Source of the DNA: Oscillatoria sp. HE19RPO
GTDB lineage: Bacteria; Cyanobacteriota; Cyanobacteriia; Cyanobacteriales; Laspinemataceae
DNA: 45,227 bases
Reading direction: 5' to 3'
NCBI RefSeq assembly: GCF_024220515.1
Contig: NZ_JAMXOT010000111.1
Span: forward strand, 1 to 45,227
Numbering within the stretch: the stretch's first letter is position 1; each line of letters opens with the position of its first letter. The notes beneath the pieces are model-generated. The model was not told the origin of the DNA and did not search any database. It worked only from the letters and a program-made list of their open reading frames with translations. Below, piece after piece: positions 1-45,227 of the stretch. The translations under genes were made by a program, and so were the position numbers.

Positions 1-5
1 TTTAA

Positions 6-172
6 AACTGTAACTTTAGACAATAAACAGCACAAAACATCAACAATCACCTAACTCAATCCCTAAGCGATTAAGCTATAAACTCACCATAGCAAGGGTT
101 CCCCGCTTTTATTGTAACTGTAACTTTTATCTAAAAGTTACAGTTGAATCCGGAAACTATCCCCGTTACAGT
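6..172. repeat. Repeated AACTGTAACTTT motif with a 13-bp hairpin
   Basis: AACTGTAACTTT occurs at 6-17 and again at 116-127, and inverted at 134-145. The last two form a perfect 13-bp inverted repeat (116-128 with 133-145) around the loop ATCT. A shorter GTTACAGT follows near 165-172. There is no T-tract after the hairpin, so it is not an obvious terminator. It lies directly upstream of the first gene at 209. It could be an operator for a dimeric regulator or part of an element end; neither can be shown from sequence alone. Confidence 0.55.
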
Positions 173-208
173 GGACTAATGGCAGGGGATTATTTAGAGG
201 GTTAGGGG

Positions 209-454
209 ATGGATGACGAAGATAAAAAAATTTTAAACTCGCGCTTCACACTCTTGCATTCTGCAATAGAAGAATTAGCTAAATTTCGACGCAATGAATA
301 TGACGGATTGCTGTTAAGGATTGAGCGGCTAGAATCCAAAATACAAGAAACTTTTCTGAGCGCGCAATTCAACGGTGCAATTTGGGGTGCAAGCGCGGGA
401 CTTCTCGCCTCTATGATGTTTCTTGCTTTTCTGTACTTGTCTGGAGATAAATAG
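209..454 (+). CDS. Small protein, soluble helix plus C-terminal membrane anchor
   Basis: This 81-residue protein is not a family I recognise. Residues 1-50 are charged and helix-prone, with a likely coiled coil around residues 30-48 (LLLRIERLESKIQETF). Residues 57-77 form one hydrophobic membrane span, followed by a short tail. The pattern resembles small phage or plasmid membrane proteins in which a cytoplasmic coiled coil is tethered to the inner membrane; that comparison is inference. The ATG at 209 follows the purine-rich stretch GAGGGTTAGGGG, which can act as a ribosome site. It is the first gene of the rightward HIP1-free cluster, 31 bp before the next gene, so it is probably co-transcribed with it. 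Confidence 0.6.
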   Translation: MDDEDKKILNSRFTLLHSAIEELAKFRRNEYDGLLLRIERLESKIQETFLSAQFNGAIWGASAGLLASMMFLAFLYLSGDK

Positions 455-485
455 CCATTCGTTTAGAATAAGGAGGAATTAAAAG

Positions 486-1262
486 ATGACTTACAGCGAT
501 GACGATCCAGTTGACAATAATTATTGGGAACCGAGTTGTGATGTTTGTTACTTGCTTAACAGTATAAACAATACGGTCAACGGAACCGCTAGTCAGGTTA
601 CACAAATTCAAACAAATGTTACCAATATTTTAAACTTATTAAAAGCAAATTTAGACACTGATTTCAGTTGGAACTTTGGAATCAAGGAAAAGTGCGGCGA
701 TGAATCTGATATAACATATCAGGGAGTGAAAAAAGGTGTACCCGCTCTAATCGATATGAGCAAACACCTCGCCAAAATACTGGCAGATTTCCAAAAATCA
801 TCCTGTGAGAATGACAATTTCGCAGTTGTCCCCGAATGGTGGCAACTCCGGCCAGAGGCGGATAGACCTCAATTGATTGTCCAGTGTGCCGAGAAGAAAG
901 AAGATGGGACCTTGGGTAGCGCGAAATATGTTGTCACCATTCCTCACTATCAACATTCAACCCCCCACGGGTTTCCCCCTTTCTACAGTTTAGACAAGGG
1001 TTCAATTCAGGGCATACTAACCTTAAAGGACAATAGCAAGGTGATAATTTACGGGAGAAATTTGCAGCACGTCAGAAACGTCTTGTTTAATATTTACAAT
1101 GAAATAGATCCAAGCTATAGGCTACCCTATCAGCCTAAAGCAAGTCAGACCAATAACCCTGATTTTAAGGAAGTGACGGTTTATCCTAAATATGGCAAAT
1201 ACTTCGCCACGGGTGCTAGAAAGACCGTACCTGATTGGGTCGTGCGATATGAAAATAATTAA
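486..1262 (+). CDS. Hypothetical protein, 258 aa, in the HIP1-free cluster
   Basis: I do not recognise this protein. A strong ribosome site (AAGGAGGAAT at 471-480) precedes the ATG and supports the start. The N-terminus (MTYSDDDPV, then YWEP) resembles that of the protein at 3348 in the same cluster (MSYDNDAYWQP). Residues 23-55 are rich in N, T, V and Q and could form an amphipathic helix or coiled coil. The C-terminal 130 residues look like a compact mixed alpha/beta domain (QLIVQCAEKKEDG, SKVIIYGRNLQHVRNVL). There is no signal peptide or membrane span. Cys18 and Cys21 form one CxxC pair. It is probably co-transcribed with the 209 gene. Function is unknown; given the context, a structural or accessory protein of a mobile element is possible. 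Confidence 0.65.
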   Translation: MTYSDDDPVDNNYWEPSCDVCYLLNSINNTVNGTASQVTQIQTNVTNILNLLKANLDTDFSWNFGIKEKCGDESDITYQGVKKGVPALIDMSKHLAKILADFQKSSCENDNFAVVPEWWQLRPEADRPQLIVQCAEKKEDGTLGSAKYVVTIPHYQHSTPHGFPPFYSLDKGSIQGILTLKDNSKVIIYGRNLQHVRNVLFNIYNEIDPSYRLPYQPKASQTNNPDFKEVTVYPKYGKYFATGARKTVPDWVVRYENN

Positions 1263-1270
1263 AGAAAATA

Positions 1271-1290
1271 ATCGTACCTTAAGGTGCGAT
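1271..1290. other. 20-bp near-palindrome after the 486 gene
   Basis: ATCGTACCTT followed at once by AAGGTGCGAT pairs at nine of ten positions, with one G-T pair in RNA. It begins 8 bp after the stop codon. There is no T-tract, so it is a weak terminator or processing hairpin at most. The surrounding stretch 1291-1418 shows no convincing gene. Confidence 0.35.
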
Positions 1291-1418
1291 AGACGGTTCC
1301 CAGACAGTTTAACCGGAAATCATAAAAAAGTCATGTTAATGTCATGAAAGAAGGATGGAAAAAGAAATATTGAATGAGAGTTAACTAAGTGATTGCCTCT
1401 CTTATTTCGGTAGTTCTT

Positions 1419-1529
1419 TAGCTCCCCGGGAGTTCCCCGTTAGCTCACGGATAGCTCCCCGGGAGTTCCCCGTTAGCTCACGGATAGCTCCCCGGGAGTT
1501 TTCCGTTAGCTCATGGATAGCTCCCCGGT
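1419..1529. repeat. 33-bp tandem repeat, three and a half copies
   Basis: Units start at 1419, 1452 and 1485, and a partial unit starts at 1518. The unit begins TAGCTCCCCGGGAGTTCCCC and ends with a GTTAGCTCACGGA-type half. The first two units are identical; the third differs at three positions. Each unit contains the near-palindrome CTCCCCGGGAG. One frame stays open across the array (APREFPVSSRI repeated), but it has no start codon or ribosome site and ends at TAG 1529, so I do not call it coding. It sits in the leader of the polyglycine-tail gene. Confidence 0.85.
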
Positions 1530-1571
1530 AGATTCCCTCTAGCTTCGCAGTGGCTTCTCGGTAGATTCCCG

Positions 1572-1615
1572 GCATCAAGCCGACATCAAGCCGACATCAA
1601 GCCGACATCAAGCCG
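1572..1615. repeat. 11-bp tandem repeat, four copies
   Basis: Four consecutive copies of an 11-bp unit (first GCATCAAGCCG, then three of ACATCAAGCCG) end 45 bp before the next start codon. The period is exactly one third of the adjacent 33-bp array, and the motif GGTAGAT(T/A)CC flanks and interrupts both arrays. About one helical turn per unit would present the same DNA face repeatedly, which would suit a protein-binding array; that role is inference. Confidence 0.85.
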
Positions 1616-1660
1616 GTAGATACCGGATATCAAACACTACGCAGAAAACCATCAATACCT

Positions 1661-2275
1661 ATGGCTCTAAGACCAGGACCTTTACCCGGCTTCTATGTCG
1701 AAGCGATCACCGGGATTGCAAAGGATAAAACGGCGACCAACTTAGATGATTTCACTAACGAGCGTTGTTTTATCAAAGATTGTATTGCTTCATGGCTAGG
1801 CTTAAGCATTGCCACTCCACGGGTCGGAGAATTTAGCACTACAGGCAATACCAATCAAACGAACGCGAAACGAGAATTCGCCATCAAGGGACAACGGGGA
1901 AGCTATCAATATAAAGTGCTCTTAATTCCCGGAACCCCTATCCCGGTGAAATATTACGATTCAGCCACGGGACAGTTACTCTCTGAATCCATCCCGCGCA
2001 ACTCATTCTCGATCAGTTTAAGCCGAACGATTGGGGTTGCTGAGTTAAGAGCATGGTTAATCAATGGCGTTGGCGCGGGCGATAAAGGAGCCATAAAAGG
2101 GGAGACATTGCCCAAAATCATGGGTTTAGTCACTCCCTGGGATAGAAAATACATTTGGCGCACTCCTATGATCCCGGCTCCTGTCTTTGACTCTCCAAAT
2201 AACACGGTTTACCTTACCAGTAACCCGAATGCGATGGGTTCTGGAGGTGGCGGCGGCGGCGGCGGCGGCGGTTAA
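1661..2275 (+). CDS. Hypothetical protein with polyglycine C-terminal tail
   Basis: This 204-residue protein is of unknown family. The ATG at 1661 has no clear ribosome site. The body (residues 1-190) looks like a compact, mostly beta protein without signal peptide or membrane span. The last residues are G-S-G followed by about ten glycines, encoded by a GGC-type trinucleotide run at 2244-2272 directly before the stop. Its N-terminus (MALRPGPLPGFYVEA) matches that of the GH10 gene at 2407 (MGLREVIPQGFYLG) in M-[AG]-L-R-x5-G-F-Y. A glycine tail suggests a flexible linker, a tail-fibre-like tip or an assembly signal; none can be chosen from sequence. The trinucleotide run could vary in length without shifting frame. 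Confidence 0.6.
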   Translation: MALRPGPLPGFYVEAITGIAKDKTATNLDDFTNERCFIKDCIASWLGLSIATPRVGEFSTTGNTNQTNAKREFAIKGQRGSYQYKVLLIPGTPIPVKYYDSATGQLLSESIPRNSFSISLSRTIGVAELRAWLINGVGAGDKGAIKGETLPKIMGLVTPWDRKYIWRTPMIPAPVFDSPNNTVYLTSNPNAMGSGGGGGGGGGG

Positions 2276-2406
2276 TACTTATATTGGGCTATGGGTAACC
2301 CTAGCCCGATCCATCCCGCGCTTCATTCCTCTTCTAACAACGCGAAAAAGGGGAATAAAAGCGCTTTTTTTGTGAATATCTGCCCCTCAAGTAAAGTCCA
2401 AAAAAT

Positions 2407-3351
2407 ATGGGATTGAGAGAAGTTATCCCCCAAGGGTTTTATCTCGGTTGTTCGGAAAAAGTCTCCGTATTAAAAAACGATGAATTACTGCAAGAAATCG
2501 CTGTAAATAACTTTAATCTCATTACACCACAGAACGAGTTAAAGCTGGGAGTTGTCGCGAAAAATCCGGATAGTTTTAATTTTGATGAGTCTGATTGGTT
2601 AGTTGATTTTGCGACTAAACATAACCTAGAAATTCGCGGTCACCTGATGTTATGGGCGCGGTCCATCCCTGACTGGACAAGGGAAATGGAAGGTTATCAA
2701 TTCAAAGCTACGGTTAAAAATTATATTATTGAAACATTAAGAAGATATCCACAAATCAAAACCTGGGATATTTGCGGGGAATCCTTTGATGATAGAGGTC
2801 ACCCCAGAAATACGATTTTAAGCGCTTCAATCGGTGACGATTGGATACACCAGTCATTACTTTGGGCCAAGGAAGTAAGACCCGATGCTCAACTTTTTTA
2901 TTCTGAGTTTAGCTTGCATAGACCCCTAAAACAGCAAGCTGTATTAAATCTTATAGAAAGCTGTGATTCTATGGATATCCCCCTAGATGGAATAGGGATA
3001 CAACTTCACCACAATCTAGCGGGTATTTTTAAACTTTTTAGGCTGAAAAATTTTATTAAAACAATCCAATCTAGGGGAATCGACACTCACTTTAGTGAGG
3101 TTACCATTTGGGGTCAAACCAGTATCAACGGCAATTTTTCTCAATTTTCTCATGGTATTGCCTACTCGGAGTTACTCCGTTTAGCTGGCGATTGTGGAAT
3201 CACAACGTTTAATTTATGGGGAATCACCGATCGCGATGCCTGGAGATGTCCAGAAAGAGAACCTTTCTTGTTCGACGTAGATTATCAGCCTAAGCAAGCA
3301 TACCACGCAATTCTCAACGCTTTAAGTCAGTCAAAGGGGATAGCCGGATGA
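2407..3351 (+). CDS. GH10 family glycosidase (endo-beta-1,4-xylanase-like), divergent
   Basis: The whole 314-residue protein follows the GH10 TIM-barrel order. PQNELKLG corresponds to the family's ENxMKW. GHLMLWARSIPDW corresponds to GHTLVWHSQLPDW. WDICGESF corresponds to WDVVNEAF and gives the acid/base Glu125. GIQLHH corresponds to GFQSHL, with Gln199 and His201 retained. HFSEVTIW carries the nucleophile Glu231, and LWGITDRDAW and FDVDYQPKQAYHAIL are typical of the C-terminus. Two subsite residues differ: the WH histidine is Ala84 and the NE asparagine is Gly124. No signal peptide or carbohydrate-binding module is present, unlike most secreted xylanases. The stop overlaps the next start by 4 bp (ATGA), so the genes are translationally coupled. 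The substrate may not be xylan. The fold call is firm; the activity is uncertain. Confidence 0.85.
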   Translation: MGLREVIPQGFYLGCSEKVSVLKNDELLQEIAVNNFNLITPQNELKLGVVAKNPDSFNFDESDWLVDFATKHNLEIRGHLMLWARSIPDWTREMEGYQFKATVKNYIIETLRRYPQIKTWDICGESFDDRGHPRNTILSASIGDDWIHQSLLWAKEVRPDAQLFYSEFSLHRPLKQQAVLNLIESCDSMDIPLDGIGIQLHHNLAGIFKLFRLKNFIKTIQSRGIDTHFSEVTIWGQTSINGNFSQFSHGIAYSELLRLAGDCGITTFNLWGITDRDAWRCPEREPFLFDVDYQPKQAYHAILNALSQSKGIAG

Positions 3352-3728
3352 GTTACGATAATGACGCTTATTGGCAACCTTACGCGCAAATCGATAATGA
3401 AATATCAGACGAGGATTATCTGTCTGGGTTAAGGTTGCCTGATATGTTTTTCCCCTCTGACGATCCTCAACAAACTTTTAGGGTGACGGTTTTCTCCGTT
3501 AGGGCCAAACCTACTTGGTGGCTAGGGGGAACACTATCTCGCTGCATTGGGGCTATCGAGCAGGAACTGGATTTCGTGTCCGGTTCCCAGGTTATCCCAC
3601 TCAATCAGATTACCCTGGTAAGGATAGGGGCAGTATCTCAAGAGACCTATTTTAAATTCCAGCCCCCATTCTGGTTTCTACAATGCACCCTATTGGTTGA
3701 GTTGTATGTAGTCCCTCCCATCGAATAG
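3348..3728 (+). CDS. Hypothetical protein, 126 aa, coupled to the GH10 gene
   Basis: I do not recognise this protein. It starts within the stop codon of the GH10 gene and probably depends on its translation. The N-terminus (MSYDNDAYWQP) resembles that of the 486 gene (MTYSDDD, then YWEP). The first 45 residues are acidic. The rest is beta-rich with many aromatic residues (RAKPTWWLGGTLSRCIG, FKFQPPFWFLQCTLLVELYVV). There is no signal peptide. It is the last gene before the first HIP1 site (about 3744) and the strand switch. Coupling suggests a partner or specificity subunit of the glycosidase; this is inference. Confidence 0.6.
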   Translation: MSYDNDAYWQPYAQIDNEISDEDYLSGLRLPDMFFPSDDPQQTFRVTVFSVRAKPTWWLGGTLSRCIGAIEQELDFVSGSQVIPLNQITLVRIGAVSQETYFKFQPPFWFLQCTLLVELYVVPPIE

Positions 3729-3838
3729 AGGGACCCCTTTTAATGCGATCGCGTTACTCTATCCCAGGGGATTCATTCTAACTGATAAATCGGCCTGCGG
3801 CGCATGAACCTAGACCGATTTAAAGCCAATCCATCCAC

Positions 3839-6286
3839 TTAGGGCATCAGTTCAGCGAAGGGAATAGAACCGTCACTGATTTGAATAAAGTAGTCAGAGG
3901 AGGAGTTGGAGGCGATTTCGGAGGTTTCGATTTCTCCAACGGGTAAGATGAGGGTTGCCTCTAGATGCGATCGCACGACGGAGGAGCAATGGGACTCGCC
4001 ATGCAGACAATCCACCAGGAGTTGATTGGCTTGATAATACTGGTCCAGGAGAGCCAGTTGTCGGGGGGTAAACTGCCAATTGTGACCGATTTGGCGATGC
4101 TCAATCAACAAGGCGCGAAATTGTTCAGCCCAGGCATGAGCCCGATCGCCCCACCAGGCAATTAAGCGATCGCGACCCTCTCCTGGATCCGGCAGTTGGT
4201 CCTTGAGTTCCTGCAATCCTTCGCGCAATTCTGGCTCGTGGGTTAAACTGCGATCGAGGTCCAGGGCAAATCCCAGGGAGAGGATCTGTTTGACATTGGG
4301 GTTGCGAGTCAGACTATAAACCAACTCCAAAGCGCGTGCCAATTCCAAATCCAAAGCTAACTCCGGGGCCAAATCCCGGGCTAAACTTGGATCCAGGGCC
4401 AGGGCTAAACCCAAGCTGCGATCGCGAAACAGGGTAAAGTAAAATGCCCGAATTGCTGCGGGTTTGTACAATCCTTCCAGCCGTTGGCATTTAGCACTGG
4501 TACAGGCTAAAAATTGCTGCAACTTGCCATCGGCAACCAACATCACATCAATTTGCTGCTTCATCGCTTGCAGCAGAGGGTCAGCATTTCTTAACAATTC
4601 CGAGGTGAGTAACACCACTTCTCGCCATCGCGGTTCGCAGACATGACTCGCTAACCCTTGTAACTCTTCTTCCAAGGCATTGGGATCCGGTGTCGCCGCC
4701 ATCTGACGAGCGGTAAAATATTCCTGGAAGGTTAAATGGGAAAAGGAATAAATTCCCCGGGCGCGTTCGACTAATAAACCATGTTGAGCTTCGATCGCAT
4801 CTAGGACCGTGGCACTTTGCGATCGCAAGGTTTCCGGTTCGGTATTGCTTTGGGGTAACGTTGCCAAATAATCCCCAATATAATGCTCAATTTCCCGCTT
4901 TTCAAAAAAGTAATTACTTTGAGCAAATGTGGTTGCCGCAATTTGACTCAACAGTTCTATTTTTCTAGGCAAAGATAAATTGCGATAGACTTCATCCCGT
5001 TGAATGCCTCGGGCTTCATCCCATCGCACCAGGAGAATATCTAACCCAGCTTCATAGAGTTTAGAGCGTTTGTTAGGGAAATCTTCTTTTGTCTGAAAGA
5101 TACTCGCCGTTAGGGTTAACAGAATTGGCGTAACCACTAACTCCCGAATCGGTTGATTTTCAGGCAGATTGAGCTTTTCTAAAAAGCGTTGAGAGAGCAG
5201 TAAACCCCCTTCGCGATCGCCACGGGCTGCGACAAACCACTTGTCCGCAAACGCTTCAATTTGTGAGCCATCAAAATCAGCCAGTTCTACTTCCGTAAAC
5301 CCAGTAAAGTGGTACTCGCCTCCTCCCAAGCGACAGGTGATCGCCACCCTATTTTGATAGTAGGTTTCACAAAATTGGTTGATTTCGTGAGCGATTTCTC
5401 GGCTGTCGCTGTCTGGGACTTCATCTAATCCATCTAACAGAACCAAGGCGTGACCGCCTTGCAGCAAGGTTTCAACCTTAGCTGCCGATAGGCCAAAGTG
5501 GTTAAAATTTTTAGTAATATAATCAAGTAAACTGCGATTTCCACTCTGTTTACTTTCCGTTGTCCAGTCCCTAATTCTAATAAAAACAGGCAGACCCAAA
5601 ACATCCGGAGTATCGGCTGTTTCTTTGTCTGTTTTTTCTTGAATACAGCGCAGAGCCAGGGATTTTAAAAATGTAGTTTTACCGGCTCCGGGCTTACCAA
5701 ATATTAACAACTTGGAATAGGTGGAAACCGCTTGGATTGCTGGCATCTGCGGCTGTTGTTCTGATGCAGAAATGCTCCGGTTTACCTGATTCTTGGACTG
5801 ACGAGTTTGCCTGGGCTGAAATTGGAGGTCCGAAACTTCTAGCCATCGTTGCCGACTCAGTTGTTCGAGAATATTAACCTGGATGTAGATATCATCGAGC
5901 GCGACAGGTTGGGAGTTGTCTAAAAGACGTAGCGTTCCACATTGAGCGAGAATGGGTTCCCTCATGCGCGATCGCATTTCGGTGACTAAGGCGGTGATAT
6001 CTTCAATGGGCGGGTCTAAACTGGGATCCTCGGCGGTTTTGGGCTGCTCTGGGGTAACTTCAGGGGGTAACTCGGCAATCTCTTGCCAATCCAAGTCTAA
6101 TTTGTAGCAAATTTCGATAAAAATCGCCCGTTCAATAGGCCGTCCTGTCAAAAATTTCCAAATAGATTGACGGGTTTCCAAACCCACTTCTAAGGCTAAA
6201 TCTTGTTGCGTCCAGCCACTTCTTTCAAACGCAACTTTTGCCTTGAGCTTTCCAGTTTTTGAAGCATTTAGCGATCTTTTTCTCAT
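3839..6286 (-). CDS. HTH-NACHT STAND NTPase
   Basis: This 815-residue protein has an N-terminal helix-turn-helix (about residues 12-75, with GWTQQDLALEVGLETRQSIWKF), followed by an acidic linker. A NACHT NTPase comes next. Walker A is GKPGAGKTT at 197-205 and Walker B is LVLLDGLDEV at 281-290. FSHLTFQEYFTARQMA around residue 520 is the typical winged-helix end of NACHT proteins. Residues 560-720 form a helical domain with runs of LALDLE/LARDLA type, as in the C-terminal helical domains of cyanobacterial NACHT proteins. Bacterial NACHT proteins include antiphage sensors, and HTH-NACHT forms are common in filamentous cyanobacteria. It has no neighbouring effector gene. A defence or signalling role is inference. 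The ATG start gives an intact HTH and no frameshift is seen. Confidence 0.9.
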   Translation of the reverse strand: MRKRSLNASKTGKLKAKVAFERSGWTQQDLALEVGLETRQSIWKFLTGRPIERAIFIEICYKLDLDWQEIAELPPEVTPEQPKTAEDPSLDPPIEDITALVTEMRSRMREPILAQCGTLRLLDNSQPVALDDIYIQVNILEQLSRQRWLEVSDLQFQPRQTRQSKNQVNRSISASEQQPQMPAIQAVSTYSKLLIFGKPGAGKTTFLKSLALRCIQEKTDKETADTPDVLGLPVFIRIRDWTTESKQSGNRSLLDYITKNFNHFGLSAAKVETLLQGGHALVLLDGLDEVPDSDSREIAHEINQFCETYYQNRVAITCRLGGGEYHFTGFTEVELADFDGSQIEAFADKWFVAARGDREGGLLLSQRFLEKLNLPENQPIRELVVTPILLTLTASIFQTKEDFPNKRSKLYEAGLDILLVRWDEARGIQRDEVYRNLSLPRKIELLSQIAATTFAQSNYFFEKREIEHYIGDYLATLPQSNTEPETLRSQSATVLDAIEAQHGLLVERARGIYSFSHLTFQEYFTARQMAATPDPNALEEELQGLASHVCEPRWREVVLLTSELLRNADPLLQAMKQQIDVMLVADGKLQQFLACTSAKCQRLEGLYKPAAIRAFYFTLFRDRSLGLALALDPSLARDLAPELALDLELARALELVYSLTRNPNVKQILSLGFALDLDRSLTHEPELREGLQELKDQLPDPGEGRDRLIAWWGDRAHAWAEQFRALLIEHRQIGHNWQFTPRQLALLDQYYQANQLLVDCLHGESHCSSVVRSHLEATLILPVGEIETSEIASNSSSDYFIQISDGSIPFAELMP

Positions 6287-6916
6287 AGGGATAATCTAGT
6301 TTTTGTAAGCAGTTATCTTGTGGTTTAGGAACACAGAGGATGCTATCCACTGTGGGGAGAAGTGGTTTGTGGGTTAACAGTAGCATAAGGAATGAGATGA
6401 CTCCATCTAACTAAGGATGAAGATCTCTATTGATAATGGATTGCTGAATTAAGCTGCAATCGGGTTAAAAAAGCAGAAGCAATCTCAGCTATTTATAATA
6501 TGGGGGCAGAACATTTCCAATGCAGCGATCGCGGTTGCCGGTGTTGGGGGATCTTTCTCCTATGACCCTGATGATCCCTGACGGCAGCCAGTGGTGATAA
6601 CTTCTGGACCCCGAAGCGATCTCCGACTCAGGGTGGAGTGAGGCAAATCACCTTTAATGTCAAACCCAGTCTCGGGGAATGAAGAAGTCTAGAAAACATG
6701 AGTTTCCCTTAAGTTTTGAAAAATGCAATCCCTGCCGGGGGGTTAAACCCCTATTATACAAGAAGTTGGTCCCCCTGGGGAGGAAGGGGGAGATGGGGGA
6801 GATAGGGGAGATAGGTATCTTCCCCATCACCCCCATCACCCCCATCACCCCCATCTCCCCTTCCCCCAATCCCCTCACAGCCTTATGATGAGAGAAAGAA
6901 ACCATAACAGCAGGCT
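6287..6916. repeat. Intergenic region with G/A-C/T low-complexity foldback (6774-6870)
   Basis: Between the divergent NACHT and kinase genes I see no supported gene. At about 6774-6870 a run of GGGGGAGAT/GGGGAGATA units is followed by CACCCCCAT units, so the stretch can fold back on itself. The same sequence style recurs at 16327-16424 and 16600-16647. ORFs reading through it have Pro-Ile-Ser-Pro or Gly-Glu-Met repeats and are artefacts. Around 6520-6660 there may be the remnant of a decayed gene, which I could not identify. Confidence 0.6.
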
Positions 6917-9900
6917 ATGCAGTGGATAGGGATTTTCTGTGGGTTGATTGTGGGTGCGATCGCCGGGTATCTGTGGTCAAAAAGGATGCACTGGGTTGGA
7001 GAAAGGGACCCGGAGGCGATCGCATCGTTGCCGGATAACACTGCGCCGGTTGCACCAGAGCAATTGTACCCCCAAGTCACCGAGAAGGAAATTCTCTACC
7101 GGCGGATATTTGCAGAAAATCCGGCAGTGCAATTGATCGCGGATCCAGAAACCGGGATGATTCTCGATGCGAATCTCGCTGCCTCTGAATTTTATGGATA
7201 TGGGATTGACGCTTTAAAGCAACTGAAACTGGAGGAACTTGATTCCCGAGGCGATCATCCCCCAGGAGGTGACTTCTCAGGGGAAGCAATCAAGGAGGTT
7301 CCCGAGAGCAGTCCCCTCATCGGAGAGGATCAACCCTCCTGGGAAATCCAGACGAAACCCATTCATATCGATGGAGTTGCGGTAAATCTGAGTTGGGTTC
7401 ATGACATCACCCCTAGGCAACAAATGGAAGCCGCCCAACAACGGGAAGAACGATATCGCTGTTTGGCTGCTGCCACTTGCGAAGGAATTCTCTTGCACGA
7501 TCGCGGGATCATTATGGATGTGAACCGGGTTCTGGCTCAGATGCTGGGTTATGAAAAAGAAGAACTCATTGGGACCCCTGGTGTGGCATTAGTCACCCTA
7601 GAGTATCGGGAAATCGTCTCGCAGAACATTCAAAACCAGAGCGATCGCCCCTATTTCGTTGTCGGACTCCGGAAAGATGGCTCAACCTTTCCCGCAGAAT
7701 TGCAGCCGAAAATGATTGACTATCAAAACCGCCTGGTTCGGGTGGTGACAGTTCGGGACATGACGGAACGCCACCAAGTCGAGGAAGAACTGCGACAAGC
7801 GCGAGATCAACTGCGTGCCGTCCTAGACTCGGTACCCGGTAGCATCGCCTGGATTGATTCTAATTTGACCTGTCTCGGGATTAACCGTTACCTAGGGCGT
7901 TCCTTCAATATTCAACCAGAAACCTTTATCGGACAACCGATTGGAACTCTCCAATCGGGAACCCAAATTCAAGAGTTTGTCCAGGAATTTTTCCAGAGTA
8001 GCGAATCAGAAACCTCTGTAGAAATGGAATGGGAAGTGGATGGACTTCCCTGGCATTATTTAGTCGTCGCCCAGAAATATCTCGGAGGTAAGGCGGCAGT
8101 TTTTGCGGGATTTGACCTAACCTGGCGCAAGCAAGCGGAACGAGAATTGCGCTTTAGTGAAGCGAGTATCAGGGCTTTATATGAAGTCAGCGCGGATGCC
8201 ACCCTAAGTTTTGACCAACGTTTACAACGATTATTAGAACTGGGATGCGAGTGGTTTGAGCTCCCGAGGGGACTGTTAGGGAGGTTGGTGGGCGATCGCC
8301 TGGAAGTGATTGCCGTCCATCCCCCTAGTTGCGCCCTTAGTTCGGAGTCCGTTTTGACCAGCGATCGCCCAGGGAGTGAGACATTAGAGGCAGCCCCTAT
8401 GCTCACGAGGATTCAGTCCCCTGTAGACACCGAGGGGAAATCGGACCCCCCTGCTTCCACGGACCCGACCCCCGCTTATTTCGGCACCCCCGTCACCGTT
8501 GCCGGTCAAATTTATGGTTCCCTGAGCTTTTCTAGTCCGGATCCCCGTCGCCGTCCCTTTACTGCGGTAGAACAAGAATTACTCAAATTAATGGCGCAGT
8601 GGATTGGGGGGGAACTGGAACGGCAACAGGCAGCAACAGCCCTCGCCCAAGCCTTTCATCGCAGTCTACTCCTGCGACAAATCACCCAGAAAATTCGCCA
8701 AAGTTTGGACACGCACCAAATTTTACAAACCACGGCAACCCAACTGGGGCGAGCATTGGAGGTGGATCGGTGTTTGCTGCTTCGCTATCAAATCTTACCC
8801 GAGGCGCAATTGTACTGCGTGACGGAGTATTTGACTCCCGGGGCGATTTCCCTGCTGAATTTAGAGATTCCGATTCGGGGGAATCCCTTCGCCGAACGCT
8901 TAATCACTCAGGACCGAGCGACTGCCATTGATGATATGCAGGATAACGCAGTGAGTTCCGTTATTTGCCCAGTATTTAAGCAACTCGGCGTGCGATCGCT
9001 GATGGCGATTCGGACCTCCTATCAAGGAGAACCCAATGGGGCGATCGCCTTGCACCAATGCCAAAGATTGCGACAGTGGCGCGAAGATGAAATCGAACTC
9101 CTCGAAGCGGTGGCAGATCAAGTCGGGATTGCCTTAGCGCAAGCGGAGTTACTCGAACGCGAAACCCAACAACGTCAACAACTCGCCGAACAAAATCTCG
9201 CCCTCGATCGCGCCAAACAGTTAGCAGAAGTGGCCAATCAAGCCAAAAGTGAGTTTTTGGCCATGATGAGTCACGAAATCCGCACCCCCATCAATGGGGT
9301 GATCGGCATGACGGACCTCCTCCTGGATACCGCCCAGACTAAACAACAAAGACAGTGGAGTGAAACGATTCGCAACAGCAGCGAGAGTTTATTACGGATT
9401 ATTAACGATATCCTGGACTTGTCGAAAATTGAGTCCGGTAAATTGGAATTCGACGAACGACCCTTTTCCTTGCCGGATTGTATCGCAAGAGCAGTCAGCG
9501 TTCTCGCCCCCCAAGCGACGGCCCGAGGGATCCGTCTCGTCACCCAAATTCACCCGGAGACTCCCGCCCAGATTATGGGCGATCGCACCCGACTCCAGCA
9601 AATTTTGGTCAATCTCCTGGGGAATGCGGTCAAATTTACCGAAGTTGGAGAGGCGATCGTCTCGGTGAGTGCCTCTGCTCTCCCCTGCAACCTGATTGCC
9701 ACAGACAATCAGCAATCTTGTCCCTATCGAATTCAATTCCAAGTTCAAGATACCGGCATCGGCATTCCCCCCGAAGGAATGCACCGCCTGTTTGAATCCT
9801 TTTCCCAAGTAGATCTGTCTACCTCGCGACGCTATGGCGGCACCGGATTGGGTTTAGCCATCAGCAAACGCTTATGTGAAGCGATGGGGGGTCAGATGTG

Positions 9901-10951
9901 GGTGGAAAGTATGGGAACCTGTGCCGGAAATCCTCCAGAAAATTGGCAAGCGCAGCCTTTTTCTGGAGACTCTCAGTTTCCCGGTTCTACTTTTTACTTT
10001 ACGATTGTTACCCTCGCCTGTCCTCAAGCTCAAATTGAAAAAAGTCCCCCCTTAACCCGATCGGAGACCTTCAATCCGGTTCCCCCTCGTGCTGTTGTCG
10101 CGCAATCTTCTCCACCAAAGCTGTCCTTACGGATTCTGTTAGCAGAAGACAATCCCGTGAACCAAGAAGTGGCGATGCGGACTTTGGAAAAGATTGGGTA
10201 TCGAGCCGATTTAGTCCAAAATGGTATAGAAGCCCTGGAAGCCTTGCGCCGTCAACCTTATGATGTGGTGTTAATGGATATTGAGATGCCGCAGATGGAC
10301 GGATTGACCGCAACGAGGCAGATTCGCGAGGAATGGCAAAACCGCCCCGAACCTGCACCGAAAATTATTGCAATTACGGCTTATGCAATGGAGGGCGATC
10401 GCCAAAAATGCTTTGCTGCGGGGATGGATGGGTATATTACCAAACCCTTTCGCATCAAGGCTTTGGCCAGTGCTTTGGAGCAGATTCAATCCGGTGCCGG
10501 TCAAACCGAGTCGGGGGAGCCCATGCAGTCTATCTTTATCAGTGACCATTTGTTTGGTTCTAATCCTCCACCCTCCCGGGATGGCGAGGGTGAAGCGGTC
10601 CTCGATCGCCAGATTCTGGATTCTTTACGGGATATGGCGGGTTCCAAAGCGGCAGCGATGTTGTCTCTGATTATCGGCAACTATCTCGAAGATGCACCGG
10701 AAAAACTGCAAGAAATGCGAGAGGCAGTGGCGCAAGGGGACCCCGAAGGGTTGCGTCAAGGGGCACATTCGATGCGATCGAGTAGTGCCAATCTCGGTGC
10801 TCTTACCCTTGCGAATCTGTTTAAAGAGCTAGAAAATTTAGGTCGGGCAGGTACGACTGCCAATGCACAGACGCTCCTCAACCAGGTGGAAAAGGAGTAT
10901 GAGAAGGTGATTAAAGCTTTGGAACTCGAACGGAAACAGGATAATTCATGA
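6917..10951 (+). CDS. Hybrid sensor histidine kinase (PAS/GAF/HisKA/HATPase/REC/Hpt)
   Basis: This 1344-residue protein has one N-terminal membrane span (residues 2-19) with no periplasmic domain. Three PAS-like segments follow (about 57-165, 175-290 and 295-410), then two GAF domains (about 415-570 and 575-745). HisKA carries the phospho-acceptor His786 in [16 protein letters not shown]. HATPase_c shows [15 protein letters not shown] and [13 protein letters not shown]. The receiver has [10 protein letters not shown] and Asp1121 in [15 protein letters not shown]-terminal Hpt domain has His1284 in [13 protein letters not shown]. It is therefore a full four-step phosphorelay in one chain. Neither GAF domain shows the bilin-binding Cys-His motif, so it is probably not a photoreceptor. 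The last 4 bp overlap the downstream regulator gene. Signal and output are unknown. Confidence 0.95.
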
Positions 10952-11856
10952 CTCCTACTGGTGAAGAGAATTCCCCGTTAATTTTGCTCGCCGATGACGA
11001 TCGCTCCATGCGATCGCTGCTGCGTCTAGCAATGGAAGAAGAAGGATATACCGTAGCTGAAGCTAAAAATGGTGAGCAATGTTTGGCAGAATTTAAGCGA
11101 CTGCAACCGGATATGGTCCTGCTGGATGCGGTGATGCCAGTGATGGATGGGTTCACCTGTTGCCATCAGTTACGCCTTCTACCGGGAGGGGAGCATACTC
11201 CAGTTCTGATGATTACCGTGCTCGATGATGCGGATTCCGTCGATCGCGCCTTTGAAGCTGGGGCCACGGATTATGTCACAAAACCCCTCCATTGGGCGGT
11301 TTTGCGTCAGCGGGTGAGTCGGTTATTGCAGGCGTCTCAATCTCTACAACAAGTGACGCAAGTTTCTCAGGTATTGGATCAGGTGAGTCTGAGGGAACGA
11401 CTGTTTCGCTATCTGGCAGCGAGTCTGACTCAGGGTTTACCCCAGGAGGAAATTCTCTGCGGTTTGCTGTTGCAGTTACGAGGTTTGTTAGGGGTGGATC
11501 GGGTGGCACTCTGCGATCGCCAGGGAACCTGTCTCATGGACTCCGTGGCAAGTGAGGCCATGTCAGGGAGGAAATCTTCCTTACAACAAACGGGGTGTTA
11601 CCAGGGGTTGCAATCGGGAGAGGCGGTTGCCTTTGCGGATCTGCAAACGTCAGTCAATGAAGAGGCGATCGGTTATTTTGCAGCGTTAAATATCAAAGCG
11701 GCCCTCCTCGTCCCCTTTCCTCCAGGGGAAGAATGGCAAGGGGTCCTCACGGTCTATCATTCCCAAGGGCGATCGTGGGACCCCGCAGAGGTCACATTCC
11801 TAACCGAATTCTGCACCCTCCTCAACCGCGTCATCTCTATCCCATATCAAGCCTAA
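10948..11856 (+). CDS. Response regulator, REC plus GAF domain
   Basis: This 302-residue protein starts inside the stop codon of the hybrid kinase (ATGA overlap), so the two are translationally coupled and very likely act together. The receiver domain (about 10-128) has the acidic pair in [10 protein letters not shown], phospho-acceptor Asp60 in [13 protein letters not shown], and Lys in [10 protein letters not shown] helical linker leads to a GAF domain (about 145-300; [20 protein letters not shown] and [20 protein letters not shown]). No DNA-binding or enzymatic output domain is present. It probably works by protein contact, for example as a phosphate sink or partner of the kinase. The partner claim follows from gene overlap and is inference. 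Confidence 0.93.
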
Positions 11857-11887
11857 ACCGGCAGTCCCCAAGTTCGTAGTAACTGAG

Positions 11888-11954
11888 ATCTTGCACCTGT
11901 TGCAACACCCGGCGGGGGTTAAAACCCCCGCCGGTGTTGAGAATGGTGCAAGAT
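11888..11954. terminator. Nested hairpin after the kinase-regulator operon
   Basis: Outer arms ATCTTGCACC (11888-11897) and GGTGCAAGAT (11945-11954) enclose an inner stem. The inner stem runs from CAACACCCGGCGGGGGTT (11903-11920) to its complement ending at 11939, with a single bulged C. It lies 32 bp after the operon stop. There is no U-tract, so intrinsic termination is doubtful. It could protect the 3' end of the mRNA or be a dispersed palindromic repeat. Confidence 0.5.
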
Positions 11955-11956
11955 GT

Positions 11957-12077
11957 CAGTAGTAACAACTTCAGTCGTTATCCGGTGTTCGTAGTAACGA
12001 CTTCAGTCGTTCTCTTCCGGTGTTCGTAGTAACGACTTCAGTCGTTTCTTAAGTTCGTAGTAACGACTTCAGTCGTT
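11957..12077. repeat. Dispersed palindromic repeat, four copies
   Basis: Three exact copies of GTTCGTAGTAACGACTTC plus AGTCGTT lie at 11987-12011, 12022-12046 and 12053-12077. A diverged copy lies at about 11957-11980. The core AACGACTTCAGTCGTT is a palindrome with 7-bp arms. The same sequence occurs at 13.9-14.3 kb, 16.4-16.6 kb and 37.9-38.0 kb, in both orientations. Confidence 0.9.
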
Positions 12078-12446
12078 CTCTTCAGTATTGTGACCTACCA
12101 ACGACGTTAAAAGGCTAATCTCTCAGTGCAGGTTGCCCCTTCCATGCCCCTAAACTGGACCCTCCCCGGTGGTCCCAACTCAATGATTTTGGGGAGAATT
12201 AGAACATTTTTCCGAAGTCAAACAAAATTTTTCAAAGTTATACAGAACTTGAACAGTTTGCAAACGCGATCGCAAACATCCATCGACAATACTAAGGATA
12301 AGCAACGGTTGAGGGCAATGGGTAACGAGGCTCCGCAGCCTCGATACCCACTTTAAAACATCCTTCCCTGAATCAACACCAGGTCGGCGAGTCAAAGAGT
12401 ATCCACAATCAAATTGGCTACTTCCGGCATGACCTACGGGGTCTAA
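12078..12446. other. Non-coding stretch with one hairpin (12319-12350)
   Basis: I see no supported gene here. A 76-codon reading frame starts near 12126 but lacks a ribosome site. In another frame, a short stretch reads ELEQFANAIANIHRQY between stop codons and may be a gene remnant. At 12319-12332 and 12337-12350, TGGGTAACGAGGCT pairs with AGCCTCGATACCCA around the loop CCGC with one mismatch. This looks like another dispersed foldback. Confidence 0.4.
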
Positions 12447-12734
12447 ACCACTATTCAAGTCCCCATTCAGGAAGAGGTACTGTCAAAACCACTATTCAAA
12501 GTCCCTATTCCAGAAAAGGCACGGTAAAACCCACTATTCAAGTCCCCGTTCAGGACCAGGCAAGGTCCTAACCACTATTCAAAACCCAAACTCGGACCAG
12601 GCAAGGTCCTAACCACTATTCAAAACCCTGTTCAGGACCAGGCAAGGTCCTAACCATTATTCAAAACCCAAACTCGGACCAGGCAAGGTCCTAACCACTA
12701 TTCAAAACCCTGTTCCGAACGTTCTCATACCTAC
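12447..12734. repeat. 41-bp tandem array, seven copies
   Basis: ACCACTATTC (one C/A and one T/C variant) starts at 12447, 12488, 12530, 12571, 12612, 12653 and 12694, a spacing of 41 or 42 bp. The second half of four units carries AGGACCAGGCAAGGTCCT or a close variant, a hairpin with AGGACC/GGTCCT stems. Short segments alternate between two versions (CAAACTCGG and CTGTTCAGG). A lone ACCACTATTC lies at 12947. The period is not a multiple of three and stops occur in every frame I followed, so this is not a coding repeat. There are no long unique spacers, so it is not CRISPR. Confidence 0.85.
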
Positions 12735-13003
12735 CCTATTGCAAGTGTACCCCGGATATTTTCCAAACCGCCAGGGAAATACAACCTTTTAAATGAACTG
12801 AGTTCCTGGGACCTTGCCAACGGAAGCTCCCAAACACAGCAAAACCTCTATAGTCTTCTGGGTTAAATCTATGGATCCTCTAAACTTGAACCCTAGTTCC
12901 CCTACAAAAGAAAAGGTTGGGACACAAACGTGCCCCAAACCGCAAAACCACTATTCTAATGTACCCATATCTACTGTAACTCTAATTGGTGGAGAGTTGC
13001 AAG

Positions 13004-13462
13004 ATGAAATCATATAATTTTCAAATTTTTAACAAATTTCTTTCTCCACCTACGGAAATCGGTAACCAGGACCCGTCTGCCAAGAGTGTGGGGGCCACAT
13101 GGAAACTCCGCCGGGTGGTCCAAGTTCCGTATCCTGAACCGAGTTACTCTTTCCCAGATCATACCACCGAACGGCTGTTGCGGCTCGTCAAGGTCCCTTA
13201 TCCCCAGCCTGAACAGCGCTTACCCGATCTTTCGGATCCAGATTCACGTGAGCTCTGGGAGAATTGCCATCACCGGACGATCCCTTCCAACTGGAGTGAA
13301 CCCCTTTCTAGATCCACCGTGGCGATCTCGGCTTCTCGAATCCAGAGGGACCCTTCAACCCACAAACGGGCGATCGCGAACTCCCCTTTTTCCACCCCAG
13401 GCCGAAAACCACACCGGACTCAGGGTGCTGACTCACCCCAATCCAATTCGAGAGACTGTTGA
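13004..13462 (+). CDS. Hypothetical protein with two VPYPxP repeats
   Basis: This predicted 152-residue protein has no recognised family. The ATG at 13004 has a ribosome site (GGAGAG at 12991-12996), which I prefer to the TTG at 12986. Residues 36-76 contain two related segments: RRVVQVPYPEPSYSFPDHT and LRLVKVPYPQPEQRLPDL. The two DNA copies differ largely at third codon positions, which supports real coding in this frame over the overlapping 132-codon frame. The C-terminal half is Ser/Arg/Pro-rich and probably disordered. There is no signal peptide or membrane span. It lies 36 bp upstream of the pentapeptide-repeat gene and may be co-transcribed. Function is unknown. Confidence 0.5.
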   Translation: MKSYNFQIFNKFLSPPTEIGNQDPSAKSVGATWKLRRVVQVPYPEPSYSFPDHTTERLLRLVKVPYPQPEQRLPDLSDPDSRELWENCHHRTIPSNWSEPLSRSTVAISASRIQRDPSTHKRAIANSPFSTPGRKPHRTQGADSPQSNSRDC

Positions 13463-13498
13463 AGACCGACTTTACTTGAATTAATAAAGATTAAATTT

Positions 13499-13894
13499 AT
13501 GAAAACTGCCCGAAATCAAATTCAAGGAGTTTTTACCTCAACTCTTCCCAGCTTTCCAGTTAATCCATCAGACAAGTGTGAACAGTCCAAATATAACTCC
13601 AATTTTGCCAATGCCATCCTCAAAGGGGTAGTCTTTACAGGAGCCAATTTGAAAAAAGCTAATTTGATTCGCACTAATTTATCTGGAGCAGATTTGCAAG
13701 GAGCAGATTTGCAGGGAGCAAATTTATCAGAATCAAAACTTTGTCAGGCCAATTTAAGTGGAGCCAATTTAAAGAATGCCAATTTAACTGGGGCGGATTT
13801 GAGGGGGGCCGATTTAAGCGGCGCAATCATGCCAGACGGAACGGTTTATGACCCCTATCACCATTTCTCCACCCTGAGCAAAGGTGAGGTTTGA
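13499..13894 (+). CDS. Pentapeptide-repeat protein
   Basis: This 131-residue protein has about 45 unstructured N-terminal residues. Repeats of A(D/N)LxX follow from about residue 34 to 117 (for example GANLKKANLIRTNLSGADLQ and GADLRGADLSGA). Such repeats fold as a right-handed quadrilateral beta helix. The final TVYDPYH segment is typical of cyanobacterial members. There is no signal peptide, transmembrane segment or fused kinase domain. The start ATG has no clear ribosome site. Cyanobacteria carry many such proteins of unknown function; some bacterial ones mimic DNA and protect gyrase, but nothing here points to that. Confidence 0.85.
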   Translation: MKTARNQIQGVFTSTLPSFPVNPSDKCEQSKYNSNFANAILKGVVFTGANLKKANLIRTNLSGADLQGADLQGANLSESKLCQANLSGANLKNANLTGADLRGADLSGAIMPDGTVYDPYHHFSTLSKGEV

Positions 13895-13945
13895 TTGACT
13901 TTTATGTCAATCCCCGAATCAGTTCAAGTTGTGACGAATAATCCG

Positions 13946-14306
13946 GAAACGACTGAAGTCGTTACTACAAACAGCCGAAGGAAGTTTCTTCGTTCGTAGT
14001 AACGACTTTAGTCGTTTCTTTATTTGACGCCAAATCAGGGGAAACGACTGAAGTCGTTACTACAAACAGCCGAAGAGAATTTCTTCGTTCGTAGTAACGA
14101 CTTTAGTCGTTTCTTTATTTGACGCCAAATTAGGGGAAACGACTGAAGTCGTTACTACAAACAGCCGAAGAGAATTTCTTCGTTCGTAGTAACGACTTTA
14201 GTCGTTTCTTTATTTGACGCCAAATCAGGGGAAACGACTGAAGTCGTTACTACAAACAGCCGAAGAGAATTTCTTCGTTCGTAGTAACGACTTTAGTCGT
14301 TTCTTT
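13946..14306. repeat. 95-bp tandem array of paired palindromic repeats
   Basis: Units start at 13948, 14043, 14138 and 14233, exactly 95 bp apart; the last is shorter. Each unit holds AACGACTGAAGTCGTTACTAC in one orientation and, about 20 bp later, GTAGTAACGACTTTAGTCGT in the other, joined by a GCCGAAGAGAATTTCTTCG linker. Each unit can therefore form a long hairpin with smaller hairpins inside its arms. The array fills the space between the pentapeptide gene and nth. Near-identity between units implies recent expansion. Confidence 0.92.
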
Positions 14307-14350
14307 ACCCAAAATCATTGGGCATCCATGAGTTTTAATGCTAGAGAAAA

Positions 14351-15028
14351 CTATTCCAATACATTAGGAAGCAGACTGAGATCCGCTGCGGGACATAAAT
14401 CCACTAACTCACACCGATCGCAAGCAGGATTCCTCGCCGTACAAACTGCTCGTCCATGATAAATCAACCGAATCGACCAATTTTCCCAATCTTCCTGGGG
14501 AAGTAAACGAATTAAATCCCGTTCTATCTTCACCGGGTCACTATTTTCCGTCAATCCTAACCGATTGGATAAGCGCTTCACATGGGTATCTACCGTCACC
14601 CCTTGATTAATCCCGTAGGCATTTGCTAGGACAACATTAGCCGTTTTGCGGGCAACTCCTGGCAACTCCACCAGCAATTCCATCCGCTTTGGCACTTGAT
14701 GCTTGTGTTTTTCCACGATCGCCCGACAAGCGCCTTGAATATTTTTCGCCTTATTCCGATAAAACCCTGTGGAACGAATTAACTGTTCCAACTCCTCAAT
14801 CTCCGCACTTGCGATCGCCTGTGCATCCGGAAACCGTCGAAACAACTCCGGAGTCACCAGATTCACCCGCTCATCGGTACATTGTGCCGATAAAATCGTC
14901 GCCACCAATAACTGCACCGGCGTCTCATAATTCAGCGTACAGTCCGCCTCCGGATACAATCGCTTCAGACGAATTAAAATCTCGATCGCCCGTTGCTTCG
15001 TCGCCGCCCACTTCCGAGTAATATTCAT
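14351..15028 (-). CDS. nth: Endonuclease III (DNA glycosylase/AP lyase)
   Basis: Endonuclease III excises oxidised pyrimidines from DNA and cleaves at the abasic site in base excision repair. The protein has the helix-hairpin-helix LPGVARKTANVVL with the catalytic Lys, and VDTHVKRLSNRLG with the catalytic Asp. The C-terminal [4Fe-4S] ligands have the spacing C-x6-C-x2-C-x5-C (CTARNPACDRCELVDLC). The ATG at 15028 (MNITRKW) gives 225 residues, close to the bacterial norm. An upstream TTG at 15049 in the same frame would add seven residues but lies within a hairpin. It follows rseP on the same strand, about 62 bp downstream. The product is complete. Confidence 0.95.
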   Translation of the reverse strand: MNITRKWAATKQRAIEILIRLKRLYPEADCTLNYETPVQLLVATILSAQCTDERVNLVTPELFRRFPDAQAIASAEIEELEQLIRSTGFYRNKAKNIQGACRAIVEKHKHQVPKRMELLVELPGVARKTANVVLANAYGINQGVTVDTHVKRLSNRLGLTENSDPVKIERDLIRLLPQEDWENWSIRLIYHGRAVCTARNPACDRCELVDLCPAADLSLLPNVLE

Positions 15029-15047
15029 AGTAAAAAATTGCCGAACC

Positions 15048-15086
15048 AATGAAGGATGACGCCATCATTGCCGTTCATCCTTCATT
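15048..15086 (-). terminator. Hairpin between rseP and nth
   Basis: AATGAAGGATGA (15048-15059) and TCATCCTTCATT (15075-15086) are perfect 12-bp arms around a 15-nt loop. It starts 5 bp beyond the rseP stop. No U-run follows on either strand, so it may attenuate or process rseP-nth transcripts rather than end them. Confidence 0.4.
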
Positions 15087-15090
15087 ACCT

Positions 15091-16179
15091 TTATTGAAAT
15101 AACTGTTGGACCCAACCTAAATTGGCCGTATCCCGAACAATCAGGAAAATACCCAATCCCAACAGCAACATTAACCCGGTTTGCATCACCCCATCTTGAA
15201 TATGAGTCGGCAACGGTTTACCGCGCAATCCTTCAATTAACAAAAATGCCAACTGCCCACCATCGAGGGCCGGAAGCGGCAAAATGTTAATAATCGCGAG
15301 GTTAATGCTAATTAATGCCGCAAATCGGAACAGATTTCCCGCATCAGACTTAGCAATATTTGCCCCGATCGCCACAATTGCTACAGGACCCGACACTTGA
15401 TCCGCCGTTTCTCGGAAATTGCGAATTAACTGTCCAAATCCTTGCACCGTCAACACTGTAATCCGTTGAAACTCAACGGCACCTTCCCCAAACGCTGCTG
15501 GGATACTGTCGGCGCGGTGACGAATCAGGGTCCCGTGAGGAGCCAGTTGCACGCCAATAATCCCTTTCCCGCTTTCATCGCGTTCCGGGGAAATCGGTAC
15601 TCTAAAGGTTTCATCCTGCCGCAGCACTTGGAGTTCCAAAACTTGCTCAGGATGGGTTTGGATAATCTCCATCAGAGAGCGAACCGCTTGTGCAGAAGCG
15701 CCTAATTCCTCTCCATCGGCTTGCAATATAATATCTTCAGCCTGAATCCCCGCCCGATGAGCAGCAGTCTCATCGGACATCACTTGGGCAATTTTTACCC
15801 CCGGTTGATAGTCAAAGTCTTGCACTCCCACCGTTGCCACCTGTCCGACTAACAGCAGATAGGCAAAGATTAAGTTTGCAATGACCCCGGCACTAATCAC
15901 GATCGCCCGGTCCAGGATCGGGCGATTACGCAGCAAATTCGGGTCATCGGGAGGAATTTCGCTCTCGGGATCGTCATCGGGAAAGCCGACATAGCCTCCC
16001 AAGGGAATCCCGCGTATGGCATATTCGGTTTCTGGGCCTTGGTATTTCCATAAAATGGGCCCAAATCCGATTGAAAAACGATTAACGTGAATGCCCTGTA
16101 ATCGGGCTGCCATGAAGTGTCCCAGTTCGTGGACGAAAATAAGCATCGCCAGAACCGCGATCGCTGCCAATACTGACAT
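15091..16179 (-). CDS. rseP: Site-2 protease family zinc metalloprotease (RseP type)
   Basis: This intramembrane protease cuts membrane-bound regulators after an earlier site-1 cut. The first span carries the zinc site HELGH (about residues 17-21). A cytoplasmic loop has GPILWKYQGPETEYAIRGIPLGGYV, typical of the family. A single PDZ domain follows (about 110-205), with AGIQAEDIILQADG. The C-terminal spans include INILPLPALDGGQLAF with the third zinc ligand in LDG. The ATG at 16179 (MSVLAAIAVL) gives 362 residues; the TTG at 16191 is less likely. It lies upstream of nth on the same strand. Its substrate in this organism is not evident. Confidence 0.95.
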   Translation of the reverse strand: MSVLAAIAVLAMLIFVHELGHFMAARLQGIHVNRFSIGFGPILWKYQGPETEYAIRGIPLGGYVGFPDDDPESEIPPDDPNLLRNRPILDRAIVISAGVIANLIFAYLLLVGQVATVGVQDFDYQPGVKIAQVMSDETAAHRAGIQAEDIILQADGEELGASAQAVRSLMEIIQTHPEQVLELQVLRQDETFRVPISPERDESGKGIIGVQLAPHGTLIRHRADSIPAAFGEGAVEFQRITVLTVQGFGQLIRNFRETADQVSGPVAIVAIGANIAKSDAGNLFRFAALISINLAIINILPLPALDGGQLAFLLIEGLRGKPLPTHIQDGVMQTGLMLLLGLGIFLIVRDTANLGWVQQLFQ

Positions 16180-16247
16180 TACAAACCCCAATTAAACTCC
16201 GTTACTATCACAGACTGGCTCAATGAACCCGTCTTAACTCATTGTTC

Positions 16248-16293
16248 GGACTTACGCAGTCCCTCAGTCCGACTGGAGATTATGCGTAAGTCC
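16248..16293. repeat. Foldback with GGACTTACGCA ends
   Basis: GGACTTACGCA (16248-16258) and TGCGTAAGTCC (16283-16293) are perfect 11-bp inverted ends of a 46-bp unit. Inside, CAGTCC is near AGTCCGACTGG, giving further pairing. Nearly the same ends enclose a different interior at 27994-28079. This resembles a miniature non-autonomous element, but no target duplication was confirmed. Confidence 0.6.
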
Positions 16294-16326
16294 TGACTTA
16301 TTGTTATTTTAGGCTGACCCGTCGGT

Positions 16327-16647
16327 TTCTGGGGATGGGGGAGATGGGGAGGATGGGGAGGATGGGGGAGATGGGGAGGATGGGGGAGATGGGGAGGATG
16401 GGGGAGATGGGGAGGATGGGGGGGATGTTCGTAGTAACGACTTCAGTCGTTTCCTCGTTACTTGGCTAATGCCAAGTAACGCGCTCCTTTGGAGGCGATC
16501 GCGCCAGTCCCCAAACAGGTGCTTCATCCCATAAGGGTAAGTGTCATGGCGATCGCCATGACCCGAGAGCAACGACTGAAGTCGTTACTACAAACAATCT
16601 CCCGTCTCTCCCGTCTCTCCCGTCTCTCCCCTATCTCCCCTATCTCC
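16327..16647. repeat. Low-complexity GGGGGAGAT tracts and two palindromic repeats
   Basis: From about 16327 to 16424 there are roughly eight units of GGGGGAGAT or GGGGAGGAT. Complement-style units (CCCGTCTCT, CCCCTATCT) follow at 16600-16647, up to the serS stop. Between them the dispersed palindrome occurs at 16427-16451 and inverted at 16571-16595. Short hairpins such as GGCGATCGCCAT lie near 16546-16560. No gene is supported here. Confidence 0.85.
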
Positions 16648-17931
16648 TTACAGGACCGTTTTACCCCCCAGATACGGTTGCAGCACTTCGGGAATCCGAA
16701 CTGTACCATCTGGATCCTGATAGTTTTCTAAAATTGCTGCCATTGTCCGCCCTACAGCCAAGCCGGATCCATTCAAGGTATGAACAAATTGAGTCCCTTT
16801 TTTCCCGGCTTCTTTAAATCGAATCGCGGCGCGTCTAGCTTGGAAATCTCCACAGTTAGAACAGCTAGAAATCTCCCGATATTTGCCCGAAGAGGGTAAC
16901 CAGACTTCTAAGTCGTAGCACTTTTGCGCCCCAAAGCCGATGTCTCCGGTGCAGAGTTCCAATACCCGATACGGCAGTTGCAACGCTTGTAGAATCGCTT
17001 CGGCATCCTGGACTAGGGCTTGATGTTCATCTTCCGAGGTCTCAGGGGCCACAATTTTGACCAGTTCCACCTTATTAAATTGATGGAGTCGAATCAATCC
17101 TCGGGTATCTTTGCCATAAGCCCCTGCTTCCCGGCGAAAACAAGGGGTATAGGCACAGTGATAAATCGGTAGGTTCTCCGGTGCGAGAATATCATCGCGA
17201 TAGAGATTGGTGACTGGCACTTCGGCGGTGGGGGCCAGCCAGAGGTCATCCTCGCTACATTGAAAGCTTTCTTCGGAAAATTTGGGCAGTTGGCCGGTCC
17301 CACGCAGGGAGGTGCTATTAATGAGAACCGGCGGCATGACTTCTACATAGCCGTGGCGAATGTGGCGATCGAGCATAAAGCTAATTAAAGCCCGTTCTAG
17401 GGCGGCACCGGCCCCAATCAGGCTAATAAATCGACTTTGGGCAATTTTTACCCCCCGTTCAAAGTCGATAATCCCCATTTGTTCGCCAATTTCCCAGTGG
17501 GGGCGAATTTGGTCATGTTTGGGCAGATATTCGTCCCCCCAGCGCCGCACTTCGACGTTTTCGGTTTCGCTTTTCCCCACCGGAGTGGACTCGCTGGGGA
17601 GGTTGGGGAGGTTTAAGAGGAGGTTGTCGAGTTCGGCTTTGAGTTCTCTTTCTCGGGGTTCGAGTTCGCTGAGTTGTGCTTTGAGTTGGTTGCCTTCTTC
17701 TTTTAAGGTTTGAATGGCGGGGTCATCGGGTTTGCTGCCGGATTTCATCTGTTGGCCGATCAGCTTGCCAATTTCGTTACTGCGGGCTTGAAGTTGCGAT
17801 CGCTGGGTCTCTAATTCTCGCCCGGTGCGATCGAGGTCTAATATGGGCTGTAAATCATAGCCTTCCCCTCGCCGGTTCAGGCGTTCCTGTATGGTTTGTG
17901 GATTGTCCCGGATTTGCTTGATATCGAGCAC
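16648..17931 (-). CDS. serS: Seryl-tRNA synthetase
   Basis: This class II synthetase charges tRNA-Ser, and tRNA-Sec where present, with serine in the cytoplasm. The N-terminal 110 residues ([20 protein letters not shown], then a heptad-rich arm) form the antiparallel coiled coil that reads the long variable arm of tRNA-Ser. The catalytic core shows the class II motifs: [39 protein letters not shown] (motif 2) and [20 protein letters not shown] (motif 3, ATP Arg). The length of 427 residues is normal. It ends in [13 protein letters not shown], as in other bacterial SerRS. The ATG start is supported by alignment to the family N-terminus. Confidence 0.98.
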
Positions 17932-18584
17932 GAATGTTCCTCTGTTTTGGCGCGTCAGTTTTGGTTACGATAGTCTAGCAGGGCGTCGGTTGGGGAGGCA
18001 GTTCCCCCCGGGTGCATCTCAATTTTTTCAAGAGACCTAACCCCCCAGCCCCCTTCCCTAAGAGGGAAGGGGGAGCCGGAAGGGGGAGTCTCATACCAAA
18101 TCCGGTTGGTAAAAGTCGGTTTTCGGTTTTAGCCCGCGCAGGCGGGCTTCGTCCGTATAGCCCCACCCTTTAGGGTGCGGGTTTTTACAGACCTTTGACA
18201 ACCGGATTCCGTATCAAAGCCCCTCCAGCAACAAACATTTATTCCTTATTCTCCCTCTCCTCTATAGAGAGGGCCGGGGAGAGGTAGGGGAGGGGTTTGG
18301 GGAGAGGTCCGACTGGTTTTTAGCCAAAATTGAGATGCCCCAGTTCCCCAACTCCAGCTTAAATACCGACCTTGAACCGTGAGGTTCAGGCATTTTTTAA
18401 TAAGTTTTATATCTTATCATTGCTGATTCAAGGATTAAAATCATTTGAATTTGAGGACAATTGACTGATTCAGTTGGTTAGGGTTTAAAACAGTTCAAAA
18501 CCCTTTATTATATCATGGGTTGTCTTAGCATCATCCATCCATTCCCTGGAAATTTGAACGGTTAAGCAGTCGCTGTCTTAGCAC
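17932..18584. other. Intergenic region with dispersed hairpins
   Basis: No gene is supported here. At about 18043-18075 CCCCCTTCCCTAAG is followed by AGGGAAGGGGGAG, a foldback typical of cyanobacterial intergenic repeats. AGCCCGCGCAGGCGGGCTT at 18131-18149 is a perfect small hairpin. Stretches near 18240-18305 (CTCCCTCTCC, GGGGAGAGG) are further low-complexity foldbacks. The AT-rich stretch 18390-18520 shows no convincing promoter. The regions upstream of serS and downstream of the CBS kinase both fall here. Confidence 0.55.
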
Positions 18585-20825
18585 TTAGGAGTCGTGGTAG
18601 GGTAGGTTCTGGCTGGCGGCATCAGACAAGGGAGGTTCAAAATGGGGTTGAAAAGGGGGAATTTCAATCAGAAATTCGGTGCCATGTCCGGGGGTGGAAT
18701 AGCAATGCAATTGTCCTTTATGTTTTTCGACGACTATTTGATAGCTAATGGATAATCCTAACCCGGTGGCACTGCCGACGGGTTTGGTGGTAAAAAAGGG
18801 TTCAAATAAGCGGCGACGGACGGTTTCGGTCATGCCTGGACCATTATCGGCGATGGAGATGGTAATGCGATCGCCTTCGTCCACTTGGGTGCGAATCCGA
18901 ATGGTGGGGGAGGTGGCGGGAATGGAGGATAAGGGCGATCGCGCCAGCGGTTTACCCTGCAGTCGCTCTTTCTTGCTATGTCCCATATCCAGCGCATCGA
19001 TCGCGTTGGTGATAATATTCATAAAGACTTGGTTGAGTGGACCCACATAGCAATCCACTTTGGGCAAATTTCCATACTCTTTGATGATGACTATTTCTCG
19101 CCGTCCCGGATGGGCTTTGAGTCGATGTTGTAAAATTAATAGGGTACTATCGAGTCCTTCATGAATATCAACCCGCTTGCGATCCGCTTCATCCAGGCGA
19201 GAAAAGTTGCGTAAGGATAGGACAATTGACCGGATGCGATCGGCTCCAATCTGCATGGAAGCAATCATTTTGGGCAGGTCACTCACTAAAAATTCTAAAT
19301 CGATATCTTCGATTTTATCCTCAATTTCAGGAACATCTTGATTGAAATGGGTTTGATACAAATCAATTAATTCTAAGAGGTCTTTAATGTACTGGGTCGC
19401 ATGGGAGAGGTTTCCATAAATGAAATTAACGGGGTTGTTAATTTCATGGGCAACCCCGGCGACTAATTGTCCCAGGCTGGACATTTTTTCGGCTTGGATG
19501 AGTTGGAATTGGGTTTGTTGTAGCGATCGCATGGCAGTTTCTAATTCATGGGCTTGCTGTCGCAACTGGCCTTCGGACTCGCGCAGGGCGGCTTCGGCCC
19601 GTTGGCGATTGAGGATATCTTGTTCCAGTTTGGCATTAGTTGCTCGCAGTTCCGCTGTGCGTTCTTCTACCAATTTTTGTAAATTATCATGGGCAGTTTG
19701 TAGGGCAATCTCGGCTCGTTTGCGTTCTTCTATTTCCCGTTGCAATTGCTCGTTGGCTTCTTTTAATTCTTTGGTTCGATTTTCGACGACTTCCTGTAAG
19801 GTTTCAATCGCCCCATACATTTCGGTGGGATGTAAGGCTTGCAATAAACTGGTTTGAGAAACCAGTCCCAAGAGATATCCTTCCGTACTAGAAACCACCA
19901 ACCGGCGCACTCGTCGGCGCTGCATTTCTTCATGGGCAAACCAGACAGAATCGTGAGGACTGAGGGAAAATAAAGGGGAACTCATGACATCTTTGGCCTG
20001 CATTTTCCCTAAGTCCAGTTGCAAGGCTTGAAATTGAACTAAATCTCGTTCTGTGACAATTCCCACGGGAATTTTGGCGGGGGGGTAGGTGGTATTTGTG
20101 TTGGGGGAGTCTTCACAAATGACGACGCAACTCACCCGGCGATCGGCCATTAATTTAGCTAGTTCCAGCACAGAAGCGTTTAGGGGTGCTTGAATCACGT
20201 TAGGACTCATGATGTCTTTAACTTCTCGTAACTGAGTTAAAAGACGGACAGGTTGGAGAGCTTGGCGAATGGTTTCTGGGGTGAGAATTCCCAAAATATA
20301 GCCCTGATTGTCAATCAGGGGAAGGTGGCGAATTTGATGCTGTCTAAAAACAGACAAGATGGTGAAAATATCATGGGATTGGGATTCGGTGAGGGTAACT
20401 ACGGGTGCAGTCATGACAGTGGAGACTTGGACGGTTTTTAAATCAACTCCAGCAGCGGTCATTTTGACGATATCCCGTTCGGTAAAAATCCCCACTTTAC
20501 TCGCAAGAATTCGGTCAGGGCGATCGGGGAGTTTTCCCGTATCTCGAATCGCATTCAGTTGTTCAGAAACCGTGGGTGCTCCTTCTAAAACAAGGACACA
20601 ACTCGCCCTCACGGAATCCCAAATATTGGTTTCAATGGAGTCCGTGGAGTCCGGCAAGGGACAGCTACTTCTAACATGACTCATCAAGGCGAGGACTTCT
20701 TCTAGGGATGTTTCCGGGGAAACGATGGGTGGGTTGGGGTCAATTGCCCGTTCCAAGGCAGAGGAATACATCAGAGCATGATTCATGGACAGGGAAGGGT
20801 TGGCAGGGTGAGAGGGTTCAGGCAT
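18585..20825 (-). CDS. Cytoplasmic histidine kinase with CBS domain pairs
   Basis: This 746-residue protein has four CBS motifs in two tandem pairs (about residues 30-190 and 200-330). Repeated landmarks are VGIFTERDIVKM, VMTAPVVTL, ILGILTPETI, IMSPNVIQAP, VGIVTERDLVQ and VMSSPLFSLSP. A long coiled coil (about 340-440; ENRTKELKEANEQLQREIEE) leads to a HisKA domain with His460 in GVAHEINNPVNFI. The HATPase_c domain has DNGPGM and GLGLSISYQIV. No membrane span or receiver is seen. CBS pairs bind adenine nucleotides in many proteins, so energy or nucleotide state is a plausible input; that is inference. The gene stands alone, so the cognate regulator is unknown. The ATG at 20825 gives a full first CBS. 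Confidence 0.93.
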   Translation of the reverse strand: MPEPSHPANPSLSMNHALMYSSALERAIDPNPPIVSPETSLEEVLALMSHVRSSCPLPDSTDSIETNIWDSVRASCVLVLEGAPTVSEQLNAIRDTGKLPDRPDRILASKVGIFTERDIVKMTAAGVDLKTVQVSTVMTAPVVTLTESQSHDIFTILSVFRQHQIRHLPLIDNQGYILGILTPETIRQALQPVRLLTQLREVKDIMSPNVIQAPLNASVLELAKLMADRRVSCVVICEDSPNTNTTYPPAKIPVGIVTERDLVQFQALQLDLGKMQAKDVMSSPLFSLSPHDSVWFAHEEMQRRRVRRLVVSSTEGYLLGLVSQTSLLQALHPTEMYGAIETLQEVVENRTKELKEANEQLQREIEERKRAEIALQTAHDNLQKLVEERTAELRATNAKLEQDILNRQRAEAALRESEGQLRQQAHELETAMRSLQQTQFQLIQAEKMSSLGQLVAGVAHEINNPVNFIYGNLSHATQYIKDLLELIDLYQTHFNQDVPEIEDKIEDIDLEFLVSDLPKMIASMQIGADRIRSIVLSLRNFSRLDEADRKRVDIHEGLDSTLLILQHRLKAHPGRREIVIIKEYGNLPKVDCYVGPLNQVFMNIITNAIDALDMGHSKKERLQGKPLARSPLSSIPATSPTIRIRTQVDEGDRITISIADNGPGMTETVRRRLFEPFFTTKPVGSATGLGLSISYQIVVEKHKGQLHCYSTPGHGTEFLIEIPPFQPHFEPPLSDAASQNLPYHDS

Positions 20826-21366
20826 TGTTAAGGGGTAGGGCCAGCTTCAATCGTTTTTTTAAAGTGAAGATCACGGATTAGAGGGAGAGGAGTTCAAGGC
20901 AGTTTCTTTAAGTCTTGCAAAAAAACCGGGGAGGATCTGCCGCAGGGTTAGAGGGTGTCAGCAATTACCAACTGGAAATAAAAATGTGAAATTGGATTGT
21001 TTTATTCTAGGCGCTTATGCAACGATCGCGGGTGGATTTCCGTATGGGGGTGCGATCGCCCTTTGGACTGTTTCCATTCCAGTTCAAGACATGAACCTCT
21101 GGGTAGGGATCAACGAAACAAGCCCAAAAACTAGGTCTTGGCACTAATTTGTTGCTAATCAGCCAAAATTTTGTGAAAGCTCCGGGTGTTCACCGATCCG
21201 GTACCGATGCTCTAGGACGCCCTGGAAATCTCCCGGATCCCCAGTTTCGTATGGGAGTCATCCGTACTCAGAAAAAGGCCCGTTCCGCCTTGAGATTCGC
21301 TACAATAACAGGAAAAAGAGTTTTGAAAATTCTCTAATCCGATTCCTCCTATAGAAACTAACTGCA
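20826..21366. other. Intergenic region without a supported gene
   Basis: This 541-bp gap separates the leftward CBS kinase from the rightward 2TM gene. One 62-codon frame (21149-21337) has no ribosome site or recognisable content. TACAAT at about 21300 could be a -10 element for the 21367 gene, but no good -35 is visible. I considered a small RNA at 21060-21150 and could not support one. Confidence 0.4.
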
Positions 21367-21849
21367 ATGCCTGAATCTTACACCCAAGAAGCCGTCCAGG
21401 AAATCCTGCACCTGGCGATCGCACGCCAAACTGAAACCGAAGAGTTTTCCCGAGTTCAACTGGTAGAAATCGCCAAAGAACTCGGCATTCCACCAGAAAA
21501 TATTGTCCATGCCGAACAAGAATGGCTAGTTAACCAAGGTCAAGTTAAAGAACGACGTGGTTTTGACCTTTATCGCCAGACTAAGTTCAAAAATCATCTA
21601 GTTCGGTATGGGATTGCCAACTCATTTTTGGTCGTCTTGAATCTCCTGACTGCTCACACCCTCACCTGGACTTTGCCGATTCTATTTCTGTGGGGATTGT
21701 TCCTTGCCCTGAAAGGATGGAAAACCTATCAACTGACGGGAGAAGAGTACGATAAAGCCTTTGCCGCTTGGCGCTTGAAGCAGCAAATTGGACAAACTAT
21801 CCATACCACCTTAAACAAATGGCTCAAACCCCAAGAAGGACTCTTGTAG
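21367..21849 (+). CDS. 2TM-domain protein with N-terminal helical module
   Basis: This 160-residue protein has an N-terminal helical module (residues 1-60: QEILHLAIARQ, VEIAKELGIPPENIVHAEQEW). It is followed by two closely spaced hydrophobic spans (about 79-97 and 99-117) and a basic, amphipathic C-terminus. That layout matches the 2TM family, small membrane proteins of unknown role. The N-terminal module resembles the first 60 residues of the LemA protein at 36120 (QEVLELA, QIPPEFVEKAIQEV). No operon partner is near. The start ATG at 21367 gives the full module. Confidence 0.8.
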   Translation: MPESYTQEAVQEILHLAIARQTETEEFSRVQLVEIAKELGIPPENIVHAEQEWLVNQGQVKERRGFDLYRQTKFKNHLVRYGIANSFLVVLNLLTAHTLTWTLPILFLWGLFLALKGWKTYQLTGEEYDKAFAAWRLKQQIGQTIHTTLNKWLKPQEGLL

Positions 21850-21986
21850 ATGCTTCCAAAGGTTAATCAACGGATAGTTTTATCGGGTGGGTAATTCCCA
21901 CCCAATTTTCTTTTAGGGAAAAATTATCAAGAGTAGGTTAAGGGAACGGTCCTTGAATCTGTGAATTAAGCAGCCCTCTCCTTTTT

Positions 21987-22967
21987 TCACTCGGATTGAC
22001 GAAGATATTTTACCACAGATGCACAAAATTCCCACAATTGTTCTTCCTCAAAATCCCGTTTCGCATAATTCGCCATCACCGAAACAAACTGAACATTTCC
22101 CAACCGATATCCCTGGGTTGAATCAATTCGGTCTAAACTCGCCCTTCGAGGATGGCGATCGCACCGTAACCACCCATTCGTAGTCGGAGGATTCTCCAAT
22201 TCCCATCCCGTATAAACACATCGTCCCCCCTGCCTTTCCCACAGTTGCTTCAAATCTTCCAAAGTCAGACTGCACTCCCGTCCCTTCATCTGAGCGTGTT
22301 TTCGAGCTAAATTCAAATGCTTTCTAAACGGAGAATAGCTGTCAATTCGGGAACCGCGCCTGGGAGACTCAAACATAACAGGATTTAATTGAGCAATGTT
22401 TTCGATACTCCTCCCTTGACTGTAATAATTTTGATAAACGGCCTGACAAAACTCTAAGAGTTCAGTTTCCCTAAAACAATGTTTAGCCAAATTCGCCATC
22501 ACCGCCACAAATTGAATATTATCCAGACTGTAACCTTTTGCCGAATCAATCCGGTCTACACTGGCTCGATTGGTCGTTAAAGTAAGGGATTGGTAGTCCG
22601 TGGTGCAAGGGAACAGCACCAAATCCCATCCCGTATAAGGGCAAATTCCGCCTTGTTGTTCCCAAATCAGCTTGAGGTCTTGTAAAGTAACCGAAGCCTC
22701 TATCTTGCGCTGCTTAACCGATTTTCTAATAATTTTTAAAGGATGACGAAAGGGAGAAAATTCATCTTTTTCTGCTCCTTTTTTTAAATGTGCTGTCGTT
22801 CTTTTTCCCTCCAGTTGTGCGACCCCTTTACATTGTCCATAGCAGCTTAAGCAGCAAAAATGCTGTCTACCCAGCTTTTCACTGCGTTTAAACTCCGCTA
22901 AAGGCTTGGTAAATTCCTTTCCACATTTGGGGTTTTCACAGATAACAATCGCTGTTTTAGAGTTCAT
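21987..22967 (-). CDS. Tandem HNH-like nuclease domain protein
   Basis: This 326-residue protein has an N-terminal zinc-finger-like segment (Cys10, Cys15, Cys38/39, Cys42). Two repeats of about 110 residues follow (71-182 and 212-322). Each repeat has SPFRxxL, a W-E-x-Q-G-G-x-C-x-YTGW(D/E)L core, RAS(V/L)DRIDSxxGY, NxQFVxVMANxAK and ExLxEFC. This matches HNH-type endonuclease folds, but the usual DH pair is DR in both copies. The predicted ATG directly abuts the T-run of the tmRNA terminator, without an in-frame alternative before Cys10 and without a normal ribosome site. Tandem duplication could give a pseudo-dimer that cuts both strands; this is inference. A homing-type or mobile-element origin next to ssrA is plausible. 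Confidence 0.8.
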   Translation of the reverse strand: MNSKTAIVICENPKCGKEFTKPLAEFKRSEKLGRQHFCCLSCYGQCKGVAQLEGKRTTAHLKKGAEKDEFSPFRHPLKIIRKSVKQRKIEASVTLQDLKLIWEQQGGICPYTGWDLVLFPCTTDYQSLTLTTNRASVDRIDSAKGYSLDNIQFVAVMANLAKHCFRETELLEFCQAVYQNYYSQGRSIENIAQLNPVMFESPRRGSRIDSYSPFRKHLNLARKHAQMKGRECSLTLEDLKQLWERQGGRCVYTGWELENPPTTNGWLRCDRHPRRASLDRIDSTQGYRLGNVQFVSVMANYAKRDFEEEQLWEFCASVVKYLRQSE

Positions 22968-23017
22968 AAAAAATCAACCCATCCTTTACATAATTGTATC
23001 GGATGGGTTGATTTTTT
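22968..23017 (-). terminator. Intrinsic terminator of ssrA
   Basis: AAAAAATCAACCCATCC (22968-22984) and its exact complement (23001-23017) make a perfect 17-bp stem with a 16-nt loop. Read on the minus strand, the stem ends in six Ts, 10 bp after the tmRNA 3' end. The T-run runs directly into the ATG of the HNH gene at 22967. The symmetric A/T runs could also make it work in the other direction. Confidence 0.9.
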
Positions 23018-23026
23018 TAATAACCA

Positions 23027-23414
23027 TGGAGCCGAGCAGAATCGAACTGCTGTCTAGCAGAGGTATTCACCTACCGCTCATTCACAGGCGTAGCCCATTT
23101 AACCCTCTGGGCGGGGACCATCCATTATCCCGGATGACAGGATACTCAGGTTGAGTCTTAACTAGCAAGTAACCAGAGAAACCTTACTAGAGCATCCGTT
23201 GAGGGTTTGTCTGTAGCCTTTAACGGAGTCAAGCTATAGACCGCTCAAACCTGCTAGAGGTTTTTAGGCAGCAACAGTGGCCGCTTTACGAGCGAAAGGA
23301 ACGATGTTGTTCGCATTTACTTTTTTTTTGAGTTGGGGATTGACGAGAGACAACTCACTCTCGGCCTGAATCACGGAGCAGCTTTCACTCCACTATCGAA
23401 ACCAGTACGGCCCC
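23027..23414 (-). ncRNA. ssrA: Transfer-messenger RNA
   Basis: tmRNA rescues stalled ribosomes and tags the incomplete protein for proteolysis. The 5' end is GGGGCCGTACTGGTTTCGA (from 23414 leftward). The 3' end GGTTCGATTCTGCTCGGCTCC plus A ends at 23027. GGGGCCG pairs with CGGCTCC to form a 7-bp acceptor stem with one G-U. CCA is not encoded. The tag frame (23314 to 23264, minus strand) reads ANNIVPFARKAATVAA and stops with TAA; it begins after an A-rich run and ends in the usual hydrophobic VAA. It is a one-piece tmRNA, not the permuted type. Ends are set by pairing and may be off by a base. Confidence 0.97.
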
Positions 23415-23426
23415 GTGTCTTCTTCT

Positions 23427-23454
23427 ATTATAATCAAAATTTTGGGGATGACAA
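23427..23454 (-). promoter_or_regulatory. Promoter of ssrA
   Basis: On the minus strand TTGTCA (23454-23449) and a perfect TATAAT (23432-23427) are separated by 16 bp. The -10 box ends 13 bp before the mature tmRNA 5' end at 23414, so transcription probably begins only a few bases upstream of the mature end. This is a strong sigma-70-type promoter. Confidence 0.8.
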
Positions 23455-23527
23455 CAGGTTTAACAAATTAATTTGTGACTTTGACTCAAGAGCTGGCTGG
23501 GAGAGCAATCAATGGAGGAAGTGAGAT

Positions 23528-24859
23528 TTGAAAATACTCTGTCTGAGTAATGGTCATGGGGAAGACGCGATCGCCCTGCGGGTATTGCGCCAACTCCAGC
23601 AGCATCCGCATTCTCCAGACTTAGCCGCACTCCCCCTGGTAGGAGAGGGCCGTGCCTACCTGCAACTGCCGGAGATAGAAATTATTGGTCCCGTCAAACC
23701 CATGCCATCCGGGGGATTCGTCTATATGGATGGACGGCAGTTATTGGGCGATATCTCTCACGGATTGCTGGGATTAACCTGGAAACAATATCAAGCCATC
23801 CAACAATGGGCGAAACAAGGGGATGCCATTTTAGCGGTTGGAGATATTGTCCCCTTGCTATTTGCCCGTTTGAGTGGGCTTCCCTACGCCTTTATCGGCA
23901 CTGCCAAGTCTGAATATTATCTCCGGGATGAAGCAGGAGTGTTACCCCGTCGCACTTGGTTTGAACGGTTGGAAAGTTGGTCCGGTTCTGTCTATTTACC
24001 CTGGGAACGCGCTTTGATGCGGAATAAATGCTGTCGCGCCGTTTTTCCTCGGGATGCACTTACTACAGCAACCTTACAGCAATTTTCAATTCCCGCTTAT
24101 GACTTGGGGAATCCGATGATGGATGATTTAGAGGTGGATACTACAGCCCCAATTTTTTATGACCCGGATGCGGAACTGAAGGAAACTCAGCGATCGCTCG
24201 TAATCACTCTATTACCCGGATCCAGAGCACCAGAAGCTTATGGGAATTGGCAACAAATCCTCTGGGGACTGGCGTCGGTGGTGGAAACGTTCAATAAGCG
24301 CCATCCCGTTATTCTCGCGGCGATCGCCCCCGGATTAAAACTCGAACATTTCTCCCAGGAGTTAGAAAATTACGGATGGCATCGCCACTCCTCTCTCCTG
24401 GATGGGATTGGGGATAATCCAGGACCCTTAGAAATTGATCGGGCGATCGCCACCTTACAAGCATCCGGTGCCCTCACCTTTACCCAGAAAAACGCCCGCT
24501 TATTGCTGACTCAGACGGGATTTGTGGAATGCTTGCGTTACGGAGATGTGGCGATCGCGATGGCAGGAACTGCAACCGAGCAATTTGTGGGATTAGGCAA
24601 ACCGGCGATCGCCCTCCCCGGAAAAGGACCCCAGTTCACCCCCGCCTTTGCCGAAGCTCAAAGTCGCCTCCTGGGACCCTCAGTAACCCTCGTCAAGCGC
24701 CCGGATAAAGTCGCCGAAGTCATCCAGCAACTCTTACGGGACCCGGATCTCCTGCAACTCATCGGCGAAAATGGTCAGCGTCGCATGGGAGAACCCGGTG
24801 CTTCCCAACGGATTGCCACTCATTTAATGGAGGTATTTGATCCATCTCCCTCAAGGTAA
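23528..24859 (+). CDS. Lipid-A-disaccharide synthase-related protein
   Basis: This 443-residue protein starts MKILCLSNGHGEDAIALRVL, the hallmark of the cyanobacterial LpxB-related family (TIGR03492). The GHGED loop resembles GT-B glycosyltransferases. The C-terminal half has LLLTQTGFVECLRYGDVAIAMAGTATEQFVGLGKPAIALPGKGPQ, matching the sugar-nucleotide site of the LpxB/MurG fold. The start codon is TTG at 23528, chosen because GGAGGAAG lies 9-14 bp upstream and the N-terminal motif begins there; the nearby GTG at 23521 is out of frame. It is divergent from ssrA. It probably acts at the inner membrane on a glycolipid, but the true acceptor is not known. Confidence 0.88.
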   Translation: MKILCLSNGHGEDAIALRVLRQLQQHPHSPDLAALPLVGEGRAYLQLPEIEIIGPVKPMPSGGFVYMDGRQLLGDISHGLLGLTWKQYQAIQQWAKQGDAILAVGDIVPLLFARLSGLPYAFIGTAKSEYYLRDEAGVLPRRTWFERLESWSGSVYLPWERALMRNKCCRAVFPRDALTTATLQQFSIPAYDLGNPMMDDLEVDTTAPIFYDPDAELKETQRSLVITLLPGSRAPEAYGNWQQILWGLASVVETFNKRHPVILAAIAPGLKLEHFSQELENYGWHRHSSLLDGIGDNPGPLEIDRAIATLQASGALTFTQKNARLLLTQTGFVECLRYGDVAIAMAGTATEQFVGLGKPAIALPGKGPQFTPAFAEAQSRLLGPSVTLVKRPDKVAEVIQQLLRDPDLLQLIGENGQRRMGEPGASQRIATHLMEVFDPSPSR

Positions 24860-24987
24860 AGCCGGCGCGAGCTAATTTTAACCGGATTGGGTCGGGTCCC
24901 TGGAGGGGTAATAATTGGGCCAGGGATAAACACTCTTATGATGTTGAGATTTGAGGAGAATAATTTTGCTGTGAATCCCTTATTCCG

Positions 24988-25036
24988 CCGGGGACTTAAG
25001 TCCCTGGCTCATAGCTAAAGTCGGTTAAAACCGACT
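24988..25036. repeat. Two adjacent short foldbacks
   Basis: GCCGGGGACTTAAGTCCCTGGC (about 24988-25009) and AGTCGGTTAAAACCGACT (25019-25036) are separate hairpins about 9 bp apart. They sit between the LpxB-like gene and the NB-ARC remnant. There is no T-tract after either. They look like dispersed intergenic palindromes and may also trim the upstream transcript. Confidence 0.55.
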
Positions 25037-25054
25037 GAAATGGTTAGATGACAA

Positions 25055-25400
25055 GGTTTTTAGAGCGACTTTGGAGAGGGAGACTTACGCAAAAATTGCG
25101 GAAGAGACTTATGCCCTAGTCATGTTAAAGATGTGGGTTCGGAACTGAAGAGATCTTCTCTCGGAGGGGTTGGGGAAAGAGGTTAGCAAGGCGAATTTTA
25201 GAGCGGGATTAGAGTAAGCAAATTTTTATAATTATTCATCAGCTTTTGTTAGTGATAAAGTAACATTTAATAATGTTCATCTTTGTTCGGAATCTGGGCG
25301 ATCGCCTACCCATGCCACACAACCCCATCCAAATTATAACTTAATCCTATCTTGACTTAGGGAAAGCGCCGGATATATTCAATTTTTATAGAGAAAATGA
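25055..25400 (+). pseudogene. Decayed 5' copy of the NB-ARC gene
   Basis: This stretch matches the 5' part of the NB-ARC gene (26680-27025) at an offset of about 1625 bp, over roughly 350 bp. Shared blocks include GGGGTTGGGGAAAGAGGTTA and AATAATGTTCATCTTTGTTC. The start region is missing. Indels and changes break the frame: a 4-bp difference near 25112, TGA where the intact gene reads TGG, and GAGTAA where it reads GAGAAA. Similarity stops just before the region encoding the ATPase. It is a dead fragment left by duplication or by insertion of the neighbouring cassette. Confidence 0.88.
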
Positions 25401-25411
25401 GTACATAAAAT

Positions 25412-25437
25412 AATAACCCGGAAATGCCCGGGTTATT
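25412..25437 (-). terminator. Terminator of the three-gene cassette
   Basis: AATAACCCGG (25412-25421) pairs perfectly with CCGGGTTATT (25428-25437) around a 6-nt loop. Read on the minus strand, the stem is followed by ATTTTATG, a modest T-rich stretch. It lies 26 bp after the stop of the last cassette gene, as expected for an intrinsic terminator. Confidence 0.7.
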
Positions 25438-25462
25438 CCTAAGATTATTTTAAAGTCATTTT

Positions 25463-25843
25463 TTAAAATTCTTCTTCATATCCTCCCTCATTTAGGGCGT
25501 TTTTAGCTGCAATGTAATTGTCAATTTTAGCTTTAATATACTTGCACTTTTCCCGAACTTTATTTTCAACAAAAGCTAGACTTCCGAGATCAGCCTCTTT
25601 ATCACATTTTGCTGTTACTCCGTAACCATTAGTTAAATCCCAAACACTTACTTGACCCTCCCTTAACACATGAAGTACCTGACGATCACCGGGATCGGTC
25701 GGGTCAAAAATAAGTTTTTTCATTAATTCGATGGTATCGGCAACCTCTTTCTCTTCTTCAGTTAAAGTTATTTTTATTTTAGATTCGTAGTAAGTTCCCC
25801 CAAATGGCCCTTTTTTTTCTTGCCGATCTACAGATAATTTCAT
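25463..25843 (-). CDS. Hypothetical protein, 126 aa, cassette gene 3
   Basis: I do not recognise this protein. It is charged and soluble, with an N-terminal beta-rich part (MKLSVDRQEKKGPFGGTYYE, then SKIKITLTEEEKEV) and a helical C-terminus (FVENKVREKCKYIKAKIDNYIAAKNAL). There is no signal peptide or span. The start is ATG at 25843, without a clear ribosome site. It is the last of three leftward small genes and is followed by an intrinsic terminator. It has no HIP1 site and a more AT-rich sequence than flanking housekeeping genes, which fits acquired DNA. Function is unknown. Confidence 0.6.
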   Translation of the reverse strand: MKLSVDRQEKKGPFGGTYYESKIKITLTEEEKEVADTIELMKKLIFDPTDPGDRQVLHVLREGQVSVWDLTNGYGVTAKCDKEADLGSLAFVENKVREKCKYIKAKIDNYIAAKNALNEGGYEEEF

Positions 25844-25937
25844 GGTTATAATCCCAAAATACTGAAAAGCCGGATCTGTTAGACTTCATTAACGGGCTCT
25901 ACGCTGACCCGGAGTAAGAGCAGTAGAGCTTCTTTAG

Positions 25938-26180
25938 CTAGTTTTGGCCTGACTTGTTATTTAGCCTCTGAGTTTGAAGAAGAAGCTTAATCGCTTTCTT
26001 TGCTTCTGCATCTCCATCTTTGGCTAACTCTTCTAACTCAGTAAAAGTGTTACCTTTCACACCTCCGGGGTATTCATATTGAATTTTGGAAAGTTGATAA
26101 TCTATTTTAGTAGAGCGCAACTGCTCCCAGGTGTAGTCGCCTCCATACTTATTGATGAGTTCTTGCGCTTGTTTTCCCAT
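25938..26180 (-). CDS. Hypothetical protein, 80 aa, cassette gene 2
   Basis: This small soluble protein is of unknown family. It is helical, with the Lys/Glu-rich segment ELEELAKDGDAEAKKAIKLLLQ and an N-terminal part that includes KYGGDYTWEQLRSTKIDYQLS. The size, charge and composition would suit an antitoxin, a chaperone-like partner or a phage-type small protein, but no motif decides. The ATG at 26180 has no good ribosome site. It lies 32 bp after gene 1 of the cassette and 94 bp before gene 3, in the same direction. Confidence 0.55.
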   Translation of the reverse strand: MGKQAQELINKYGGDYTWEQLRSTKIDYQLSKIQYEYPGGVKGNTFTELEELAKDGDAEAKKAIKLLLQTQRLNNKSGQN

Positions 26181-26212
26181 AATTCACGCTATTGCTCTGT
26201 TTATCTCTCGAT

Positions 26213-26410
26213 TCACCCGACCAACCTTCTCCATTTGTTCAAGACGTAACTCCAGGATTCACCCTGAGATTGTAGCCATGTGACGGTTGCTTTTCCACAC
26301 TTAATGCAGGGTACTCCTTCTCTAGGATCTTGGCTTCTCTCGCAACTGCCGCAAACGTAGTTATCTCCATTTGGGTCAGCTTGGTATTTTGCAGATCTTG
26401 GGTAACTCAC
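26213..26410 (-). CDS. Small zinc-ribbon protein, cassette gene 1
   Basis: This 65-residue protein has two CxxC knuckles (CGSC around residue 20 and CIKC around residue 35), separated by 12 residues, which fits a small zinc ribbon. The C-terminus is Trp/Arg-rich (WSYVLNKWRRLVG). The start is GTG at 26410, supported by AAGGA 8 bp upstream. It is the first gene of the leftward cassette and runs divergently from the NB-ARC gene. A nucleic-acid or protein adaptor role is possible; no specific family is recognised. Confidence 0.55.
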   Translation of the reverse strand: MSYPRSAKYQADPNGDNYVCGSCERSQDPREGVPCIKCGKATVTWLQSQGESWSYVLNKWRRLVG

Positions 26411-26536
26411 GGTTTTGTCCTTGGGTAAGGTGGTTGTTGGGGCTGAGGATTAGCCCTTATGCAAACATCATCTCTGAAACTCTAGCTCCTGCCAAGTCGG
26501 AAATATCGGCGTTTCGAGGCGATAGTCGAATCGGGT

Positions 26537-26568
26537 TTGTCGGAAATGTCGGAAAGATCGGATATAAT
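26537..26568 (+). promoter_or_regulatory. Likely promoter of the NB-ARC gene
   Basis: A perfect TATAAT lies at 26563-26568, about 28 bp before the preferred ATG at 26597. TTGTCG at 26537-26542 is a possible -35, although the 20-bp spacing is long. If used, transcription starts near 26575, which rules out the upstream TTG (26537) and ATG (26546) as translation starts. Confidence 0.5.
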
Positions 26569-26596
26569 AGCTCAAACTTTACCACTATCTGGACCT

Positions 26597-27970
26597 ATGG
26601 ACATCACGGAAGTGTTGAAACTGGCTGATGAGCTGGTTTTCACTCAGACGGGAAATCATTTGGACTATCTGCAAGAGGCAATTTTGCAAGGCACTTTGGA
26701 AGGTGAGACTTACGCGAAAATTGCCCAAGAGACTTATGCCAGTGAGGGTCATGTTAGAGATGTGGGTTCGGAACTCTGGAAACTTCTGTCGCAGGGGTTG
26801 GGGAAAGAGGTTAGCAAGGCGAATTTTAGAGCGGTATTAGAGAAAGCAAATTTTTATAATTATTCATCAGCTATTGTTAGTGATAAAGTAACAGTTAATA
26901 ATGTTCATCTTTGTTCGGAATCTCGCCGATCGCCTACCCATCCACAACCGTCTCAACCCACTCAAACTCAACCGCATCTTGACTTAGGCAACGCGCCGGA
27001 AATCTTCAATTTTTACGGACGAACTGACGAACTCGCGACTCTCGATCGCGCCATTGTTGCCGATCGCTGTCGTCTGGTGGCACTTCTCGGATTCGGTGGG
27101 ATGGGTAAAACCACTCTGGCGTTGAGTTTGATTGAACAAATTCAAAATCAATTCGAGTATGTCATCTATCGCAGTCTGCGCTTTTACTCGGATTTGGGTG
27201 CAATTCTTAGCAATCTGTTGCAGATCTTTTCTCCCGATGCCGAGATTCCCGATCGCCTGGAAACGCAACTCTCCCAACTCCTCACCCATTTACGTCAGTC
27301 TCGCTGTTTGATTGTTCTCGATGATTTGCAGATTCCCTTCAATACTGGCAAACTAGCAGGGGAAGATGGATCAGTTTACGAAGATTATCGGCTGTTTTTT
27401 AAGACGATCGCCGAAGTGACCCATCAGAGTTGTGTGCTGGCGATCGCCGATGAAAAACCCCTCGCCATCACTACCTTGGAAAAGCAAAACTATCCGGTGC
27501 GATCGCTGGTGTTGCAGGGTTTAGGTGACGCCGCGAAAGCAATTTTGCAAGACCAAAATTTATCGGATTCAGAAACTTGGGAGAGTTTAATTAATCTTTA
27601 TAACGGTAATCCCCTCTGGTTAGAGCTAACCGCCACCTCAATCAGAGAATTGTGTGGCGGTCGAGTAGCGGAATTTTTAACCTATCAAACGCCGGTTTTA
27701 TGGGAACCTTTGCAGGCACAATTAGACCAAAAGTTTCAGAGGTTAACCGTAGCGGAAAAGAAGGCGATCGCTCAACTTGCCACGGCCACCGAACCTGTGA
27801 CATTACTGAATCTGCTACAACTAACGCAATTTTCTGCTGCTGAGTTTTTTAATGTGATGCAATCCCTCGGCAGGCGCTTTTTTGTAGAAATTCAGGAACG
27901 GGAAGGCGTCACTCAATTTTTCCTCAATCCGGTGTTGAGGGAGTATGCGAAAAATCGGGGATGGGATTGA
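26597..27970 (+). CDS. NB-ARC ATPase with cyanobacterial N-terminal HTH-like domain
   Basis: This 458-residue STAND-type ATPase begins MDITEVLKLADELVFTQTG and continues with a HTH-like domain (YAKIAQETYASEGHVRDVGS, then ELWKLLSQGLGKEVSKANFR). This domain is common at the start of cyanobacterial NB-ARC and vWA-MoxR-associated proteins. NB-ARC follows, with Walker A GFGGMGKTT (Lys171) and Walker B CLIVLDDLQ. A winged-helix end (LTVAEKKAIAQLATATEPV) comes next. The protein stops there, with no WD40, TPR or toxin-like effector domain, so it is short for its class. Start 26597 is chosen from the family start and the promoter position. A decayed copy of its 5' end lies 1.6 kb upstream. It may need a separate effector; a conflict or signalling role is inference. 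Confidence 0.88.
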   Translation: MDITEVLKLADELVFTQTGNHLDYLQEAILQGTLEGETYAKIAQETYASEGHVRDVGSELWKLLSQGLGKEVSKANFRAVLEKANFYNYSSAIVSDKVTVNNVHLCSESRRSPTHPQPSQPTQTQPHLDLGNAPEIFNFYGRTDELATLDRAIVADRCRLVALLGFGGMGKTTLALSLIEQIQNQFEYVIYRSLRFYSDLGAILSNLLQIFSPDAEIPDRLETQLSQLLTHLRQSRCLIVLDDLQIPFNTGKLAGEDGSVYEDYRLFFKTIAEVTHQSCVLAIADEKPLAITTLEKQNYPVRSLVLQGLGDAAKAILQDQNLSDSETWESLINLYNGNPLWLELTATSIRELCGGRVAEFLTYQTPVLWEPLQAQLDQKFQRLTVAEKKAIAQLATATEPVTLLNLLQLTQFSAAEFFNVMQSLGRRFFVEIQEREGVTQFFLNPVLREYAKNRGWD

Positions 27971-27993
27971 AGATTGCCTGAGTTTTTGTACAG

Positions 27994-28079
27994 AACTTAC
28001 GCATCAACCCTAAATCTGTAGAGGCGATTCGCGAATCGCCTCTACATTTAGGGTCCCCTCGGAAAATATGCGTAAGTCC
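27994..28079. repeat. Foldback element with ACTTACGCAT ends
   Basis: Outer arms AACTTACGCAT (27994-28004) and ATGCGTAAGT (28068-28077) enclose an inner, nearly perfect palindrome at 28008-28053. The inner palindrome contains TGTAGAGGCGATTCGC and its complement, with one mismatch near each end. The outer ends match the 16248-16293 unit, while the interiors differ. It lies just after the NB-ARC stop and could also end its transcript. A miniature transposable element is possible. Confidence 0.65.
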
Positions 28080-28099
28080 TGTTGGAGATAATTTATTTC

Positions 28100-28165
28100 A
28101 GGTTTGTAGTAGCGCGTAACTGCGGAGCAACAAGAGAACTCGCCACTTTCTCGCTATTACAAACC
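28100..28165. repeat. Imperfect foldback before the Uma2 gene
   Basis: GGTTTGTAGTAGCG (from about 28101) pairs with CGCTATTACAAACC (to about 28164) with one mismatch around a 37-nt interior. It lies in the 231-bp gap between the convergent NB-ARC and Uma2 genes. Confidence 0.5.
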
Positions 28166-28201
28166 TTAGAATTTCCAAAAACCCTATCCCCTTTAAGAAT
28201 C

Positions 28202-28918
28202 TTATTGCTGTTCTAAACTTCGCAGCCGCGCTTCAAGTTCAGCAATTCGTGCTTCGGCTGCTTGTCGCGCCTGCGCCTCTTCCTGTCGCGCCTGCGCCTC
28301 TTCCCGATGACTTAGGAGGAGTTCCCCAGTTGCGGGATTATAAAACCGCAGTTCGCCTCCAGGCAACAATCGCAATTCTAACCCTAACACTTCACTCCAT
28401 ATTGTTTGAGTGCCATCGGGTAAGGCAGTTAGTTCTAGGGGAAAATAATTACCATCCCTTAATCTTAATCCCTGGAGTCGAGGACGCAGATAATCGCCTG
28501 TTGGATCGTATTGGAAATATTCAGAGACTCCCAAAAAAGCATAAATCCCTTTTTTAGCGCCTTGGTCTTGACTGCGAGTGCTTCTGGAGGTAATCTCTAA
28601 AACAAAATTAGGGGCTTTATCATTTTCTTCCCAAGTTTTATAAGAGCGTCGTTTGCGTTTTTCTACACCCAACACCACAAAGGCATCAGGAGAAACTACG
28701 CATTCGGGTTTTCCCTCTTCATAATATATAAACAGATTTCCCGAAACGTAGATATCCTGACGATTTTGAAAATGGATGTCCAGTGTTTCCACCGTATAAA
28801 TCAGATAATCGCGTGCTGGATCGCTTTCGGCCATTGGTTTACCGTCTTCCTCGGGATATTCAATTTGGGGTGAGACTTGACTGTGTGAAATTATCATTGT
28901 CGGCTCCCTCAACTCCAT
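28202..28918 (-). CDS. Uma2 family endonuclease-like protein
   Basis: Uma2 (DUF820) proteins have a restriction-endonuclease-like PD-(D/E)xK fold and are strongly expanded in cyanobacteria; their role is unsettled. Here the core runs from YLIYTVETLDIHFQNRQDI through PECVVSPDAFVVLG and APNFVLEITSRSTRSQD to KKGIYAFLGVSEYFQYDP. These supply the conserved Asp, Glu and Lys-region positions of the family. The C-terminus is a short coiled coil with a duplicated EEAQARQ segment, as in many homologues. The length of 238 residues is normal. Both the ATG at 28918 and the ATG eight codons in have GAGGG-type ribosome sites, so the exact start is uncertain. Confidence 0.9.
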   Translation of the reverse strand: MELREPTMIISHSQVSPQIEYPEEDGKPMAESDPARDYLIYTVETLDIHFQNRQDIYVSGNLFIYYEEGKPECVVSPDAFVVLGVEKRKRRSYKTWEENDKAPNFVLEITSRSTRSQDQGAKKGIYAFLGVSEYFQYDPTGDYLRPRLQGLRLRDGNYFPLELTALPDGTQTIWSEVLGLELRLLPGGELRFYNPATGELLLSHREEAQARQEEAQARQAAEARIAELEARLRSLEQQ

Positions 28919-29015
28919 TTGTATCCCTCATTTTAACTCAAGTTATGGGTTAAACCTGGCGATTGGGATGGGATTTGCTAAAATTAATGATAAATTAATC
29001 AATTTTAAAACTGCT

Positions 29016-29762
29016 ATGAACCGCGCTGAATTTTGTTTCCATGCGGAACTGAACGACTTTCTACCCAGGGATAGCAAAAATGCCACCCTGATGCATCAGT
29101 TCCCAAATCATCCCTCGATTAAAGATTCTCTGGAGTCGTTTGGGATTCCCCATCCGGAAGTTGAGACGATCGCAGTCAATGGCAAATCAGTCGATTTTTC
29201 TTATCGGGTGCAAGATGGCGATCGCTGCGATATCTATCCGATTTCTCAATCCGTGGAACTTTCGCCTCGGGTGAGGTTGCGTCCCCAACCTGAACCCCGT
29301 TTTGTGTTGGACATCCACCTGGGAAAACTAGCGGGATTTTTGCGAATGTTGGGGTTTGATACTCTCTATCGCAACGACTATCCCGATGAAGAGTTAGCGC
29401 GGGTTTCCAGTGCGGAAAATCGGATTTTGCTGACGCGGGATATCGGGTTGCTGAAGCGCGGGATTGTGACTCATGGGTATTGGGTGCGATCGACGAATCC
29501 TCATCAGCGTCTCGAAGAAGTTTTGCGCCGGTTTGAGTTGTTCGATGCCATCACGCCGTTTAGTCGCTGCATTCACTGCAATGGATTACTGGAAACTGTT
29601 ACTAAACAAAGCATTTTAGAGCGATTGGAACCGAAAACCCGAGAACATTATGATGAGTTTCGGCGCTGTAGTTCTTGCGATAAAATCTACTGGAAAGGTT
29701 CCCATTATGAAAAGATGCAGGAATTCATTGATGGCGTGAGGGGGGATATTTTGCTTAAATGA
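29016..29762 (+). CDS. Mut7-C RNase domain protein with ubiquitin-like N-terminus
   Basis: This protein of about 248 residues has an N-terminal ubiquitin-fold domain (MNRAEFCFHAELNDFLP, then ESFGIPHPEVETIAVNGKSVDFSYRVQDGD). The Mut7-C domain follows (PRFVLDIHLGKLAGFLRMLGFDTLYRN, DEELARVSSAENRILLTRDIGLLKR), a PIN-like RNase fold with conserved Asp residues. A C-terminal zinc ribbon with CIHCNGLL and CSSCDKIYWKG ends the protein. I prefer the ATG at 29016 because the family begins here; an ATG at 28968 would add 16 residues of poor match. It is convergent with the comB-like gene. The family is thought to act on RNA; the substrate is unknown. Confidence 0.9.
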   Translation: MNRAEFCFHAELNDFLPRDSKNATLMHQFPNHPSIKDSLESFGIPHPEVETIAVNGKSVDFSYRVQDGDRCDIYPISQSVELSPRVRLRPQPEPRFVLDIHLGKLAGFLRMLGFDTLYRNDYPDEELARVSSAENRILLTRDIGLLKRGIVTHGYWVRSTNPHQRLEEVLRRFELFDAITPFSRCIHCNGLLETVTKQSILERLEPKTREHYDEFRRCSSCDKIYWKGSHYEKMQEFIDGVRGDILLK

Positions 29763-29770
29763 ATCCACAT

Positions 29771-29801
29771 AAAAAAGTAAGGTTGGCATTGCCAACCTTA
29801 C
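29771..29801 (-). terminator. Terminator of the comB-like gene
   Basis: GTAAGGTTGGC (29777-29787) and GCCAACCTTAC (29791-29801) form a perfect 11-bp stem with a 3-nt loop. On the minus strand a run of six Ts follows (29776-29771). It lies 27 bp beyond the comB-like stop. The stem also follows the Mut7-C stop on the other strand but lacks a T-run there. Confidence 0.85.
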
Positions 29802-29827
29802 CCATTAATCTCTTGAAAATGAACAGT

Positions 29828-30559
29828 TTATTTAACTAAAACCCCCGGTTCTTTTTGTCGAGGGACAACCTCTAAAATATCGGTTTGGGAACAGTATTTT
29901 AGATCTTCATTACAGTTGAGACGGAGCAGGCGTTGGCCGTGACTGGCGTGATGCATTAAGCCTACTAAATCGTCTTGCCAGTGACGATAGAGAGCTAAGG
30001 CAGCGATCGCCTCGTCATTGCCAGCGAGTTCCTTGGGTGAGAGACTGCTATTGGCGAGTAAACCATCGGCGATCGCCCCGGCACAGACAGTATCTTCCAG
30101 AGAATAGCTGCCTTCCCAACCGGAACTGACAATCCAAACGGTTTCTGGATTGGTTTCCAGCAGATAGTTCACCACCGCTTGGCGATTAATTAACGCCGCT
30201 GCGAGTACCGAGGGGGCCGATTCGATTCGTTGCAACGCCCTTGTGCCGTTGGTGGTACTGATGAACAAACGACAGTCTTTGACTCGTTCAGGGGTGCAAT
30301 CTAAGGGGGAGTTTCCCAAGTCGCACCCTTCAACTTTGGCCCCCCCGCGTTCTCCAGCACGCAGGCGTTTTTCAGCGGGCCAATCTGCGCTCAGTTGCAT
30401 GAGCTGATCCATATCACTAAACACTTGCACAGCTTCCGCACCGGCATGGAGTACCGTGGCGATCGTGCTGGTGGCGCGTAAAACGTCAACGGCGATCGCG
30501 CAATCGGGCACGCTATCGGTGGGGGTCAGTTCGGGAGTGTGGTAGACAAAGAGCTTCAC
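29828..30559 (-). CDS. comB: 2-phosphosulfolactate phosphatase family protein (ComB-like)
   Basis: This 243-residue protein matches ComB throughout. Markers are [52 protein letters not shown], and [23 protein letters not shown]. ComB hydrolyses 2-phosphosulfolactate in coenzyme M synthesis in methanogens, using Mg2+. Cyanobacteria do not make coenzyme M, so here it may serve sulfolactate metabolism or act on another phosphoester. No other sulfonate genes are nearby. An intrinsic terminator follows the gene. The start [11 protein letters not shown] at 30559 fits the family. The family call is firm and the in vivo substrate is uncertain. Confidence 0.88.
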
Positions 30560-30800
30560 TGCTTGAAAACACCTGCTTGTTAAACTGCCGAGTTCTTATT
30601 TTATGGGTTTGGGGGGTATTCTTGGTAAATATTCTTAGAATTTGAGGTTAGGGGCGATTTCACCCGGTGTAGGTATCCCTGATATCTCTCCCCCCCTGGG
30701 GGATTTGGGGCCGTTGCGCCACGGATTCCCATGCCGACGGTCCCCCCAGGCAGCATTTTTGAGGAAAAGTCTGCCGAGTCTAGGGGATACGAATGTGCCC

Positions 30801-32162
30801 TTAAAACACCATCATCGATAAATGTTCGGGATGTTCAATCATTTCTTGGGCCAATAAAAAGGCGGCGATCGTCCAGGTTTGATACTTTCTGGCTTCTTTC
30901 CCAATTAGTCTGCCGGTTGTCCCATCATAATATTCCGGCCACTCATCTTTCTGTAAGCGTTTAGCAGCAATTTGAATCGCTTTACGGGCAATTTCGGGTT
31001 TTCCCGTATGTAGGGCCGCTGCGGTTAACATCCACAGCAACACCGGCCAATTTCCCCCATTATGATAGGACCAAGCCCGATTTTTGGGGTCACATCCGGT
31101 CATCATTTCCCAATCCCTTCCTTCCAAGGCGGGAAAACAAATTTTCATGGGCATTTGTCCCACTAAATTTTCCCAGCGCTTTTCAATCAGGGTCATCACT
31201 TCTAGGGATTGTTCTGGGGTGGTTAAGCCGGATAAAATTGCCATTAAGTTACCCAGGGCAAAAAACCGACAATCGAGTTGAGAAGGGCCGAGATTTCCGG
31301 CGAGATAGCCTCCGCCTTCGGGTAACCACCGACTGAGGCGATCGTAGGGAATGGAGTCGGAGTAAATATTAAATTGATTGAGGGCGGTTTCCCCATATTC
31401 TTCTCCTTTGTATCGATAAATAGCATTGACGCGATCGAGGTCTAGCCAATAATGTTGTCGCAAATGAATTTTAAGCGACTGTAATCGTTTTTCAACCGCT
31501 TGATTAATGTAGGAATTTTCTACATTTTCGAGCAGGAGCTCTTTGGCCGATCGCAAGGCATAATAAAATAAAGATTGAATTTCCAACGGATGTCCGTCAA
31601 TGCCCATTCGGCGGTCAATCATGCAAGCGCCATCGGGAACTAAGATGGTGGGGTACATATCGAAGCGAGCCACCAAACACAACTCCATAATTAACCGGAT
31701 GCCTTTTTGGAAATCCGGTTGATGGGCAATAGATAATTCGCCTGTAGTGTTGATATAATTCCGTAAAACGAAAATCCACCACAAACAAGAATCAACCGGG
31801 GTGACTCGCCCGATCGCATGGTTGCCAAAGTCGGCCAGTAAATATTCTTCATGTTTGCCGTGGACCACTTTGAAACTCGCGGGCATTAATCCTCGACCCG
31901 CTTCCAGAAAATCCAGTTGTCTTTCTTTGATTTGTAACTTCAAAGTCTGGACCAGAAAATTGCGGACAATTTCGGTTTTGCCCTTCATTAAAAAGACCAG
32001 TGCACAGGATACAAAGTCCCGGATAAAACACTGGTCATAATTGAGTGCTTCCGCACTGGGATCTGAAGCGGCAACGGTCCCGACGGGATGACCGTTATAA
32101 TAAATAATCGATTTTTCAAGAACCTGCCATGCTTCGTCGAGGATAGTGCTGTCCGTACCCAT
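30801..32162 (-). CDS. Neutral/alkaline invertase, GH100
   Basis: GH100 invertases hydrolyse sucrose to glucose and fructose in the cytoplasm; plant alkaline/neutral invertases derive from the cyanobacterial ones. The 453-residue protein has [35 protein letters not shown], and [20 protein letters not shown] with the likely catalytic Asp183. It also has [20 protein letters not shown] and EWPEYYDG with the likely catalytic Glu410. There is no signal peptide. The ATG at 32162 ([18 protein letters not shown]) fits the family. No sucrose synthase or phosphatase gene is nearby, so it looks monocistronic. Confidence 0.95.
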
Positions 32163-32221
32163 TAATTCCCTGAGTGTACTGCTTTGATAAACAGTTCATT
32201 ATAGCATCCATGCACCGCAAT

Positions 32222-32269
32222 CCCCTGATTCCAGAAACTGGGCAAAAACCCAGTTTCTGGAATCAGGGG
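32222..32269. repeat. Perfect 21-bp inverted repeat upstream of the invertase
   Basis: CCCCTGATTCCAGAAACTGGG (32222-32242) and its exact complement (32249-32269) are separated by CAAAAA. It lies between the invertase start and the end of the TPM gene on the same strand, so it could end the TPM transcript, although no T-run follows. A partial relative (GTTTCTGGAGTCAGGG) occurs near 35969, which points to a dispersed repeat. Confidence 0.75.
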
Positions 32270-32297
32270 TCAAGGGGACCGATCGCAGGACTTCAAT

Positions 32298-34052
32298 CTA
32301 CCAATCTTCCCCAGCACCCCCACCGCCACTCTCCCCTCCCCCGAAGTCACTACTATCGCTACTGCTGTAGCTGCTGCTATCGCTACTGCTGTAACTACTA
32401 ATGTCATCACTGGTGTAACTACTACTGTCATTACTGCTGCTATCGTTACTTGTCTCCCATAGGGTAGCAATGGTTGTGTCTGTGCTGCTGGTACTGCTGC
32501 TGGATTGACTACTGGAACTATAAACGGGAGGCGGAGGAGGTAAGGCAGGAAGGATGATGGATTGGGTGCTTTCGTTGCCACAACAGTGACAGCGATCGCG
32601 AATTTCCTGTCTGCCACTACTAGAGGTGGTGGGTTCCTGGATGACTTGTTCGGTGCGAGTGACGGTCAATTCCTGACAGATGGCACATTCCAAAATGGCC
32701 GAGTTTTCAATGTAACCGCGAATGTGGAGCGGGTGATTGCCAGATTCGGGGTAACAATTAGCACATTTCCACCCGATAAATTTGACACTGCCGAGGGTTT
32801 GAGCGGTGGTTTCTGGTTTTGTGAGTAAGGATTGCAGGGGGTAACCCTGGATTTTTTCTAGGGGATAGCGGCAAAGCAGGCAATGAGCAGGGCGATCGCC
32901 CTCCCGAGGTCCCATAAAGTTCCGTTGGTCCTGAACCCGCGATCGCCCGGTGGGTTCGAGGAATACGGCATTGGATGGGGGTTCTAGGCAGGGAATAGTT
33001 TCTAGGAGTTCTTCATGGCGATCGCAACAGTGGCAATCCTCGGCGATCCATTGTTTCCCGGTTTGATTCCATGTGGGTTGTTTGACAATTTGACTCACTT
33101 GGCGCGTTACGGTTAATTCTTGACAAGTGGGACAATGGGTGACATTGGATAACTGGGTTTTATAACTGAGAATATGAACGTCACCGATTGAGGGTTCCGG
33201 ATGGCAGGTTGCACAGAATACCCCTTTAAATTGAACACTTCCCAGTTGTTGGGCGACTCGTTCCGGAGGAGTTAAATGGGAGTTAATTTCTGAATATTCC
33301 AGGGGTTTTAGGGGGTGTTTGCACTGATTGCAATAAAGACGGCGCGGGTTTTGAAAGAGTTTTGTAGAGCGCGATCGCCCGGTGGGTTCGATGAAAATTC
33401 GCCGACTTTTCTGATAGGCAGTTCCTCCGGCGACTGCCGCTAATGCTCCTCCGCCCACGAATAGCAAAGGCGTCCAATTCATGGGCATGGTTTCGGGTTC
33501 AATTTCCGGTGTTAACGGGGGAGGATCTGCTGCGATCGCCTCAATTAATCCCTGAGTTCCCGCTAAAATTCCGCCCTCAAAATCTCCCTCTCGGAATCGA
33601 GGCGTCACTTGAGTTCTCAGAATAGTCCCCACTTTAGCATCCGGCAGCACCCCCTCCACTCCATATCCGGTTTCCACTTCCACCCGGCGTTCCTCCACCG
33701 CCATTAAAAATAAGACGCCGTTATCTGTCCCCGCCTTGCCAATTCCCCAGTGATTAAACAGTTCCGTTGTAAATGCCTTGGGATTGGGAGAAGGAGCAGT
33801 CGTGGGCATCGTCACCACCGCCAGTTCTGCCCCAGTAGTTGCCTCCAATTCCGATATCATTTGATTCAGTTGATTTTCAGTCTCATTGCTGAGAATATTT
33901 GCCATATCACTCACCCATCCCCCATATTGTTGTTGGGGATTGGGGACATCCTGCACGGTTATGGCATGAGTGAGCAAGGGAAATAGAATCAGGGATAATC
34001 CCAGGAAGAAGCCACAAATTTGGGTTATGGTGCGGATATTTCGGGTTAGCAT
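32298..34052 (-). CDS. TPM-domain protein with duplicated zinc-ribbon region
   Basis: This 584-residue protein has an N-terminal signal or anchor segment (residues 10-30), then a TPM domain (about 40-170; MANILSNETENQLNQMISEL, FNHWGIGKAGTDNGVLFL, VEVETGYGVEGVLPDAKVG). TPM domains occur in Psb32/TLP18.3 (photosystem II repair) and YgcG proteins. A membrane span (about 192-208) leads to two related cysteine-rich units, each with CxxC pairs and CQELTVTR (about 235-345 and 385-490). The C-terminus is Ser/Tyr/Asp-rich and ends GGGGAGEDW. It is the downstream member of a tandem pair. GGAGG precedes the ATG. A role near LemA in envelope maintenance is inferred from context. Confidence 0.88.
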   Translation of the reverse strand: MLTRNIRTITQICGFFLGLSLILFPLLTHAITVQDVPNPQQQYGGWVSDMANILSNETENQLNQMISELEATTGAELAVVTMPTTAPSPNPKAFTTELFNHWGIGKAGTDNGVLFLMAVEERRVEVETGYGVEGVLPDAKVGTILRTQVTPRFREGDFEGGILAGTQGLIEAIAADPPPLTPEIEPETMPMNWTPLLFVGGGALAAVAGGTAYQKSRRIFIEPTGRSRSTKLFQNPRRLYCNQCKHPLKPLEYSEINSHLTPPERVAQQLGSVQFKGVFCATCHPEPSIGDVHILSYKTQLSNVTHCPTCQELTVTRQVSQIVKQPTWNQTGKQWIAEDCHCCDRHEELLETIPCLEPPSNAVFLEPTGRSRVQDQRNFMGPREGDRPAHCLLCRYPLEKIQGYPLQSLLTKPETTAQTLGSVKFIGWKCANCYPESGNHPLHIRGYIENSAILECAICQELTVTRTEQVIQEPTTSSSGRQEIRDRCHCCGNESTQSIILPALPPPPPVYSSSSQSSSSTSSTDTTIATLWETSNDSSSNDSSSYTSDDISSYSSSDSSSYSSSDSSDFGGGESGGGGAGEDW

Positions 34053-34147
34053 GGCGTGATTAATCCTCCAGTTTAACTATAGGGATTGAGTTAGATTTAG
34101 AGTGAAAATTGCAGGAATAGTTCTAACTTGATGGGCTGTAATTCCTA

Positions 34148-35815
34148 TTAAAAACTACCCCCAGCACCACCTCCACCACTTCTGCCGCCTCCACTCCTGC
34201 TGCTGCCACTGCTACTGCTGCTGCCACTGCTACTGCTGCGAGTTTTGCGGGGGATTCTGCGTTGTTCATCTTCTCGATAATTGCAGGATTGACACTGATA
34301 AATGATCTGCTGGAGTCCGCTGCGAGAATAGGTGGCACGGCGCAGAGTAATGCGATCGGTAATGACGGCGGTAAATTCTTGACAAGTGGGACATTCACGA
34401 AAGCGATGTTTATTGAGGATATAGCGTCTCAGGTGAAATTGAGAGGGCTGATTGGGATAGCATTGGGAACAATTCCACCCTTCAAATCGGGTACTGTTTA
34501 ATTGTTGGGCGACTTGTTGTGGTCCAGTGAAGCGATCGCGCAGAAAATCCTCGGAGAGTTCAGTCAGATTGGTATTGCATTCTTCACAAATAAAGGGGGT
34601 TTTGGGTGGAAATAGGGAAAGAATCACCTGGGCGCAAATCAGGCTAAATACTGCCGAAACACTCAGAGAAATAACTCCGTAAAATTCCAGGGATTGCTCC
34701 CCATCTGTGGGCATCCAAATTATGGAAATTAACGCCATGACAGCTATACCCAAAAATGCTGCAAACACCAGGATAATGATGCCTGTTAACAGACCTGACC
34801 CAATCCTAGCGAATATTTTAGAGCCGGATAAAATCCTCTGTTTTTCCTGCATTTGGGCAAAAATAGAGGGATAGAGTAACCTCCCAACTACCCCTAAAAT
34901 TAAGAGGAAAGTCAACCCTACAAAAATACTGGATGCTCCTTGCCATAACCGTCGGGATGGATCGAGAAGGAAACACACTAGAATCAGGGCAATGGAGACA
35001 CTAAATACGGCTAAAACAGTCCAGCAATACAGTCCAAAAGAGTACCCGTTAAATCGACCCATAACTTGCGATCGCCCGGTGGGGTTTAGGGTTATCGGTT
35101 GGCGGGAGATATGTTGAGCTTTCTTGAAACCGAACCAAGAGAGTCCCAAGGCGAGTATAGAACTCGCGCCAACGGGTGCCCTGGGAATTGAGGGTTCAGG
35201 CAACCCAGTTTCTAGGGGATTTTCCGATAAGACGCTGACTAATGCTTCAGTGCCCGCTAATATCCCCCCATCCCAATCTCCTTGGCGAAGTTTTGGGGTA
35301 ATTTGAGTGTTAATAAGATTACCCACTTTGGCATCGGGTAATATACCTTCGACTCCATATCCGGTTTCAATTTCGACTCGTCTATCTCCGACGGAGGTTA
35401 AAAATAAAACGCCATTATCTACGCCTTCTTTGCCAATGCCCCATTCATTAAAAAGTTCTGTGGTAAACTCTTTTGGAGTAGGAGAAGGGGCAGTTGTGGG
35501 GACCGTTACCACAATAACTTCTGAGCCATTATTTGCCTCCAATTCCGATATCATCTGATTGAGTTGAGTTTTGGTACTCTCGCTGAGAATATTTGCCATA
35601 TCGGTCACCCAACCCTGATATTGTTGTTGAGGGTTAGGCACATCTTCTACGGTGAGGGCGTGACTGATTAAGGGAAAGCCAATCAGAGATAAAGAGAGTA
35701 AAATTGTCCAAAACAGTCTCTTTTTTTTCAATTCAACTGCTGCCCAATGACAACCATCACTGACAAAATTTAAGAATCGATTTATTGAGTGTTTATTTAT
35801 TCGGTTCTTATTCAT
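34148..35815 (-). CDS. TPM-domain protein, paralogue with extra membrane spans
   Basis: This 555-residue protein shares the TPM region with the downstream gene (VEDVPNPQQQY, MANILSESTKTQLNQM, FNEWGIGKEGVDNGVLFL, ETGYGVEGILPDAKVG). After it come one span near 215-230 and about four more spans between residues 255 and 405. A single cysteine-rich unit follows (CEECNTNL, CSQCYPNQ, CPTCQEF, CQSCNYRE), and the Ser/Gly-rich tail ends in SGGGGAGGSF. The first span is preceded by an unusual 30-residue basic lead. It is the first gene of the leftward TPM pair and is divergent from lemA. The two genes clearly arose by duplication, after which the zinc-ribbon unit was doubled in one and membrane spans differ. 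Confidence 0.88.
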   Translation of the reverse strand: MNKNRINKHSINRFLNFVSDGCHWAAVELKKKRLFWTILLSLSLIGFPLISHALTVEDVPNPQQQYQGWVTDMANILSESTKTQLNQMISELEANNGSEVIVVTVPTTAPSPTPKEFTTELFNEWGIGKEGVDNGVLFLTSVGDRRVEIETGYGVEGILPDAKVGNLINTQITPKLRQGDWDGGILAGTEALVSVLSENPLETGLPEPSIPRAPVGASSILALGLSWFGFKKAQHISRQPITLNPTGRSQVMGRFNGYSFGLYCWTVLAVFSVSIALILVCFLLDPSRRLWQGASSIFVGLTFLLILGVVGRLLYPSIFAQMQEKQRILSGSKIFARIGSGLLTGIIILVFAAFLGIAVMALISIIWMPTDGEQSLEFYGVISLSVSAVFSLICAQVILSLFPPKTPFICEECNTNLTELSEDFLRDRFTGPQQVAQQLNSTRFEGWNCSQCYPNQPSQFHLRRYILNKHRFRECPTCQEFTAVITDRITLRRATYSRSGLQQIIYQCQSCNYREDEQRRIPRKTRSSSSGSSSSSGSSRSGGGRSGGGGAGGSF

Positions 35816-36119
35816 TTTCTTGTGATTTAAGGAATGATATGATCTGCCCTCTCTGATATGACGCTCCTAAATTTAAGTTGCGTTGCAGGGGCTGAAGTCA
35901 TTCTGGCGACAAGAGTGGGGGGAGTTGTGTAACGGTTAGCAAGAGGTTGATTGAGGAAACAAACTACTGTTTCTGGAGTCAGGGTCTCGATTTAGACTGA
36001 ACTCCTGTGCTATGGAAATAATTATGGACAGTAGCACAGCCTGGTTACATCCTGACATTGTTTGAGATAAATTAGAGGAGAATTTAACATTTTTTTATGA
36101 ACTGGGTAGAGGTGGGACG
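35816..36119. other. Divergent intergenic region, TPM and lemA
   Basis: This 304-bp region must hold the promoters of both the TPM pair and the lemA operon. I see an 8-bp inverted repeat, CTGTGCTA and TAGCACAG, around 36005-36040, which could bind a regulator. GTTTCTGGAGTCAGGG near 35969 resembles half of the 32222-32269 repeat. I cannot define -35/-10 boxes with confidence. Confidence 0.4.
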
Positions 36120-36887
36120 ATGAAGGATTCTAATTCTCAAATTCCTGAAGATATGGCCCAGGAAGTGCTAGAACTGGCTTCCCGTTACTATTCGGGGTCT
36201 CAAAATAGTTATTCTCTGGAGCAATTGCAGGAGGCGGGTTCAGATGTGCAGATTCCGCCGGAGTTTGTGGAAAAAGCGATTCAAGAGGTGCGGGAAAAAC
36301 GCCGGATTGAGGCGCAAGAGCAACAAGCGGCAGAGGAACGGCAAAAAACGATAAAAAAGGTGGCGGCAGGAGTGGCGGTAGCAGTCGCCCTCTGGGGAAT
36401 TTTTACCTATAATTCTCTGTCTAGCAGCGCTTCTGATGTGGAGGCAAGTTGGGCGCAGGTTGAAAATCAGTTTCAGCGTAGGGCGGATTTAATTCCGAAT
36501 TTGGTGAGTCTGGCGCGAGTCCAAACGGAGGCGGAACAAGAAACGATCGCCCTGTTGATGCAATCCAGAGAAGGTTACCTCCAAGCACAAAATTTACCGG
36601 AAAAACAGGCGGCGATCGCAGAAATTAATGTAGCGATTAATCGCTTTAATCAATCTCTCGGAACTAACCCTCAATTACAATCCTCTCAAGCCTACCAAAA
36701 TCTCAGTTATGAACTCGCGGGCACTGAAAATCGGATTGCTGTGGAACGAATGCGTTACAATCAAGCGGTGCAAGCCTACAATCAAAAGGTGCGGGCGTTC
36801 CCCAATTCCCTGATTGCCGGTTTGACTGGGTTTAGTCCAAAACCCTTTTTTGCTGCTGAAAATCGCGATGTTCCCAGAATTGATTAA
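36120..36887 (+). CDS. lemA: LemA family protein with N-terminal helical module
   Basis: This 255-residue protein has a 60-residue cytoplasmic N-terminal module, a basic linker and one span (about 79-95). The LemA domain follows: FTYNSLSSSASDVEASWAQV, then QFQRRADLIPNLVSLARV, and NLSYELAGTENRIAVERMRYNQAVQAYN. LemA domains are four-helix bundles of unknown biochemical role. They are often genetically linked to TPM proteins, as here. The extra N-terminal module is similar to that of the 2TM protein at 21367 and is not part of most LemA proteins. The ATG at 36120 follows GGTGGGAC. It is 3 bp upstream of the ChaN-like gene, so the two form an operon. Confidence 0.9.
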   Translation: MKDSNSQIPEDMAQEVLELASRYYSGSQNSYSLEQLQEAGSDVQIPPEFVEKAIQEVREKRRIEAQEQQAAEERQKTIKKVAAGVAVAVALWGIFTYNSLSSSASDVEASWAQVENQFQRRADLIPNLVSLARVQTEAEQETIALLMQSREGYLQAQNLPEKQAAIAEINVAINRFNQSLGTNPQLQSSQAYQNLSYELAGTENRIAVERMRYNQAVQAYNQKVRAFPNSLIAGLTGFSPKPFFAAENRDVPRID

Positions 36888-36890
36888 TTT

Positions 36891-37796
36891 ATGAAACTAG
36901 CCAATTTTATTAAACTCGGTACTTGCTCGTTAGGAATTATTTTAGCTTGTACTTTATCAGTCCAAGGGGTAGAAATTACGCCTCAAATGCCTGAAGTGAA
37001 TCGTCTGTTTTCCCGACTCTTACCCCAGGAACAGGTGTTGCAAGAATTGGGGGACGCCCATGTGATTTATTTAGGGGAAACTCACGACAGTGAGGCGGAT
37101 CATCAAGCGCAGTTGGAGATTATCCGCGCCTTACATCAGAAGAATCCCAATCTGGCGATCGCCCTAGAAATGTTCCAGCGTCCCTTTCAAGGGGCGATCG
37201 ACCGTTATTTACAGGGAGAAATCACGGAAACTGAACTGATTGCAGAAACGGAATACGAGCAACGCTGGGGATTTCCCTGGGAATATTACGCCGAGATTGT
37301 GCGTTTTGCTAAAGACAATCAGTTACCCATTTTAGCGTTAAATACGCCGACTGAAATTACCCGAAAAGTCGCAAGGGAAGGGTTGGAAGGATTAACGGAA
37401 GAGGAACGAGCATCTATTCCACCCTTTACGGAAATTAAGACGGATAATGCGGACTATCAGCAGATGGTGCGGGAGGTTTTTGAACAGCATCAAGCAGCGG
37501 CGCATGGGTCGAGTTTGAAGTTTGAGAATTTCTTTTTAGCCCAAGTTTTGTGGGATGAAACAATGGCTGAAACGATTACGGAATTTGTGAAGGAAAATCC
37601 TCAGACTCAGGTGGTGGTTTTAGCGGGACAAGGGCATATTGTGTATGGACATGGGATTCCGAGTCGGGTGGAAAGACGAGTGGGCGATCGCCTCGGAATG
37701 GAACCCTTTGTCCAGCGATCTTTATTATTTAATCTTCCCGAAGAACTGCGCTCAATAGGCGATCGACCTATTGCGGACTATTTTTGGGAACACTGA
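36891..37796 (+). CDS. ChaN family lipoprotein (haem-binding-like)
   Basis: This 301-residue protein has a signal peptide (residues 1-25) with a possible lipobox ILAC. The ChaN/Tiki-type core includes VIYLGETHDSEADHQAQLEII, LAIALEMFQRPFQGAID, YEQRWGFPWEYYAEIVRFA, LPILALNTPTEITRKVAREG and VVVLAGQGHIVYGHGIPSR. Conserved Glu/His residues in GETHD and GHIVYGHG mark the family's metal or haem site. Some members bind haem pairs and others resemble metalloproteases. It directly follows lemA with a 3-bp gap. It probably acts at the outer face of a membrane. Whether it binds haem here is uncertain. Confidence 0.88.
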   Translation: MKLANFIKLGTCSLGIILACTLSVQGVEITPQMPEVNRLFSRLLPQEQVLQELGDAHVIYLGETHDSEADHQAQLEIIRALHQKNPNLAIALEMFQRPFQGAIDRYLQGEITETELIAETEYEQRWGFPWEYYAEIVRFAKDNQLPILALNTPTEITRKVAREGLEGLTEEERASIPPFTEIKTDNADYQQMVREVFEQHQAAAHGSSLKFENFFLAQVLWDETMAETITEFVKENPQTQVVVLAGQGHIVYGHGIPSRVERRVGDRLGMEPFVQRSLLFNLPEELRSIGDRPIADYFWEH

Positions 37797-37812
37797 GGAG
37801 GATAGGTTAGTT

Positions 37813-38096
37813 GTCATTGGTCATTGGTCATTGGTCATTTGTTATTTGTCAGTTGTCCTGGGTGGATGGGGGTGATGGGGAGGAGGAAACGACTGAAGTC
37901 GTTACTACGAACGAAGATAAGATAACGACTGAAGTCGTTACTACGAACGAAGATAAGATAACGACTGAAGTCGTTACTACGAACGAAGATAAGATAACGA
38001 CTGAAGTCGTTACTACGAACGAAGAATATTCTTTCTATCTTCCCTATCTCCTCCCAAGGACCAAGGACCAATGACCAATGACCAATGACCAATGAC
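37813..38096. repeat. 36-bp tandem array framed by a 27-bp inverted repeat
   Basis: Four copies of a 36-bp unit, starting at 37888, 37924, 37960 and 37996, contain AACGACTGAAGTCGTTACTAC and the linker GAACGAAGATAAGAT. Outside the array, GTCATTGGTCATTGGTC and following bases (37813-37839) are the exact complement of 38070-38096. The arms are themselves 7-bp tandem repeats of TCATTGG. The whole can fold into one large stem with the array in its loop. One frame is open across it ([12 protein letters not shown]), but it starts in the repeat arm and is not a credible gene. It lies between chaN and a convergent gene. Confidence 0.9.
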
Positions 38097-38118
38097 CAAG
38101 GACTAAGGACCAATGACC

Positions 38119-38925
38119 CTACCCCAGGGATTGAACAAAGGGTTCAAAAACAGGCAGGAGATTGGGTTGGGCGGTGACGAGAGTGGGGAAGGAGCGATCG
38201 CTGTAGTTGGTGCCGGGGGTTAGGGGGAAAATGGGTTGTGGTTCTAGGGGATGCCAGACGGCACCGGCAGCTTGGACGATCGGCCAAACTCCGGCAATAT
38301 CCCAAATTTTGGGGGTCGCTTCTACTCCTCCGAGGGTAATCCCGGCAGCGACGGTGAGAAAATTGTAGCTGGCAACGCCTAACATCCGAATTTTGCAGGG
38401 GAAAAGAGGTTGATAGTTGCCGATACTGCGGGAACAGAAGCTAAAAAACTGGTTAGGATCCAGGGGGTCTGAACTGCTATGAATCCGGCGGCGATCGAGA
38501 AAGGCTCCCTGGGGTAATTTTAGACCCGTTTGACCGGACCAGAACCCGTGGAATGATTGATGGAGGGGGGGTAAATGGACATACCCAAAGACGGGGGTCC
38601 CACGATACAGCAGGCCGAGAGAAACGCCCCAGATGGGGATACGGCGAGCGAAGTTGGTGGTGCCGTCTAGGGGGTCGATAATCCAACACCATTCGGTATC
38701 GGGAAAGATATGTGCGGATTCTTCGCTGAGGACTCCATGTTCAGGGAAGCCAGTGGCGATCGCATCGCACAGTTCGCGATCGGCCCATTTATCCGATTGC
38801 GTGATTAAGCTGCCATCGGCTTTTTCTACTGCCTGGACTTGGCCGAAATCAGCCATTAGCTCTTTACCGACCTTATTCGCGGTCGTCTCCGCAAAATGTA
38901 GAACTTGATCCCAAAAATCAGTCAT
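38119..38925 (-). CDS. Inositol monophosphatase family protein
   Basis: This protein of 268 residues has the Mg2+-dependent sugar-phosphatase motifs. They are GVLSEESAHIFPDTEWCWIIDPLDGTTNFARRIPIWG and, near the C-terminus, WDIAGVWPIVQAAGAVWHPL. Glu and Asp residues in these segments bind the metals. Likely substrates are inositol phosphate, fructose bisphosphate, histidinol phosphate or PAP; the motifs alone do not decide. The ATG at 38925 (MTDFWDQVLHFAETTANKVG) fits cyanobacterial relatives; the longer frame to 38976 adds 17 poor-quality residues. It has no signal peptide. It is transcribed away from the PucC gene's 3' end on the same strand, with an 88-bp gap. Confidence 0.93.
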   Translation of the reverse strand: MTDFWDQVLHFAETTANKVGKELMADFGQVQAVEKADGSLITQSDKWADRELCDAIATGFPEHGVLSEESAHIFPDTEWCWIIDPLDGTTNFARRIPIWGVSLGLLYRGTPVFGYVHLPPLHQSFHGFWSGQTGLKLPQGAFLDRRRIHSSSDPLDPNQFFSFCSRSIGNYQPLFPCKIRMLGVASYNFLTVAAGITLGGVEATPKIWDIAGVWPIVQAAGAVWHPLEPQPIFPLTPGTNYSDRSFPTLVTAQPNLLPVFEPFVQSLG

Positions 38926-39013
38926 TGGTTTTTGATAAATTGCGAATGTACAGTTGCTAATAGCCGATTGAATCAAGGGAAATGAGCGGATATGAGCTTA
39001 ATTCCCGGGTGCT

Positions 39014-40447
39014 TCAGTCTAATTCACCGGCCATCACTGCCGCGATCGCATCTTTGGCATTCTCGCGGAACTCGTGAATATTGACTCGTCGCAGAAGGAC
39101 AACCGCTAGAATCATCCCCACTGCTTGGGTAGCAAACACGAGACCATAAGACAAAACGGGTACGCCAAAGAGCAAGCGACCCAAATCTAAAACTGCACCA
39201 CCGGAAACCGTAGACAGTCCTCGGGCGATCGCCTGAGCTAATCCCCAGGCCCCGATAAAGGTCCCGGCAGTTTCTGCGGCAGTTAGATCCAGCATCAAAC
39301 TAATGGCACCCGTGGTAATAATACCCGATGCTAAACCGTAGAGGAGTAAGGACCCCATCAACATTTCCGGTTTTTCGGTAAATCCAGCCATGATAATCAG
39401 TCCCAAACAGACGGCAGCACAGATACAGCCTAATTTGGTGGTGTTTTGCTTACCCAGGCGCGGAACGACTAAAAAACCTGTCGATGCAATCCCAATTAAG
39501 GTCCCCATCCCGAAGAAGGCATTCAGTTGGGTGGTTTCTGAGATTGGCATTCCGAAGACTTCCCCACCGTAGGGTTCCATGACGGCATCCTGCATGAACA
39601 GACTGATGCTCATCACTAGCAAAAAGGTAAAAAATATCCCGGTTTGGCGACTGGCGGTCAAGACGCGCAGGGCCTCACCCAAACCAATTTGGTCGTCTCG
39701 GTTCCCCGGAGTTGACCGGGTGCCAAAGCGGGAATATTTTTTCTCGACTCCCACGGTGCCAATCCCAGTGAGGACGAGTACGATCGCCGGGACAATCAGA
39801 AACAAACGGTTTACCGATGCCTGTAGCTGTTCGATGGGGGTATCTAGGGTGATCTGCTTGAGTAAACTACTGCTGACGATCGCCCCGATGATAATCCCCA
39901 CCATCAGCATCGACCAGACGATACTCACCAGTTTAGAGCGATTATCCTCATCAGAGACATCCACCAGGAGGGCGGCAAAGGGGGTGGAACTGGCACTCAG
40001 GGCCAGACCATAGACTCCGAAGGCGAGGGCCAGAACTCCCGCCCAGAGGTAGGTCGTCGGACTCCAGCCGGTGGCCTCCAAACTGCTGCCGAGTTGCCAG
40101 ACAATTTGTACGGCAATGAAGGAAATGGCGGTAAATAGGGCCGCACCAATCCAGATATAGCCACTGCGATGATGACCCAATAGGGGTTTGGAGTCGGACA
40201 TCTGACCAAACCAGATGCGCGCCGGACTGACAAACTGGTGCATGGCGATCGCCCCTGCGGCAATCAATGCCGGGACTCTGAGTTCTTCTATCATCACCCG
40301 GTTAATCACCCCTAGAGTCAGTAGGGACATGATCCCCAGACCCATCTGAAATAAACCCAGACGAAACATGGTTGCTAGGTCAATTCTGGGCTTGAGGATT
40401 TCCTCACAGAAGGCGGATGGGGGTTCGGTTATCTTGCCAGTTGCCAT
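39014..40447 (-). CDS. PucC/BCD family major facilitator protein
   Basis: This 477-residue membrane protein has about 12 spans and the MFS-type loop GQMSDSKPLLGHHRSGYIWIG, characteristic of the PucC/LhaA (BCD) family. Purple-bacterial members help insert or assemble light-harvesting complexes. Cyanobacterial ones are thought to handle chlorophyll or its binding proteins in thylakoid or plasma membranes; the cargo is not known. Conserved features include PSAFCEEILKPRIDLATMFRL, YGLALSASSTPFAALLVDVS and the late TAAETAGTFIGAWGLAQA. The ATG at 40447 (MATGKITEPP) is preferred over the TTG at 40471. There is no operon partner apart from the phosphatase downstream. Confidence 0.92.
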   Translation of the reverse strand: MATGKITEPPSAFCEEILKPRIDLATMFRLGLFQMGLGIMSLLTLGVINRVMIEELRVPALIAAGAIAMHQFVSPARIWFGQMSDSKPLLGHHRSGYIWIGAALFTAISFIAVQIVWQLGSSLEATGWSPTTYLWAGVLALAFGVYGLALSASSTPFAALLVDVSDEDNRSKLVSIVWSMLMVGIIIGAIVSSSLLKQITLDTPIEQLQASVNRLFLIVPAIVLVLTGIGTVGVEKKYSRFGTRSTPGNRDDQIGLGEALRVLTASRQTGIFFTFLLVMSISLFMQDAVMEPYGGEVFGMPISETTQLNAFFGMGTLIGIASTGFLVVPRLGKQNTTKLGCICAAVCLGLIIMAGFTEKPEMLMGSLLLYGLASGIITTGAISLMLDLTAAETAGTFIGAWGLAQAIARGLSTVSGGAVLDLGRLLFGVPVLSYGLVFATQAVGMILAVVLLRRVNIHEFRENAKDAIAAVMAGELD

Positions 40448-40612
40448 AACGAATTGGGATTTATCTAACAACAGCTTCAGCTTTCATCATGTTAGGATAA
40501 TCCCGGCCCGATAGATAGAGGGCAAATATACCCCCAAGGTAGGGTTAAGATTTGAGGCGCGAGGGCTTGACTTTTAGCCTAATTTCTGATACTTATTCCC
40601 CTTATTTTTGGA

Positions 40613-40651
40613 GGAGAGGAAATGGCAGCACCTGGGACTGCCTTCCTCTCC
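40613..40651 (-). terminator. Hairpin after the RTX protein gene
   Basis: GGAGAGGAAATGGCAG (40613-40628) and CTGCCTTCCTCTCC (40638-40651) pair with small bulges around a 9-nt loop, starting 12 bp beyond the RTX gene stop. On the minus strand no T-run follows, so termination is plausible but not typical. Confidence 0.45.
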
Positions 40652-40662
40652 CAGTGGCTTAA

Positions 40663-43600
40663 TTAAACGCCGGGATACTCATAGGACCCGATATCGATGA
40701 TTCCATTCACGATGCGATCGTACCCCTCTCCCCGTTGGTCAAAAGGCAGGGGCGATATATACGGTGAGGGAAAGGTGGCATCTCCCGCATCAATGGCGGG
40801 ACTTCCGGGTTGTAATCGGTGAGTTGGAGTTGTTCCACCGGCATTGGCTAAGGGGTCAAGCATCGGATTCACATTCAGGATATCTGTTGGTGCGAAGCCA
40901 CTGCCTCCAGTAGGATCACCAATTAGATTGTAGCCGCCAGAAGAGAGGACACCACTGAAGTCAGGGTGCAAAACGAACATATTTTCATTGCCCGCAATGA
41001 TTGTGTTTTTAGCATTAATGACCCCATTGTTATTCATAATCCCAGAACCTGTACCGCTTACCGAATTGTTAGAAATCGTGCTATTGGTAATGTTCACGGT
41101 TGCAGGGTTATTATTATTGTAAATGCCGCCACCTTCGGTATCTGCGCTATTGCCTGAAATCGTACTTTTAGTGATATTGAGAGTTCCACTATTCCAAATT
41201 CCGCCACCTTGGGAGGCAGAATTATTAGAAATTGTGCTGGCTGTGATGTAAATTTGACCTACTGAATTGAAGATTCCTCCCCCACTGATAATCCCAAAAT
41301 TATTATTAACAACACTGTTGGTTAATTGTACCAAACCCCCGTTATTATAAATGCCACCCCCCTGACCCCTACCGTCGGCGATCGTCAAGTGATGAAAACT
41401 TGCTGAAGCACCATTGTTGACATAAAAAACTTGGTAAGCATTATTCCCACTAATCGTTAGTAAATCAGCACCGGGTCCACTGAAGGTTAGAAAACTATCG
41501 ATCGCCGGTAAAGGGGACTCCAGAATAATCTCATTTCCATTGATTAAATTCATGTTAATTACATGAGATCCGCCTTGGGTATTGGCATTGATCATCGCTT
41601 GTCGTAATGAGCCATACCCGCTATCGTTATTATTTAAAACGAGGGCATCATCATCTATAATTATACCCGTCACGGTCTCTGGAGTACCCAGGTTATAAGC
41701 ACCCGTTGTTAAAGTAAATTCGACTATTTTATTCGGTTCTATTTGGGTATTTCCCCAGGGTGCGATCGCGACAATCGCCGTTGAAGCATTGGGTGCAAAT
41801 GTGACGGTTCCGGTTGTATCAAATGTGTCAGCACCCGTCTGATTGTAGTCTCCATTGCCATCGGTACCAACGGTTGCCGTTCCTCCGACGGTAAAATTAG
41901 CCGTTAAAGGACTGGTTAAGGGGGTATTCACGCTATCAGTGCGAGTAAACGTATAAATTAATTCTGCACCACTATCTTCAAACACGCGATCGGGTGATAC
42001 TCCCAGGGTTACTGTGGGGTCAAGGGTTAAGGTAGAATTAACCGTGAAATTGCCCAGATTAGTAGCAGGAACAGCATTGCCACTGGTATCGAATACCTGA
42101 TTTCCCACGAGGGCGATCGCATAAGTACCATTATCCTCACTATCCCAAATCCCACCCGGCGCAGTCATTTCATAAGTCGCAGTGCGAGGTGTACCGTTTT
42201 CACTGCTATTGATACTAACTAAAGTCGCTAAACTATTGAATCCATTAGATCCGGTAACTTGGATATCTGAACTATCCAAACTACTGATATCAATCGCCAC
42301 ATTATCCGCATAATCCACGGTAAAACTGTGAGTCGTTTCGCCACTGGTATTCACATCCGTCACCCCCAAATTACTCGCCGTGGGTGCGAGGGTATCCAGA
42401 TTAACATTAAAACTGCCGAGAGTCGCATTAGGAATAGCATTCCCACTGGTATCCGTGACTTGATTGGATTGTAACAGGACCGTATAAGTGCCATTATCTG
42501 CCGTATCCCAACTGCCACCGGGTGCAGCAATTTGATAGGTTACAGTGCGCGGTGTGCCGTCACCCAGGGGATTGACACTCACAAACGTCGCCGGAATTTG
42601 GGACCCATCCGCTTGGGTAACCAGAATATCAGAATTATCCAAACTACTGATATCAATCGCCCCATTATCGGCATAATCAATGGTAAAGGTGTGAGTTGTC
42701 CCCCCAGGGATTGTGATATTCTCGGCGATGAAATTAGACGCCGTGGGAATATTAATCCCGCCATCATCATTCACCAGGGTATAAATCGTGGTGCTTTGGG
42801 TTCCCAACCTTGCACCATTGGAGGGATTGACTAATTGCAACGGGATGGTTTCATCCGGTTCATTCACCAAATCTCCGACAATCGGGAGTGTCACATCGCG
42901 ATCGCCACTTTCCCCATCAGCAAAGGTCACCGAAATCGGAAAGGTTGTGGTATAATCTTCCCCAGAGGTCGCGGTCCCTGCCGGATTATCTAACACCACC
43001 TGCACCATGACTTCCCCATCACTGCCGCCACTGCGTCGGATTGTTCCGACAACTGTCTCCACTGCCGTCCCACTGTTGCCTTCTAATCCACTGGAACTGG
43101 CACTGATAAATTCTAACTGTCCCGGTTCATGGTCTAAAATTTCTAAACTTGCCGTTGAAATTCCCCCTAAAATTGCCCCATCAGAAGGATTAGAAAGTGC
43201 AATTTGCACCGTCTCTGTTGCCTCTACTAGGTCATCATCTAAAATGGGAATCGTCAGGGTTTTCGTGGTTTCCCCTGGATTAAAGGTCAGAGTTCCTTGG
43301 GTAGGAATATAATCGGCATCTGCGGTGGCAGCATTATTGGTATTGGGGGTTTGGGTCGCATAATCAACGCTGACTGTCCCGATCGCACTGTCCCGGGTAA
43401 CAGTAATCGTCGCACTCCCCCCATCTTCCCGAATGCTGTAGGTAGGGGTGCTAAATTGGATTTGCGACGGGCGATCGTTATCGACAAGGGTTAATATGGC
43501 TGTATTTTGACTCCCTAAAGATGCGCCTCCCGTGGGATTAAATAAGGTTAAATTAACTGTTTCATCCCCTTCTAAAACCTCATCATCGACAATCGGAAAC

Positions 43601-44589
43601 TCAAGGGTTTTAGGGGTAACATTCCCATCGCCAAAGTTCACAAAAATAGGTGTATTATCATAGTCATTGGGAGCAATTGCCGTGCCATCGATGAGGGTAA
43701 TAGTTGCACCCACTGCACCCGCACTCCCCTCTATCCGTTCTACAGTGATGGTCATAACGGGAGTCCCATCTTCGTTCACTGCAAATTGACTCGCCGTAAA
43801 TTGCAGCGTTCCTGGAATAGAATTATCAATTGGCGGATTATCCGTTGGCGGATTATCCGTTGGAGTATTATCCGGTGGCGTTCCCGGTTGGGTAATCGGT
43901 GAAATGACAAGGGAGGGAGTGGCAAATACAATGTCCGGTTGTTCCGTTGCCTCTGCTGCGGGGACTTGCGTTTCTTCTACTGGGGTGTCTGCGATCGCCT
44001 CTGGCACAAAACTAGGCGTTGCCACATTCAGCAAAATCGCTAAATATCGCCCGGTATTCCGGTCCTGGATAATCGTATCGTTGGCATAATTTTCCGTTCC
44101 TTGAAAAATATTTAATCCTTCAAAGGTGAGTCCATTTGCCAGTTCCAATTCATCTTCTAAGGGATTAAAATCCGTAATAATCGCCGCTTCTGCTAAAGTG
44201 CCACCGCCTAGGGTGGGAAACAGAATAAAGGTATCTTTATCTTGGCCTCCGGTGACGGTATCCGCACCCGATTCCAGATAAAAGGTATCAAGTCCCGCCT
44301 CTCCAAACAGGCGATCGCTGCCGAATCCTCCAATTAAAACATCCTCCCCCTGTCCGCCATAGAGGATATCATTGCCATCCCCCCCATCTAAAACGTCATC
44401 GCCTTGACTGCCAGCGAGTAAGTCATTGCCATTCCCCCCAGTTAGACTATCATTTCCTTGATCCCCATAGAGGATATCTTCCCCATCTGCACCATTGAGG
44501 ACATCATTGCCTTGCCACCCATAGATAAAATTATTGCCCAGGGTTCCGAGTAAGGTATCATCGAACGGTGTGCCTTGAATGACTGTCAT
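40663..44589 (-). CDS. RTX/Calx-beta/parallel beta-helix adhesin-like protein
   Basis: This 1308-residue protein opens with RTX calcium-binding nonapeptides (about residues 20-120; GNDSLTGGNGNDLLAG, GGDGNDILYGGQGEDVL). A linker of Pro/Thr/Asp repeats (PPTDNPPTDNPP) leads to three Calx-beta domains (about 260-620). Two Ig-like copies of about 115 residues follow, sharing YADN(G/V)AIDISSLD and DNGTY, and then a fourth Calx-beta-like domain. The end is a right-handed beta helix of the CSLREA/choice-of-anchor type (NDSGYGSLRQAMINAN, repeated STISNNS and GGGIYNN). It closes with GSPAIDAGD and FDQRGEGYDRIVNGIIDIGSYEY. There is no Sec signal peptide. It is probably secreted by a type I system, but transport genes are not in the window. 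Calcium-dependent surface attachment is inferred. Confidence 0.9.
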   Translation of the reverse strand: MTVIQGTPFDDTLLGTLGNNFIYGWQGNDVLNGADGEDILYGDQGNDSLTGGNGNDLLAGSQGDDVLDGGDGNDILYGGQGEDVLIGGFGSDRLFGEAGLDTFYLESGADTVTGGQDKDTFILFPTLGGGTLAEAAIITDFNPLEDELELANGLTFEGLNIFQGTENYANDTIIQDRNTGRYLAILLNVATPSFVPEAIADTPVEETQVPAAEATEQPDIVFATPSLVISPITQPGTPPDNTPTDNPPTDNPPIDNSIPGTLQFTASQFAVNEDGTPVMTITVERIEGSAGAVGATITLIDGTAIAPNDYDNTPIFVNFGDGNVTPKTLEFPIVDDEVLEGDETVNLTLFNPTGGASLGSQNTAILTLVDNDRPSQIQFSTPTYSIREDGGSATITVTRDSAIGTVSVDYATQTPNTNNAATADADYIPTQGTLTFNPGETTKTLTIPILDDDLVEATETVQIALSNPSDGAILGGISTASLEILDHEPGQLEFISASSSGLEGNSGTAVETVVGTIRRSGGSDGEVMVQVVLDNPAGTATSGEDYTTTFPISVTFADGESGDRDVTLPIVGDLVNEPDETIPLQLVNPSNGARLGTQSTTIYTLVNDDGGINIPTASNFIAENITIPGGTTHTFTIDYADNGAIDISSLDNSDILVTQADGSQIPATFVSVNPLGDGTPRTVTYQIAAPGGSWDTADNGTYTVLLQSNQVTDTSGNAIPNATLGSFNVNLDTLAPTASNLGVTDVNTSGETTHSFTVDYADNVAIDISSLDSSDIQVTGSNGFNSLATLVSINSSENGTPRTATYEMTAPGGIWDSEDNGTYAIALVGNQVFDTSGNAVPATNLGNFTVNSTLTLDPTVTLGVSPDRVFEDSGAELIYTFTRTDSVNTPLTSPLTANFTVGGTATVGTDGNGDYNQTGADTFDTTGTVTFAPNASTAIVAIAPWGNTQIEPNKIVEFTLTTGAYNLGTPETVTGIIIDDDALVLNNNDSGYGSLRQAMINANTQGGSHVINMNLINGNEIILESPLPAIDSFLTFSGPGADLLTISGNNAYQVFYVNNGASASFHHLTIADGRGQGGGIYNNGGLVQLTNSVVNNNFGIISGGGIFNSVGQIYITASTISNNSASQGGGIWNSGTLNITKSTISGNSADTEGGGIYNNNNPATVNITNSTISNNSVSGTGSGIMNNNGVINAKNTIIAGNENMFVLHPDFSGVLSSGGYNLIGDPTGGSGFAPTDILNVNPMLDPLANAGGTTPTHRLQPGSPAIDAGDATFPSPYISPLPFDQRGEGYDRIVNGIIDIGSYEYPGV

Positions 44590-45187
44590 AATGTTTGAGT
44601 TGCCCTTTTAGACTGGAAAGTGTGCTTGAGTCAATAAGTTGGCGATCGCCCCGATCGGGTTCCATCCCTGAAAGAATGGAAATCCAACTCTGACTCCTAC
44701 TTTCTCAGTTATGCCCGATCGCACCCTCGAATGTCATCGGTATTTTCATAAATGACCTGAATCTGGGACCCACTTGTAGGGATTTCGGCTGAATAAGTTC
44801 ACCGGATGTGGGTGGCGATCGCCTTGACTTTTTGAGTCACTTATGGTAAGTAACTTGTGGTATGTTTAACCGTCAAAATTTCTGTTAGATAATTATAGAG
44901 AAACCGTTAACGGGAAAAATACTGTGGGTATAGCCTGATGTTGTGAGGGGGACAGCGACTCAAGAATTACCGGACTGCAATAAAAAGACTAATCCCTCCC
45001 AAATAATCACGCCTAATCCATTCAATTTGGGTCACCTAATCTGATTCTGGGTGTAATTTTTTTTTGGCATTTTTCGTCCTGACTTGAGCAATTGTAGGAT
45101 TTTGCTTATCCTTTTAAAAATAGGTTTAAGGGGATTGCAAAATATAAATCCTCCAAACGTTCAGCTAAAACGAAGGAATGTGTAGGG
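44590..45187. other. Upstream region of the RTX gene, no gene seen
   Basis: No supported gene lies in this 598-bp stretch. It holds HIP1 sites near 44642 and 44816, A/T-rich DNA, and a T-run at about 45058-45064. No clear promoter for the RTX gene can be defined. Confidence 0.4.
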
Positions 45188-45227
45188 GCGCAATGCTTGC
45201 GCCCTCCGGAGGGCGCAAGCATTGCGC
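45188..45227. repeat. Perfect 40-bp palindrome at the window edge
   Basis: GCGCAATGCTTGCGCCCTCC (45188-45207) is followed without a loop by its exact complement (45208-45227). The palindrome probably extends further: GTAGGGGC precedes it and the window ends at the last paired base. It is a typical GC-rich dispersed foldback of cyanobacterial genomes. Confidence 0.85.

What the first reader, a model, noticed from the sequence alone, without database searches (positions are those of the whole stretch)
1..3730. HIP1-free five-gene block, likely an acquired module of unknown function
I found no GCGATCGC from 1 to about 3740, while the octamer is frequent in the rest of the window. The block holds five rightward genes, four of unknown family, with tandem repeats inside and an HTH-NACHT gene at its edge. 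A cytosolic GH10-like enzyme in such a setting is unusual. The block may be part of a phage, plasmid or integrative element whose left side is outside the window. This is the best candidate here for an undescribed system.
Basis: partly seen in the sequence, partly recalled or inferred. Interest (0 to 1): 0.7.

Follow-up and report, generated by a model that had tools for sequence, protein, structure and literature searches.

The report
RNA-guided mobile element of cyanobacteria
The strange gene block is one end of a family of roughly 10-18 kb mobile DNA elements of cyanobacteria that appear to choose where to insert with a small guide RNA, which matters because RNA-guided insertion of this kind is known mainly from tiny one-gene elements.

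Summary
Observation confirmed: HIP1 (GCGATCGC) is absent from 1-3744 and the five genes are there. The block is the right arm of an integrated mobile element ending at 3771. Five of eight same-genus genomes have the empty site (rpsN beside the NACHT gene); three have the insertion. The left end, on another contig of the same assembly, carries an IS110-type (DEDD) recombinase gene and a noncoding RNA whose four short guides match both element ends and both target halves: a bridge RNA. The same plan (structural arm, short tyrosine recombinase, second arm, terminal IS110) recurs across cyanobacteria; IS110 follows the recombinase in 49 of 56 sufficiently long loci. Guides fit their own targets far better than swapped ones (27 elements: sum 129; permutation maximum 86). 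HIP1 depletion is specific to this arm (0.087/kb against 0.99/kb in the other arm, 19 loci), so it does not date the insertion. GH10 is lineage-specific cargo; NACHT is host flank. What the structural arm makes is unproven; jelly-roll-like ORF5 hints at a surface or virus-like structure. IS110 integrases are known in some filamentous phages, hence a new variant of a known kind.

The parts
1..3771 (+). right (structural) arm of the integrated element, cut at left by the contig end
   Evidence: Homology to the empty sites of G212, G170, G113, G079 and G202 begins at 3772 (query base 42 of window:3731-6400; aligned).
116..145 (.). imperfect palindrome upstream of ORF1, in the stretch between ORF1 and the expected divergent tyrosine recombinase gene
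   Evidence: Self-match on the opposite strand; sequence read. Role unknown.
209..454 (+). ORF1, 81 aa, charged N-terminal part and C-terminal hydrophobic stretch (by eye)
   Evidence: Homologue (70% identity over 80 aa) in G202 beside a broken divergent tyrosine recombinase gene. No convincing Pfam or PHROG match.
486..1262 (+). ORF2, 258 aa; its C-terminal domain (about 112-255) is shared with the C-termini of long collagen-like or coiled-coil proteins of other elements
   Evidence: AlphaFold block means 87-96 over residues 131-220; no PDB match at E<=1e-3; one unnamed viral model, A0A510E869, at E 9e-7.
1418..1615 (.). tandem arrays of 11-bp units and multiples (11, 22, 33) between ORF2 and ORF3
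   Evidence: arrays of period 11, 22 or 33 at the same position in 4 of 4 relatives examined, with different unit sequences.
1661..2275 (+). ORF3, 204 aa, unknown
   Evidence: homologues in G143, G130, G202 and G096 (Oscillatoria sp. SIO1A7).
2407..3351 (+). GH10-family glycosidase, 314 aa, no signal peptide seen by eye; both catalytic Glu positions kept, Asn before the acid/base replaced by Gly
   Evidence: Pfam PF00331 E 7e-60; alignment to solved xylanases. Roles of the residues recalled.
3348..3728 (+). ORF5, 126 aa, beta-sandwich/jelly-roll-like protein
   Evidence: 38 homologues in the 80 named loci; AlphaFold pLDDT 92.1, pTM 0.84, eight strands; only weak PDB matches, none at E<=1e-3, best 1.8e-3.
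3745..3752 (.). first HIP1 site, inside the conserved right terminus of the element
3757..3771 (-). right donor end (RD); on the minus strand after core GAA it reads TCCCCTGGGATAGAG; RNA guide GGGTGATTC agrees with the window-strand end AGGGGATTC in 7 of 9 bases
   Evidence: This end is seen at 6 places of the own genome, the window included, with diverging flanks; a seventh, C177, ends before it. Guide on G000:C323.
3772..3774 (.). core TTC (GAA on the other strand), shared by donor and target
   Evidence: Occupied and empty sites compared.
3772..3779 (-). left half of the target plus core (AGAATGAA), matching the left target guide
   Evidence: Guide CTTGAGAATGAA on G000:C323; identical in 4 of 5 empty sites, one base off in G113.
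3839..6286 (-). HTH-NACHT gene: host flank, not part of the element
   Evidence: Present in 8 of 8 congeners including 5 with the empty site; Pfam NCH2 and NACHT.

Best explanation
The block is the right arm of an integrative element (10.7 kb in G130 if its contigs join as I think; a complete relative copy in G281 is 11.5 kb). SHOWN: it is an insertion with defined ends; the left end carries an IS110-type DEDD recombinase gene preceded by a noncoding region with a conserved RNA fold; two short guides in it match the two ends of the element and two match the two halves of the empty target; in other elements the guides differ and tend to match their own targets. INFERRED: the IS110 protein with this bridge RNA excises the element as a circle (end-to-end junction = donor) and recombines it with a matching chromosomal site, sharing only a short core (GAA/TTC); changing the target-binding loop retargets the element. 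The mid-element short tyrosine recombinase would then serve another step (for example resolving multimers of the circular form), and the regulator and a winged-helix-like protein (by eye) would control and start episomal replication. The structural arm would be expressed from the region beside that recombinase and make extracellular, fibre-like or particle-like products (coiled-coil and collagen-like proteins, ORF2 domain, jelly-roll-like ORF5, small membrane protein), with GH10 trimming host sheath or wall glycan. That last function is the least certain step.
For: Empty site in 5 of 8 congeners with a clean breakpoint at 3772, occupied in 3. Own left end on C323: IS110 gene 441-1832, 463 aa, junction GATGTACAGTGAA|AGATGC beside rpsN. 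Guides there: left target CTTGAGAATGAA against AGAATGAA; right target AGATGTA against AGATGCT (5 of 7); left donor ACAGTGAA exact over 8; right donor 7 of 9. Permutation test: right target, 27 elements, sum 129, maximum of 5000 permutations 86, own best or tied in 21 of 27; left target, 21 elements, 97 against 80, own best or tied in 12 of 21. Two copies in G281 differ in the right target guide in step with their targets (GTTACA and GTTGTT). Second empty site, upstream of ndhC: the two flanks of the G281 insertion adjoin in 8 of 11 relatives read. Left donor guide matches the left end by 8-9 bases in 12 of 12 chosen cases covering seven end variants (no shuffled control). RNA alignment of 19: 32 pairs, 13 with two-sided changes. 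IS110 residues D7 E58 D102 D105 S314 G315 kept in 52 of 52. IS110 downstream of the recombinase on the same strand in 49 of 56 loci with at least 8.5 kb.
Against: Window (C71) and left end (C323) are separate contigs; the own middle part is unresolved, and no tyrosine recombinase was found in the own assembly nor in G143. In 6 of 27 right-target and 9 of 21 left-target cases another guide scored higher; some ends may be misplaced by my motif search, others may be real misfits. 3 of 5 empty sites differ from the exact target by one base. By eye, the guides of Arthrospira copies fit the ends I examined less clearly, and the second own copy (C187) fits its right target only partly. IS110 Pfam scores are only just above the cut-off of 29 (34.7, 30.9, 33.9). 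The Arthrospira and IS110c groups were not in the permutation test. 7 of 56 loci gave no IS110 match. A circular relative, plasmid NC_019743.1, has none. No movement, RNA expression or particle was observed.
Confidence: 0.87

Rival explanations
1. The short tyrosine recombinase is the integrase, and the IS110 gene is a separate insertion sequence that happens to sit at the end of the element.
For: Phage-integrase domain (PF00589 E 1e-16) with the catalytic R, K, H, R, H, Y columns conserved (roles recalled). 7 of 56 long loci gave no IS110 match. The plasmid relative has the recombinase but no IS110.
Against: The recombinase lies in the middle of the element. The RNA beside IS110 matches the far structural end as well as the near one, and the whole unit inserts at those breakpoints. 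IS110 has the same place and strand in 49 of 56 loci.
Confidence: 0.07
2. The element is a new kind of temperate virus: the structural arm makes a particle, ORF5 being a jelly-roll capsid or spike protein.
For: Recurring arm of coiled-coil/collagen-like, jelly-roll-like and small membrane proteins. ORF5 fold with weak capsid-type matches. One viral predicted structure resembles ORF2.
Against: No terminase, portal, capsid or Zot family by Pfam in 25 of 27 ORFs of a full element. No match among 50,697 phage records for ORF2 or IS110, and none in IMG/VR for the GH10, recombinase, ORF2 or IS110 queries (single-protein queries find close relatives only; the ORF5 query could not be run). Jelly-roll-type matches also include carbohydrate-binding and appendage proteins.
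Confidence: 0.35
3. The element is an integrative plasmid whose surface proteins (fibres, glycan binding, GH10) act in host adhesion or sheath remodelling, without any particle.
For: A 20.8 kb circular plasmid, NC_019743.1, carries the recombinase (43.5%), an S163-like gene and an ORF5 homologue (E 3e-19). Recombinase relatives, all below 60% identity and not only cyanobacterial, lie on 210 plasmid records. Phage and virus searches were empty.
Against: That plasmid is typed non-mobilizable, so transfer is unexplained; I did no dedicated search for transfer genes. The surface location of the proteins is a guess.
Confidence: 0.45
4. Vertically inherited, fast-evolving chromosomal genes that simply lack HIP1.
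For: The site is occupied in three species, and the genes have diverged (GH10 59% in G143 and 53% in G130; ORF5 89% and 87%).
Against: Intact empty sites in 5 of 8 congeners, several right ends in one genome, the same arm at unrelated sites in other genera.
Confidence: 0.01

Closest known systems
IS110-family insertion sequences with bridge RNA (IS621; PMC11208160, passages read) and seekRNA of IS110/IS1111 (PMC11187229, passages read)
   Same: DEDD transposase with C-terminal Ser-Gly, noncoding region upstream of the gene, two target and two donor guides, each including the short core.
   Different: Here the RNA and recombinase sit at one end of a multi-gene unit; the far donor end lies about 10 kb from the RNA gene.
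Filamentous phages thought to integrate with an IS110-type transposase: Neisseria Nf, Thermus phiOH16/Zuza (PMC11437467, passages read), Acinetobacter Af1 (PMC11209303, passages read)
   Same: An element with the IS110-type gene at one terminus of the integrated form (Thermus and, as cited there, Neisseria Nf). The Thermus paper reports a phage without the gene (phiOH3), like our plasmid relative.
   Different: No Zot found by Pfam in the element scanned; different host phylum; larger than Af1 (7.2 kb); guide-target matching not mentioned in the passages I read ('bridge RNA' occurs 0 times in PMC11437467).
Cyanobacterial plasmid pMIC7113.08 (NC_019743.1)
   Same: Tyrosine recombinase divergent from a long operon with S163-like and ORF5 homologues.
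   Different: Circular, no IS110 match, other genes on the second arm.
Tailed prophages and their satellites (recalled)
   Same: Regulator, integrase-like gene, fibre-like genes.
   Different: No hallmark tailed-phage family in the scanned ORFs.

Membership tests
IS110 bridge-RNA recombinase | DEDD catalytic residues and C-terminal Ser-Gly | tested here: met
   D7, E58, D102, D105, S314, G315 invariant in 52 of 52 aligned proteins; Pfam PF01548 above cut-off in 3 of 3 scanned.
IS110 bridge-RNA recombinase | structured noncoding RNA beside the gene | tested here: met
   19-sequence alignment, 32 pairs, 13 with two-sided changes. No Rfam family up to E 0.5 on the own region. Expression not tested.
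IS110 bridge-RNA recombinase | target guides match the insertion site | tested here: met
   Permutation test: own best or tied in 21 of 27 and 12 of 21; two empty sites. Not met in the remaining 6 and 9.
IS110 bridge-RNA recombinase | donor guides match element ends | tested here: met
   Left donor 8-9 base match in 12 of 12 chosen cases; right donor guide GGGTGATTC against ends reading GAATCCCC in the own element and G281.
IS110 bridge-RNA recombinase | RNA-guided recombination in vitro or in cells | not testable with these tools
   Needs experiment.
IS110 insertion sequence (simple IS) | short element with one transposase gene | tested here: not met
   In G281 one unit of 11.5 kb between the two ends holds IS110 and the structural arm.
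Filamentous phage (Inoviridae) with IS110 integrase | Zot/pI-type morphogenesis ATPase | tested here: not met
   No Zot by Pfam in 25 of 27 ORFs of L206; a remote relative could be missed.
Tailed phage/prophage | terminase, portal, major capsid protein | tested here: not met
   None in the same scans; a jelly-roll-like protein only.
Tyrosine recombinase (phage integrase family) | catalytic R-K-H-R-H-Y | tested here: met
   R43, K76, H147, R150, H173, Y182 invariant in 13 aligned relatives (roles recalled). The gene was not found in the own assembly.
Glycoside hydrolase family 10 | GH10 domain with two catalytic Glu | tested here: met
   PF00331 E 7e-60; Glu positions aligned with solved xylanases. 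Activity not tested.
Virus | particle with packaged genome | not testable with these tools
   Needs experiment.

The most novel reading that the evidence does not exclude
A widespread, undescribed lineage of cyanobacterial non-tailed viruses or particle-forming elements that integrate with a reprogrammable bridge RNA, so that each copy can change its insertion site by changing a few guide bases, and whose particle is built from jelly-roll-like ORF5 and coiled-coil or collagen-like fibre proteins.
Probability: 0.3. Interest if true: 0.93.

Novelty: new variant of a known kind. Interest (0 to 1): 0.82.

Why it matters
Bridge-RNA recombinases are of interest as programmable DNA insertion tools and are known mainly from one-gene insertion sequences. 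These elements appear to be natural cases in which such a system inserts about 10-18 kb, with many guide-target pairs for reading its rules, including two copies in one genome with different guides. They also suggest a directly testable answer to how IS110-encoding phages choose sites. The arm-specific lack of HIP1 within one element is a new handle on the open question of what creates or keeps HIP1 in cyanobacterial genomes: both arms sit in the same host, yet differ about elevenfold.

Tried and rejected
HIP1 gap as proof of recent transfer: rejected, because the other arm of such elements is HIP1-rich and a gap this long somewhere in the window has P 0.17. HIP1 palindrome as the attachment site (a first idea, since 3745-3752 lies in the repeated right end): rejected, the breakpoint is at 3772 with core TTC. 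Tyrosine recombinase as integrase: demoted, see rivals. NACHT as part of the block: rejected. Phage relatives: none found. Fold searches: ORF2 has no PDB relative at E<=1e-3 and its one viral hit has no name; ORF5 has only weak jelly-roll-type matches, so capsid, appendage and carbohydrate-binding roles cannot be told apart. PADLOC up to E 0.01: none for the five block genes; the NACHT protein matches PDC-S60 at 4.9e-11, not followed up. Rfam: none on the own RNA region. Literature: no title or abstract start in the listings joined bridge RNA with cyanobacterial integrative elements, and (all five terms) gave no paper; this is an open PMC library without preprints, and searches listed 20 of 56 and 15 of 18 papers. 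The Microcystis plasmid paper PMC12510456 (passages) has no occurrence of IS110.

Rows dropped before counts: of 60 listed IS110 genes, 28 had guides that my pattern could not parse. Of the 32 parsed I left out four in the permutation test: G130 and G143 (same guide and target as G000), L188 and the first L174 gene (tandem or overlapping with the L174 gene kept). Of the 28 left, 27 had a candidate right end and 21 a candidate left end. Six left target guides that the pattern had missed or misplaced were corrected by hand from the printed RNAs before the test; four of these stayed in, three of them with a candidate left end (ranks 1, 9 and 11.5), so this helped the left-target result little. 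The arm comparison used 19 loci with all three landmarks, L188 left out. The 49 of 56 count includes several Arthrospira copies from one genome and two overlapping loci (L174, L188). The 80 loci are the best of 89 (capped).
Full report
Observation. HIP1 occurs 69 times in the window and first at 3745. Five rightward ORFs fill 209-3728, only one of them in a known family, GH10. The window begins at the end of contig C71 of a 7.67 Mb, 511-contig assembly. A gap of this size at the window start has P 0.0022 under uniform placement, but P 0.17 for any place in the window, so the gap by itself proves little.

The block is an insertion. Searching the flank in the eight same-genus genomes held gave the NACHT gene in 8 of 8. 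In G212, G170, G113, G079 and G202 the sequence left of window position 3772 is the 5' region of rpsN: the empty site. In G000, G130 and G143 it is the block's right end. A search from the rpsN side found the left junctions of these three on other contigs: G000:C323, G130:C3, G143:C51. In G130, contig C62 (3411 bases) and the first 7279 bases of C3 add up to about 10.7 kb; that C62 belongs to this copy is inferred, because G130 has further right ends on C57 and C38. Parts of the right terminus occur at six further places in the own genome (C56, C72, C180, C177, C159, C125); in the five that extend past it the flanks differ. Four IS110 genes or fragments were found in the own genome (C323, C187, C494, C141).

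Gene order. Combining G130's contigs from the right end: ORF5, GH10, ORF3, 11-bp repeat array, ORF2, ORF1, then divergently a 196-aa tyrosine recombinase, further small genes including an HTH regulator, and at the far end a 463-aa IS110-type transposase. Loci from complete or named genomes repeat the plan: a short recombinase divergent from a structural arm of coiled-coil or collagen-like proteins, ORF2 domain, ORF5 homologue and small membrane proteins; on the other arm often an HTH regulator, a winged-helix-like candidate replication protein (by eye only), a protein with a GNKYWYYRY-type motif, and IS110 last. A scan of GTDB genomes with the recombinase alignment kept 80 loci (of 89, capped), each titled as a cyanobacterium, ten of them in one complete Arthrospira genome. 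IS110 lies downstream on the same strand in 49 of 56 loci with at least 8.5 kb. The complete copy G281:C1 measures 11.5 kb between its ends; L190 spans about 18 kb from ORF5 to IS110.

Bridge RNA. Upstream of the own IS110 gene on C323 is a noncoding region. It contains CTTGAGAATGAA and, 17 bases on, ACATCTTTC; later GACAGTGAA and GGGTGATTC. The empty target in the same orientation reads TAGAATGAAAGATGCTG in G079 and G202, with one base different in each of G113, G170 and G212; the element's left end reads TACAGTGAA and its right end GAATCCCC. So one RNA holds matches to both target halves and both donor ends, each including the core, as described for bridge RNAs in PMC11208160 (passages read). 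The alignment of 19 such regions predicts two stem-loops with conserved stems; the bases next to GAA and TTC in the first loop vary.

Tests of the guides. With 27 elements, own right target guides score 129 in sum; the best of 5000 permutations scores 86; own is best or tied in 21 of 27. With 21 elements, own left target guides score 97 against a permutation maximum of 80; own is best or tied in 12 of 21. Failures may be misplaced ends or real misfits. Two copies in G281 carry different right target guides that follow their different targets. For one of them the empty site was found independently upstream of ndhC: left and right flanks adjoin in 8 of the 11 relatives read (L255, L256, L259, L261-L265; in L262 and L263 after extending the left alignment by 12 bases); in the other three (L257, L258, L260) other sequence lies between. 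Left donor guides match the left ends by 8-9 bases in 12 chosen cases covering seven end variants (no shuffled control). By eye, Arthrospira copies and the second own copy on C187 fit less well at the target.

HIP1. In 19 elements with all landmarks the structural arm has 10 HIP1 in 115,447 bases, the recombinase-to-IS110 arm 151 in 152,449, and the flanks 49 in 91,329. The structural arm is lower in 15, higher in none, tied at zero in 4. GC is 0.40 against 0.44, and observed over dinucleotide expectation is 20 against 123, so composition does not explain it.

What the structural arm does. ORF5 is predicted with high confidence as an eight-strand sandwich, with weak resemblance to capsid, appendage and carbohydrate-binding folds and nothing at E<=1e-3. 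ORF2's C-terminal domain has no solved relative at E<=1e-3 and one unnamed viral one. GH10 keeps both catalytic Glu and, among the 80 named loci, was matched only in Oscillatoria sp. SIO1A7 and Phormidium pseudopriestleyi, the latter being G202 of the window's genus. No hallmark virus gene was found by Pfam in 25 of 27 ORFs of one complete element, and phage and IMG/VR searches were empty. A circular 20.8 kb plasmid carries the recombinase, an S163-like gene and an ORF5 homologue without an IS110 match. I put an integrative-plasmid reading slightly ahead of a virus reading.

Known and new. IS110-type transposases at the end of integrated filamentous phages are known (PMC11437467 and PMC11209303, passages read), and bridge or seek RNAs are known for IS110 and IS1111 (PMC11208160, PMC11187229, passages read). 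New here, as far as the listed searches show, are this cyanobacterial element family, the guide-target matching for a multi-gene unit, and the arm-specific HIP1 contrast.

Noticed in passing
window 1418-1615; L049 7731-7920; L050 2148-2359; L051 2235-2373; L052 8219-8276: Between ORF2 and ORF3 each copy examined (5 of 5) has a tandem array with period 11 bp or a multiple, but the unit sequences differ between genomes: position and period conserved, sequence not.
   Followed up: partly
elements in L156-L235, structural arm vs recombinase-IS110 arm: HIP1 density differs about elevenfold (GATC about 2.2-fold) between the two arms of the same elements. Cause unknown.
   Followed up: partly
CP066886.1 (Arthrospira sp. 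PCC 9108), loci L161, L169, L189, L191, L194, L196, L197, L201, L204, L207: Ten loci of this recombinase family in one complete Arthrospira genome; IS110 matched in the gene maps of 8 of the 10.
   Followed up: partly
G000:C187 (L249) 91-470 and 1829-3214: A second IS110 copy in the own genome whose RNA has a different left donor guide (AAATAGAA) matching its own end; other ORFs lie between the RNA and the IS110 gene.
   Followed up: partly
L174 and L188 (Calothrix sp. FI2-JRJ7, one contig): Two copies with identical RNA and IS110 genes stand in tandem about 15.4 kb apart, as if one had inserted beside the other or arisen from a multimer.
   Followed up: no
L097 and L098 (G087:C35, recombinase genes 21.5 kb apart): Two separate stretches of one contig are 100% identical over 15.5 kb: a large tandem duplication or an assembly effect.
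   Followed up: no
window 116-145: Imperfect palindrome between ORF1 and the expected divergent recombinase gene.
   Followed up: no
window 3839-6286: The HTH-NACHT host gene matches the PADLOC candidate defence model PDC-S60 at E 4.9e-11.
   Followed up: no
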